From Archivesica marissinica (taxonomy: Eukaryota > Mollusca > Bivalvia > Venerida > Vesicomyidae): 64,000 nucleotides of DNA. The notes under the pieces are model-generated. The model was not told the DNA's origin. It made no database searches and was given only the letters and a program-made list of their open reading frames with translations. The translations under genes were made by a program, and so were the position numbers. The stretch is from the NCBI GenBank assembly GCA_014843695.1, contig CM026390.1:55125294-55189293 (forward strand), given 5' to 3'. Positions 1 to 64,000 of this stretch are shown one piece after another (positions within the stretch are counted from its first letter, which is position 1; each line of letters begins with the position of its first letter).

Positions 1-890
1 TTTGCTGCTATCTGACGTAGAATGGCTGTTTGATATACAGTGTTTGCTGCTATCTGACGTAGAATGGCTGTTTGATATACAGCGTTTGCTGCTATCTGAC
101 GTAGAATGGCTGTTTGATATACAGTGTTTGTTGCTATCTGACGTAGAATGGCTGTTTGATATACAGTGTTTGCTGCTATCTGATGTAGAATGGCTGTTTG
201 ATATACAGCGTTTGCTGCTATCTGACGTAGAATGGCTGTTTGATATACAGTGTTTGCTGCTATCTGACGTAGAATGGCTGTTTGATATACAGCGTTTGCT
301 GCTATCTGACGTAGAATGGCTGTTTGATATACAGCGTTTGCTGCTATCTGACGTAGAATGGCTGTTTGATATACAGCGTTTACTGCTATCTGACATACAA
401 TGGCTGTTTGATATACAGTGTTTGTTGCTATCTGACGTAGAATGGCTGTTTGATATACAGTGTTTGCTATCTGACGTAGAATGGCTGTTTGATATACAGC
501 ATTTGCTGCTATCTGACGTAGAATGGCTGTTTGATATACAGTGTTTGCTATCTGACGTAGAATGGCTGTTTGATATACAGCATTTGCTGCTATCTGACGT
601 AGAATGGCTGTTTGATATACAGCATTTGCTGCTATCTGACGTAGAATGGCTGTTTGATATACAGCATTTGCTGCTATCTGACGTAGAATGGCTGTTTGAT
701 ATACAGTGTTTGTTGCTATCTGACGTAGAATGGCTGTTTGATATACAGCATTTGCTGCTATCTGACGTAGAATGGCTATATCGCCGGAGGCAGACGAAGA
801 ATGGGTGTTTGATATGACTTTTGATGCTATCTCGGGTAGAATGGGTGTTTGATATGACGCTTGATGCTATCTCATGTATAATGGCTGTTC
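1..890. repeat. 42-bp minisatellite in annexin intron
   Basis: About 18 head-to-tail units of 42 bp (core ctgacgtagaatggctgttt) run from the window edge to about 775, with a few 39-bp units that lack one ctg. Units at 776-890 are strongly diverged, so the right edge is decaying. It lies in the intron after the last annexin exon in the window. The unit length is a multiple of three, so a frame stays open through the array, but this is not evidence of a gene. Confidence 0.95.
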
Positions 891-989
891 AATTTACCTT
901 CAAGGAAGACTAATATGCTATTTCTTTGTAGCCCACCCATCCATTGCACGTAGAGATATAACCATAATTACCCACCCATGCTTGCTTAC

Positions 990-1179
990 CTATAGCCACC
1001 ATACCAATTTCCAGGTTTCCAGACATTTCACCCCTTACTACTTGCTCAATGTCTCTACCAGAGATTCGAGAGTAAGCATCAAATACCGCCCTCAGCTGCT
1101 CAAAACTCTGGGATGCGAGGGTTATGTTAAACTGCGACTCATCGGTACCCAATCTCTTCTCCCCCGCTTGAAACAGGCT
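990..1179 (-). CDS. Annexin exon: repeat III, 190 bp
   Basis: The exon is bounded by an acceptor (ttgttatag) and a donor (GTAAGC). It encodes the end of the II-III linker (LFQAGEK), then RLGTDES and the repeat III helices to MVAI, ending one base into a codon. The calcium-site acidic residue is the Glu in RGEMSG, 38 residues after the Thr of LGT. The usual Arg of the helix B motif is Gln here (ASQSFEQL). At 190 bp it equals the sum of the 94- and 96-bp exons I recall for vertebrate annexin genes, so the intron between them is absent. The next exon lies beyond the left edge. Confidence 0.93.
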
Positions 1180-4100
1180 CTATAACAAGCAATACAACTG
1201 AATCAGAATGGAACAAATAATGACATATGATCATCAATCAGCACAAACAGTCATATCAAAATGAAGGATCATTCACTCGGACTAGAGTACTCATCTATGC
1301 TAAGATCTGGTGGCGATGGATTCCATCAGGAATGAGGTCTCGAGAGTGATTAAGATAAGTTGTAAGAACTTGTTTCGCAATCAAGCTAAAATAAATTTGT
1401 ATAAATTATGCTAAGATCCGACTATTATCTGTTGCTCTTCGTCTTCTTGAAAAATGGATTTGCAATATCGCTAGTTATTTATATTTGAATCATATGGGCC
1501 AATCAGAGCTAATCAATGACAAAGTGTCGTTTCCTGGGCATGAACGATACTACATTAAATAGACCAGAGTTACAACATGGTTACAAGGGTCCACTCGTGC
1601 ACGATTCGTAAAATTAGTATAAGTCACACTCTGGGATCCAAGCTGTAATTAGGGGGCTTTGATTGGCTACCAGAAAGGTCATCAGATGTTGACCTCACAT
1701 ACGGTATCATCAGATCTCAATAGCAATGCTTCCATTGAAGAGATGATTTCAATCAGATTGAAGTATCAATATGGTCGACAAAATTATTTTAAAGGTATAA
1801 TCTTTAATTATTAAAGCGACATTACATCGGTGAAAAAAGCAAATTTCTCTACAGAATGTAAGTTAGAAGGATTTTTAAACATAAAATTAAAGAAATAGTC
1901 AAAACGTGCTACCTCTGTTAGTACAGGTTGAGAAAAGAAAGAATCGATAGATTCTTCCCTTTATATAGTGCGCATTGTCTGAAAGTAGTTCCAGGACTAC
2001 TTTATGAGGGAGTGTTTTTGCAAGAGGTAATAAGTTTAATCTTTTAGGTGATTAACCCTTTCAACCCCAAGTAACTGACATGGACTGGTCCATGATATTT
2101 TTAGACCAATAAATTAATAACAAAATTACATTTGGATCAGTTTATTTATCAAAATGGGTAATTTTATCTAAAAATAGTAATAATTATTACTGGCAAAAAA
2201 GTGCAGATCCTGATGAGACGGCTCGTCACGAGCCGGCTCATCTGGATCTACACTTTTCATAAGCCTATTTAGAGGCCTGTGGGGTTGAAAGGGTTAAACT
2301 AAGCATTATATATGGTACGATTATTTTCCAAATATTTGCCACAGCTTCTGGGTATTTCAACTAATAAATAAGCGTCATATACGACGTTTGTTGACATAAC
2401 AAAATAATGAAAATAGCATAAACGTCCCAGAGTAACCTATGGCCTGTATCCTGAATAGCATCATTTACGGCACAGATTTACCGTTATATCTCACATTTGT
2501 GCTTATGCATATTTATTTTTAAACTAATCTGATTTAAATTATCTCTAAACGACAGTATCACACATTTAGCATCGTCTCCAAAAATAAATAAATTCCGACT
2601 TCCACTGTTTACCATGTTGGAATTATTTCAGAATAAGTTGTAGTAGCAATGCTATTTATATGTAAAAATGTAGTTGTTTCTGCTTTTTGCGATGTAATGT
2701 CGCTTTAAACAAATTAAACAAGTAAATGTGTGACAACAATAATGACATTCGTAACAATGAAGTAAATATATGTATGTAAACAATGATATGTATGTAAACA
2801 ATGACTTAGCAATGAAGTATATACATGTATGTACAGAACATGACACTGTATACATACCTGTGCATCTGTATTAGCTTTATTCATGTCCACATTCTGGTTC
2901 TCCTGTCGGCCACCCTAAATAAATGAAACTTATCACTTAGACAGCAAGAACACATCTGACAAGAAATATACACCCTATAAAAACAAGAAATATACACCCT
3001 ATAAAAACAAGAAATATAAACCCTATAAAAACAAGAAATATAAACCCTATAAAAACAAGAAATATACACCCTATAAAAACAAGAAATATACACCCTATAA
3101 AAACAAGAAATATAAACCCTATAAAAACAAGAAATATAAACCTTATAAAAACAAGAAATATACAACCCTATAAAAACAAGAAATATAAACCTTATAAAAA
3201 CAAGAAATATACAACCCTATAAAAACAAGAAATATAAACCCTATAAAAACAAGAAATATACAACCCTATAAAAACAAGAAATATACAACCCTATAAAAAC
3301 AAGAAATATACAACCCTATAAAAACAAGAAATATACAACCCTATAAAAACAAGAAATATACAACCCTATAAAAACAAGAAATATACACCCTATAAAAACA
3401 AGAAATATAAACCCTATAAAAACAAGAAATATAAACACTGTAGAACAAAATGCCACAATAAATGTGGCCTGGAGTTACAGACCTATTTTCTCAGCTCATC
3501 TATGCATTCTGATTGATAACCATTTATGAGGGATACCCGATTTTTATTTCCTACACAATCAGCCTCCAAACACAAGTATGAAGATTGATAACACACACGC
3601 ATGGAAATTGACAACACGTGTATGAAGATTGACAACACGTGTATGAAGATTGACAACACGTGTATGAAGATTAACAACACGTGTATGAAGATTGACAACA
3701 CGTGTATGAAGATTGACAGCATGTGTATGAAGATTGACAACATGTGTATGAAGATTAACAACATGTGTATGAAGATTGACAGCATGTGTATGAAGATTGA
3801 CAACATGTGTATGAAGATTGATAACATGTGTATGAAGATTGACAACACGTGTATGAAGATTGACAGCATGTGTATGAAGATTGACAACATGTGTATGAAG
3901 ATTGATAACATGTGTATGAAGATTGACAACATGTGTATGAAGATTGACAGCATGTGTATGAAGATTGACAACACATGTATGAAGATTAACAACACGTGTA
4001 TGAAGATTGACAGCATGTGTATGAAGATTGACAACACGTGTATGAAGATTGACAACACGTGTATGAAGATTGACAACATGTGTATGAAGATTGACAACAC

Positions 4101-7100
4101 GTGTATGAAGATTGACAACATGTGTATGAAGATTGACAACACGTGTATGAAGATGAAGATTGACAACATGTGTATGAAGATTGACAACATGTGTATGAAG
4201 ATTGACAACATGTGTATGAAGATGTTCTATATAGAATATACAGAGAACAATTGGGCGAGTCAATACTTATCCCTTGTATACAATAACCTTCTTCCTTGTA
4301 TGCAATCCCTTTTTATAAAATAAATGTCTCCCCTGTACACATTTAACTTCTCCCTTGTATACATTGAACGTTTCCCTTGTATTCATTGAATGTTTCCCTT
4401 GTATACATTGAACTTCTCCCTTGTATACATTGAACTTCTCCCTTGTATACATTGAACGTTTCCCTTGTATTCATTGAACGTTTCCCTTGTACACATTGAA
4501 CTTCTCCCTTGTATACATTGAACTTCTCCCTTGTATACATTGAACTTCTCCCTTGTATACATTGAACTTCTCCCTAGTATACATTGAACTTCTCCCATAT
4601 ATAGAAGGTCTAGCTATTGTGCCTCTATGTGCAACAAATGAGTAATGAACTCATTGTTTGCTGTACACAGACTACTATTTCATCGTTGCACACAGGCTAC
4701 ATTCAAATGTACAATTGTTACAAACACAGATAGTTGTACACAGGATCGTGCATATTACCATCCACGTGGCAGGTATACAGTTGTAAGAGCAACACTTACA
4801 TTAGCCATGGAGATCATTAGTCGTTTGAAATGACCAGACGTGTCAGATGAAATGTCTTTTTCCAGCTTCTGTCGGTACACTGAAATAAGTAGCAGTTTTA
4901 AGTTGTATTAGGCACTTCACACAGTCATTAACCCTTTCCTGCATAGAAGTACCTCTTGACGCCATTACCAATACGGCATACATCGACAATGTAGTAGCCA
5001 AACCAATGTTCATAAACCCATTCCCTCATAAAAGTACCTCTTGACGCCATTACCAATATGGCATACATCGACAATGTAGTAGCCAAACCAATGTTCATAA
5101 ACCCATTCCCTCATAGAAGTACCTCTTGACGCCATTACCAATACGGCATACATGGACAATGTAGTAGCCAAACCAATGTTCATAAACCCTTTCCCTCATA
5201 GAAGTACCTCTTGACGCCATTACCAATACGGCATACATCGACAATGTAGTAGCCAAACCAATGTTCATAAACCCTTTCCCTCATAGAAGCACCTCTTGAC
5301 GCCATTACCAATACGACATACATCGACAATGTAGTAGCCAAACCAATGTTCATAAACCCATTCCCTCATAGAAGTACCTCTTGACGCCATTACCAATACG
5401 GCATACATGGACAATGTAGTAGCCAAACCAATGTTCATAAACCCTTTCCCTCATAGAAGCACCTCTTGACGCCATTACCAATACGACATACATCGACAAT
5501 GTAGTAGCCAAACCAATGTTCATAAACCCTTTCCCTCATAGAAGCACCTCTTGACGCCATTACCAATACGACATACATCGACAATGTAGTAGCCAAACCA
5601 ATGTTCATAAACCCTTTCCCTCATAGAAGTACCTCTTGACGCCATTACCAATACGACATACATCGACAATGTAGTAGCCAAACCAATGTTCATAAACCCT
5701 TTCCCTCATAGAAGCACCTCTTGACGCCATTACCCATACGGCATACATCGACAATATAGTAGCCAAACCAATGTTCATAAACCCTTTCCCTCATAGAAGC
5801 ACCTCTTGACGCCATTACCAATACGGCATACATCGACAATGTAGTAGCCAAACCAATGTTCATAAACCCATTCCCTCATAAAAGTACCTCTTGACGCCAT
5901 TACCAATACGGCATACATCGACAATGTAGTAGCCAAACCAATGTTCATAAACCCATTCCCTCATAGAAGTACCTCTTGACGCCATTACCAATACGGCATA
6001 CATGGACAATGTAGTAGCCAAACCAATGTTCATAAACCCTTTCCCTCATAGAAGTACCTCTTGACGCCATTACCAATACGGCATACATCGACAATGTAGT
6101 AGCCAAACCAATGTTCATAAACCCTTTCCCTCATAGAAGCACCTCTTGACGCCATTACCAATACGACATACATCGACAATGTAGTAGCCAAACCAATGTT
6201 CATAAACCCATTCCCTCATAGAAGTACCTCTTGACGCCATTACCAATACGGCATACATGGACAATGTAGTAGCCAAACCAATGTTCATAAACCCTTTCCC
6301 TCATAGAAGCACCTCTTGATGCCATTACCAATACGACATACATCGACAATGTAGTAGCCAAACCAATGTTCATAAACCCTTTCCCTCATAGAAGCACCTC
6401 TTGACGCCAATACCCATACGGCATACATCGACAATGTAGTAGCCAAACCAATGTTCATAAACCCTTTCCCTCATAGAAGTACCTCTTGATGCCATTACCA
6501 ATACGACATACATCGACAATGTAGTAGCCAAACCAATGTTCATAAACCCTTTCCCTCATAGAAGCACCTCTTGACGCCATTACCCATACGGCATACATCG
6601 ACAATATAGTAGCCAAACCAATGTTCATAAACCCTTTCCCTCATAGAAGCACCTCTTGACGCCATTACCAATACGGCATACATCGACAATGTAGTAGCCA
6701 AACCAATGTTCATAATAAAGGCCAGAATCTCATGTAGTTCCAGTAATATATATGGAGGTGGGATAGATATGGTATCTATTTATCCACTGCATAATAGCTA
6801 AATGGCTGTTGTTTGTATGGAGATATAATAGTACATTATTAACCTAAATCTCTATGAAGGAAAGGGTTAAAGTAGAGACATTTCTAACAACTTTCATACC
6901 ACATAACATAAAGGCTATATATACTTACCGTAGTTATATATAAATAAACATGGAATTTGAATCATGTTGCTGTATACGTACTTAGAATCTACGCCATAAG
7001 CTTTATAATAGCCATTGCCTTAGTTACAGAAATGAAGATTACAATATACTGTTCGAGAGCAATTCAGCAGCTAAAGATTTTTATTTGTTTTTGTGGTTTA

Positions 7101-10100
7101 AAGCCGTACCAACAGCTTAGGTCATACGGCAACGCTCCAGCTACTATTTGTGGAGGAAGATCACGGGTGCCACTCCCGAGCATTATTTCAGGCACCCGGG
7201 TAGAACCACAAACCTTCTGCAAGCCAGCAGCAAAAGATTTACTTAGAATAGGAAGTGCAAGCATGTAAACGGCACTTAAATTTTTGAAGTACATTTCCTA
7301 AGGTAGGTTGCATGTTCGCCGTTATTTGTAGAATGCTTTTAAAAAACTATTTCACAACAGATGATAAAACATTGACTACACATTTGAACATTGACTACAC
7401 ATTTGGTTAAACATTGACTACACATTTGGTTAAACACTACACATTTGAACATTGACTACACATTTGGTTAAACATTGACTACACATTTGGTTAAACACTG
7501 ACTACACATTTGAACATTGACTACACATTTGGTTAAACATTGACTACACATTTGAACATTGACTACACATTTGGTTAAACATTGACTACACATTTGAACA
7601 TTGACTACACATTTGAACATTGACTACACATTTGGTTAAACATTGACTACACATTTGATGAAAAATTTACTCCACATGCGGTTAAACACCGACTACACAT
7701 TTGGTTAAACATTGACTACACATTTGGATAAACATTGACTACACATTTGGTTAAACATTGACTACACATTCGGTTAAACACTGATTACACATTTGGATAA
7801 ACATTGACTACACATTTGGTTAAACACTGACTACACATTTGAACATTGACTACACATTTGGTTAAACATTGACTACACATTTGGTTAAACATTGACTACA
7901 CATTTGGTTAAACATTGACTACACATTTGGTTAAACATTGACTACACATTTGATGAAAAATTTACTCCACATGCGGTTAAACACTGACTACACATTTGGT
8001 TAAACATTTGACTACACATTTGGATAAACATTGACTACACATTTGGTTAAACATTGACTACACATTTGGTTAAACATTGACTACACATTTGGTTAAACAC
8101 TGACTACACATTTGGTTAAACACTGACTACACATGGTTAAACACCGATTACATATTCAGTTAAACATTGACAACACAATTGGTTAAACATTAACTACACA
8201 TTTAGTTAAACAATGACTACACATTTGTTATACATTAACTACACATTTGGTTAAACATTGACTACACAATTAGTTAAACATTAACTACACATTTGGTTAA
8301 ACATCGACTACACAATTAGCTAAACATTTGGTTAAACATTGACTACACAATTAGCTAAACATTGATTACACAATTAGTTAAACATTGACTACACATTTGG
8401 TTAAACACTGACTACACAATTGTTATACATTGACTACACATTTGGTTAAACATTGACTACACAATTAGCTAAACATTGATTACACAATTGTTATACATTG
8501 ACTACACATTTGGTTAAACATTGACTACACAATTGTTAAAAGTTAAATATTGACTACACATTTGGATAAACATTGACTACACAAGTAGTTAAACATTGAC
8601 TACACATTTGGTTAAACATTGACTACACAAGTAGTTAAACATTGACTACACATTTGGTTAAACATTGACTAAACAATTAGTTAAACATTGACTACACAAT
8701 TAGTTAAACATTGTCTACACATTTGGTTAAACATTGACTACACAATTGTTATACATTGACTACACAATTGTTAAACATTAACTACACAATTAGTTAAACA
8801 TTGACTATACAATTAGTTAAACATTGACTACACAATTAGTTAAACATTGACTACACAATTAGTTAAACATTGACTATACAATTAGTTAAACATTGACTAC
8901 ACATTTGGTTAAACATTGACTACACAATTAGTTAAACATTGACTACGCAATTAGTTAAACATTGACTACACAATTAGTTAAACATTGACTACACAATTAG
9001 TTAAACATTGACTACACAATTAGTTAAACATCGACTACACAATTAGTTAAACATCGACTACACAATTAGTTAAACATCGACTACACAATTAGTTAAACAT
9101 TGACTACACAATTAGTTAAACATTGACTACACAATTAGTTAAACATTGACTACACAATTAGTTAAACATTGACTACACATTTGTTATACATTAACTACAC
9201 ATTTGTTATACATTGACTACACAATTAGTTAAACATCGACTACACAATTAGTTAAACATTGACTACACAATTAGTTAAACATTGACTACACAATTAGTTA
9301 AACATTGACTACACATTTGTTATACATTGACTACACAATTGTTATACATTGACTACACAATTGTTATACATTGACTACACAATTAGTTAAACATTGACTA
9401 TACAATTAGTTAAACATTGACTACACATTTGGTTAAACATTGACTACGCAATTAGTTAAACATTGACTACGCAATTAGTTAAACATTGACTACACAATTA
9501 GTTAAACATTGACTACACAATTAGTTAAACATTGACTACACAATTAGTTAAACATCGACTACACAATTAGTTAAACATCGACTACACAATTAGTTAAACA
9601 TCGACTATACAATTAGTTAAACATCGACTACACAATTAGTTAAACATTGACTACACAATTAGTTAAACATTGACTACACATTTGTTATACATTAACTACA
9701 CATTTGTTATACATTGACTACACAATTAGTTAAACATCGACTACACAATTAGTTAAACATTGACTACACAATTAGTTAAACATTGACTACACAATTAGTT
9801 AAACATTGACTACACATTTGTTATACATTGACTACACAATTGTTATACATTGACTACACAATTAGTTAAACATTGACTACACAATTGTTATACATTGACT
9901 ACACAATTGTTATACATTGACTACACAATTGTTAAACATTGACTACACATTTGGTTAACGTGTGAAACATGGAAGTATTTACTGGAGTGGTATGTTTGGT
10001 TGATCGCCTGTATCTGTGCATTACTTCTCGAGCACAATATCTCAATCATAGCATCCTCATCAGTTCCGATACCCTGCAAACAGAGAAACACACCTCAGTT

Positions 10101-13100
10101 AATGCACCTCATCGTTATAATGCAGTCAATTCTCTCCACTACAGAAAACCTGTATGCAATGCCAAAAGTTCATCGGGGCATCATGTACATGGTCATAACT
10201 TGGCAACTATTGGAGTTGAAAATGGCATAAACAAACATGTACATGCATTTTGTTGCAAATAAATTTCGTTAAAGCCAATAGAAGAATTGAATTTAATGTT
10301 AGAATTTATATGCTTTGCAAGCTTTTAATAGGAGAAGTTTCCAGGCAAGGCTTGTAAGAAAATAACACATTTCATGTACATTCAGAGTTGTTTCATTATT
10401 TAACTATATTTAGAATGTTAAATGTAATATTTCTTGAAAACAAAGGAAAACTTATAGCTGTCATTGATTCCGGGGTTATTCACCATTGATGTTGAGGTTA
10501 TTCACCATTGATGTTGAGGTTATTCATCATTGATGCTGGGGTTATTCATCACTGATGCCAGGGTTATTCATCATTGATGTTGAGGTTATTCATCATTGAT
10601 GTTGAGGTTATTCATCATTGATGCTGTGGTTATTCATCATTGTTGCTGGGGTTATTCATCATTGATGTTGAGGTTATTCATCATTGTTGCTGGGATTATT
10701 CATCATTGTTGCTGGGATTATTCATCATTGATGTTGAGGTTATTCATCATTGTTGCTGGGGTTATTCATCATTGTTGCTGGGGTTATTCATCATTGAGGT
10801 TATTCATCATTGTTGCTGGGGTTATTCATCAATGTTGCTGTAGTTATTCACCAATGTTGTCGGGTTTATTCACCATTATTGTCGAGTCGGTGGTTATTCA
10901 CCGACATTGTCGGGGGTTATTCATCATTGTTGCTGTAGTTATTCACCATTGTTGCTGTAGTTATTCACCATTGTTGTCGGGGTTATTCACCATTGTTGCT
11001 GTAGTTATTCACCATTGTTGTCGGGGTTATTCACCATTGTTGTCGGGGTTATTCACCATTGTTGCTGTAGTTATTCACCATTGTTGTCGGGGTTATTCAC
11101 CATTGTTGTCGGGGTTATTCACCATTGTTGTCGGGGTTATTCACCATTGTTGTCGGGGTTATTCACCATTGTTGCCGGGGTTATTCACCATTGTTGTCGG
11201 GGTTATTCACCATTGTTGTCGGGGTTATTCACCATTGTTGTTGGGGTTATTCACCATTGTTGCCGGGGTTATTCACCATTGTTGTCGGGGTTATTCACCA
11301 TTGTTGGTCTGCAGAGGTTCACACAGCCATACAAGAAGTCAACACTTTTAAAAGCCAAACAGCAAGCACAATGTCAGATATCTAGAGTAACTCACCCTCA
11401 TTGCTCTCTTAAGTTCATAGGCATCATACTCATCTGTCCTCATCATCAGAGCAAGTACAACGTCTTCAAAATGCCCCCCTAACTCACTCTTCAAATCTTG
11501 AATCAAATCCTGCAAATTATACATTTAGTTATAGTTAGTGATGAGTGACCCGTCCTTATCATGGGCCATACAATATTCATAATGCACAGGTGACTACTGT
11601 AACCAAGTAATTATTGAGATAATATTTTCCACTCACTTCCAGGTAAATTTAAAAATTGCTTAACCTCAAAACCGGTATTCATTCATTATCTGGCAGAAAC
11701 AGATTTATTCACATCTGAAAGTCAGATATCTGTTCAGAAAGGCATAATTGAACTGTATGCGAGTGTCCCGTACATTGTATGTGAGTGTCCCGTACACTGT
11801 ATGCGAGTGTCCCATACACTGTATGTGAGTGTCCTGTACACGAGTGTCCCCATACACTGCATGTGAGTGTCCCGCAAACTGTATGCCAGTGTCCTGTACA
11901 CTGTATGCGAGTGTCCTGTATATGAGTGTCCCGTACACTGTATGCGAGAGTCCCATACACTGTATGCGAGAGTCCCGTACACTGTATATGAGTGTCCCAT
12001 ACACTGCATGAGAGTGTCCCGTACACTGTATATGAGTGTCCCATACACTGTATGCGAGTGTCCCATACACTGTATATGAGTGTCCCATACACTGTATGCG
12101 AGAGTCCCATACACTGTATGCGAGAGTCCCGTACACTGTATATGAGTGTCCCATACACTGCATGAGAGTGTCCCGTACACTGTATATGAGTGTCCCATAC
12201 ACTGTATGTGAGTGTCCCATACACTGTATATGAGTGTCCCATACACTGTATGCGAGAGTCCCATACACTGTGTATGAGTGTCCCGTACACTGTATATGAG
12301 TGTCCCATACACTGTATGCGAGAGTCCCATACACTGTGTATGAGTGTCCCGTACACTGTATATGAGTGTCCCGTACACTGTATATGAGTGTCCCATACAC
12401 TGTATGCGAGTGTCCCATACACTGTATATGAGTGTCCCATACACTGTGTGTGAGTGTCCCATACACTGTATGTGAGTGTCCCATACACTGTATGTGAGTG
12501 TCCCATACACTGTATGTGAGTGTCCCATACACTGTATGCGAGAGTCCCATACACTGTATGCAAGTGGTAAATCCGACATTACACATAGCATTGTCGTCAT
12601 ACTATATGGCAAATCCCATTTCATCTGTGTGACGCAAGTTGAATTGTATGTATGTATGTATGTAGAGTAGATGTGTGTACAAGAAATAATACCTTTCCAA
12701 AGCAAGTCTTGAACATCTGTTTGATCTGCTGTCTCTGACTGTTTGTTCTGTAAGCCAGTATGTCTATAATAGCTTTCTCATCCGTGCCTGCAGATAAAGT
12801 GTACACGAGTTGTACTACTACTACATATTCTTTGTAATACATGTGTCAATTAGCGATCGTATCCTTGGAATATTGACAGTCTCGAGATGCATTGAGTAGG
12901 CGGGGCTTAGTGTATGTTAACCCGACAGCTTGTACTGGCAACAGAATACTTCATTAAAGTCAGGAATGATCTACTCAACAAATAAACTGAAGTTGGATGT
13001 TAGTATAAGCTTTATTTATTTTACAACGAGCGTGAAACAAGCTTTAACAACTTATATTAATCACTCTCGTTGGAGTGGATGAGAGAGTCTATGTGGCCAT

Positions 13101-16100
13101 TCGTGTGGGAGGAAGTCGGAGTACCCGGAGAAAACACACCTGTCCAATTTGGCAACCACTCTACCATCTCTCATCCCAGTATGAGGATCAAACCCAGGTT
13201 GCATGGGTTAGTGAGGGCACTAACCGGAGAGCCAACTGTATGCTGGATGTTGCTATAAATGCTATCGATGGTGAAGAAATAAACAAACATGCAAATGCTC
13301 GAATCGCCCGCTAGATCAATTATTGGTGTTTTAAATGCACATCTGTTATAAAAAAAATAATTGCGGTAATAAAATGATTTTGTTTGGTAGTTACTACAGC
13401 TATTGATCTAGACAGTGCTACTAGTAATGTATTTTCAATTCAGCTCTGCAAACAAATTTGTATTGCGCTCCTTGCTTGCAGACACGAATCTCGTGAAGAT
13501 ATGAACTTGTGGAGATGGAATTTAGTGGTGGTTTGAGTCTCGAGGAGTAATCAGTCTGATGAATGTTTGAGACCCGTTGGGGTTAGAGTCTTGCAGATAT
13601 TTGAGTCTATGTAGTGGTACAGCTACCCCGATTGTATCCCAGTTCTCAGGACTACACCAACCGATCAAACTACTACAGCATTGCTGCCTAAACACACAAG
13701 CCACTGTACAACTACTACAGCATTGCTGCCTAAACACACAAGCCACTGTACAACTACTACAGCATTGCTGCCTAAACACACAAGCCACTGTACAACTACT
13801 ACAGCATTGCTGCCTAAACACACAAGCCACTGTACAACTACTACAGCATTGCTGCCTAAACACACAAGCCACTGTACAACTACTACAGCATTGCTGCCTA
13901 AACACACAAGCCACTGTACAACTACTACAGCATTGCTGCCTAAACACACAAGCCACTGTACAACTACTACAGCATTGCTGCCTAAACACACAAGCCACTG
14001 TACAACTACTACAGCATTGCTGCCTAAACACACAAGCCACTGTACAACTACTACAGCATTGCTGCCTAAACACACAAGCCACTGTACAACTACTACAGAT
14101 GAAAATGCATCAAAAAGTTCAAACTCACCAAATCCTTTCATAGCTTTTCTCAGAACCTTTGCATCATTTTCTGCACTGAAATTCATTGATGATTTCAAAG
14201 TGGCGTCTTCCTACAAAACAGTAATGGACATCATTCAAATACTGGAACCTCTTGTGTTCAAATGTCAATAAAATCTTATTGCTACCTTTGTCAAAACTTG
14301 CTAGGAAAATAAGAAGCCATAATCTAATAGTATAAGTTTAAACGTATTTATTTTACAACGATTGCGAAGCAAGTTTCAACAACATAGAGACAGATCATAC
14401 GGCAGCGAATGTTGGTTTTGGGAGGTTACATTATACCTGTCAGTTTGTTTGTTTTGGGACCTCTCATAGGGAATGAGACAGCAGGGCGTTCATTTGACTC
14501 AAGTTCCAGGGTTTTGACGCATGAAAATCAGACGCTTGTTTGACTCTTGGTGAAAATGCGTAGTGGGTCAACTTTGACCCGGGACAATGAGTGGTCAAGT
14601 GTCATCGAACATTTTCTCAACCGTGTAATTATCATAATCTGCCTGTCAAATGCGATCGGAGAGGGTGGAGTCCGTTTAAAAAATAAACGCTGTAACTCCG
14701 ACTTCGGCCAATGAACGAAGATGTCTGTAAAATTTGCCAACAACCATAAGCCTAGATATATTCTCGTAAAGTTGGAGCCAAATTTACATGAAAATACGAC
14801 TTTTCTGCTGATTTAATGAATATTTTTTAAAAGGACATGCTTTTATCTTATTGTTGATACCAAAATCATTTTCTGGAACAAACTATAAGCTACCCGCATT
14901 TTGTTTTTAAATCTGTGACTCTAAGCACGTCCATTTTAAATATACTGATGACGGGGCTATCGCAAATTATACATCGCCAAAAACTTCTTTGTAGCCCAAA
15001 AAAATCATTTAATTTACGAGTTTATTTCAATTCGTAACTAAATATATTTTATGAAAATCACGTCTTTTCATATTATTTCCGATTCGACCCAGTTTGGGAA
15101 CAGCTGATCAAAAATCTTTAACTCGCCATAATACATGTAACTCGGGTTACTGACTCTAGTCTAGTGAACGCCCTGAGACAGCACGACTGAACTGGTTGGT
15201 AACGTGTACAACTGGACTGATATCGGATGTATATACTCACCCTAGTGAATGGTTGGTTGGTAACGTGTACAACTGTACTGATATCGGATGTATATACTCA
15301 CCCTAGTGAATGGTTGGTAACGTGTACAACTGTACTGATATCGGATGTATGTACTCACCCTAGTGAATGGTTGGTTGGTAACGTGTATAACTGGACTGAT
15401 ATCGGATGTATATACTCACCCTAGTGAATGGTTGGTAACGTGTACAACTGTACTGATATCGGATGTATGTACTCACCCTAGTGAATGGTTGGTTGGTAAC
15501 GTGTACAACTGTATTGATATCGGATGTATATACTCACCCTAGTGAATGGTTGGTTGGTAACGTGTACAACTGTACTGATATCGGATGTATGTACCACCCA
15601 AAAACGTGTACAACTGTACTGATATCGGATGTATGTACTCACCCTAGTGAATGGTTGGTTGGTAACGTGTACAACTGTATTGATATCGGATGTATATACT
15701 CACCCTAGTGAATGGTTGGTTGGTAACGTGTACAACTGTACTGATATCGGATGTATGTACTCACCCTAGTGAATGGTTGGTTGGTAACGTGTACAACTGT
15801 ACTGATATCGGATGTATGTACTCACCCTAGTGAATGGTTGGTTGGTAACGTGTACAACTGTATTGATATCGGATGTATATACTCACCCTAGTGAATGGTT
15901 GGTTGGTAACGTGTATAACTGGACTGATATCGGATGTATGTACTCACCCTAGTGAATGGTTGGTTGGTAACGTGTATAACTGGACTGATATCGGATGTAT
16001 GTACTCACCCTAACTTTGTATCCTGTATGTGAACCACCCTGTCCCATTGCCTGTACATTATGTCCTTGACTAACATTTCCGGCATAGGCCATGCCCCCTG

Positions 16101-18737
16101 GGGCTGATGCTGGAGCTCCAGTCTGACCTTGTCCATACCCTCCATAGCCTGCTGGTGCCTGTCCCGGAGCACTGCCAGGTTGTTGATAGCCAGGTGCACC
16201 ACCTGGTCCACCTGGTGGGGCTCCGCCAGCGTAACCACCTGGTGGGGCTCCGCCAGCATAACCCCCTGGTGGGGCTCCTCCAGCATAACCGCCCTGTGGT
16301 GCTCCCCCAGGCCCAGGGTATCCTGGTGCCCCTCCTGGTGCAGGATAGCCAGGGGCACCTGCAGAGTTATACCCGGGCTGTGGTGCTTGAGTATTATAGG
16401 CTGGATTTTGTCCATAACCCATGTTTTGCTGAAACAGAATAAGCCAACATTCCAATAGATACCATTGTGAAACAAGCTGATGATGAATTTGACAGCAGAA
16501 TCAGACAATGTCACATATGTAGAAACCTAAACATGTGTTTGTTACTGACTGTCACCATTACGCAATTATTGTAGTATATTTCTAGCTTAGCTTAGTTCAT
16601 AGCTTAGTTTAAAACTATTTTATTCGGATCAAATACATATATACATATATAAACACAATTTTTATACATTAGAACCGATATGGGTTGAGAAACAAGCTTA
16701 AAACGTATATGAATTCCTTCCCAAGAGCTTAGCTTAGCCATAGCTTAGTACGCAAGCAAATGTCTATAAGAAGACATCCAGGCAGTGTATGCAGAGTAGT
16801 CTGACATGTACAGGTATATACACTTAATATACGCTTAATTACATATAATTACACAGTATATGACATATAATTGAAACTCAATATTTCCATACATACATTA
16901 GGATAAACTTGTTTTTTAGCCGATCTGTAAAAGTGTACTTACCTGGTATGTGGGCTGTCCTGCTCCAGGAGCTGCTGGCATAGAAATACCCGGGGCTTGA
17001 GGGTACCCTTGCTGAGGTGCCCCTGGCATCTGCAAAGCAAATATACATTATCCGTGTGTGTTTTACGTTTATTTATCGTCTCTATCGGTTGCCCATATGA
17101 GCAACGCCTCCTGAAGAGATTAGTCATTTTAGATTTTTGGAAGATAGTGCAATGATACAGACAGAGACCCATTCCAGAGTCTCCTCTGGTTCTTTTATGT
17201 GCATGGTGTACAGCACCTACACAAGACCTCGGTTTAAAGTCCCATCTGAAAGACTGTTCATTTTATTAGGGTCAGACGGGAGGGGGGGGGGATCGAACCT
17301 GCGATCCCTGGATTACCAGTCCAACATTATCCTACATTACAAAACAATTAAATACAAAGTGTCTGCTCCAATTACAAACATGACACTTCATAGAATGCGC
17401 ACAATGACAGCACATTTCTAGACAAGTAATACTAATTGATTAGATCCAGTGACAAGCCTATACAACAGTTCTAGGAAATATTTACGTGCTTCAAATCTAC
17501 CCTGTCTGAGATGCACCTAAGATTTAGCGCCAGTACTGGCGAATGACAACGAGAACCCTGGAGGTGCTTTTCTCCAATATGCCTAATAATAAGGAGGGTT
17601 GCTCCAAAATATCGCAGGTAACACAAATTAACTTACTACAATATACAAATTCACAAATCTTTCAAGTTATTTTAAACAAATTCTTTCCTTTTGCACCGAC
17701 ATTATCGAAATAAAAAATATCACCTGCTTTGTGATCCAGAAGGGCTATGCTTTGTGATCCAGAAGGGCTATGGTGGCACAGGTCAAATTAATCGACTATG
17801 TGTCATTGATATAGCATGATAAATACAATCATGTAGAGAACATATTCTACTTATAAAAAACACAAATTTATGTTATGTTTCGGATTTTACGCCTGCATCA
17901 ACACCATGTTGGGCTATATCGCCGGCGGGCAGTTTACCTAACAACACCTTTCCTGGGCAGGCTCCAGCAGTTAACCAGTACTTGGGTGCACAAACCTCCG
18001 TAAGAAACTGTCAACTTTTTCATATAAATGAGACACGGCCTGAGCGGGGCTCGAACCCGTGACCATCAGTGATGATAGGTTACAGTGGTATACAAGTCAG
18101 CGACCTTAACCACTCGACCCCGGAGGCGGATAAACACAAATTTAATAATCCTACATATCCTCCTTGTCCTGCTGCACTGGTGTGCAGTTTCAAAAGTAAT
18201 GTATCGTTTTGTTTGTTAGTTTGTTTTTGGTGTTTAAAGTCGCACCAACAGCTTGGGTCATACGGCTACTCTCCAGCTATTATTGGTGACGGAAAACCCG
18301 ACGAACAAGCACCCAGGTAGAACCACCGACCTACCACAAGCCAGCTGGATAGCTTCATAAAATGAAATAATTCGTCATCCCCAGGATTTGAATCAACACT
18401 AGAGAAGGGCAAGTAATTTGAAGTCAACGACCGTAACCGCTCGACCACCCTGCAGTTTAAAAATGAATGTATCATACCAATGATAATAATTTTATAGCCA
18501 AAATATTATAAGTGAAGTATACAAACATATTCTTACTACATTGTAGGAGTAGTACCCATGTAGTTTGCACAAACCAATATTCAATCTGAAGTTTGTGTAT
18601 TCAGGAAATAGAAAAATACTTACCCCAAATCCCGCTTGTCCTGGGGCACCACCAGGTGGAGCTGTACCATAAGGCATGCCCCCCGGTTGGGAACCATACC
18701 CTGCAGCTGATGCAGACTCTGGAGTGGGCATACCAAC
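990..18737 (-). CDS. Annexin gene (A7/A11-like), ten exons, partial
   Basis: Gene-level entry; the exons are given separately. The protein is a calcium-dependent phospholipid-binding annexin with a long Gly/Pro/Ala/Tyr-rich head of the kind found in annexins A7 and A11. Spliced exons seen here total 1330 nt (443 codons and one base) with no phase conflict. The order is head (18624-18737, 16943-17029, 16009-16428), linker plus start of repeat I (14129-14210), rest of repeat I (12693-12787, 11396-11509), repeat II (9983-10073, 4800-4879), II-III linker (2858-2914) and repeat III (990-1179). Repeats I, II and III each keep the type II calcium site: G-x-G-T, 38 residues, then an acidic residue (Glu, Asp and Glu). 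Repeat IV and the stop codon should lie left of base 1. The exon carrying the start Met was not found; it may lie in the 53-bp satellite, the N gap or further right. Assignment to A7 or A11 rests only on the head composition. Confidence 0.93.
1308..1406 (+). mobile_element. SINE family A, 5'-truncated
   Basis: This is the 3' half of the family A consensus, from ggtggcgatggattccatca through the tail gagtgattaagataagttg to ataaatt. It is flanked by a perfect 12-bp target duplication, tatgctaagatc, at 1296-1307 and 1407-1418. The tRNA-like head is missing. It sits in an annexin intron, antisense to the gene. Confidence 0.9.
1419..2051. other. Intron, no feature recognised
   Basis: AT-rich annexin intron between a SINE fragment and a TTAA-flanked MITE. 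I see no exon with usable splice sites and no tandem repeat. Confidence 0.6.
2056..2293. mobile_element. TTAA-flanked MITE (piggyBac-like), 238 bp
   Basis: It has perfect 13-bp terminal inverted repeats: it begins CCCTTTCAACCCC and ends GGGGTTGAAAGGG. Each end is bounded by TTAA (2052-2055 and 2294-2297), the target site of piggyBac-type transposases. A GC-rich internal hairpin at about 2206-2257 (arms around gtgcagatcc and ggatctacac, inner arms ggctcgt and acgagcc) is the strongest fold in the element. It has no coding capacity, so it is non-autonomous. Confidence 0.87.
2298..2857. other. Intron, no gene; short local duplication
   Basis: AT-rich intron directly downstream (minus sense) of the 57-bp annexin exon. 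The only structure seen is a short duplication of tatgtatgtaaacaatga near 2769-2805. Confidence 0.6.
2858..2914 (-). CDS. Annexin exon: II-III linker, 57 bp
   Basis: A 19-codon exon in phase 0 between acceptor atttag and donor GTATGT. It encodes a linker with the annexin pattern GxxxENxNVDxxKAxxDAQ, which continues directly into SLFQAGEK of the 190-bp exon. The linker joins repeats II and III and is usually the most solvent-exposed part of the core. The size matches the 57-bp exon of other animal annexin genes. It is too short to be found by ORF length; it was found from splice sites and the conserved NVD and DAQ pattern. Confidence 0.9.
2963..3437. repeat. 24/25-bp minisatellite
   Basis: About 19 units of acaagaaatatacaccctat plus aaaa. 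A one-base insertion (caaccc against caccc) makes 25-bp units in the middle of the array, and an a/c change in ataaaccc marks further variants. It lies in the annexin intron about 50 bp from the acceptor side of the 57-bp exon. Confidence 0.93.
3582..4223. repeat. 21-bp minisatellite
   Basis: About 30 units of attgacaacacgtgtatgaa plus g. The variable positions are cacg or catg, and gacaa, gacag or gataa. The 21-bp period keeps frames open on both strands (IDNTCMK on plus, LSIFIHM on minus), which explains the ORFs of more than 200 codons here. Confidence 0.95.
4325..4597. repeat. 22-bp minisatellite
   Basis: About 12 units of attgaacttctcccttgtat plus ac, with a variant carrying gaacgtt and another with attcattg. 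It is separated from the 21-bp array by about 100 bp that already contains degenerate cttgtatac units. Confidence 0.92.
4800..4879 (-). CDS. Annexin exon: end of repeat II, 80 bp
   Basis: The exon lies between acceptor cttatttcag and donor GTAAGT. It supplies two bases to the Met codon split with the upstream exon, then [18 protein letters not shown] and RLMISMAN. The Asp of SSDTSG is the acidic ligand of the repeat II calcium site, 38 residues after the Thr of GIGT. The 80-bp length matches the equivalent exon of vertebrate annexins as I recall it. Phase joins on both sides. Confidence 0.93.
4932..6866. mobile_element. TTAA-flanked MITE swollen by an internal array
   Basis: The ends match as inverted repeats: ccctttcctgcatagaag on the left and the complement of tctatgaaggaaaggg on the right, with TTAA at 4928-4931 and 6867-6870. 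Nearly all of the 1.9 kb between them is an 85-bp tandem array. Each unit contains an internal copy of the end motif (ccctttccctcatagaag), so the repeat unit appears to derive from the element's own left end. It is non-coding and lies in an annexin intron. Confidence 0.8.
4935..6715. repeat. 85-bp array with ten-unit higher-order period
   Basis: About 21 units of 85 bp (core agtacctcttgacgccatta). Variant units recur 850 bp apart: the aaaagtacc variant at 5030 and 5880, and the cccatacgg/aatatag variant at about 5733 and 6583. The array is therefore two tandem copies of a ten-unit block with a few later changes. Confidence 0.93.
7081..7225 (-). mobile_element. SINE family G, 5'-truncated
   Basis: It shares with the 18206-18450 and 55.7-kb copies the blocks accaacagcttaggtcatac, ctccagct and gggtagaaccac. 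A 15-bp target duplication with one mismatch flanks it (agcagctaaagattt at 7066-7080, agcagcaaaagattt at 7226-7240). The tRNA-like head is absent. Confidence 0.82.
7375..9957. repeat. 23-bp minisatellite, 2.6 kb
   Basis: About 112 units of acattgactacacatttggt plus taa, with shorter forms of 16-22 bp. Units in the left third carry catttggtt, while those in the right two thirds mostly carry caattagtt or caattgttat, so there are two spatially separated subfamilies. Internal segment duplications are visible: an odd block (gatgaaaaatttactccaca) at about 7657 and 7951, and a roughly 500-bp block repeated at about 9176 and 9678. The array ends 26 bp from the donor of the next annexin exon. Confidence 0.94.
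9983..10073 (-). CDS. Annexin exon: start of repeat II, 91 bp
   Basis: Acceptor tttgcag, donor GTAAAT. It encodes [20 protein letters not shown] and on to TYHS, ending one base into a Met codon completed by the 80-bp exon. GIGTDE is the loop of the repeat II calcium site, and SRSN is the conserved helix B segment. The size equals the 91-bp exon conserved in animal annexin genes. Confidence 0.94.
10470..11310. repeat. 22-bp minisatellite
   Basis: About 38 units of ttattcaccattgttgtcgg plus gg. The left part carries ttcatcattgatgttgagg variants and the right part the ttgtcgggg form, so homogenisation differs along the array. Since 22 is not divisible by three, three units form one 22-residue period in any open frame. 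It ends about 85 bp from the donor of the 114-bp repeat I exon. Confidence 0.93.
11396..11509 (-). CDS. Annexin exon: repeat I second half, 114 bp
   Basis: Acceptor aatttgcag, donor GTGAGT, phase 0 at both ends. It encodes [20 protein letters not shown] and then [18 protein letters not shown], followed directly by GIGTDE of the next exon. The Glu of KSELGG is the acidic ligand of the repeat I calcium site, exactly 38 residues after the Thr of GFGT. The length matches the 114-bp exon of vertebrate annexins. Confidence 0.95.
11748..12565. repeat. 22-bp minisatellite
   Basis: About 37 units of cactgtatgcgagtgtccca plus ta. Variable sites are gcgagt, gtgagt, atgagt and gcgaga, and cccata or cccgta. 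A repeated multi-unit pattern (the gagag variants near 11946-12020 and 12096-12170) indicates a roughly 150-bp internal duplication. Frames are open on both strands because the unit lacks stops. Confidence 0.94.
12693..12787 (-). CDS. Annexin exon: repeat I first half, 95 bp
   Basis: Acceptor tatctgcag, donor GTATTA. It completes the Gly codon split with the upstream exon and encodes [20 protein letters not shown] to CFGK, that is, helices A and B of repeat I. KGFGTDEK is the classic annexin calcium loop. The 95-bp length and the split Gly codon match the conserved annexin exon pattern. Confidence 0.95.
13009..13243 (-). mobile_element. SINE family B, near full length
   Basis: Minus-strand copy of the family B element. 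The tail complement (ttattttacaacgagcgtga, aacttatattaatcactct) lies at the left and the tRNA-like head, with complements of the box B and box A motifs, at the right. A 15-bp imperfect target duplication (13 of 15, tggatgttagtataa and tggatgttgctataa) lies at 12994-13008 and 13244-13258. It is in an annexin intron in the gene's orientation. Confidence 0.85.
13259..13668. other. Intron, no feature recognised
   Basis: Unassigned annexin intron between SINE B and the 42-bp array. No exon, transposon end or tandem repeat was seen. Confidence 0.55.
13669..14098. repeat. 42-bp minisatellite, identical units
   Basis: About 10.2 copies of a 42-bp unit (core gcattgctgcctaaacacac). I see no mismatch between units, in contrast to every neighbouring array, so expansion or homogenisation is very recent, or the assembler filled in a consensus. 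The array stops 30 bp from the donor of the annexin exon at 14129. The 42-bp unit keeps frames open on both strands. Confidence 0.95.
14129..14210 (-). CDS. Annexin exon: linker and repeat I start, 82 bp
   Basis: Acceptor tgttttgtag, donor GTGAGT. It encodes [20 protein letters not shown] and RKAMKGF, ending one base into the Gly codon. This is the junction between the Gly/Pro-rich head and the core: [16 protein letters not shown] corresponds to the conserved start of annexin repeat I. It joins in phase 0 to the 420-bp head exon. Confidence 0.94.
14332..14384 (-). mobile_element. SINE family B/A tail fragment
   Basis: Only the 3' tail remains (complement of gttgttgaaacttgcttcgcaatcgt, quoted in part as ttattttacaacgattgcga). 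No target duplication was recognised. It lies 90 bp before the left end of the 690-bp DNA transposon relic. Confidence 0.6.
14484..15173. mobile_element. Non-autonomous DNA transposon, 10-bp TSD, 690 bp
   Basis: The element begins GGGCGTTCATTTGACT and ends with the complement (CTAGTGAACGCCC), giving a terminal inverted repeat of 9 perfect bases that extends imperfectly to about 20. A perfect 10-bp target duplication, tgagacagca, flanks it at 14474-14483 and 15174-15183. A 9-10-bp duplication is typical of Mutator-like elements, but the superfamily is inference. No transposase frame is visible. Confidence 0.8.
15196..16011. repeat. 57/61-bp array carrying the splice donor
   Basis: About 13 units (core gtgtacaactgtactgatatcgg). 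Some are 57 bp because one ggtt is missing, and one unit near 15590 is broken. Read on the minus strand, each unit contains CTAGGGTGAGTA, and the array begins exactly at the exon-intron boundary of the 420-bp annexin exon. The authentic donor (TTAGG, then GTGAGTACATAC) is its first unit, and 12 further copies follow inside the intron. Confidence 0.93.
16009..16428 (-). CDS. Annexin exon: Gly/Pro-rich head, 420 bp
   Basis: Acceptor ctgtttcag, donor GTGAGT, 140 codons in phase 0. The composition is dominated by Gly, Pro, Ala, Tyr and Gln ([11 protein letters not shown] at the start, [12 protein letters not shown] at the end). The centre contains a coding tandem repeat of nine residues, GGYAGGAPP, encoded by a 27-bp unit repeated about three and a half times at about 16205-16310. 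Heads like this in annexins A7 and A11 are disordered and promote condensation and binding of partner proteins; that role here is inferred by family. The minus-strand frame runs on past the donor for 19 codons and then hits a stop inside the adjoining array, so retention of the intron start would give a head-only product. Confidence 0.92.
16429..16942. other. Intron with short direct repeat
   Basis: Annexin intron. A 20-odd-bp motif (agcttagcttag, then catagcttag) occurs at about 16587-16611 and again at 16729-16750 in the same direction. This could be a decayed element edge. Nothing else was recognised. Confidence 0.5.
16943..17029 (-). CDS. Annexin exon: head, 87 bp
   Basis: Acceptor tttgctttgcag, donor GTAAGT, 29 codons in phase 0. 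It encodes [14 protein letters not shown] and ends GAGQPTYQ, the same Pro/Gly/Gln-rich head composition as its neighbours. Only 15 bp of original intron lie between its acceptor and the target duplication of a SINE inserted just upstream (17054-17323). Confidence 0.9.
17054..17323 (-). mobile_element. SINE family C beside a splice acceptor
   Basis: Minus-strand copy, truncated at the tRNA-like 5' end (the anticodon-stem part ggattaccagtccaac is the last piece present). A perfect 9-bp target duplication, acattatcc, lies at 17045-17053 and 17324-17332. A run of ten or so G at about 17280-17290 lies where other copies read cccccgtctga. The 3' tail of the SINE ends 24 bp before the annexin exon. 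Confidence 0.9.
17333..17870. other. Intron with 22-bp duplication
   Basis: Annexin intron without recognised elements, except a perfect tandem pair of gctttgtgatccagaagggc plus ta at about 17729-17773. Confidence 0.55.
17871..18131 (-). mobile_element. SINE family E, full length
   Basis: The minus-strand element has a tRNA-like head with box A (ggtcgagtggttaaggtcgc) and box B (gggttcgagcc). The body contains actggttaactgctggagcc and ccaggaaagg, related to family F. A perfect 13-bp target duplication, aaacacaaattta, lies at 17858-17870 and 18132-18144. Confidence 0.9.
18206..18450 (-). mobile_element. SINE family G, full length
   Basis: The head on the minus strand has box A (gtggtcgagcggttacggtc) and a box B-like attcaaatcc. 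The body contains ggtaggtcggtggttctacc and the tail gctgttggtgcgactttaaa. The target duplication is 23 bp with three mismatches (starting tgcagttt and ending aatgtatc) at 18183-18205 and 18451-18473. This is the reference copy for family G here. Confidence 0.88.
18624..18737 (-). CDS. Annexin exon: head, most 5' exon seen, 114 bp
   Basis: Acceptor ttttttgtag, donor GTAAGT, 38 codons in phase 0. It encodes [20 protein letters not shown], a Pro/Gly/Ala-rich stretch, ending GQAGFG. It begins with Val and has an acceptor, so it is not the first exon, although two internal Met codons exist. The upstream intron contains the 53-bp satellite and reaches at least to the N gap unless a missed exon lies between. 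Confidence 0.87.
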
Positions 18738-18811
18738 CTACAAAAAACATTATTTCTTATACAAACTTCAGTGTAGTCTCCATTTGCCCGAATTAATCAT
18801 GGGATTCAGAG

Positions 18812-19037
18812 TGGAAGTAGTGATAATGCAGTGGTAGCGCGGTCGCTTCAGGTGTGAAAACAGGCATAACGTTTGAGCCCAGCTGCAGCCGCTATGATGG
18901 TGCAAGGCACTTAAATTCCACATTGTTTCTTCTCTTGGATGGATTCAATCAGGAATGAGGTCTCTAGAACGATTTAACTAATGTTGTAAGAACTTGTTTT
19001 GCAATCAAACTAAAACAAATTTCTACAAACTATGAGG
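18812..19037 (+). mobile_element. SINE family A, near full length
   Basis: It has a tRNA-like head (box A gtgataatgcagtggtagcg; degenerate box B gtttgagccc), a body with aatcaggaatgaggtctcta and the tail aacttgttttgcaatcaaac. A 7-bp target duplication, ttcagag, lies at 18805-18811 and 19038-19044. Confidence 0.85.
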
Positions 19038-19039
19038 TT

Positions 19040-19140
19040 CAGAGAAGCACCCAGACAAGCTATGTGCTAGACAGAGAATCACCCAGACAAGCTATGTGCT
19101 AGACAAAAGCACCAAGTACAGCTATGTGCTAGACAGAAAG
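19040..19140. repeat. About 31-bp repeat, three units
   Basis: Three imperfect units of cccagacaagctatgtgcta plus gacagaa, directly before the 53-bp satellite. Confidence 0.75.
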
Positions 19141-19149
19141 CACCCCCCT

Positions 19150-22100
19150 CCACACACCAGCATTACTACATGGAATGTTGATGTATTTACTCTATAACTC
19201 CCCTCCACACCAGCATTACTACATGGATTGTTGATGTATTTACTCTATAACTCCCCTCCACACCAGCATTACTACATGGAATGTTGATGTATTTACTCTA
19301 TAACTACCATCTAAACCAGCATTACTACATGGAATGTTGATGTATTTACTCTATAACTCCCCTCCACACCAGCATTACTACATGGAATGTTGATGTATTT
19401 ACTCTATAACTCCCCTCCACACCAGCATAACTACATGGAATGTTGATGTATTTACTCTATAACTACCATCTACACCAGCATTACTACATGGAATGTTGAT
19501 GTATTTACTCTATAACTACCATCTACACCAGCATTACTACATGGAATGTTGATGTGTTTACTCTAACTACCATCTACACCAGCATTACTACATGGAATGT
19601 TGATGTATTTACTCTATAACTCCCCTACACACCAGCATTACTACATGGAATGTTGATGTATTTACTCTATAACTACCATCCACACCAGCATTACTACATG
19701 GAAGGTTGATGTATTTACTCTAACTACCATCTACACCAGCATTACTACATGGAATGTTGATGTATTTACTCTATAACTCCCCTCCACACCTGCATTACTA
19801 CATGGAATGTTGATGTATTTACTCTAACTACCATCCACACCAGCATTACTACATGGAATGTTGATGTATTTACTCTATAACTACCATCCACACCAGCATT
19901 ACTACATGGAATGTTGATGTATTTACTCTAACTACCATCTACACCAGCATTACTACATGGAATGTTGATGTGTTTACTCTAACTACCATCTACACCAGCA
20001 TTACTACATGGAATGTTGATGTATTTACTATATAACTACCATCCACACCAGCATTACTACATGGAATGTTGATGTATTTACTCTATAACTACCATCTACA
20101 CCAGCATTACTACATGGAATGTTGATGTATTTACTCTATAACTACCATCTACACCAGCATTACTACATGGAATGTTGATGTATTTACTCTATAACTACCA
20201 TCTACACCAGCATTACTACATGGAATGTTGATGTATTTACTCTATAACTCCCCTCCACACCAGCATTACTACATGGAATGTTGATGTATTTACTCTATAA
20301 CTACCATCCACACCAGCATTACTACATGGAATGTTGATGTGTTTACTCTAACTACCATCTACACCAGCATTACTACATGGAGTGTTGATGTATTTACTCT
20401 ATAACTATCATCTACACCAGCATTACTACATGGAATGTTGATGTATTTACTCTATAACTACCATCTACACCAGCATTACTACATGGAGTGTTGATGTATT
20501 TACTCTATAACTACCATCTACACCAGCATTACTACATGGAATGTTGATGTATTTACTCTGAATACCATCTACACCAGCATTACTACATGGAATGTTGATG
20601 TGTTTACTCTATAACTACCATCTACACCAGCATTACTACATGGAATGTTGATGTATTACTCTATAACTACCATCCACACCAGCATTACTACATGAAGGTT
20701 GATGTATTTACTCTAACTACCATCCACACCAGCATTACTACATGGAATGTTGATGTATTTACTCTATAACTACCATCTACACCAGCATTACTACATGGAA
20801 TGTTGATGTATTTATTCTGAATACCATCTACACCAGCATTACTACATGGAATGTTGATGTGTTTACTCTAACTACCATCCACACCAGCATTACTACATGG
20901 AATGTTGATGTATTTACTCTATAACTACCACCTACACCAGCATTACTACATGGAATGTTGATGTGTTTACTCTAACTACCATCTACACCAGCATTACTAC
21001 ATGGAATGTTGATGTATTTACTCTATAACTACCATCCACACCAGCATTACTACATGGAATGTTGATGTATTTACTCTATAACTACCATCTACACCAGCAT
21101 TACTACATGGAATGTTGATGTATTTACTCTGAATACCATCTACACCAGCATTACTACATGGAATGTTGATGTGTTTACTCTAACTACCATCCACACCAGC
21201 ATTACTACATGGAATGTTGATGTATTTACTCTATAACTACCACCTACACCAGCATTACTACATGGAATGTTGATGTGTTTACTCTAACTACCATCTACAC
21301 CAGCATTACTACATGGAATGTTGATGTATTTACTCTGAATACCATCTACACCAGCATTACTACATGGAATGTTGATGTGTTTACTCTAACTACCATCCAC
21401 ACCAGCTTTACTACATGGAATGTTGATGTATTTATTCTATAACTACCATCTACACCAGCATTACTACATGGAATGTTGATGTATTTACTCTATAACTCCC
21501 CTCCACACCAGCATTACTACATGGAATGTTGATGTATTTACTCAATAACTACCATCCACACCAGCATTACTACATGGAATGTTGATGTATTTACTCTAAC
21601 TACCATCTACACCAGCATTACTACATGGAATGTTGATGTATTTACTCTATAACTACCATCTACACCAGCATTACTACATGGAATGTTGATGTATTTACTC
21701 TATAACTACCATCTACACCAGCATTACTACATGGAATGTTGATGTGTTTACTCTATAACTACCATCTACACCAGCATTACTACATGGAATGTTGATGTAT
21801 TTACTCTATAACTCCCCTCCACACCAGCATTAATACATGGAATGTTGATGTATTTACTCTATAACTACCATCCACACCAGCATTACTACATGGAAGGTTG
21901 ATGTATTTACTCTAACTACCATCTACACCAGCATTACTACATGGAATGTTGATGTATTTACTCTATAACTCCCCTCCACACCAGCATTACTACATGGAAT
22001 GTTGATGTATTTACTCTAACTACCATCCACACCAGCATTACTACATGGAATGTTGATGTGTTTACTCTAACTACCATCCACACCAGCATTACTACATGGA

Positions 22101-25100
22101 TTGTTGATGTATTTACTATATAACTACCATCCACACCAGCATTACTACATGGAATGTTGATGTATTTACTCTATAACTACCATCTACACCAGCATTACTA
22201 CATGGAATGTTGATGTATTTATTCTGAATACCATCTACACCAGCATTACTACATGGAATGTTGATGTGTTTACTCTAACTACCATCCACACCAGCATTAC
22301 TACATGGAATGTTGATGTATTTACTCTATAACTACCACCTACACCAGCATTACTACATGGAATGTTGATGTGTTTACTCTAACTACCATCTACACCAGCA
22401 TTACTACATGGAATGTTGATGTATTTACTCTATAACTACCATCCACACCAGCATTACTACATGGAATGTTGATGTGTTTACTCTAACTACCATCTACACA
22501 GCATTACTACATGGAATGTTGATGTATTTACTCTATAACTACCATCTACACCAGCATTACTACATGGAATGTTGATGTATTTACTCTATAATACCCTCAC
22601 ACCAGCATTACTACATGGAATGTGATTACTCTATAACTACCATCCACACCAGCATTACTACATGGATGTTGATGTATTACTCTAACTACCATCTACACCA
22701 GCATTACTACATGGAATGTTGATGTATTTACTCTAACTACCATCCACACCAGCATTACTACATGGAATGTTGATGTATTTACTCATACTACCATCCACAC
22801 AGCATTACTACATGGAATGTTGATGTATTTACTCTAACTACCATCCACACCAGCATTACTACATGGAATGTTGATGTGTTTACTCTAACTACCATCCACA
22901 CCAGCATTACTACATGGAATGTTGATGTATTTACTCTATAACTACCATCTACACCAGCATTACTACATGGAATGTTGATGTGTTTACTCTAACTACCATC
23001 TACACCAGCATTACTACATGGAATGTTGATGTGTTTACTCTACCTACCATCCACACCAGCATTACTACATGGAATGTTGATGTATTTACTCTATAACTAC
23101 CATCTACACCAGCATTACTACATGGAATGTTGATGTATTTACTCTATAACTACCATCTACACCAGCATTACTACATGGAATGTTGATGTGTTTACTCTAA
23201 CTACCATCCACACCAGCATTACTACATGGAATGTTGATGTGTTTACTCTATAACTACTATCTACATCAGTATTACTACATGGAATGTTGATGTATTTACT
23301 CTATAACTACCATCTACACAAGCATTACTACATGGAATGTTGATGTATTAACTCTATAACTACCATCTACACCAGCATTACTACATGGAATGTTGATGTA
23401 TTTACTCTAACTACCATCTACACCAGCATTACTACATGGAATGTTGATGTATTAACTCTATAACTACCATCTACACCAGCATTACTACATGGAATGTTGA
23501 TGTATTTACTCTATAACTACCATCTACACAAGCATTACTACATGGAATGTTGATGTATTAACTCTATAACTACCATCTACACCAGCATTACTACATGGAA
23601 TGTTGATGTATTTACTCTAACTACCATCTACACCAGCATTACTACATGGAATGTTGATGTGTTTACTCTAACTACCATCTACACCAGCATTACTACATGG
23701 AATGTTGATGTGTTTACTCTACCTACCATCCACACCAGCATTACTACATGGAATGTTGATGTATTTACTCTATAACTACCATCTACACCAGCATTACTAC
23801 ATGGAATGTTGATGTATTTACTCTATAACTACCATCTACACCAGCATTACTACATGGAATGTTGATGTGTTTACTCTAACTACCATCCACACCAGCATTA
23901 CTACATGGAATGTTGATGTGTTTACTCTATAACTACTATCTACATCAGTATTACTACATGGAATGTTGATGTATTTACTCTATAACTACCATCTACACAA
24001 GCATTACTACATGGAATGTTGATGTATTAACTCTATAACTACCATCTACACCAGCATTACTACATGGAATGTTGATGTATTTACTCTAACTACCATCTAC
24101 ACCAGCATTACTACATGGAATGTTGATGTATTAACTCTATAACTACCATCTACACCAGCATTACTACATGGAATGTTGATGTATTTACTCTATAACTACC
24201 ATCTACACAAGCATTACTACATGGAATGTTGATGTATTTACTTAACTACCATCTAACCAGCATTACTACATGGAATGTGATGTATTTACTCTAACTACCA
24301 TCTACACCAGCATTACTACATGGAATGTTGATGTATTTACTCTATAACTACCATCTACACCAGCATTACTACATGGAATGTTGATGTATTTACTCTATAA
24401 CTACCATCTACACCAGCATTACTACATGGAATGTTGATGTATTTACTCTATAACTACCATCCACACCAGCATTACTACATGGAATGTTGATGTATTTACT
24501 ATATAACTACCATCCACACCAGCATTACTACATGGAATGTTGATGTATTTACTCCATAACTACCATCTACACCAGCATTACTACATGGAATGTTGATGTA
24601 TTTACTCTGAATACCATCTACACCAGCATTACTACATGGAATGTTGATGTGTTTACTCTAACTACCATCCACACCAGCTTTACTACATGGAATGTTGATG
24701 TATTTACTCTATAACTACCATCTACACAAGCATTACTACATGGAATGTTGATGTATTTACTCTATAACTCCCCTCCACACCAGCATTACTACATGGAATG
24801 TTGATGTATTTACTCTATAACTCCCATCTACACCAGCATTACTACATGGAATGTTGATGTGTTTACTCTAACTACCATCTACACCAGCATTACTACATGG
24901 AATGTTGATGTGTTTACTCTAACTACCATCCACACCAGCATTACTACATGGAATGTTGATGTGTTTACTCTAACAACCATCTACACCAGCATTACTACAT
25001 GGAATGTTGATGTATTTACTCTATAACTACCATCTACACCAGCATTACTACATGGAATGTTGATGTATTTACTCTATAACTACCATCTACACCAGCATTA

Positions 25101-25844
25101 CTACATGGAATGTTGATGTATTTACTCTGAATACCATCTACACCAGCATTACTACATGGAATGTGATGTGTTACTTAACTACCATCCACACCAGCATTAC
25201 TACATGGAATGTGATGTATTTACTCTATAATACCATCTACACCAGCATTACTACATGGAATGTGATGTGTTTACTCTATAACTACCATCTACACCAGCAT
25301 TACTACGGAATGTTGATGTGTTTACTCTATAACTACCATCTACACAAGCATTACTACATGGAATGTTGATGTATTTACTCTATAACTACCATCCACACCA
25401 GCATTACTACATGGAATGTTGATGTATTTACTTTATAACTACCATCTACACCAGCATTACTACATGGAATGTTCATGTATTTACTCTATAACTACCATCC
25501 ACACCAGCATTACTACATGGAATGTTGATGTATTTACTCTATAACTACCATCTACACAAGCATTACTACATGGAATGTTGATGTGTTTACTCTAACTACC
25601 ATCTACACCAGCATTACTACATGGAATGTTGATGTATTTACTCTATAACTACCATCCACACCAGCATTACTACATGGAATGTTGATGTATTTACTTTATA
25701 ACTACCATCTACACCAGCATTACTACATGGAATGTTCATGTATTTACTCTATAACTACCATCCACACCAGCATTACTACATGGAATGTTGATGTATTTAC
25801 TCTATAACTACCATCTACACAAGCATTACTACATGGAATGTTGA
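19150..25844. repeat. 53/49-bp satellite, 6.7 kb
   Basis: About 130 units with core accagcattactacatggaa and tgttgatgtatttactctat. The 53-bp units end ctataact, the 49-bp units end ctaact, and a ctgaat variant gives 50 bp. Further variants are tacc or ccctcc and tctaca or tccaca. Longer blocks recur, for example about 23085-23520 and 23755-24190. It runs into the N gap. Clusters of single-base deletions at about 22590-22800, 24240-24290 and 25160-25310 look like uncorrected sequencing errors. Confidence 0.96.
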
Positions 25845-26844
25845 NNNNNNNNNNNNNNNNNNNNNNNNNNNNNNNNNNNNNNNNNNNNNNNNNNNNNNNN
25901 NNNNNNNNNNNNNNNNNNNNNNNNNNNNNNNNNNNNNNNNNNNNNNNNNNNNNNNNNNNNNNNNNNNNNNNNNNNNNNNNNNNNNNNNNNNNNNNNNNNN
26001 NNNNNNNNNNNNNNNNNNNNNNNNNNNNNNNNNNNNNNNNNNNNNNNNNNNNNNNNNNNNNNNNNNNNNNNNNNNNNNNNNNNNNNNNNNNNNNNNNNNN
26101 NNNNNNNNNNNNNNNNNNNNNNNNNNNNNNNNNNNNNNNNNNNNNNNNNNNNNNNNNNNNNNNNNNNNNNNNNNNNNNNNNNNNNNNNNNNNNNNNNNNN
26201 NNNNNNNNNNNNNNNNNNNNNNNNNNNNNNNNNNNNNNNNNNNNNNNNNNNNNNNNNNNNNNNNNNNNNNNNNNNNNNNNNNNNNNNNNNNNNNNNNNNN
26301 NNNNNNNNNNNNNNNNNNNNNNNNNNNNNNNNNNNNNNNNNNNNNNNNNNNNNNNNNNNNNNNNNNNNNNNNNNNNNNNNNNNNNNNNNNNNNNNNNNNN
26401 NNNNNNNNNNNNNNNNNNNNNNNNNNNNNNNNNNNNNNNNNNNNNNNNNNNNNNNNNNNNNNNNNNNNNNNNNNNNNNNNNNNNNNNNNNNNNNNNNNNN
26501 NNNNNNNNNNNNNNNNNNNNNNNNNNNNNNNNNNNNNNNNNNNNNNNNNNNNNNNNNNNNNNNNNNNNNNNNNNNNNNNNNNNNNNNNNNNNNNNNNNNN
26601 NNNNNNNNNNNNNNNNNNNNNNNNNNNNNNNNNNNNNNNNNNNNNNNNNNNNNNNNNNNNNNNNNNNNNNNNNNNNNNNNNNNNNNNNNNNNNNNNNNNN
26701 NNNNNNNNNNNNNNNNNNNNNNNNNNNNNNNNNNNNNNNNNNNNNNNNNNNNNNNNNNNNNNNNNNNNNNNNNNNNNNNNNNNNNNNNNNNNNNNNNNNN
26801 NNNNNNNNNNNNNNNNNNNNNNNNNNNNNNNNNNNNNNNNNNNN
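25845..26844. other. Assembly gap, exactly 1000 N
   Basis: A run of exactly 1000 N with a 53-bp satellite on its left and a different 36-bp satellite on its right. A round length usually marks an arbitrary gap, so the true distance is unknown. Confidence 0.99.
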
Positions 26845-29800
26845 ATACTAGAGGACATAGAAAACGCACACCTACATTATATACTAGAGGACATAGAAAA
26901 CGCACACCTACATTATATACTAGAGGACATAGAAAACGCACACTACATTATATACTAGAGGACATAGAAAACGCACACCTACATTATATACTAGAGGACA
27001 TAGAAAACGCACACCTACATTATATACTAGAGGACATAGAAAACGCACACCTACATTATATACTAGAGGACATAGAAAACGCACACCTACATTATATACT
27101 AGAGGACATAGAAAACGCACACCTACATTATATACTAGAGGACATAGAAAAAGAACACCTACATTATATACTAGAGGACATAGAAAACGCACACCTACAT
27201 TATATACTAGAGGACATAGAAAACGCACACCTACATTATATACTAGAGGACATAGAAAACGCACACCTACATTATATACTAGAGGACATAGAAAACGCAC
27301 ACCTACATTATATACTAGAGGACATAGAAAACGCACACCTACATTATATACTAGAGGACATAGAAAACGCACACCTACATTATATACTAGAGGACATAGA
27401 AAACGCACACCTACATTATATACTAGAGGACATAGAAAACGCACACCTACATTATATACTAGAGGACATAGAAAACGCACACCTACATTATATACTAGAG
27501 GACATAGAAAACGCACACCTACATTATATACTAGAGGACATAGAAAACGCACACCTACATTATATACTAGAGGACATAGAAAACGCACACCTACATTATA
27601 TACTAGAGGACATAGAAAACGCACACCTACATTATATACTAGAGGACATAGAAAACGCACACCTACATTATATACTAGAGGACATAGAAAACGCACACCT
27701 ACATTATATACTAGAGGACATAGAAAACGCACACCTACATTATATACTAGAGGACATAGAAAACGCACACCTACATTATATACTAGAGGACATAGAAAAC
27801 GCACACCTACATTATATACTAGAGGACATAGAAAACGCACACCTACATTATATACTAGAGGACATAGAAAACGCACACCTACATTATATACTAGAGGACA
27901 TAGAAAACGCACACCTACATTATATACTAGAGGACATAGAAAACGCACACCTACATTATATACTAGAGGACATAGAAAACGCACACCTACATTATATACT
28001 AGAGGACATAGAAAACGCACACCTACATTATATACTAGAGGACATAGAAAACGCACACCTACATTATATACTAGAGGACATAGAAAACGCACACCTACAT
28101 TATATACTAGAGGACATAGAAAACGCACACCTACATTATATACTAGAGGACATAGAAAACGCACACCTACATTATATACTAGAGGACATAGAAACGCACA
28201 CCTACATTATATACTAGAGGACATAGAAAACGCACACCTACATTATATACTAGAGGACATAGAAAACGCACACCTACATTATATACTAGAGGACATAGAA
28301 AACGCACACCTACATTATATACTAGAGGACATAGAAAACGCACACCTACATTATATACTAGAGGACATAGAAAACGCACACCTACATTATATACTAGAGG
28401 ACATAGAAAACGCACACCTACATTATATACTAGAGGACATAGAAAACGCACACCTACATTATATACTAGAGGACATAGAAAACGCACACCTACATTATAT
28501 ACTAGAGGACATAGAAAACGCACACCTACATTATATACTAGAGGACATAGAAAACGCACACCTACATTATATACTAGAGGACATAGAAAACGCACACCTA
28601 CATTATATACTAGAGGACATAGAAAACGCACACCTACATTATATACTAGAGGACATAGAAAACGCACACCTACATTATATACTAGAGGACATAGAAAACG
28701 CACACCTACATTATATACTAGAGGACATAGAAAACGCACACCTACATTATATACTAGAGGACATAGAAAACGCACACCTACATTATATACTAGAGGACAT
28801 AGAAAACGCACACCTACATTATATACTAGAGGACATAGAAAACGCACACCTACATTATATACTAGAGGACATAGAAAACGCACACCTACATTATATACTA
28901 GAGGACATAGAAAACGCACACCTACATTATATACTAGAGGACATAGAAAACGCACACCTACATTATATACTAGAGGACATAGAAAACGCACACCTACATA
29001 TATACTAGAGGACATAGAAAACGCACACCTACATTATATACTAGAGGACATAGAAAACGCACACCTACATTATATACTAGAGGACATAGAAAACGCACAC
29101 CTACATTATATACTAGAGGACATAGAAAACGCACACCTACATTATATACTAGAGGACATAGAAAACGCACACCTACATTATATACTAGAGGACATAGAAA
29201 ACGCACACCTACATTATATACTAGAGGACATAGAAAACGCACACCTACATTATATACTAGAGGACATAGAAAACGCACACCTACATTATATACTAGAGGA
29301 CATAGAAAACGCACACCTACATTATATACTAGAGGACATAGAAAACGCACACCTACATTATATACTAGAGGACATAGAAAACGCACACCTACATTATATA
29401 CTAGAGGACATAGAAAACGCCACACCTACATTATATACTAGAGGACATAGAAAACGCACACCTACATTATATACTAGAGGACATAGAAAACGCACACCTA
29501 CATTATATACTAGAGGACATAGAAAACGCACACCTACATTATATACTAGAGGACATAGAAAACGCACACCTACATTATATACTAGAGGACATAGAAAACG
29601 CACACCTACATTATATACTAGAGGACATAGAAAAACGCACACCTACATTATATACTAGAGGACATAGAAACACGCACACCTACATTATATACTAGAGTAC
29701 ATAGAAAAACGCACACCTACATTATATACTAGAGGACATTGAAAACGCACACCTACATTATATACTAGATGACATAGATAACGCACACCTACATTATATA

Positions 29801-30050
29801 CTAGAGGGCATTGAAAATGCACACCTACATTATATACTAGAGGACATAGAAAACGTACACCTACATTATATACTAGAGGACATAGAAAAACGCACACCTA
29901 CATTATATACTAGGACATAGAAAACGCACACCTACATTATATACTAGAGGACATAGAAAACGCACACCTACATTATATACTAGAGCACATAGAAAACGCA
30001 CACCTACATTATATACTAGAGCACATAGAAAACGCACACCTACATTATAT
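26845..30050. repeat. 36-bp satellite, 3.2 kb
   Basis: About 89 units (core atactagaggacatagaaaa). Units from 26845 to about 29640 are almost identical apart from single-base indels in a-runs, while units at 29650-30050 carry substitutions, so divergence rises toward the right edge. The left end is cut by the gap. Its 12-residue open periods on the minus strand are by-products. Confidence 0.97.
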
Positions 30051-30437
30051 GATTATTATTACATGAAAACGAAATACGAAGGATTCCATCAAAGACATAT
30101 CACTTTATTACAAAGCCCAAACTGAACAACTAAACATATTCCAAAATGTTTAAAACTTTGTATATATATAGTTATTGTTTTTCATGTAAAAACGCACTTA
30201 TCTGATATGTGCGTTTTCTATGTCCTCTAGTGTAAACACGAGTTGCTAGCTTATGACATCCAGCAAACAGTATATCTCCATCTCAGTATGCTCATCGTAG
30301 ACACAATGTCTGACAAATACTTCATGTCTCGTTGCAATAATTTCAACTCTGAGATTTGCGGAGTTCCATTAGAACTGTTCCTATCAATAAACAGGACAGT
30401 CAAAAGTACAATGGTATACTAGTTCATTCTCTCCTTC
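30051..30437. other. Satellite flank with one inverted monomer
   Basis: Mostly unassigned AT-rich sequence. At 30208-30230 there is an inverted copy of 23 bases of the 36-bp satellite unit (gtgcgttttctatgtcctct plus agt). Confidence 0.8.
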
Positions 30438-30444
30438 TAACTCG

Positions 30445-30699
30445 GCTGTCCGATTAGCGAGCGCAGTGGTTTACACGCTCGCTTCTCACCAATGCAACCC
30501 GGGTTCGATCCTCGGACCGGGAAGTATGTGAGATGGTACAGTGGTCGCCAGATCGGACATGTGGGTTTTATCCTGGTACTCCGGTTTCCTCCCACACGAA
30601 TGACCACGTATGCGCTTTCATCCGCGCCAACTAGAGTGATTAATATAAGTTGTTAAAACTTGCTTGATAATCGTTGTAAAATAATTAAAGTTTAAACTT
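30445..30699 (+). mobile_element. SINE family B, full length
   Basis: The tRNA-like head has box A (ccgattagcgagcgcagtgg, with a small insertion) and box B (gggttcgatcc). The body contains gaccacgtatgcgctttc and the shared SINE tail gagtgattaatataagttgt. A 7-bp target duplication, taactcg, lies at 30438-30444 and 30700-30706. Confidence 0.87.
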
Positions 30700-30881
30700 T
30701 AACTCGCACGTGTCTGCTCTGTCCAATCAGATTCAAATAATGTATACACATTACCAGGTAGATGACGTTTCAATTTCGGGTGAGAGTCCAGATGTGATGC
30801 ACCTGTTACCGTGTTATCTGATGAACACGTGCATTGTATTGTTATTGTTACTACTTCTACAAAGAACACCAAGAAATAATA

Positions 30882-31079
30882 CAGTCTACATCCGTTATGT
30901 CAAAGTCGGTTATGTCGAATTCTCCGGTTAGTCTTAAAGTCGGATCAAAGTCCCGTTTCAGACACTATCATTTTACATATAATTGGCTCCGTTTATATTG
31001 AATTTCGTTACGTCAACCTTCGGTTATGTCGAAGTATTTTGCTAGGTCCGACGGAATTCGACATAGCCGATGTAGACTG
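30882..31079. mobile_element. TA-flanked MITE, 198 bp (pogo/Tigger-like)
   Basis: The ends are inverted repeats of about 21 bp, CAGTCTACATCCGTTATGTC and GACATAGCCGATGTAGACTG, with two mismatches, and TA lies outside both (30880-30881 and 31080-31081). CAGT ends with a TA target fit the pogo/Tigger branch of the Tc1/mariner superfamily. The interior carries subterminal repeats of the cggttatgtcgaa type. It has no coding capacity. Confidence 0.88.
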
Positions 31080-31194
31080 TATGTTGAAAATGTAATTTAT
31101 TTAAGTTTTAAATTATGGAAAATAAACAAACCAATTCGAGATTAACAAACACTGTCGATGTCATGAAATGTAGCAAAACGATTACACACGCTCA

Positions 31195-31450
31195 GTAATG
31201 AGTTGGCTACATAGTGTGGCATCCGTGGTACAGTGTTGTATATAGAGTGTTTGATATTGTTTCGAATGGTCCCAGGTTCAATTCACGATAGGGGCACGTA
31301 TGTGTTGTTCTTGATCAAGGCACCTCGCACACATTGCTTAGCACTGGTTAACCGTTTAGGTCGGCAAAGCCTGCCCAGGATAACATGTATAGGTCCTCGC
31401 AAGGGATTTGACATAAATGGAACATGCATATGTGCATATATAATCCGCAA
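31195..31450 (+). mobile_element. SINE family F
   Basis: The head has a plausible box B (aggttcaattc). The body contains agcactggttaaccgtttag, gtcggcaaagcctgcccagg and tggaacatgcatatgtgcat. A second, 5'-truncated copy lies at 32935-33045. The block ctggttaac ... gcctgcccagga links it to family E. Ends are approximate because no target duplication was recognised. Confidence 0.72.
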
Positions 31451-31511
31451 TCAGCAATCATATTGCATACCAATCAGATTTCCCCACTTCGTTAAATCCT
31501 CACATTTAAAT

Positions 31512-31746
31512 TTTTAGTTTATACAAATTTAGTTTAGCTCGATTGCGAAACAAGTTCTTACAACTTATATTAATCACTCCAGAGACCTCATTCCTAATGG
31601 AAAGCATCGCCACGAGTGAGAGAGAAGAGGCAACGTGGAATTTAAATACCTTGCCTAAGGGCACAATCATAACGGCTCCAGCGGGGCTCGATCTCTGGAC
31701 CTTTCGCACCTGAAGCGAACGCGCATTCACAGCGCTATCACGACTT
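31512..31746 (-). mobile_element. SINE family A, full length
   Basis: The minus-strand copy has a complete tRNA-like head (gtcgtgatagcgctgtgaat, then gagcgaagcgaacgc on the complement). A perfect 12-bp target duplication, tcacatttaaat, lies at 31500-31511 and 31747-31758. It is the best-preserved family A copy with the 56.8-kb one. Confidence 0.9.
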
Positions 31747-31758
31747 TCACATTTAAAT

Positions 31759-32275
31759 GGTGTATGAATACAAGATTCACGTGATTAGACAAGGACATGT
31801 TTAGCAATAGTTCATAGTAGTTGATCTTCTGGGCCTCAGTGAACTGCCCTGTCATGAACAATTACTGTATATACAATACAGGCGAGATGTAACAACCTAA
31901 CGGCCATGTCGAGTGAATCCATATAGTGTGTTCTGGAGCTATCAGTGAATATAACATTAATGTAGTTGTACCATAGAATGCTGCCTGGCGTGTGGAACCT
32001 GTATGTTATGGGGTACTGACGGTAATGACCATTTCAATTACCATCACCGCAATATCTCGAGTTCAAATGTACATAATTCGCATGTATAAATAAGTAGCAT
32101 CTGAGATTATATTTTTGTTAAGCGTTAGAACATTTTGGTTTATTTGGCGATGCACTGCAGCCATTTTCGGCATCAAACTAGATGTTTTACTAATATTCTC
32201 AATCATTCTGAGTTACAACATTTCTAAAGTAACAGTTTAATTTATGCGCCGTACAAGACGGTGTCAAGATTATGC
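31759..32275. other. Intergenic, no feature recognised
   Basis: Single-copy-looking AT-rich DNA between SINEs. No exon of either gene, tandem repeat or transposon end was found. Confidence 0.5.
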
Positions 32276-32730
32276 AGAGTTATATTAGCCACATTGCAAA
32301 ACAACTTCTTATATTATTCCTATTGAAATCCATCGCCGTGAGGGAGAGAGCAGAGGAAACGTGTCTTGCCCAAGGGCGCTATCCTAACGACTGCAGATGG
32401 GCGCGAACTCCGGGCCTCTCACAGTTGAAGCGAACGCTCTACTATTAGCTGTCCGATTAGCGCAGTGGTTAGCGCGCTCGCTTCTCACTAATGCAACCCG
32501 GGTTCGATCCTCGGACCGGGAAGTATGTGTGATGGTACGATGGTCGCAAGATCGGACAGGTGGATTTTCTCCGTGTACTACGGTTTCCTCTCACAAGAAT
32601 GACCACATTTACGCTTTCACCCGCGCCAACGAGAGTGATTAATATAAGTTGTTAGAACTTGTTTCTCAATCGTTGTAAAATAAATAAGGTTTAAACAAAC
32701 GCTCTACCACGTCGCAATCATGATTTCCAC
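32276..32730 (-). mobile_element. SINE family A, old, split by SINE B
   Basis: A diverged minus-strand family A copy (gaaatccatcgccgtgaggg, cttgcccaagggcgctatcc, ctcacagttgaagcgaacgc). It is interrupted at 32443-32697 by a family B SINE and resumes with the end of its head at 32698-32730. Its outer ends are approximate. Confidence 0.8.
32443..32697 (+). mobile_element. SINE family B nested in SINE A
   Basis: Full-length family B copy: box A ccgattagcgcagtggttag, box B gggttcgatcc, tail gagtgattaatataagttgt and the end aaataaggtttaaac. A perfect 10-bp target duplication of SINE A sequence, aacgctctac, lies at 32433-32442 and 32698-32707. The nesting shows that this B copy is younger than the A copy it interrupts. 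Confidence 0.93.
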
Positions 32731-32934
32731 GATGTTCCTTCCATTGGATAGACATTTATAGACCGAACAATGACATAGTATATTGTTCCAATACCTAATT
32801 AGAACAATTCTACGCTGCGAACTATCTTCTGACAAGTCGCAGTGTCAGAATGGACATGTATACTTGTAATATGATTGTTTAACTTTGTCTTTGTATTATA
32901 TGTATGTACATATATGAGACTTGAATAAAGATGT

Positions 32935-33045
32935 AAACTTGCTTAGTACTTGTTAATCGCTTAGGTCGGCTAAACATGTCCAGGAAAACATGTATATGTC
33001 TCAGCAAGTGGTTTGACATAAATGGAACATGCATGTGCATATATA
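32935..33045 (+). mobile_element. SINE family F, 3' fragment
   Basis: It matches the 3' half of the 31.2-kb copy (gcttaggtcggctaaacatg, tttgacataaatggaacatg, catgtgcatatata). The head is missing and no target duplication was seen. Confidence 0.75.
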
Positions 33046-33054
33046 CACTTGTGA

Positions 33055-33410
33055 GTACGTAAGTAAACAGAAGCGTGACAGAAATAATCAGAAGCGTGAC
33101 ATAAATAGACAGTAGTGTGACATAAATAAACAGAATCATGACATGAATAAGCACACGTGTGACATAAATAAGTATAATCGTGACATTAATAAGCAGAAGC
33201 GTGACATAAAATAACACAAGCGTGACATATATAAACACAAGTGTGACGCACATAAATATAAGCGTGACATAAATAAATACAAGCGTGACATAGATAAACA
33301 TAATTATGACACAGATAAACATAAGTGTGACATAAATAAACATAGGCGTGATATAAATAAACACAAGCGTGACATAAATAAACACAAACGAGACATAAAT
33401 GCTCCTGTTT
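33055..33410. repeat. 21-bp minisatellite, diverged
   Basis: About 17 units of aagcgtgacataaataaaca plus c, with 10-20% differences between units, so this array is old compared with its neighbours. It begins straight after the SINE F fragment. Confidence 0.88.
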
Positions 33411-34137
33411 GATTTTAGCAATGAACAATTGCTAACATACAATAAATAAATCTACTGCTAGAAATGGTTCCTTCATTTACTTATATGATAATACTGTTTA
33501 CGTTTTCAAAGCTCGCCAGTTGTATGATATAATCTATTATTTGTATTGTGAAGTGATCAAACCTTTAGTGCCTATAGCTATTGTGTTGCTTCATATGTTT
33601 GTATGTTATTCTTTTACTATTGTATTGCTTCTGTTCAATACATATTATTAAATAATACAGCTCATTATAACAATGCACTAACACTATTAATAAATGATTC
33701 TGTATTAACAAGTAACGCAGCTCTATTCTGCCGTGTCGGTGTATGAACTGACGTGTCTGTCGCTTTTCTATCAACAATGCGATCTCACAGGCGCTTGGGG
33801 TCTGGAAAACTGGTTTCGGGTTCAAAACCAAATGATTTTTGTTAAGAACATTTTTTTAAAAACCACTATGCATACAAACAATTTAGGCCATATTCAAGCA
33901 TATTAAAACGGACACCCCATCACTATAAGAGTAATTGTCCAGACCACAATCGTCTGTGTGCGATCTGTCAATATCAGAGCCATATTGAACATTGAGGATG
34001 AATTTGTCTCGCCATATCACTTCATAGCTGACCACAAGTTATATCAGCCTTTGTATGGAACGCAATGTTGCTAAAACTTATTAAGATGAAAGATAGTAAG
34101 GTATACCTTGGTTTGTATATAACATGCACAATATATG
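33411..34137. other. Intergenic, no feature recognised
   Basis: AT-rich DNA without repeats or convincing exons. A short minus-strand open frame at 33565-33831 shows no family pattern and no codon bias I can support. Confidence 0.5.
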
Positions 34138-34146
34138 TATGTTTGT

Positions 34147-34444
34147 AAAACAGACGGATCTGTAGTCCAGTGGTAACACGCTGGACTTGTAATCCAGGGA
34201 TCGCAGGTTCGATCCCCCGTCTGACCCTCATAAAATTAACAGTCTTTCAGATGGGACTTTAAACCGAGGTATCTTGTCGGTGCTGTACACCGTGCACGTA
34301 AAAGAACCAAAGGAGACTCTGGAATGGGCTTCTGTCTGTATCATTGCACTATCCTCCAAAAATCTAAACTGACCAATCTCTTCAGGAGGTGTCACTCATA
34401 TCGGCAACCGGTAGCGACGATAAATAAACGTAAAACACACACAA
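34147..34444 (+). mobile_element. SINE family C, full length
   Basis: The tRNA-like head (ctgtagtccagtggtaacac, ggactTGTaatcc, box B aggttcgatcc) suggests descent from a tRNA-Thr. The body contains cagtctttcagatgggac, gtgcacgtaaaagaacca and ctcttcaggagg, with tail gcgacgataaataaacgtaa. A 9-bp target duplication, tatgtttgt, lies at 34138-34146 and 34445-34453. It is not a functional tRNA gene: the head runs on into the SINE body. Confidence 0.87.
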
Positions 34445-34477
34445 TATGTTTGTCAAGTAATTTTACTGTTGATTGAC

Positions 34478-34990
34478 GGCTACAGCTCACCCTGGGACTG
34501 GAACCAACCAAGCTCCGAATATGTGCGGCAGTATTTGTTGGCGGGTACATCCTAGGGTTGGAACCAACCAAGCTCCGAATATGTGCGGTAATATTTGTTG
34601 ACGGGTACATCCTAGGGTTGGAACCAACCAAGCTCCGAATATGTGCGGTAATATTTGTTGACGGGTACATCCTAGGGTTGGAACCAACCAAGCTCCGAAT
34701 ATGTGCGGCAACATTTGTTGACGGGTACATCCTAGGGTTGGAACCAACCAAGCTCCGAATATGTGCGGTAATATTTGTTGACGGGTACATCCTAGGGTTG
34801 GAACCAACCAAGCTCCGAATATGTGCGGCAACATTTGTTGACGGGTACATCCTAGGGTTGGAACCAACCAAGCTCCGAATATGTGCGGTAATATTTGTTG
34901 ACGGGTACATCCTAGGGTTGGATCCAACCAAGCTCCGAATATGTGCGGTAATATTTGTTGACGGGTACATCCTAGGGTTGGAATCAATCA
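34478..34990. repeat. 60-bp minisatellite
   Basis: Eight and a half units of exactly 60 bp (cores accaagctccgaatatgtgc and ttgttgacgggtacatccta). Two alternating variants (cggtaatatt and cggcaacatt) give a partial two-unit period. It is the left end of a related satellite chain that continues to 41405. Confidence 0.95.
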
Positions 34991-36345
34991 AGCACATTTC
35001 ATATAACTGTATTGTTATTGACGGATGCATCTCACATCAGAACTAGAAATAATCAAATGCTATGTTTTTCAGGTAATATTGGTTGCCCTCTACATCGCAC
35101 CTTGCTAGTCAGGCATATTTACCTCTAGTTGACGGGTACATCTTACACGAGGAATAGAAATAACCAAATACCTAGTTTGTCCGGTAATATTACCGTTATT
35201 GACGGGTACATTTCATGTAAGGACATGAACTAACCAAATACCTTGTTCGTCCTGTAGTATTATTGTTGTTGACCGGTACACCTCACAATATGGCGAGACA
35301 TAACCGACTTGACTGTTACATCTCATTGTGCTTGTCATGTAATATTACTAGTGATTAACGAGACATGATGTCGTTGCTTGTCAGGTAATATTAGTATATT
35401 ACTATTGATTAACGAGACATGATGTCGTCTCACCTTGTTTGTCAGGTAATATTACTAGTGATTAATGAGACATGATGTCGTTTCACCTTGTTTATCAGGT
35501 AATATTACGACAGATTAACGGGACATCTTCACCTTGTTTGTCATGTAATATTACTATTGATTAACGAGACATGATGTCATAACACCGTGTTTGTCATGTA
35601 ATATTACTATTGATTAACGAGACATGATGTCGTCTCACCGTGTTTGTCATGTAATATTACTATTGATTAACGAGACATGATGTCGTCTCACCTTGTTTGT
35701 CATGAAATATTACTATTGATTAACGAGACATGATGTCGTCTCACCTTGTTTGTCATGTAATATTACTATTGATTAACGAGACATGATGTCATAACACCGT
35801 GTTTGTCATGTAATATTACTATTGATTAACGAGACATGATGTCGTCTCACCTTGTTGGTCATGAAATATTACTATTGATTAACGAGACATGATGTCGTCT
35901 CACCTTGTTTGTCATGTAATATTACTATTGATTAACGAGACATGATGTCATATCACCTTGTTTGTCATGTAATATTACTATTGATTAACGAGACATGATG
36001 TCGTCTCACCTTGTTTGTCATGTAATATTACTATTGATTAACGAGACATGATGTCGTCTCACCTTGTTTGTCATGTAATATTACTATTGATTAACGAGAC
36101 ATGATGTCATATCACCTTGTTTGTCATGTAATATTACTATTGATTAACGAGACATGATGTCGTCTCACCTTGTTTGTCATGTAATATTACTATTGATTAA
36201 CGAGACATGATGTCGTCTCACCTTGTTTGTCATGTAATATTACTATTGATTAACGAGACATGATGTCATATCAACTTGTTTGTCATGTAATATTACTATT
36301 GATTAACGAGACATGATGTCGTCTCACCTTGTTTGTCAGATAATA
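34991..36345. repeat. Transitional units, then 54-bp satellite
   Basis: At 34991-35330 single degenerate units keep the motifs ggtaatatt and gacgggtacat. From about 35330 to 36345 there are about 18 units of 54 bp (tgtcatgtaatattactatt, gattaacgagacatgatgtc, plus gtctcaccttgttt). A three-unit pattern (gtcgtctcacc, gtcgtctcacc, gtcatatcacc) repeats near 35940-36290. Confidence 0.93.
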
Positions 36346-39300
36346 TTACTATAGATTGACGGGACATCTTCACCTTGTTTGTCAGGTATTTACTACAGAT
36401 TGACGGGACATATTCACCTTGTTTGTCAGGTAATGTAACTACTGGTTAACGGGACATCTTCACCTGGTTTGTCAGGTAATATTACGACAGATTGACGGGA
36501 CATCTGCACATAATTGTTTGTCGGGTAGCATAACTATGTGTTGATGGGACATATTCACCTTGTTTGTCAGGTAATATTACTACAGATTGACGGGACATCT
36601 ACACATAATTGTTTGTCGGATAGTATAACTATTGGTTGATGGGACATATTCACCTTGTTTGTCAGGTAATATTACTACAGATTGACGGGACATATTCACC
36701 TTGTTTGTCGGGTAATATTACTACAGATTGACGGGACATCTTCCCCTTGTTTGTCAGGTAATATTACTACAGATTGACGGGACATATACACATAATTGTT
36801 TGTCGGGTAGCATAACTATTGGTTGATGGGACATTTTCACCTTTCAGGTAATATTAATACAAATGGATGGGACATATTCACCTTGTTTGTCGGGTAGCAT
36901 AACTATTGGTTGATAGGACATTTTCACCTTCTTTGTCAGGTAATATTAGTACAGATTGACGGGACATCTTCCCCTTGTTTGTCAGGTAGTATAACTATTG
37001 GTTGATGGGACATCTTCCCCTTGTTTGTCAGGTAATATTACTACAGATTGACGAGACATCTACACCTTGTTTGTCAGGTAATATTACTACAGATGACGAG
37101 ACATCTTCCCCTTGTTTGTCAGGTAATATTACTACAGATTGACGGGACATCTTCCCCTTGTTTGTCAGGTAATATTACTACAGATGACGGGAGATCTACA
37201 CCTTGTTTGTCAGGTAATATTACTACAGATTGACGGGACATCTTCCCCTTGTTTGTCAGGTAATATTACTACAGATTGACGGGACATCTTCCCCTTGTTT
37301 GTCAGGTAATATTACTACAGATGACGGGACATCTACACCTTGTTTGTCGGGTAGCATAACTATTGGTTGATGGGACATCTTCCCCTTGTTTGTCAGGTAA
37401 TATTACTACAGATTGACGAGACATCTACACCTTGTTTGTCAGGTAATATTACTACAGATTGACGAGACATCTTCCCCTTGTTTGTCAGGTAATATTACTA
37501 CAGATTGACGGGACATCTTCCCCTTGTTTGTCAGGTAATATTACTACAGATGACGGGAGATCTACACCTTGTTTGTCAGGTAATATTACTACAGATTGAC
37601 GGGACATCTTCCCATTGTTTGTCAGGTAATATTACTACAGATGACGGGACATCTTCACCTTGTTTGTCGGGTAGTATAACTATTGGTTGATGGGGCATAT
37701 TCACCTTGTTTGTCGGGTAGTATAACTATTGGTTGATGGGACATATTCACCTTGTTTGTCAGGTAATATTACTACAGATGACGGGACATCTACACCTTGT
37801 TTGTCGGGTAGCATAACTATTGGTTGATGGGACATCTTCCCCTTGTTTGTCAGGTAATATTACTACAGATTGACGGGACATCTACACCTTGTTTGTCGGG
37901 TAATATAACTATTGGTTGATGGGACAGTTTCACCATGTGTGTCAGGTAATATTACTACAAATGGATGGGACATATCCACCTTGTTTGTCGGGTAGCATAA
38001 CTATTGGTTGATGGGACATTTTCACCTTCTTTGTCAGGTAATATTACTACAAATGGATGGGGCATATTCACCTTGTTTGTCGGGTAGCATAACTATTGGT
38101 TGATAGAACATCTTCCCCTTGTTTGTCAGGTAATATTACTACAGATTGACGGGACATTTTCCACTTGTTTGTCAGGTAGTATAACTATTGGTTGATGGGA
38201 CATCTTCCCCTTGTTTGTCAGGTAATATTACTACAGATTGACGGGATATCTTCCCCTTGTTTGTAAGGTAATATTACTACAGATGACGGGACATCTTCCC
38301 CTTGTTTGTCAGGTAATATTACTACAGATTGACGGGACATCTTCCCCTTGTTTGTAAGGTAATATTACTACAGATGACGGGACATCTTCCCCTTGTGTGT
38401 CAGGTAGTATAACTATCGGTTGATGGGACATCTTCCCCTTGTTTGTCAGGTAATATTACTACAGATTGACGGGACATCTTCCCCTTGTTTGTAAGGTAAT
38501 ATTACTACAGATGACGGGACATCTTCCCCTTGTTTGTCAGGTAATATTACTACAGATTGACGGGACATATTCACCTTGTTTGTCAGGTAATGTAACTACT
38601 GGTTAACGGGACATCTTCACCTGGTTTGTCAGGTAATATTACGACAGATTGACGGGACATCTGCACATAATTGTTTGTCGGGTCGTATAACTATGTGTTG
38701 ATGGGACATATTCACCTTGTTTGTCAGGTAATATTACTACAGATTGACGGGACATATTCACCTTGTTTGTCGGGTAGTATAACTATTGGTTGACGGGACA
38801 TATTCACCTTGTTTGTCAGGTAATATTACTACAGATTGACGGGACATCTACACATAATTGTTTGTCGGATAGTATACCTATTGGTTGATGGGACATATTC
38901 ACCTTGTTTGTCAGGTAATATTACTACAGATTGACGGGACATATTCACCTTGTTTGTCGGGTAGTATAACTATTGATTGACAGGACATATTCACCTTGTT
39001 TGTCAGGTAATATTACTACAGATTGACGGGACATATACACATAATTGTTTGTCGGGTAGCATAACTATTGGTTGATGGGACATTTTCACCTTTCAGGTAA
39101 TATTAATACAAATGGATGGGACATATTCACCTTGTTTGTCGGGTAGCATAACTATTGGTTGATAGGACATTTTCACCTTCTTTGTCAGGTAATATTAGTA
39201 CAGATTGACGGGACATCTTCCCCTTGTTTGTCAGGTAGTATAACTATTGGTTGATGGGACATCTTCCCCTTGTTTGTCAGGTAATATTACTACAGATTGA

Positions 39301-41405
39301 CGGGACATCTTCCCCTTGTTTGTCAGGTAATATTACTACAGATGTCGGGACATCTACACCTTGTTTGTCAGGTAATATTACTACAGATTGACGGGACATC
39401 TTCCTCTTGTTTGTCAGGTAATATTACTACAGATGACGGGAGATCTACACGTTGTTTGTCAGGTAATATTACTACAGATTGACGGGACATCTTCCCCTTG
39501 TTTGTCAGGTAATATTACTACAGATTGACGGGACATCTTCCCCTTGTTTGTCAGGTAATATTACTACAGATGACGGGACATCTACACCTTGTTTGTCGGG
39601 TAGCATAACTATTGGTTGATGGGACATCTTCCCCTTGTTTGTCAGGTAATATTACTACAGATTGACGAGACATCTACACCTTGTTTGTCAGGTAATATTA
39701 CTACAGATTGACGGGACATCTTCCCCTTGTTTGTCAGGTAATATTACTACAGATTGACGGGACATCTTCCCCTTGTTTGTCAGGTAATATTACTACAGAT
39801 GACGGGACATCTTCACCTTGTTTGTCGGGTAGTATAACTATTGGTTGATGGGGCATCTTCACCTTGTTTGTCGGGTAGTATAACTATTGGTTGATGGGGC
39901 ATATTCACCTTGTTTGTCGGGTAGTATAACTATTGGTTGATGGGACATATTCACCTTGTTTGTCAGGTAATATTACTACAGATGACGGGACATCTACACC
40001 TTGTTTGTCGGGTAGCATAACTATTGGTTGATGGGACATCTTCCCCTTGTTTGTCAGGTAATATTACTACAGATTGACGGGACATCTACACCTTGTTTGT
40101 CGGGTAATATAACTATTGGTTGATGGGACAGTTTCACCATGTGTGTCAGGTAATATTACTACAAATGGATGGGACATATCCACCTTGTTTGTCGGGTAGC
40201 ATAACTATTGGTTGATGGGACATTTTCACCTTCTTTGTCAGGTAATATTACTACAAATGGATGGGGCATATTCACCTTGTTTGTCGGGTAGCATAACTAT
40301 TGGTTGATAGAACATCTTCCCCTTGTTTGTCAGGTAATATTACTACAGATTGACGGGACATCTTCCCCTTGTTTGTCAGGTAGTATAACTATTGGTTGAT
40401 GGGACATCTTCCCCTTGTTTGTCAGGTAATATTACTACAGATTGACGGGATATCTTCCCCTTGTTTGTAAGGTAATATTACTACAGATGACGGGACATCT
40501 TCCCCTTGTTTGTCAGGTAATATTACTACAGATTGACGGGACATCTTCCCCTTGTTTGTAAGGTAATATTACTACAGATGACGGGACATCTTCCCCTTGT
40601 TTGTCAGGTAGTATAACTATTGGTTGATGGGACATCTTCCCCTTGTTTGTCAGGTAATATTACTACAGATTGACGGGACATCTTCCCCTTGTTTGTAAGG
40701 TAATATTACTACAGATGACGGGACATCTTCCCCTTAGTTTATACAAATTTATTTTAGCTCGATTGCGAAACAAGTTATTTCAACTTATATAAATCACTCT
40801 CGAGACCTCATTCCTGATGGAATCCATCGCCACGAGGGAGAGAGAAGAGGCAACGTGGAATTTAAATGCCTTGCCTAAGGGCACAATCGTAACGGCTGAT
40901 CTTCCCCTTGTTTGTCAGGTAATATTACTACAGATTGACGGGACATCTTCCCCTTGTTTGTAAGGTAATATTACTACAGATTGACGGGACATCTTCCCCT
41001 TGTTTGTCAAGTAATATTACTGCAGATTGACGGGACATCTACACCTTGTTTGTTGGGTAGTATAACTATTGGTTGGTGGGACATATTCACCTTGTGTGTC
41101 AATTAATATTACTGCAGATTGACGGGACATCTACACCTTGTTTGTCGGGTAGTATAACTATTGGTTGATGGGACATATTCACCTTGTTTGTCAGATACTA
41201 TTACTGCAGATTGACGGGACATCTACACCTTGTTTGTCGGGTAGTATAACTATTGGTTGATGGGACATATTCACCTTGTTTGTCAGGTAATATTACTGCA
41301 GATTGACAGGACATCTACACCTTGTTTGTCGGGTAGCATACTTATTGGTTGACGGGACATCTACACCTTGTTTGTCGGGTAGTATAACTATTGGTTGATG
41401 GGTAC
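36346..41405. repeat. 47-bp satellite with 2.2-kb duplication
   Basis: About 105 units in two interleaved types: ggtaatattactacagattg plus acgggacatcttccccttgt, and gggtagcataactattggtt plus gatgggacat. A block of about 2.2 kb is duplicated in tandem: landmark variants at 36461, 36838 and 37931 recur at 38618, 39087 and 40135 (offsets 2157, 2249 and 2204). It is interrupted by a SINE at 40736-40898. Confidence 0.94.
40736..40898 (-). mobile_element. SINE family A inserted in the satellite
   Basis: A 5'-truncated minus-strand family A copy (tail complement agtttatacaaatttatttt; body ctcattcctgatggaatcca). It is bounded by a perfect 11-bp duplication of satellite sequence, atcttcccctt, at 40725-40735 and 40899-40909. 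The satellite continues in register on both sides. Confidence 0.94.
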
Positions 41406-41459
41406 AGTCCAAAGATGTGAAACTGACAGACTACCCATTTATCTTCTCACCATTATTAT

Positions 41460-43436
41460 TTATAAGAGAATAATAGGTCGTGTCGGATAGTATAATGTGT
41501 ATACTATGTGCTTAGGTCGTGTCGTAATAATTTAGATCGTGTCGTATACTGCGTGTACAATGTGCTTAGGTTGTTTCGGATCACATAATGTGTGTACTAT
41601 GTGCATAGGTCGTTTCGGTCCGCATAATGCGTGTACTATATGCTTAGGATGTTTCGGGTCGTATAATGCGTGTACTATGTGCTTAGGTCGTTTCGGCTCA
41701 CATAATGCGTGTACTATGTTCTTAGGTTGTTTCGGGTCGTATACTGTGTGTACTATATGTTTAGGTCGTTTCGGTCCGCATAATGCGTGTATTATTTTGC
41801 TTATTTCGTTTCGGCTCGCATAATGCGTGTACTATATGCTTATGTCGTTTCGGTGAGCATAATGCGTGTACTCTGTGCATAGGTCGTTTCGGTCCGCATA
41901 ATGCGTGTACTATGTGCATAGGTCGTTTCGGTCCGCATAATGCGTATACTATGTGCATAGGTCGTTTCGGTTCACATAATGCGTGTACTATGTGCATAGG
42001 TCGTTTCGGTTCACATAATGCGTGTACTATGTGCATAGGTCGTTTCGGTTCGCATAATGCGTGTACTATGTGCATAGGTCGTTTCGGTTCGCATAATGCG
42101 TATACTATGTGCATAGGTCGTTTCGGTTCGCATAATGCTTGTACTATGTGCATAGGTCGTTTCGGTTCGCATAATGCGTGTACTATATGCTTATTTCGTT
42201 TCGGCTCGCATAATGCGCGTACTATATGCTTAGGTCGTTTCGGTTCACATAATGCGTGTACTATGTGCATAGGTCGTTTCGGCTCGCATAATGCGTGTAC
42301 TATGTGCTTAGGTCGTTTCGGCTCGCATAATGCGTGTACTATGTGCATAGGTCGTTTCGGCTCGCATAATGCGTGTACTATGTGCATAGGTCGTTTCGGC
42401 TCGCATAATGCGTGTACTATGTGCTTAGGTCGTGTCGGTTCGCATAATGCGTGTACTATATGCTTAGGTCGTTTCGGCTCGCATAATGCGTGTACTATAT
42501 GCTTATTTCGTTTCGGCTCGCATAATGCGTGTACTATATGCTTATTTCGTTTCGGTTCACATAATGCGTGTACTATATGCTTAGGTCGTTTCGGCTCGCA
42601 TAATGCGTGTACTATATGCTTAGGTCGTTTCGGTTCGCATAATGCGTGTACACTATGCTTATTTCGTTTCGGCTGGCATAATGCGTGTACTATATGCTTA
42701 GGTCGTTTCGGTTCGCATAATGCGTGTACTATATGCTTAGGTCGTTTCGCGTCGTATAATGCATGTATTATTTGCTTAGGTCGTTTCGCGTCGTATAATG
42801 CATGTATTATATGCTTAGGTCGATTTGGCTCGCATAATGCGTGTACTATATGCTTAGGTCGTTTCGGTTCGCATAATGCGTGTACTATATGCTTAGGTCG
42901 TTTCGCGTCGTATAATGCATGTATTATTTGCTTAGGTCGTTTCGTGTCGTATAATGCATGTATTATATGCTTAGGTCGTTTTGGGTCGTACAATGCGTGT
43001 ACTATATGCTTAGGTCGTTTCGGGTCGTATAATGCGTGTACTATATGCTTAGGTTGTTTCGCGTCGTATAATGCGTGTACTATATGCTTAGGTCGTTTCG
43101 GGTCGTATAATGCGTGTACTATATGCTTAGGTCGTTTCGGTTCGCATAATGCGTGTACTATATGCTTAGGTCGTTTCGAGTCGTATAATGCGTGTACTAT
43201 ATGATTAGTTCGTTTCGCGTCGTATAATGCGTGTACTATGTGCTTAGGTCGTTTCGGGTCGTATAATGCGTGTACTATATGCTTAGGTCGTTTCGGGTCG
43301 TATAATGCGTGTACTATATGCTTAGGTCGTTTCGGGTCGTATAATGCGTGTATTATATGCTTAGGTCGTTTCGGGTCGTATAATGCGTGTACTATATGCT
43401 TAGGTCGTTTCGGGTCGTATAATGTGTATTATGTGT
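41460..43436. repeat. 39-bp satellite, open on both strands
   Basis: About 50 units (core cataatgcgtgtactatatg plus cttaggtcgtttcggctcg). Left units often read gtgcataggtc, and right units read gggtcgtataatg, so subfamilies are separated. The 39-bp unit has no stop in one plus and one minus frame, giving open frames of 473 codons (41783-43204) and 410 codons (minus, 41761-42993). Confidence 0.96.
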
Positions 43437-43790
43437 TTCATATTCTCCTGTAGCATGTAACGTGTTGCGACACGATTATATATAGAATATTAGCTACTGC
43501 AATCTACAGATATTCTGTGGTCTATGAAAGCTCGACCTAAAAGACATCTTAATTCATTTTGTGTCGTAGGATGGCAATATTATTGAATCAAACGGGCGAT
43601 ATGAAATCGATCATTTCAAAGAAATTGTTAAGATTTGTTCCGATGAGACAACAATGTTTTTATGAGGAAAATCATTTTATTGGGAAGAATGTAATAAACG
43701 TTGATTCATAATTAATAAATAATGAATTATATACGTCACCACAATCAATATAAACTATCAATTAAGACACTATTTACGTCCTTGTTATTG
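43437..43790. other. Spacer between satellites, nothing recognised
   Basis: About 350 bp of single-copy-looking AT-rich sequence between the 39-bp and 28-bp arrays. Confidence 0.6.
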
Positions 43791-43794
43791 CTAT

Positions 43795-46725
43795 GCTGAA
43801 TTAACGATGTGGTAACGGTTATACTGAATTAACGATGTGGTAACGGTTATACTGAATTAACGATGTGGTAACAGTTATACTGAATTAACGATGTAGTAAC
43901 GGTTATGCTGAATTAACGATGTGGTAACGGTTATGCTGAATTAACGATGTGGTAACGGTTATACTGAATTAACGATGTAGTAACGGTTATGCTGAATTAA
44001 CGATGTCGTAATGGTTATGCTGAATGAACGATGTCGTAATGGTTATGCTGAATTAACGATGTAGCAACGGTTATGCTGAATAAACGATGTAGTAACGGTT
44101 ATGCTGAATGAACAATGTAGTAACGGTTATACTGAATGAACGATGTCGTAATGGTTATTCTGAATTAACGATGTAGTAACGGTTATGCTGAATGAACGAT
44201 GTAGTAATGGTTATGCTGAATGAACGATATAGTAACGGTTATGCTGAATGAACGATATAGTAACGGTTGTGCTGAATTAACGATGTAGTAACGGTTATAC
44301 TGAATTAACGATATAGTAACGGTTATACTGAATTAACGATATAGTAACGGTTATACTGAATTAACAATATAGTAACGATTATACTGAATTAACGATATAG
44401 TAACGGTTATACTGAATTAACGATGTAGCAACGGTTGTGCTGAATTAACGATATAGTAACGGTTATACTGAATTAACGATGTAGCAACGGTTATACTGAA
44501 TTAACGATATAGTAACGGTTATACGGAATTAACGGCGTAGTAACGGTTGCTATGCTGAATTAACGATGTAGTAACGGTTATAATGAAATAACGATGTAGT
44601 AACGGTTATGCTGAATTAACGATATAGTAACGGTTATGCTGAATGAATGATGTCATAATGGTTATACTGAATGAACGATGTCGTAATGGTTATGCTGAAT
44701 TAACGATGTAGTAACGGTTATGCTGAATGAACGATGTAGTAACGGTTAAACTGAATGAACGATGTCGGAATGGTTATTCTGAATTAACGATGTATTAACG
44801 GTTATGCTGAATGAACGATATAGTAACGGTTATGCTGAATGAACGATATAGTAACGGTTGTGCTGAATTAACGATGTAGTAACGGTTATGCTGAATGAAC
44901 GCTGTAGTAACGGTTATACAGAATTAACGATATCGTATCGGTTATGCTGAATTAACGATGTAGTAACGGTTATGCTGAGTGAACGATGTAGTAACGGTTA
45001 TACTGAATGAACGATGTAATAATGGTTATGCTGAATGAACGATGTAGTAACGGTTATGCTGAATGAACGATGTAGTAACGGTATACTGAATTAACGATGT
45101 GTAACGGTTATACTGAATTAACGATATAGTAACGGTTATACTGAATTAACGATATAGTAACGGTTATACTGAATTAACGACGTAGTAACGGTTATACTGA
45201 ATTAACGATATAGTAACGGTATACGGAATTAACGATATAGTAACGGTTATACTGAATGAACGATGTTGTAACGGTTATACTGAATTAACGATATAATAAC
45301 GGTTATACTGAATTAACGATGTAGTAACGGTTATGCTGAATTAACGATGTGTAACGGTTATACTGACTTATCGATGTAGTAACGGTTATGCTGAATTAAC
45401 GATGTGTAACGGTTATACTGACTTATCGATGTAGTAACGGTTATGCTGAATTAACGATGTGTAACGGTTATACTGACTTATCGATGTAGTAACGGTTATG
45501 CTGAATTAACGATGTGTAACGGTTATACTGACTTATCGATGTAGTAACGGTTATGCTGAATTAACGATGTGTAACGGTTATACTGACTTATCGATGTAGT
45601 AACGGTTATGCTGAATTAACGATGTGTAACGGTTATACTGACTTATCGATGTAGTAACGGTTATGCTGAATTAACGATGTGTAACGGTTATACTGACTTA
45701 TCGATGTAGTAACGGTTATGCTGAATTAACGATGTGTAACGGTTATACTGACTTATCGATGTAGTAACGGTTATGCTGAATTAACGATGTGTAACGGTTA
45801 TACTGAATTATCGATGTAGCAACGGATATGCTGAATTAACGATGTAGTAACGGTTATACTGAATTAACGATATAGTAACGGTTATACGGAATTAACGATA
45901 TAGTAACGGTTATACGGAATTAACGATATAGTAACGGTTATACTGACTTATCGATGCAGTAACGGATATGCTGAATTAACGATGTAATAACGGCTATCCT
46001 GAATGAACGATGTAGTAACGGCTATACGGAATTAACGATGTAGCAACGGTTGTGCTGAATTAACGATGTAGTAACGGTTATACTGAATTAACGATGTAGC
46101 AACGGTTATACTGAATTAACGATATAGTAACGGTTATACTGAATTAACGACGTAGTAACGGTTGCTATGCTGAATTAACTATGTAGTAACGGTTGTTATA
46201 CTGACTTTATCGATGTATCAACGGTTATACTGAATTAACGATGTAGTAATGGTTGCTATGCTGAATAAACGATGTAGTAACGGTTGCTATGCTGAATTAA
46301 CGATGTAGTAACGGTTGCTATGCTGAATAAACGATATAGTAGCGGTTATGCAGAGTTATCGATGTAGTAACGGTTGCTATGCTGAATTAACGACGTAGTA
46401 ACGGTTGCTATGCTGAATTAACGATGTAGTAACGGTTGCTATGCTGAATTAACTATGAGTAACGGTTGTTATACTGACTTATCGATGTATCAACGGTTAT
46501 ACTGAATTAACGATGTAGTAACGGTTGCTATGCTGAATAAACGATGTAGTAACGGTTGCTATGCTGAATAAACGATGTAGTAACGTTTGCTATGCTGAAT
46601 TAGCGATGTAGTAACGGTTGCTATGCTGAATTAACTATGTAGTAACGGTTGTTATACTGACTTATCGATGTATCAACGGTTATACTGAATTAACGACGTA
46701 GCAACGGTTATACTGAATGAACGCA
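43795..46725. repeat. 28-bp satellite with 55-bp dimer block
   Basis: About 104 units of ggttatactgaattaacgat plus gtagtaac, with 27-bp and 31-bp (ggttgctatgctg) forms. At about 45337-45790 a dimer of 27 + 28 bp (tgctgaattaacgatgtgta, then actgacttatcgatgtagta) is repeated eight times with almost no change. The right edge abuts the broken 3' end of a LINE. Confidence 0.95.
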
Positions 46726-46779
46726 TGTTCATGAATTCAATGTTTTTAAAAGATATTGAAAGAAATGCAATGGTAGGAT

Positions 46780-47456
46780 TTATATAGAATAGTTGAAGGA
46801 ATTTTGCATAGATATATAGATTTCTAGAAAACACCAGTGGTAAGTCATTAATAAAAAGTAAGAATAAAAGTGGTCCTAATATTGAGCCCTGTGGGACTCC
46901 ATAAGTAACCGTTTTGTTTTCAGATAAAACGTCATTTATAGAAACAGCTTGGTTTCTATCACATAGATATGATTGAAAAGGCTTCAGGGTAGTGTTGTTG
47001 ATCTATAAAAAAAGTCTGGAATGATTTATGCACGTGTCTTTCAAAACTGTTCGACAAAGTTGGTAAAATTGAAATAGGTCTATAATTATTTACGTCATTA
47101 TTTTTTTCACCTTTGAATAATGTTTTTTTGACATTTGCAAATTTTAAAGCTTCTGGGAAAATTGATGTTTGCAAACTCTGATTTATTATAACAGTTACAT
47201 GTTTTACAATGATATCAGCGGATTGTTGTAACCGTTTTGGTCCAATATTATCGAATCCTGTAGCCTTAGAAACATTAAGTTTGAACAATTCCTTTCTGGT
47301 ACTATTCTTTGTAACTTCGGGTATTTCAAACATTACATCATCAGGTACATGTTCATTAATAAAATCGTGAATATAGTCAAAGCTTAAGTAATCAGGGACT
47401 GTATCGTTGATGTTGGATGCAACAGTGATAAAGAATTCACTAAATATATTTTCCAT
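46780..47456 (-). pseudogene. LINE reverse transcriptase, internally deleted
   Basis: The N-terminal part reads ENIFSEFF, then KATGFDNIGPK and NNYRPISILPTLS, the usual start of a LINE polymerase. The frame then jumps to LKPFQSYLCDRNQAVS and YGVPQGSILGPLLF plus INDLP. The stretch between, which should carry the first catalytic Asp motif (FLDLxKAFD type), is missing, and the YxDD box is not recognisable before the homology ends. The enzyme cannot be functional. Confidence 0.87.
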
Positions 47457-47829
47457 TTCAACATTTTGAGGGTAATCAGTTCCTTGATGGCATATTGAGT
47501 TAATATTGTTTCCAGATTACGTTGATTTCCCTGTACCAAACTCTTCAAAATCTTCCAAAGACAGTACGAGGGTTACCTTTACCAGACTCGAGTTTTCTTT
47601 CACATGACTCTTTCCTTGCTGTATTAATCATTGCTGACACTTTGTTTCTTAGTAGTTTATATGTATTGATTAGCCCTTGCTCTGATTTATCGTGTTACAT
47701 GTTATCGCGTTCTGTCATAATATTAAGTATTTCTGTTGTTAATCAATCTGGTCGAAATTTCCTTTTCACTCTCTTGAGTTTTTATTGGAACATGCCTATG
47801 TACAATTTCTAAAAACAGTTTACACCACA

Positions 47830-48807
47830 TATTTAATATTTCAGTTGTATCATCATATATATATATATATATATATAAACAAAGGTCCAGTCTACAAGAC
47901 GTAAATCTTCACAAAAGTGCTGCTCATTGAAGTTTTTAAATGATCTGTATGATATTGTTTCATGCATACTTTTATTATTTGAAGTTGACGATACGATTGC
48001 AGAATACTGGGTAATGATCACTGATAGAAAGCTTTGGTACATAAATTATTTTTCCATGTATGTCCATAATCATTACATCATTTGTCCATCCTCATCATGA
48101 TTGCATATATCATAATATTGTACTATATATATTGTAAATATGTTTAAATGTTACAGACGAGAAACTGTAAAGTTTAAGTCTTAATAAAGCATTCTTCTTC
48201 TTCTTCTTCTTCATAAATATTGACAATGGCATGTTAGTATATATGTGATCAATCAATGATGAAGGTTATCTAGTTACTCTAGTAGGTTCCATTACTAACT
48301 GTATAAGACCTAGTGGGATATAAATATGTGTCCATTCATCATTTGTATAACAATCAGTGAGGTTTTTATTGAGATCACCTAATCAAATTAGTTCGTTATC
48401 TTCATAGAACACATTTTCGATAAACAATTCAAATCTGTCTTTCCACTCTATTTTAGAGTGAGAATGCCTATACATATTGCAAGCAAAATATGGTTTACAA
48501 TATTTACAATATATTTCAAGAATAACAACCTCAATATCATGCGTTTCTAAATCATAACGGCGTTTGACATTTAGACCATCTTTAACATATACTAAAATTC
48601 CCCCACCACCATCTCTGTCATTTTGGTCTCTACGAAATGGAGGTAAAACTCCTTTAATTAAATATGCATTTGTATTTACATCAACTTTAAATTTAAACTC
48701 AGCCCCATAATATCAATTTTATTATTGTCAGAGGTCATAAGTAGCTTTACTTCTTCAAATGTATCTAAACTATTAAGACCGTGAACATTTAAATGACCAA
48801 TAGTCAT
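47830..48807 (-). pseudogene. LINE endonuclease domain
   Basis: The frame opens at 48807 with MTIGHLNVHGLNS, followed after a frameshift by DRDGGGGILVYVKDGL, WKDRFELFIEN and LGDLNKNLTD (the GDxN box, with a TGA two residues before it). Next come IDHIYTN and, after the inserted retroposon, SISDHYPVF (the SDHxPV box) in another frame, then KNFNEQHFCEDLRLVDW. These are apurinic endonuclease landmarks of LINEs. At least two frame changes and several stops mark it as dead. Confidence 0.85.
48047..48211 (+). mobile_element. Short retroposon inserted in the LINE
   Basis: A 165-bp plus-strand piece ending in ttaataaagc and a (ttc)n run, flanked by a 7-bp duplication cataaat at 48040-48046 and 48212-48218. 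Removing it rejoins LINE endonuclease sequence. A microsatellite-like 3' end with AATAAA suggests a truncated LINE or SINE tail. The family is not identified. Confidence 0.68.
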
Positions 48808-48923
48808 GCCATTTTATGCAGACCGAGGTCTGTGGTATCATTTATAATATCATAAATGCTGTTGATCGAATCAGTTTGATCAGCTAAACTAATTTCTAAA
48901 GCATTACAATACAGTTGGATAAT

Positions 48924-49770
48924 TCACATTGTGAACATTGTTTGCAAACGATTAAATCTGTTGGATGTAGTGACGTCAAAGTCCTTGCCAGACACGTTAG
49001 CATTGGCAACATGGCCTGATTTATATTGCTGGTAGCAATTTATGGACTTGTGGCCAAAACGGTCACGGTTAAAACACCTTCCCGAGAATCTCCACTGAAA
49101 TTGACTATGCATATCCCCAGACTGATTTTGATTATTCCACGTCGATTTGTATCTGCCGGTTTCACTGGTACGATAGTTGTTATTCCCATGTTCAAGCGAT
49201 GTTCTTTCTTCGTGGTACAAATACACACCAATTAAAGTCCGCACATACCTGAGTGAAGTTATTTATTGTACCCAATATTCTTTTTATACCAGATCGGGAT
49301 AGATGGATGCTATCCTTAAAGTTAAAGAAGTAATTGATTGGAGTGCCATCCTTATCACTGAAAACGTGGCACATGTCTATGCAACTTACATAAGCTTCTG
49401 GTGTGCAAGTTCTTCAATACAGGCATTGAACTCGAACAGGTCTACATCTCCGCGATGACAAAAGAGTACATACTACAACAGCCATTTGCGGATTACTGAT
49501 TTTTAAGCTTTCTAACAGGATCATATATTTCTCCTTGAACACTTGACAAGACATACCCCTAGCTACATCATTATCATTACCCCCTATGTAGATGATAGTC
49601 GTGCTAAAACTTGATAAATCATACAGTAATATATCATCTGCTATGTCATCAATGCGAGCGCCACTTATTGAATGTTTATGCGTTCCTTGTGTAAGTCCTT
49701 GTTGGTTAATACAATGAGGTATAGAAGATCCAATTATAAGTGTCTTAGATCTCGTAGCATTATGCGTACA
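48924..49770 (-). pseudogene. LINE ORF1: SGNH esterase and CCHC-like knuckle
   Basis: In minus-strand order: KTLIIGSSIPHC (nucleophile block, GSS in place of GDS), YIGGNDND (GGND block), then KDSIHLSRSGIKR (DxxH block), which are the landmarks of SGNH hydrolases. Downstream at about 49015-49072 is a knuckle C-x2-R-x4-H-x4-C in which the second Cys is Arg (CGT for TGT), followed by a weaker C-x2-Q-x4-H-x4-N. Frameshifts separate the blocks. The role is probably RNA and membrane or protein interaction of the ORF1 product, by analogy with CR1-type elements. Confidence 0.78.
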
Positions 49771-50094
49771 TTTTCCCGGTCTGATTTCTTGCCTATTGTG
49801 TACAGAGTAGTTTGATTATTTATATGTTTAATGTAAACATTTTGCCTGTTTCCTTGAATTGTCTCAATGTTGTATAGTGGTTTGGTATGCTTCATGAACG
49901 ACCATCAATGCACGATTTGTACATGGTCATTTAAAGATGAATCTTAATATTATGTAAATAACTCTTGTAATTTAATAGAATTAGTAAACCTATAATTAGA
50001 TATGTCCGACACGATTCTTTCACTTCATCAGGTTATACATGTACACTGAACATTACATGGCATAGCACCATGTTCTATATGATTAGTGACAGTT

Positions 50095-50121
50095 GTAGTA
50101 TGTGAGATGGTACGGTGGTCA
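50095..50121 (+). mobile_element. SINE B internal fragment at array edge
   Basis: gtatgtgagatggtacggtg plus gtca matches the segment just after box B in family B SINEs. The 25-bp array starts immediately after it. Confidence 0.6.
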
Positions 50122-50880
50122 CATCCATATACAACAAATACTCTCACATCCATATACAACAAATACTCTCACATACATATACAACAAATACTCTCACATT
50201 CATATACAACAAATACTCTCATACATATACAACAAATACTCTCACATTCATATACAACAAATACTCTCACATTCATATACAACAAATACTCTCACATACA
50301 TATACAACAAATACTCTCACATTCATATACAACAAATACTCTCACATTCATATACAACAAATACTCTCACAGTCATATACAACAAATACTCTCACATTCA
50401 TATACAACACATACTCTCACATTCATATACAACAAATACTCTCACATTCATATACAACAAATACTCTCACATTCATATACAACAAATACTCTCACATACT
50501 CACATTCATATACAACAAATACTATCACATTCATATACAACAAATACGCTCACATACATATACAACAAATACTCTCACATTCATATACAACACATACTCT
50601 CACATCCATATACAACAAATACTCTCACATTCATATACAACAAATACTCTCACATCCATATACAACAAATACTCTCACATTCATATACAACACATACTCT
50701 CACATACATATATAACACATACTCTCACATTCATATACAACAAATACTCTCACATACATATACAACAAATACTCTCACATACATATACAACAAATACTCT
50801 CACATTCATATACAACAAATACTCTCACATACATATACAACAAATACTCTCACATACATATACAACAAATACTCTCACGA
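50122..50880. repeat. 25-bp minisatellite
   Basis: About 30 units of ctctcacattcatatacaac plus aaata. The variable position is cattcat, catacat or catccat; some units have acacata. One unit near 50493 is a partial insert. All three plus frames stay open for over 200 codons because 25-bp units without stops rotate through the frames. Confidence 0.95.
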
Positions 50881-51011
50881 TAACTTATTTTACAGTTATA
50901 CCTGTTCATAATAGCTGTCACAAGTTCTGGAAAGGTTGATATCATGTACTTGAACCAGTATTACATAATTGTTTCAGCACAATCATCAAATATATATATA
51001 TAGAGAGAGAG

Positions 51012-51835
51012 AGAAGCTAGACTACAATAGTAATATACGTTATGGTCGGGTATCTGATCAGAGAAGCTAGACTACAATAGCACTATACTTTATGGTCGGG
51101 TATCTGATCAGAGAAGCTAGAATACACTAGTAATATACGTTATGGTCGGGTATCTGATCAGAGAAGCTAGACTACAATAGCACTATACTTTATGGTCGGG
51201 TAAATGACCAGAGAAGCTAGACTACAATATCATTATACGTTATGGTCGGGTATCTGATCAGAGAAGCTAGACTACACTATCATTATACGTTATGGTCGGG
51301 TATCTGATCAGAGAAGCTAGACTACAATATCATTATACGTTATGGTCGGGTATCTGACCAGAGAAGCTAGACTACAATATCATTATACGTTATGGTCGGG
51401 TATCTGACCAGAGAAGCTAGACTACAATATCATTATACGTTATGGTCGGGTATCTGATCAGAGAAGATAGACTACAATAGCAGTATACTTTATGGTCGGG
51501 TATCTGACCAGAGAAGATAGACTACAATAGCAGTATACTTTATGGTCGGGTATCTGATCAGAGAAGATAGACTACTATAGCAGTATACTTTATGGTCGGG
51601 TATCTGACCAGAGAAGCTAGACTACAATATCATTATACGTTATGGTCGGGTATCTGATCAGAGAAGATAGACTACAATATTATACGTTATGGTCGGGTAA
51701 ATGATCAGAGAAGCTAGACTACAATAGTAATATACGTTATGGTCGGGTATCTGATCAGAGAAGCTAGACTACAATAGCACTATACTTTATGGTCGGGTAT
51801 CTGATCAGAGAAGCTAGATTACAATAGCACTATTC
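51012..51835. repeat. 50-bp minisatellite
   Basis: About 16 units of agagaagctagactacaata plus tcattatacgttatggtcgg and gtatctgatc. Variants are tagcactatactt and gtaaatgacc. One unit near 51670 lacks five bases. It lies just downstream (minus sense) of the RIG-I-like receptor. Confidence 0.95.
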
Positions 51836-51903
51836 AAAACATAGCATGGTAATGCAAATGTTGAAAGAAATTCACAAACAAATGTCAAAAGCGCCATTAT
51901 GCA

Positions 51904-51998
51904 TTTATTAAGAATGTGCTGCACACCATGCTATCCCAATGAGCTTAATCAAGTGTTCTATTTCCAGTTACTAGCATCAACACACATACTCATTTATT
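51904..51998 (-). promoter_or_regulatory. Candidate poly(A) signals of the RIG-I-like gene
   Basis: Two AATAAA hexamers on the minus strand (51993-51998 and 51904-51909) lie about 470 and 560 bp after the stop codon. No other evidence of the transcript end is visible. Confidence 0.4.
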
Positions 51999-52465
51999 CA
52001 GACTTTCAGTAATATTTAGAAGATCTACCAACACATCCAACATTAATCTGTTTTTTCCCCCTCTAAATTATTGCTAAATTATATTTTCTGACAATTACCC
52101 TCCTTTTATGAGGTATTTACAAAATCACCCACAGCTTGTAATTTGATTGTTAATGTTAACATTAGAAATAAATGTACATATACATTATAGTTCTATATTT
52201 ACATGTGAAGAATAACACGTAAAATATCGTTTAAAATGTCATATAACCATGCTTAAAGTCAAGAACGTATATCCTCCAACCATATTAACCATTACTTATA
52301 ATTATAATGCTTTCCTTGTGAACATAAAATACTGCAGTTTAACTTGTGCCATTCATGCAGCACAGATAGATAAATCAGTTTAGCTGCCCACAACACAATA
52401 ATTACAACATAAAATAGACAGTTAGTGACGGCAAACCGCTTAAGTAACTCAATTGTCCTCTCATT

Positions 52466-53091
52466 TTACAATATCTGCATTGCCGACAGGTCGTCCGGAT
52501 CAACAATATCCGGAATATGAAACGGAGCATCAGACCATTTGCTCAGCATAATGGTGTTGTTCGTCTCTGTATCCATCACACGAAGGAACTTGTAAGAGAG
52601 AAACGGTAACCTGACACCTTTGTATGTGGATACTATTCCAAGTTGGTGTGTACAGCTATTTCCGCCTGCTCCAAACAACATTGCCTGGCAATTAATGGCC
52701 TCATCAAATGTACGTGGTTGCTTTGGAAACGGCTTTGTTGATACGCTTGCCCAGATGGCTGGTTGGACAATCACGTAATGTTGGCTTTTTATGCATCGCA
52801 ATGCCCCACAATTTACCTCAAATTTGCCACATTTTCCGCAGATCATTTTGTATTTACTATTGTCAAGTTTTGGAACTTTTTTTGCAACGTTTCCTTGCTC
52901 GTTCCGTTCATTCTGCACAATTGTGTTCTGTTCTTTGCGGATAAAATCCCGAACATCGTCTTCTTGCATGCTTAGTATGATTTCCAACGCCTGATCCATC
53001 AGGTAACCTCTATGTATGTTTAAACTCTCTCTCAGCGTACCTTTGTGGTCAGAAATGACAGTATATGTGCCTTCCATTTTCCGAATTCGTC
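52466..53091 (-). CDS. RIG-I-like exon: motif VI end, C-terminal domain
   Basis: The acceptor is ttaattcag and the stop is TAA at 52466-52468. The first residues complete helicase motif VI (RQTKG of the previous exon, then RIRK here). A helical stretch follows (RESLNIHRGYLMDQALEIIL), probably the arm between helicase and C-terminal domain. The RNA-binding domain begins at KMICGKCGKF (first zinc pair, C-x2-C). It continues QHYVIVQ, FGAGGNSCTHQLGIVSTYKG, then LPFLSYKFLRV and LSKWSDAPFHIPDI near the end. The Cys that normally lies five residues before the one in NSCTH is Gly or Gly/Ala here; the nearest other Cys is in INCQAM. Confidence 0.93.
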
Positions 53092-56000
53092 CTGAATTAA
53101 AAACGTTTATATTTTTATTATGCTTCGAAAATCTGTACACATTTAATCATTCAAACAAATAAAGAACATGAAAGGGCTATAAACGCTCTGGGTCACCTGA
53201 GTTCGTGCATTCGTTTTAAAACTACTAGATAAATCAAATTTATTTAATATTATTTTAACAGGTTTCATATTGAACTATAATAGTTGCAACACAGTAATCC
53301 CTAGACGTATCCACATAAACTACATTGGTATCTTTATGTCTAATGGTATAGGAACTATAGCGCAGACACGCGTTTACTGATGGGTGTGGTATAGGCTGTA
53401 AACTTAAAAGATTACATCACCTCTATTTTGGTATACGACAATGCTATATTTAGATTCATCCACATGCCAATTAGTTTGGTATCTGAATGTCTTTAAGCTT
53501 ATTGTTCGGACACGAATCTATCTCGGAAAGACATACCAACAGGTGGTTACTACTGTGGGGTCAATTATGACATCATCATCATCAGCATCATCATCTAAGC
53601 AAGATTAGTAATGGTCCATTAGATGACATAGGACATGCACAATATCAAAGCTCTCGACATTATGGTTTAACAAGAGGTTTTTACTATGTAAGTCAATATA
53701 ACTGTTGTGAACCCTACAGTGGGATGAAGTATGACTCCATTATACTAAATTGAGAAATAATTAGTAGAGGTCCATCATATCTGTAATTATACAGGCCAAA
53801 CGTCAAAGATATGTGCATTGCGGTTTATGATAGGCCACCTATCAAAGATATGTGCATTGTGGTTTATGATAGGCCACCTATCAAAGATATGTGCATTGTG
53901 GTTTATGATAGGCCACCTATCAAAGATATGTGCATTGTGGTTTATGATAGGCCACCTATCAAAGATATGTGCATTGTGGTTTATGATAGGCCACCTATCA
54001 AAGATATGTGCATTGTGGTTTATGAAGAAGATTGTTAATGATTTACTATATAATTATATTGTAAATATACCACCACCACCACCAACAACAACAACAACGA
54101 CAACAATTACTTATATTAGTGTCAGGTTACATAATTATATAACAACATGACTAATTAAGCTTTATGATATTGTGGGTATAGATATACATATATGATATTT
54201 CTATATATATCTGGGGACCAGACAGTTCGCAGTGAAAATGACACGCAGTGCACAAACTTCATGTTTTAGGTGTTCCTACGTGGAGAAAACCGAAAACCGT
54301 CGTACAGACGTGTCTAGATTTATAGTGACCATTGATAATTATGTATGCACATGGGTCATAGCTGATGGAATTCCATTCATATTTCAATGTGTGTATATAG
54401 GAGCATCTGTACTAATTTGGAACTCCCCACTCATTGTCAATCATGTTTTAGATGAATCGACTCTGTCCAGCAAACTTTAGAATCTAACATAATGTGCTAC
54501 AGACACAATCACATTCGTGACAGTAACATTTGGAAATTTGGCAAATATTAGACCTAGTACCCTTGTTTGAAGACATAGTGACATAATATGAACATTCTGG
54601 AAAGAGAATCAGCCAATGGGCATTGCTATGAAGGTTCAGGATAATTGAACAAGTGGTTCAGGAAGAGATGTCGCTTGAAGCAAATTGTTGTTTATGCCGG
54701 ATGCCGGACACAGTGAGATCACAAAACCTTGAACACTTTGTGCTCAGGTAAAATAATACCTATACACGTACTGTGTTATGCATTATATATATAGATAGAT
54801 AGATAGATAGTTTATTCTGAACAAAAAGCAAATGCTCATGAGTTCATTATAACATTGGCATTACAATACTTGGTCAATGGTGTATAGTTCAATCACAAAT
54901 TCAACATTCAGTACATGCACATTTTGAAAGCATAATATCGAATTAAACTACATAGTGGTTACACATGATCAAATTGAATTCAAATAATTGTATAATATAG
55001 TGCAATGATCTGCAACCTGAAAGAGAAAATACATATATATATATATGACAGCTATACCCTTAGTCTGGCGTGTAGAGATTTCATTGACGATATGGTTGTA
55101 TTATGCATTATATATATATGACAGCTATACCCTTAGTCTGGCGTGTGGAGATTTCATTGACGATATGGTTGTATTATGCATTATATATATATGACAGCTA
55201 TACCCTTAGTCTGGCGTGTAGAGATTTCATTGACGATATGGTTGTATTATGCATTATATATATATGACAGCTATACCCTTAGTCTGGCGTGTGGAGATTT
55301 CATTGACGATATGGTTGTATTATGCATTATATATATATGACAGCTATACCCTTAGTCTGGCGTGTAGAGATTTCATTGACGATATGGTTGTATTATGCAT
55401 TATATATATATGACAGCTATACCCTTAGTCTGGCGTGTGGAGATTTCATTGCCGATATGGTTGTGTTATGCATTATATATATATGAGAGTTATACCCTTA
55501 GTCTGGCGTGTGGAGATTTCATTGCCGATATGGTTGTATTTAATGACAAAGTTGCAGTCATGTATATCTAATCCTTCTTCCAGAATGGTCGTTGCGATCA
55601 GTCCCTGTATTTTTCCTTCTCCGAATTGCTTCACAACGTCTTCTTGGTCACGCCTGCTTGTTCCTGTAAGACATATGATTCCGTTCAGTATATATTCAAA
55701 ATACCATCGCCGTTGTAGGTTCGAATCCCACTGGAACATTCTTTCAAGTTAGGAAGCTATCAAGCTTGCTTGCGGTAGGTCGGTGGTTCTATCCGGTGGT
55801 CCATCAGTTCGTGAACTACTGCTTGGACGTCTTCCTCCACAAATAATAGCTGAACAGTCGCCATATGATCTAAGCTGTTGGTGTTACATTAAACACCCAA
55901 AACAAACAGGATTCCAAATAATTATGTAGGTGCGCATTTTTAACAAATTAACTAGTGTTCTAAATACATACAGCATCTGAACATAATCTTAAATTTACAA

Positions 56001-59000
56001 CATATAAATGTATGCATATTTAGCTTATTCTGATTGTGAAATGTGTGTTTAATTGCTCTTGAGACTTAATTCATCGCCATGATGTGAAAACAATCAACTA
56101 TCAATTAAAGTGTATTGTATAAGGACATCACTGCCGTGGTTCTGGCCTCACAGATGGATATGTAGTCCAGTGGTAACACGCTGGACTGGTAATCCAGGGA
56201 TCGCAGGTTCGATCCCCCGTCTGACCCTAATAAAATTAACAGTCTTTCAGATGGGACGTTAAACCGAGGTCTCGTGTCGGTGCTTTACACCGTGCACGTA
56301 AAAGAACCAGAGGAGATTCTGGAATGGGTCTCTGTCTGTATCATGCACTATCCTCCAAAATCTAAAATAACAAATCTCTTCAGGAGGCGTCGCTCATATG
56401 GGCAACCGGTAGCGACGATAAATAAACGTAAAACACAGGTTCTGGCCTCACATTATCTATGTTACGAAGCGGACCGTGACAGTATGCACATTAAACATAT
56501 TACGTGAAACAAGTTACCTCCAACATCAGATGTAGCATTAGAGCCCGTGAACACAGCACACTTGTATCCTTCCGCTTGCAGTATCTCTGTCAGCATTTCG
56601 GCCTGATCGCGTGTCTTTATATACACTATGAATCTAACTCCATCTTTACCCTCACTAGCGCGATGCTTCAAAGTTTCTAGAAGCTTCTTGATTCGTACTC
56701 CTCTCTGTGCAAAGGTGCATATGTTAGCCATTTCGGACACCAGCTCTGTAGATAGGAATGTAATATTTCATACTTAAAGTTCATATACTTTATAACTATT
56801 GTATTATATAAATGGAAGTCGTGATAGCGCAGTGGATGCGCGTTCGCTGCAAGTGCGAATGTTCCGGAGTTCGAGCGCCGCTGGAGTCGTTACGATTGTG
56901 CCCTTATGCAAGGCCGTTAAATTGCACATTGCCTCTTCTCTCTCCCTTGTGGTGATGGATTCCATCAGGAATGAGGTCTCGAGAGTGATTAATATAAGTT
57001 GTAAAAACTTGTTTCGCAATTGAGCAAAAATAAATTTGTATAAACTAACTATTGTATTAATTACATAGTAGCAACGCTACGTTTATATACTATTTATAGA
57101 TCATTTATACACTTATATATTGTATAGTGTGACTGTGCTGATTATTTCCTGACTTCATATATCGATAAGCCAGCATCAGAACTAGTGTGATGATACGCAT
57201 TACACTAGCCTAGGTAATGCTAGGAGTTCAAATATTCATGCACCAAGAAGTGGCCAGCCAGGTAATGCTAGGAGTTCAAATATTCATAAACCAACAAGTG
57301 GCCAGTCAGGTAATGCTATGCGTTCAAATATTCATGCACCAAGAAGTGGCCAGCCAGGTAATGCTAGGAGTTCAAATATTCATGCACCAAGAAGTGGCCA
57401 GCCAGGTAATGCTAGGAGTTCAAATATTCATGCACCAAGAAGTGGCCAGCCAGGTAATGGCAGCATAAATAATCAGTACTTTATTTATAAAAATGGAGAG
57501 TTGTGGAATTTATGTAGCTCAATGTGTGTTTTACATTTGATCGTGTTATATTCCTGACATTTATGCAGCTCAATGTGTGTTTTACATTTCATCGTGTTAT
57601 ATTCCTGACATGTATGCAGCTCAATGTGTGTTTTACATTTCATCATGTTATATTCCTGACATGTATGCAGCTCAATGTGTGTTTTATATTTCATCGTGTT
57701 ATATTCCTGACATGTATGCAGCTCAATGTATGTTTTACATTTCATCGTGTTATATTCCTGACATTTATATAGCATTTTCACAAGAACATTTACAGACATT
57801 GTTTTCCTTCATGCAATCTGTTGTTACTTTGGTGTGACATTTGACAGTAATCACAAACATATTTCTTAGAAGATACATGGAAACTGGTTTTTAAAATTAA
57901 TTTGGCTGTTGAAATGCTTCTCAGAGGTATAGGATAATCGTCTCCGTAGTCTAGTCGTTAAGGGGTCCTCCTACGGATCGCGAGGTCGAACGTTCGAACC
58001 TCGTCAGGGGTTTGTTCTGATATGGCCGTTGGTGAACCGCCATCCCGTTGGTGAACCGCCATCTAGTTAAATACTGATTACCGATTGCCTATCAGCCTGG
58101 CCCTACAAGCATAGGATTCGGGAAGTATTGATGTTCGTAAAAAGAGCTGTCTTATAAGTCAGAAATGTCTGGGTGGCACTATAGTGGTGACACTATAATA
58201 AACAAACACTTTACTTTATATTTGATTTAAAATGGAACAGACTGTGTGACCACTGTGCCAATAGTGTTGATTACATATAGTGTAAAGAATGATTCATATT
58301 TATATCTCTAACATCTACTAAGCATTACTTAAGCTACACAATTTATTTAAAATAAAAACATTCATGGAAACAGTGTTTACCCTTTGCGAGTTGACAAAGT
58401 TGCAGCTCTGATTCGACCTGGGACTGAGAATAACTGCCCAGTTGTTGAGTAGCCAGCTTCTTTGCTAACACTTTACTAGCACAGTGGTTGGTGAGATCAT
58501 CGTTCACATCAAGTACCTCGCTGTAAATCTAGGGTTCAGAGAAAAACAATGCTTCGATGGTGAGATGTGTTGACGATGATAGCCTACGAGAACTATATGT
58601 TTATATCACAATCATGCAGTTAAACAATTGCATACACATGGAACTCGGTGACGTTACCTTGGTCGGCTGCATCGTCACCTTGATCGGCTTCATCGTTACC
58701 TTGGTCGGCTTCATAACATATTTAAGTTTCATCTTAGCCTTTGGATTGGTTATCTGAATTCACTATATACAATAATGATATTCACGTTTGTCGGGAATTG
58801 ATAGTAAATAACAAGTTAAGCTAGTTTGTGAAACTTGTCTATGGTTGATTAACAGTGCAGTTAGCTTGTGAAGCTTGTCTATGGTTGATTAACAGTGCAG
58901 TTAGCTTGTGAAACTTGTATATGGTTGATTAACATTGCAGTTAGCTTGTGAAGCTTGTCTATGGTTGATTAACAGTGCAGTTAGCTTGTGAAACTTGTCT

Positions 59001-61868
59001 ATGGTTGATTAACAGTGCAGTTAGTCTAAACATATTTTATTTCCCAATATAATACATATTGAACAATTTCCTCCGAGATAATCCTAACTGTGAATGTGGC
59101 AAAGGTATCGAAGATCCTGAGCACTACTTTTTTTAATGCAACACATACAGTACGGAACGCATACATATGTTCAGAAACACTCGCAGATTTCATCCAATAA
59201 GTACTAATAAGCTTTTATTTGGAATCGAATATTTGTCTAATACAGAAAATAATAAACTATGTTTAGAGGTTCACAAATTTATTAAAGAAACTCGACGATT
59301 CGCATAATATAAATTATTTGTCCTTTTGTTTTTGTTTTACCTGGTAACCATGGAATGGGGCGGAACTAACCACGGGGTTTGGGGTACATGTACTATATCT
59401 CTTTGTTTTTCATTCTTGATACCTCATTGAACTTCTTTTCTTTTTTTCAATTCATTTTTGTTAATATTCCTAATATGTTATAATAGTTAACAAATATTTA
59501 TCACGAAGTTTAATTGTATATATCTGGCATTTTTCTACATCAAATCATACATAACAGAAATTGTTCATCCAGCATTGTTAATTTAGTTTGAAGTGATGGG
59601 AAGGGCTGTAAATAATGTTGTCATAACTTGTAGCCCAACCCATTTGCTTTTTTCCCCAGATTAAATAGTATACAGCAATAATAATAACTCCTAATATAAT
59701 TTCATATCGTTTTTCTACGTACAGTCAAACCTTTGTTAGTGGTCACCTCCATTAAGCAGCCAATCTGTGTTAAGCAGCCAGTTTTCAGATTCCAAATCAG
59801 TTGTTTTATTATATATTTGACCTCTATTAAGCAGCCACCTGTGCTAAGCAGCTTAAGACAGGTTTGACTGTATTTCATTGTGTGTATAATTGTAATGTAT
59901 GAAAAAAATGTAATACAATATTATTTAAAAAATCACAGTTACCATGGGTACAAAATGCAAAATAAATAAACCTTCAAATAACTGGCAGCAATGATGACTC
60001 TATTTGCTATGGAGGGCCGTTTCCTAAGTAGAGATGTTGCCTTATTAGACAATTCGCCTGTCCATGTGATGTACTGAGGGTCGTTCCTTTTCATTGATTC
60101 CTTCTTCTTCAAAACAGACGCAAGCTCAACTTCATCCGTATCATGATTACCCAAGTCATCTATAATTAGTTTTATTTAAACATATTGTATTGCATATGTA
60201 CTCCATTAGACAATAACACAAATTTACATACATGCAGGAATCAGAATAGTTAGCACATTATAGACACATACATACATGTGTCGGTAACATAGCAAACTCG
60301 TCGGTAACATAGCAAACTCGTCTGTAACATAGCATATTCGTCAGTAACATAGCAAACTCGTCAGTAACATAGCAAACTCGTCGGTAACATAGCAAACTCG
60401 TCAATAACATAGCAAACTCGTCGGTCCACAAGTTAAAATGAGTAAATAAATAAGCGATAAAACTATGAAACAATGTTTAACAATATAGTGCTGTTAAAAA
60501 ACTGCATTGTATGCAGTGATCAGTTTTTATGGAAGTCGTCATAGCGCAGTGGTAGCTCGTTCGCTACAGGTGCGAAATGCCTGGAGCCGTTACAATTGAG
60601 CCCTTATGCAAGGCATCAGAATTCCACGCGGAATCTTCTCTCGAGATCTATCTGATGTAGTAAGATTCCATCAGGTCTCGAAAGTGATTAATATAAGTTG
60701 TAAGAACTCGAGCAATCGAGCTAAACTAAATTTGAATAAACTAAGCCAGTTTGCCCCCAATATTATTAAACATGCTAAAGGTTTTGGACATACATTAATT
60801 ACATTGCTGTTATGCTTTGTTACGGAGAATTGGAGATACGTAGAGTCTAATGAAGCAATACTCACTTAGTCACAATAAGATTATATATTTGGAGCTACGT
60901 AGCGTCTAATGAAGCAAGACTCACTTAGTCACATAAGATTATATATTTGGAGCTACGTGGAGTCTAATGAAGCAAGACTCACTTAGTCACACTAAGATTA
61001 TATAATAGGAGCTACGTGGAGTCTAATGAAGCAAGACTCACTTAGTCACAATAAGATTATATATTTGGAGCTACGTAGAGTCTAATGAAGCAAGACTCAC
61101 TTAGTCACAATAAGATTCTATATTTTTCAACAATGTTCAAGTAAATTAAAAATGTTAAAATATGATGGATTTCTTTAATGAAAACCTTGTACTACTGATT
61201 TTGTAATGAATATTAATTGTATGATAGAAACTATTTTGGAAATTGTGACAATACCCTTGAACAGGAATATATCTTTCTACATCCTCTGTTGTTTCACACA
61301 TGCGCGCTGTGCGTGTTTACATTTCGTGTGTTGATAAACAAATTCGCGTATACGACGGTTTAAATTTATTGGAATTTTATCGTTTCTGAGCGACTATTTC
61401 GATTTTTGTAAACACACACACACACCTTTGTATTTATATTTTACCCAAAACATCCTTTATTACGATGTAATGCTGCTTTAACTAATGGATAATGAAGTCA
61501 TTGCATCGTTTTAAGGGCCTCATGGTAGATTAACTTTTGTTAAATGAGTACTCTCGTTAAATAAAGTCTTTATTATTATTATTATTATTTTATACCGTAA
61601 TCCCCACGTACATTTTAATGTTCGCAATGCAATGTAATCTCATTTCTTGAACCAACTATTATAAAGGGCAATGGGGTGACATATTTAAAATAATAAAACC
61701 ATACCTCAAAATCTTGTGATGTGAGGATAATCAGTAAGTCTATTAATAATTGTCTACATCTAGGCTAACCTTGAGTGGTACGTGCAAAGCGTTCAGTCAG
61801 TATCATGTATTTTACTATGCACTGGTGTACAGCGTCATCACTTCCTGACTCTTGTAGGACTATCCGCT
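52466..61868 (-). CDS. RIG-I-like receptor gene, last six exons
   Basis: Gene-level entry; exons follow separately. RIG-I-like receptors are cytosolic sensors of double-stranded or 5'-triphosphate RNA: a superfamily 2 helicase with a helical insertion and a C-terminal RNA-binding domain. The window covers 1457 coding nt (two bases plus 485 codons including TAA) in phases that all join. From the insertion domain (61770-61868, 59972-60159, 58381-58528) it runs through the second helicase domain (56518-56745, 55496-55663) to motif VI and the C-terminal domain (52466-53091). The first helicase domain and any CARDs lie beyond base 64000, so I cannot say whether it signals through CARDs (RIG-I or MDA5 type) or is LGP2-like. 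Dicer is excluded by the RIG-I-type C-terminal domain and the stop after it. Confidence 0.92.
53092..53802. other. Intron, no feature recognised
   Basis: Last intron of the RIG-I-like gene. Apart from a short tca-rich microsatellite at about 53570-53596 I see no structure. Confidence 0.55.
53803..54027. repeat. 39-bp minisatellite, six units
   Basis: Units of atgtgcattgtggtttatga plus taggccacctatcaaagat; only the first carries a change (cggttt). It is followed by a cca/caa microsatellite at 54062-54106. Confidence 0.94.
54110..55029. other. Intron; possible LINE 3' end
   Basis: Part of the last RIG-I-like intron. At 54786-54830 a (gata)n run followed by gtttattctgaacaaaaagc looks like the 3' end of a minus-strand LINE. 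An 82-codon plus-strand frame at 54232-54480 has no family pattern and is antisense within an intron. Confidence 0.4.
55030..55496. repeat. 73-bp array made of exon end plus donor
   Basis: Six intronic units of 73 bp plus the authentic exon end as the seventh. On the minus strand each unit contains about 44 nt of exon sequence (AATACAACCATATCG to CGCCAGACTAAGG), then GTATAG and about 29 nt of intron ending in a TA-rich run. Alternate units differ by ctacacgcc or ccacacgcc. The authentic donor is GTATAA. Confidence 0.94.
55496..55663 (-). CDS. RIG-I-like exon: helicase motif V, 168 bp
   Basis: Acceptor tgtcttacag, donor GTATAA. It encodes TSRRDQEDVVKQFGEGKIQ, then LIATTILEEGLDI (motif V) and NEISTRQTKG, the first half of motif VI; the Gly codon is split with the last exon, giving QTKGRIR. 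These motifs form part of the RNA- and ATP-contacting face of the second helicase domain. The final 44 nt are repeated six times in the following intron. Confidence 0.94.
55700..55912 (+). mobile_element. SINE family G
   Basis: Plus-strand copy with a box B-like aggttcgaatccc, then gcggtaggtcggtggttcta and atctaagctgttggtgttac. The head is partly missing and it starts about 35 bp from the acceptor of the 168-bp exon. An imperfect duplication (attcaaaata, attccaaata) may mark its target site. Confidence 0.75.
56153..56437 (+). mobile_element. SINE family C, full length
   Basis: Plus-strand copy with the tRNA-like head (tgtagtccagtggtaacacg, ggactGGTaatcc, box B aggttcgatcc), body and tail gcgacgataaataaacgtaa. 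A perfect 15-bp target duplication, ggttctggcctcaca, lies at 56138-56152 and 56438-56452. The anticodon-like triplet GGT against TGT in the 34.1-kb copy would both read as Thr. Confidence 0.93.
56518..56745 (-). CDS. RIG-I-like exon: helicase domain 2 start, 228 bp
   Basis: Acceptor cctatctacag, donor GTAACT. It encodes LVSEMANICTFAQRG, IKKLLETLKHRASEGKDGVR and FIVYIKTRDQAEMLTEILQ to VFTGSNATSDVG. RFIVYIKTRDQAEML is helicase motif IV and VFTGS is the following conserved strand. The last codon is split and completes as Gly with the 168-bp exon. Confidence 0.94.
56807..57045 (+). mobile_element. SINE family A, full length
   Basis: Head gtgatagcgcagtggatgcg with box B gttcgagcgcc, body ggattccatcaggaatgagg, tail agtgattaatataagttgta. 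A perfect 14-bp target duplication, taactattgtatta, lies at 56793-56806 and 57046-57059. This is the reference copy for family A and lies in a RIG-I-like intron, antisense to it. Confidence 0.94.
57209..57458. repeat. 48-bp minisatellite, five units
   Basis: Units of ggtaatgctaggagttcaaa plus tattcatgcaccaagaagtg and gccagcca; the second unit is the most divergent. It lies in an intron of the RIG-I-like gene. Confidence 0.93.
57505..57770. repeat. 51-bp minisatellite, five units
   Basis: Units of catttcatcgtgttatattc plus ctgacatgtatgcagctcaa and tgtgtgtttta. It follows the 48-bp array after about 50 bp. The 51-bp period keeps minus frames open (17-residue period). Confidence 0.93.
57941..58200 (+). 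mobile_element. SINE family D
   Basis: The tRNA-like head has box A (cgtagtctagtcgttaaggg) and box B (cgttcgaacctcg). The body contains a perfect 18-bp tandem pair, gttggtgaaccgccatc with a spacer, then ctatcagcctggccctacaa. Only one copy is in the window and no target duplication was recognised, so its ends are approximate. Confidence 0.7.
58381..58528 (-). CDS. RIG-I-like exon: helical insertion, 148 bp
   Basis: It encodes IYSEVLDVNDDLTNHCASKV, then LAKKLATQQLGSYSQSQVES and ELQLCQLAKG, a helical segment of the insertion in helicase domain 2. Two acceptors lie eight bases apart: ccctag (used here) and tttacag. Only ccctag joins in phase with the preceding exon, giving AASYLK then IYSEVL. 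The donor is GTAAAC. Confidence 0.87.
58815..59018. repeat. 40-bp minisatellite, five units
   Basis: Units of tagcttgtgaagcttgtcta plus tggttgattaacagtgcagt, with aaactt or aagctt and one aacattgcag variant. Confidence 0.93.
59045..59420 (+). mobile_element. LINE 3' end fragment
   Basis: In the frame from 59062 to 59307 it reads NNFLRDNPNCECGKGIEDPE, HYFF, an in-frame TAA, CNTYSTERIHMF and HKFIKETRRFA then stop. The pattern C-x-C-G ... HYFF-x-C is typical of the C-terminus of ORF2 in jockey/CR1-like LINEs. A 3' untranslated stretch (accatggaatggggcggaac, acggggtttggggtacatgt) follows. It is 5'-truncated and dead, and sits in a RIG-I-like intron. Confidence 0.78.
59722..59870. mobile_element. 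TA-flanked MITE, 149 bp (pogo/Tigger-like)
   Basis: Ends CAGTCAAACCT and AGGTTTGACTG are perfect complements, with TA outside (59720-59721 and 59871-59872). Both halves carry the repeated motif attaagcagccac or gttaagcagcc typical of Tigger-like termini. No coding capacity. It is distinct in sequence from the 30.9-kb MITE but has the same type of ends. Confidence 0.9.
59972..60159 (-). CDS. RIG-I-like exon: helical insertion, 188 bp
   Basis: Acceptor aattatag, donor GTTTAT (weak after an AAG). It encodes DLGNHDTDEVELASVLKKKE, then RNDPQYITWTGELSNK and PSIANRVIIAASYLK. The pattern of short helices with WTGEL matches the insertion domain that grips RNA in RIG-I-like receptors; this part is poorly conserved and was placed by phase and neighbours. 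It starts with two bases that complete an Asp codon. Confidence 0.87.
60283..60426. repeat. 20-bp minisatellite, seven units
   Basis: Units of gtaacatagcaaactcgtcg with agcatattcgtc, gtcagtaac and gtcaataac variants. It lies about 120 bp before the acceptor of the 188-bp exon. Confidence 0.92.
60527..60746 (+). mobile_element. SINE family A
   Basis: Head gtcatagcgcagtggtagct, shortened middle with a deletion around box B, tail agtgattaatataagttgta. A 6-bp target duplication, cagttt, lies at 60521-60526 and 60747-60752. Confidence 0.82.
60829..61118. repeat. 58/59-bp minisatellite, five units
   Basis: Units of gagctacgtagagtctaatg plus aagcaagactcacttagtca and caataagattatatatttg. One unit has ataatagg in place of atatttgg. 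Confidence 0.92.
61119..61769. other. Intron; possible retroposon tail
   Basis: AT-rich RIG-I-like intron. At about 61530-61592 a tail-like sequence, gttaaataaagtctttatta with (att)n, could be the 3' end of an unidentified retroposon. A short (ca)n run lies at 61411-61425. Confidence 0.45.
61770..61868 (-). CDS. RIG-I-like exon: insertion start, 99 bp
   Basis: Acceptor attgtcttcag, donor GTTAGC. It encodes RIVLQESGSDDAVHQCIVKY, then MILTERFARTTQ; the last base completes Asp with the next exon. It is the most 5' exon I can support. The placement rests on phase, splice sites and a helical, charged composition like the neighbouring exons, since this region is weakly conserved in the family. Confidence 0.7.
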
Positions 61869-61984
61869 CTGAAGACAATACAATACATGCCTTAGACATA
61901 AATGGAAAGTATACGGGTATAATAATACCAACACAAATATGCTGTAATATGTATAACACTGGATACTGGAGTATATGGATCCGT

Positions 61985-64000
61985 ATATATCCGAGTATTC
62001 GGTAGTGTACGGAGTCAGTATATCCGAGTATTCGGTAGTGTACGGAGTAAGTATATCCGAGTATTCGGTAGTGTAGGGAGTCAGTATATCCGAGTATTCG
62101 GTAGTGTACGGAGTCAGTATATCCGAGTATTTGGTAGTGTACGGAGTCAGTATATCTGAGTATTCGGTAGTGTACGGGGTCAGTATATCGGAGTATTTGG
62201 CAGCATACGGATCCCTTGTATCCGAGCATTCAGTAGTGTATGGAACCCGTAAATCGGAGTATTCGCACAGGGTAATGTAAGATGTACGTATATCCTAGTA
62301 TTCACACATGGTAGTGTATGGTGTACGTATATCCCAGGATTCACACATGGTAGTGTATGGTGTACGTATATCCCAGTATTCACACAGGGTAGTGTATGGT
62401 GTACGTATATCCCAGTATTCCCACAGGATAGTGTATGGTGTACGTATATCCCAGTATTCGCACAGGGTAGTGTATGGTGTACGTATATCCCAGTATTCCC
62501 ACAGGATAGTGTATGGTGTACGTATATCCCAGTATTCGCACATGGTAGTGTATGGTGTACGTATATCCCAGTATTCGCACAGAGTAGTGTATGGTGTACG
62601 TATATATCCCAGTATTCACACAGGGTAGTGTATGGTGTACGTATATCCCAGTATTCCCACAGGGTAGTGTATGGTGTACGTATATCCCAGTATTCCCACA
62701 GGGTAGTGTATGGTGTATGTATATCCCAGTATTCACACAGGGTAGTGTATGGTGTACGTATATCCCAGTATTCGCACAGGGTCGTGTATGGTGTACGTAT
62801 ATCCCAATATTCGCACAGGGTAGTGTATGGTGTACGTATATCCCAGTATTCACACAGGGTAGTGTATGGTGTACGTATATCCCAGTATTCACACAGGGTA
62901 GTGTATGGTGTACGTATATCCCAGTATTCGCACAGGGTAGTGTATGGTGTACGTATATCCCAGTATTCACACAGGGTAGTGTATGGTGTACGTATATCCC
63001 AGTATTGCACAGGGTAGTGTATGGTGTACATATATCCCAGTATTCACACAGGGTAGTGTATGGTGTACGTATATCCCAGTATTCACACAGGGTAGTGTAT
63101 GGTGTACGTATATCCCAGTATTCGCACAGGGTCGTGTATGGTGTACGTATATCCCAGTATTCACACAGGGTAGTGTATGGTGTACGTATATCCCAGTATT
63201 CACACAGGGTAGTGTATGGTGTACGTATATCCCAGTATTCGCACAGGGTAGTGTATGGTGTACGTATATCCCAGTATTCCCACAGGGTAGTGTATGGTGT
63301 ACGTATATCCCAGTATTCCCACAGGGTAGTGTATGGTGTACGTATATCCCAGTATACGCACAGGGTCGTGTATGGTGTACGTATATCCTAATATTCGCAC
63401 AGGGTAGTGTATGGTGTACGTATATCCCAGTATTCCCACAGGATAGTGTATGGTGTACGTATATCCCAGTATTCACAAAGGGTAGTGTATGGTGTACGTA
63501 TATCCCAGTATTCGCACAGGGTAGTGTATGGTGTACGTATATCCCAGTATTCACACAGGGTAGTGTATGGTGTACGTATATCCCAGTATTGCACAGGGTA
63601 GTGTATGGTGTACGTATATCCCAGTATTCGCACAGGGTAGTGTATGGTGTACGTATATCCCAGTATTCACACAGGGTAGTGTATGGTGTACGTATATCCC
63701 AGTATTCGCACAGGGTAGTGTATGGTGTACGTATATCCCAGTATTCACACAGGGTAGTGTATGGTGTACGTATATCCCAGTATTCACACATGGTAGTGTA
63801 TGGTGTACGTATATCCCAGTATTCACACAGGGTAGTGTATGGTGTACGTATATCCCAGTATTCGCACATGGTAGTGTATGGTGTACGTATATCCCAGTAT
63901 TCGCACAGGGTAGTGTATGGTGTACGTATATCCCAGTATTCACACAGGGTAGTGTATGGTGTACGTATATCCCAGTATTCACACAGGGTAGTGTATGGTG
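61985..64000. repeat. 33-bp to 39-bp minisatellite, 2 kb to window end
   Basis: It starts with about eight 33-bp units (gtagtgtacggagtcagtat plus atccgagtattcg) at 61985-62260 and then changes to about 44 units of 39 bp (gtagtgtatggtgtacgtat plus atcccagtattcacacagg). The two units align except for six bases, so the long form arose by a small insertion or the short by deletion. The 39-bp units alternate ttcaca, ttcgca and ttccca. It continues past the window. Confidence 0.96.

Follow-up and report, generated by a model that had tools for sequence, protein, structure and literature searches.

The window analysed in this study, a 64,000-nucleotide stretch of the genome of the bivalve Archivesica marissinica (C5:55125294-55189293; features are numbered from its first base), harbors a RIG-I-like receptor gene on the minus strand at approximately 52.4-60 kb and an annexin gene, each with a tandem array at a donor (Table 1). 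Pfam analysis revealed a Helicase_C match (E 9.6e-11) in the exon upstream of the intron that interrupts helicase motif VI and a RIG-I_C-RD match (E 2.7e-18) in the last exon, and these two domains, whose order is collinear with that in MDA5/RIG-I, identify the C-terminal part of the gene as that of a RIG-I-like receptor. Among 63 matches, the best named relative, from Ruditapes philippinarum, was an IFIH1-like protein with 50% identity, and a protein without a name showed 55%. In the same genome, six of the eight matches to the RIG-I C-terminal domain lie at C8:44.9-49.2 Mb, a local expansion of RIG-I-like receptors on a contig other than that of the receptor gene described here.

The exon upstream of the motif-VI intron ends at 55496 with ACT AAG G, followed by GTATAA, and the next exon starts from 53091 with GA CGA ATT CGG after ttcag, giving the spliced product ...QTKG-RIRKMEGTYTV in phase 1. 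The joined sequence QTKG-RIRKMEG aligned without a gap at the junction to the IFIH1/MDA5 chain 7jl0_A and to the two closest proteins, P0001 and P0002 (QKTGRIRQQ and QSAGRIRKK, respectively). Because of this gap-free alignment to relatives, motif VI is considered to be split by a phase-1 intron, and homology indicates that the GTATAA following 55496 is most probably the authentic donor. The motif-VI exon could also be located in four of the seven other RIG-I-like loci (L003, L006, L007, and L008), where the match breaks off at the same residue and is followed by a phase-1 GT that would mark the same intron. In these four loci, the final 20 exon nucleotides did not recur within 800 bp (best, 9 mismatches). 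Since four paralogues apparently have the intron without the array, the intron seems to be older than the array, which appears to be local and younger.

Table 1. Features of the receptor and annexin genes in the window
Feature	Position	Strand	Details
RIG-I-like receptor exon ending within helicase motif VI	55496..55663	-	168 bp; both ends in phase 1 and positioned by eye; Helicase_C and IFIH1 alignment
Intron	53092..55495	-	2404 bp, 460 bp of which belong to the 73-bp array
Last exon, comprising RIRK (the second half of motif VI), a linker, and the RNA-binding domain at the C terminus, up to the stop codon	52466..53091	-	RIG-I_C-RD
Authentic donor hexamer GTATAA	55490..55495	-	4.5 bits
73-bp tandem array, 6.9 copies	55036..55540	-	TRF; units 2-7 lie in the intron, unit 1 on the exon end with the authentic donor
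43 nt of coding sequence recurring in the intronic units	55496..55538	-	copies end at 55423, 55350, 55277, 55204, 55131, 55058 (+73 to +438)
Second array in the same intron, 39 bp x 5.7	53803..54025	-	TRF; clear of both junctions
Companion array in the annexin gene, 61 bp	15188..16012	-	TRF; starts at donor AGG/GTGAGT, exon end 16009

TRF resolved the receptor array with a period of 73, 97% matches, and a score of 954, and on the minus strand its seven units follow each other at exact 73-bp spacing. Unit 1 consists of the exon end TACAACC...ACTAAGG (55538-55496) and then GTATAACTCTC, and units 2-7 repeat its 43 coding nucleotides with one or two substitutions, followed by GTATAGCTGTC. A sequence-only reading of this DNA had described six intronic units, each with about 44 nt of motif-VI coding sequence and a donor GTATAG against the authentic GTATAA; the present analysis confirmed this structure: each of the six intronic units carries 43 exon-derived nucleotides followed by GT, in an array that covers the exon end at 55496. 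Unit 2 is intermediate, sharing GGC and CTCC with the exon unit and GTATAGCTG with the other units, and units 3-7 alternate between CTCT and CTCC (T/C/T/C/T) and are otherwise identical, a pattern that points to the duplication of 146-bp dimers. In pairwise comparisons, units 2-7 differed at no more than 3 of 73 positions and units 3-7 at no more than 1, whereas unit 1 differed from the others at 15-16 of 73 positions in a frame that partly enters unique exon sequence. Concerted evolution among the units, with the edge unit excluded, was therefore found here as it is in the minisatellites known as 'mirages'.

Several other sources of the array were considered. The array occupied a single place in the 1.54-Gb genome in a search that skipped very common words, and a dispersed satellite or transposable element was rejected as its source on that ground. 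Chance as the origin of the copies was rejected in view of the TRF score, the exact unit spacing, and the rarity of recurrence in exon middles, where a control 18-mer recurred nearby in 1 of 94 cases, at 3 mismatches. A plasmid search with one repeat returned nothing useful.

The annexin gene had been offered as a second example of the same pattern, and its array does begin at a donor; because its units hold only about 4-5 exonic nucleotides each, it is a weaker example than had been implied. Derivation of this array from a dispersed repeat was also rejected, both genome matches being situated within the annexin array itself. Tandem arrays make up approximately 58% of the window, among them a 39-bp array that runs from 62233 to the window end and on through the next 10 kb (L010). 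By eye, open frames at 46673-49815 on the minus strand resemble a broken non-LTR retrotransposon, and Pfam returned no family for the ORF at 46959-47516, the sole frame tested. The stretches 56150-56420 and 56812-57030 likewise resemble tRNA-derived SINEs, and ARAGORN detected no tRNA gene in 52000-62000.

For a comparison of splice junctions across the genome, 103 donors and 100 acceptors were surveyed at 98 loci of annexin (23 donors and 24 acceptors), myosin (23 and 21), and dynein (57 and 55) genes outside the window. The loci were drawn from 30 of the 40 Annexin, 30 of the 74 Myosin_head, and 60 of the 98 DHC_N2 rows, and since these were best-scoring or non-duplicate rows, they do not form a random sample. 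Exon ends were set by eye from the translations of Pfam matches, GT/AG, and homology, and no entry was made for junctions that defied placement; where donor strings recurred (L017, L021, L064, L092, L096, and L113), the exon-proximal copy was treated as authentic, as was the exon-proximal acceptor of L103. L013 has a GC donor, and the junctions of L046, L098, L101, L111, and L114 are less certain. Left out were L018, L027, and L032 (within the window), L037, L053, L054, L056, L059, and L060 (identical over the stretches compared), L055 (nearly the same as L051), and L070 (no translation at the expected place), and the RIG-I loci L002-L009 were not among the counted junctions. Myosin head exons at C5:40.04, 40.12, and 40.18 Mb (L052-L054 and L058-L060), three places within about 150 kb, do not differ in the stretches compared, which would reflect either gene duplication in the very recent past or haplotypes that the assembly did not merge.

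Arrays were called by TRF with a period of at least 10, and the background comprised the flanking DNA of the 98 loci that lay 150 bp or more from any annotated exon, of which arrays occupied 26%. Background density was expressed per unique, non-array base (one array start per 1403 and one array end per 1323 unique bases), replacing the density per total base as the fairer and weaker measure; per total base, the donor P-values were stronger (exon side, 0.04). Part of the flank DNA of overlapping annexin loci was counted twice in the background, and flank exons that lack annotation make the background slightly too low, so that the apparent excess is inflated. Flanks at the dynein loci extended only about 380 bp, and arrays of long units were consequently missed there. 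As a second measure, the recurrence of junction-crossing 18-mers with up to 3 mismatches was recorded. A smaller sample of 95 donors and 91 acceptors had contained 7 and 1 exon-penetrating arrays, respectively, and the addition of nine dynein regions brought the counts to 7 and 2 in the full survey.

On the exon side (-64 to 0), TRF arrays were found at 7 of 103 donors (expected 4.70, P(>=7) = 0.20) and at 2 of 100 acceptors (expected 4.84, P(<=2) = 0.14; donors vs acceptors, Fisher 0.17). Besides the two window genes, the donor cases were L017, L021, L050, L064, L092, L096, and L107, the exonic reach being 11 nt in L096 and only 4 nt in L107, and the acceptor cases were L083 (4 nt) and L116. 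Exon reach at donors thus occurs at about the rate of uniform birth, and that at acceptors is somewhat lower, not significantly so. The 18-mer measure returned the same numbers, 7 of 103 donors (L017, L021, L050, L064, L092, L096, and L113) and 2 of 100 acceptors (L103 and L116); the exon-end copy of L113 lies 307 bp away and was detected by this measure only. Exact downstream copies of 12 exon nucleotides plus the donor were present at L017, L021, L064, and L092. Boundary-spanning arrays are accordingly a recurring feature of this unusually repeat-rich genome.

Some surveyed loci display cleaner boundary-spanning arrays than that of the receptor, namely L021 (contig 1, annexin), L092 (contig 19, dynein), and L064 (contig 9, myosin), in which 4, 5, and 4 exact downstream copies, respectively, of 12 exon nucleotides with the donor hexamer were counted. 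Mirror-image arrays at acceptors were observed at L116 (contig 7) and L083 (contig 13), both at dynein exons, and at L097 (contig 2). In L116, CAG is kept in some copies and replaced by CAA in others, and in L097 the nearby copies read CCAAAT against CCAGAT at the real site. Any asymmetry between donors and acceptors might reflect the order of transcription, as the first transcribed site would be the right one in the case of a duplicated donor and the wrong one in the case of a duplicated acceptor.

On the intron side (0-60 bp), array edges were enriched at both kinds of junction, with 12 of 103 donors (expected 4.40, P = 0.002) and 14 of 100 acceptors (expected 4.53, P = 0.0003), 2.7-3.1 times the expectation and with little difference between the two (Fisher 0.68). 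Within 0-10 bp, the counts were 6 of 103 for donors (expected 0.73, P = 1.2e-4) and 2 of 100 for acceptors (expected 0.76), and within 10-60 bp they were 6 of 103 (expected 3.67) and 12 of 100 (expected 3.78), respectively. With the score cut-off at 120, 7 donors (expected 3.70, P = 0.08) and 2 acceptors remained on the exon side, and 12 donors and 11 acceptors at 0-60 bp. Over the whole interval from -64 to +60, donors reached 19 (expected 9.1, P = 0.003), about 2-fold up, and acceptors 16 (expected 9.4, P = 0.03), 1.7-fold up (Fisher 0.71).

The receptor array is quite likely a 'mirage'-type minisatellite, an ordinary local tandem duplication in a minisatellite-rich genome that has been tolerated within an intron, and it is probably harmless. 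In a genome where arrays are frequently born, a local tandem duplication would by chance have started about 43 nt inside the exon and ended inside the intron. The spliceosome would use the first donor, and the copies, leaving with the intron, would hardly be seen by selection; their downstream position inside the intron, behind an authentic donor that is the first to be transcribed, would explain why they are tolerated. Unequal exchange or slippage may then have homogenised the intronic copies, selection on the coding unit keeping unit 1 out of this process, and the acceptor-spanning arrays would stem from the same birth process. Such neutral birth is supported by the near-predicted rate of exon-penetrating donor arrays and by the spanning of acceptors as well (L083, L116, and L103). 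An assembly artefact, in which the repeat was collapsed or expanded at the junction, is extremely improbable: tandem repeats are error-prone in assemblies, and the copy number of the array may be wrong, but the substitutions follow an order across the units, with T and C alternating and unit 2 intermediate, and structures of this class turn up again in further genes and contigs. It is also very unlikely that the copied donors serve as functional decoys for a regulated truncated receptor, a helicase without the C-terminal RNA-binding domain. With a matrix built from 102 surveyed donors (median 8.2 bits, 5th percentile 4.6), all six GTATAG copies retain GT and score 4.3 bits each, close to an authentic GTATAA that itself stands at the weak end. 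Read-through past the authentic donor yields QTKGITLIYI and then a stop within unit 1, so that any copied donor would lead to one and the same protein end; this bears out the reading frame behind the earlier prediction that use of a downstream donor would terminate translation before the end of motif VI. On the other hand, exact decoys also follow the donors of unrelated genes (L021, L092, and L064), and there is therefore nothing receptor-specific about them; moreover, the four paralogues do without the array, and a transcript with a premature stop and a spliced exon downstream is usually cleared by nonsense-mediated decay.

The sequence-only reading had further proposed that arrays nucleate on 5' splice sites. 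The pattern shared by the two window genes is real, recurring as it does at 7 of 103 surveyed donors, but its attribution to donor-specific nucleation was not supported: in the sampled comparison, exon-penetrating arrays showed no clear excess at donors over background and were present at acceptors too, and since acceptor crowding resembles donor crowding and exon reach is near expectation, there is no good evidence for it. Donor-specific nucleation was accordingly set aside. A purely uniform neutral birth, in turn, would not predict the array starts no more than 10 bp past the donor or the enrichment of edges within 60 bp. The same starts, together with the donor total from -64 to +60 and the exact copying of exon end plus donor by four donor arrays, would suit exon-intron junctions that act as mutational hot spots of array birth, for instance where R-loops form, polymerase pauses, or the DNA breaks at the 5' splice site. 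This explanation is nevertheless unlikely, given that acceptors crowd similarly, contrary to what a donor-specific break or R-loop predicts, and that the crowding is greatest immediately outside the constrained splice motifs, at 0-10 bp for donors and 10-60 bp for acceptors, which fits arrays running up to constrained splice elements. A modest junction hot spot, or a general junction effect on array birth, may still contribute, given the 0-10 bp excess at donors and the -64 to +60 excess at both intron ends. The stronger proposal, that junctions at both intron ends are preferred birthplaces of minisatellites (about twice the interior rate, with starts peaking no more than 10 bp past donors), is speculative and rather unlikely; if true, array birth would be coupled to transcription or splicing, and boundary-spanning arrays would be a continual source of duplicate splice sites from which introns could slide or be gained, or truncated isoforms arise.

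Should the survey results hold, duplicated exon ends would accompany several per cent of the donors of this genome, in many cases with the splice signal still intact, providing a natural experiment on the choice of the spliceosome among near-identical donors. The genome would also be a large source of raw material for the origin of new introns by the proposed 'mirage' route, which the amphioxus reports cited below describe from a handful of genes. Ordinary intronic minisatellites of the same genome are similar in being short-unit arrays, with about one start per 1.4 kb of unique DNA, but differ in that they reach neither exon nor splice site. Tandem duplication is also the basis of the AGGT model of intron gain. 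In the potato RdRp gene, intron gain by tandem genomic duplication has been described (PMC4974935), which likewise involves a local tandem duplication within a gene with a bearing on intron structure; a new intron arose there, whereas the clam intron would have pre-existed, four paralogues apparently sharing its position and phase. Among titles and abstract openings in the literature on minisatellites, splice sites, introns, and molluscs, no bivalve case of the mirage type was found, although one may exist. In amphioxus, 'mirage' minisatellites have been described in the globin genes BflGb6 and BflGb9 and in Adh3, and RT-PCR suggested regular splicing (PMC3087553); further lancelet cases include TnC and, with imperfect repeats, PGBD5 (PMC3902484). 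Regular splicing and somatic instability are thus reported for the amphioxus mirages, whereas the clam array is known from the sequence of one assembly. The hosts and genes also differ, a lancelet there and a bivalve here, where the frequency of such arrays was counted (7 of 103 donors and 2 of 100 acceptors). The likeness lies in an array across an exon-intron boundary, in units composed of exon sequence plus splice signal, and in an edge unit that stands apart; with these testable mirage features present, the clam array appears to be an instance of the phenomenon already known from amphioxus.
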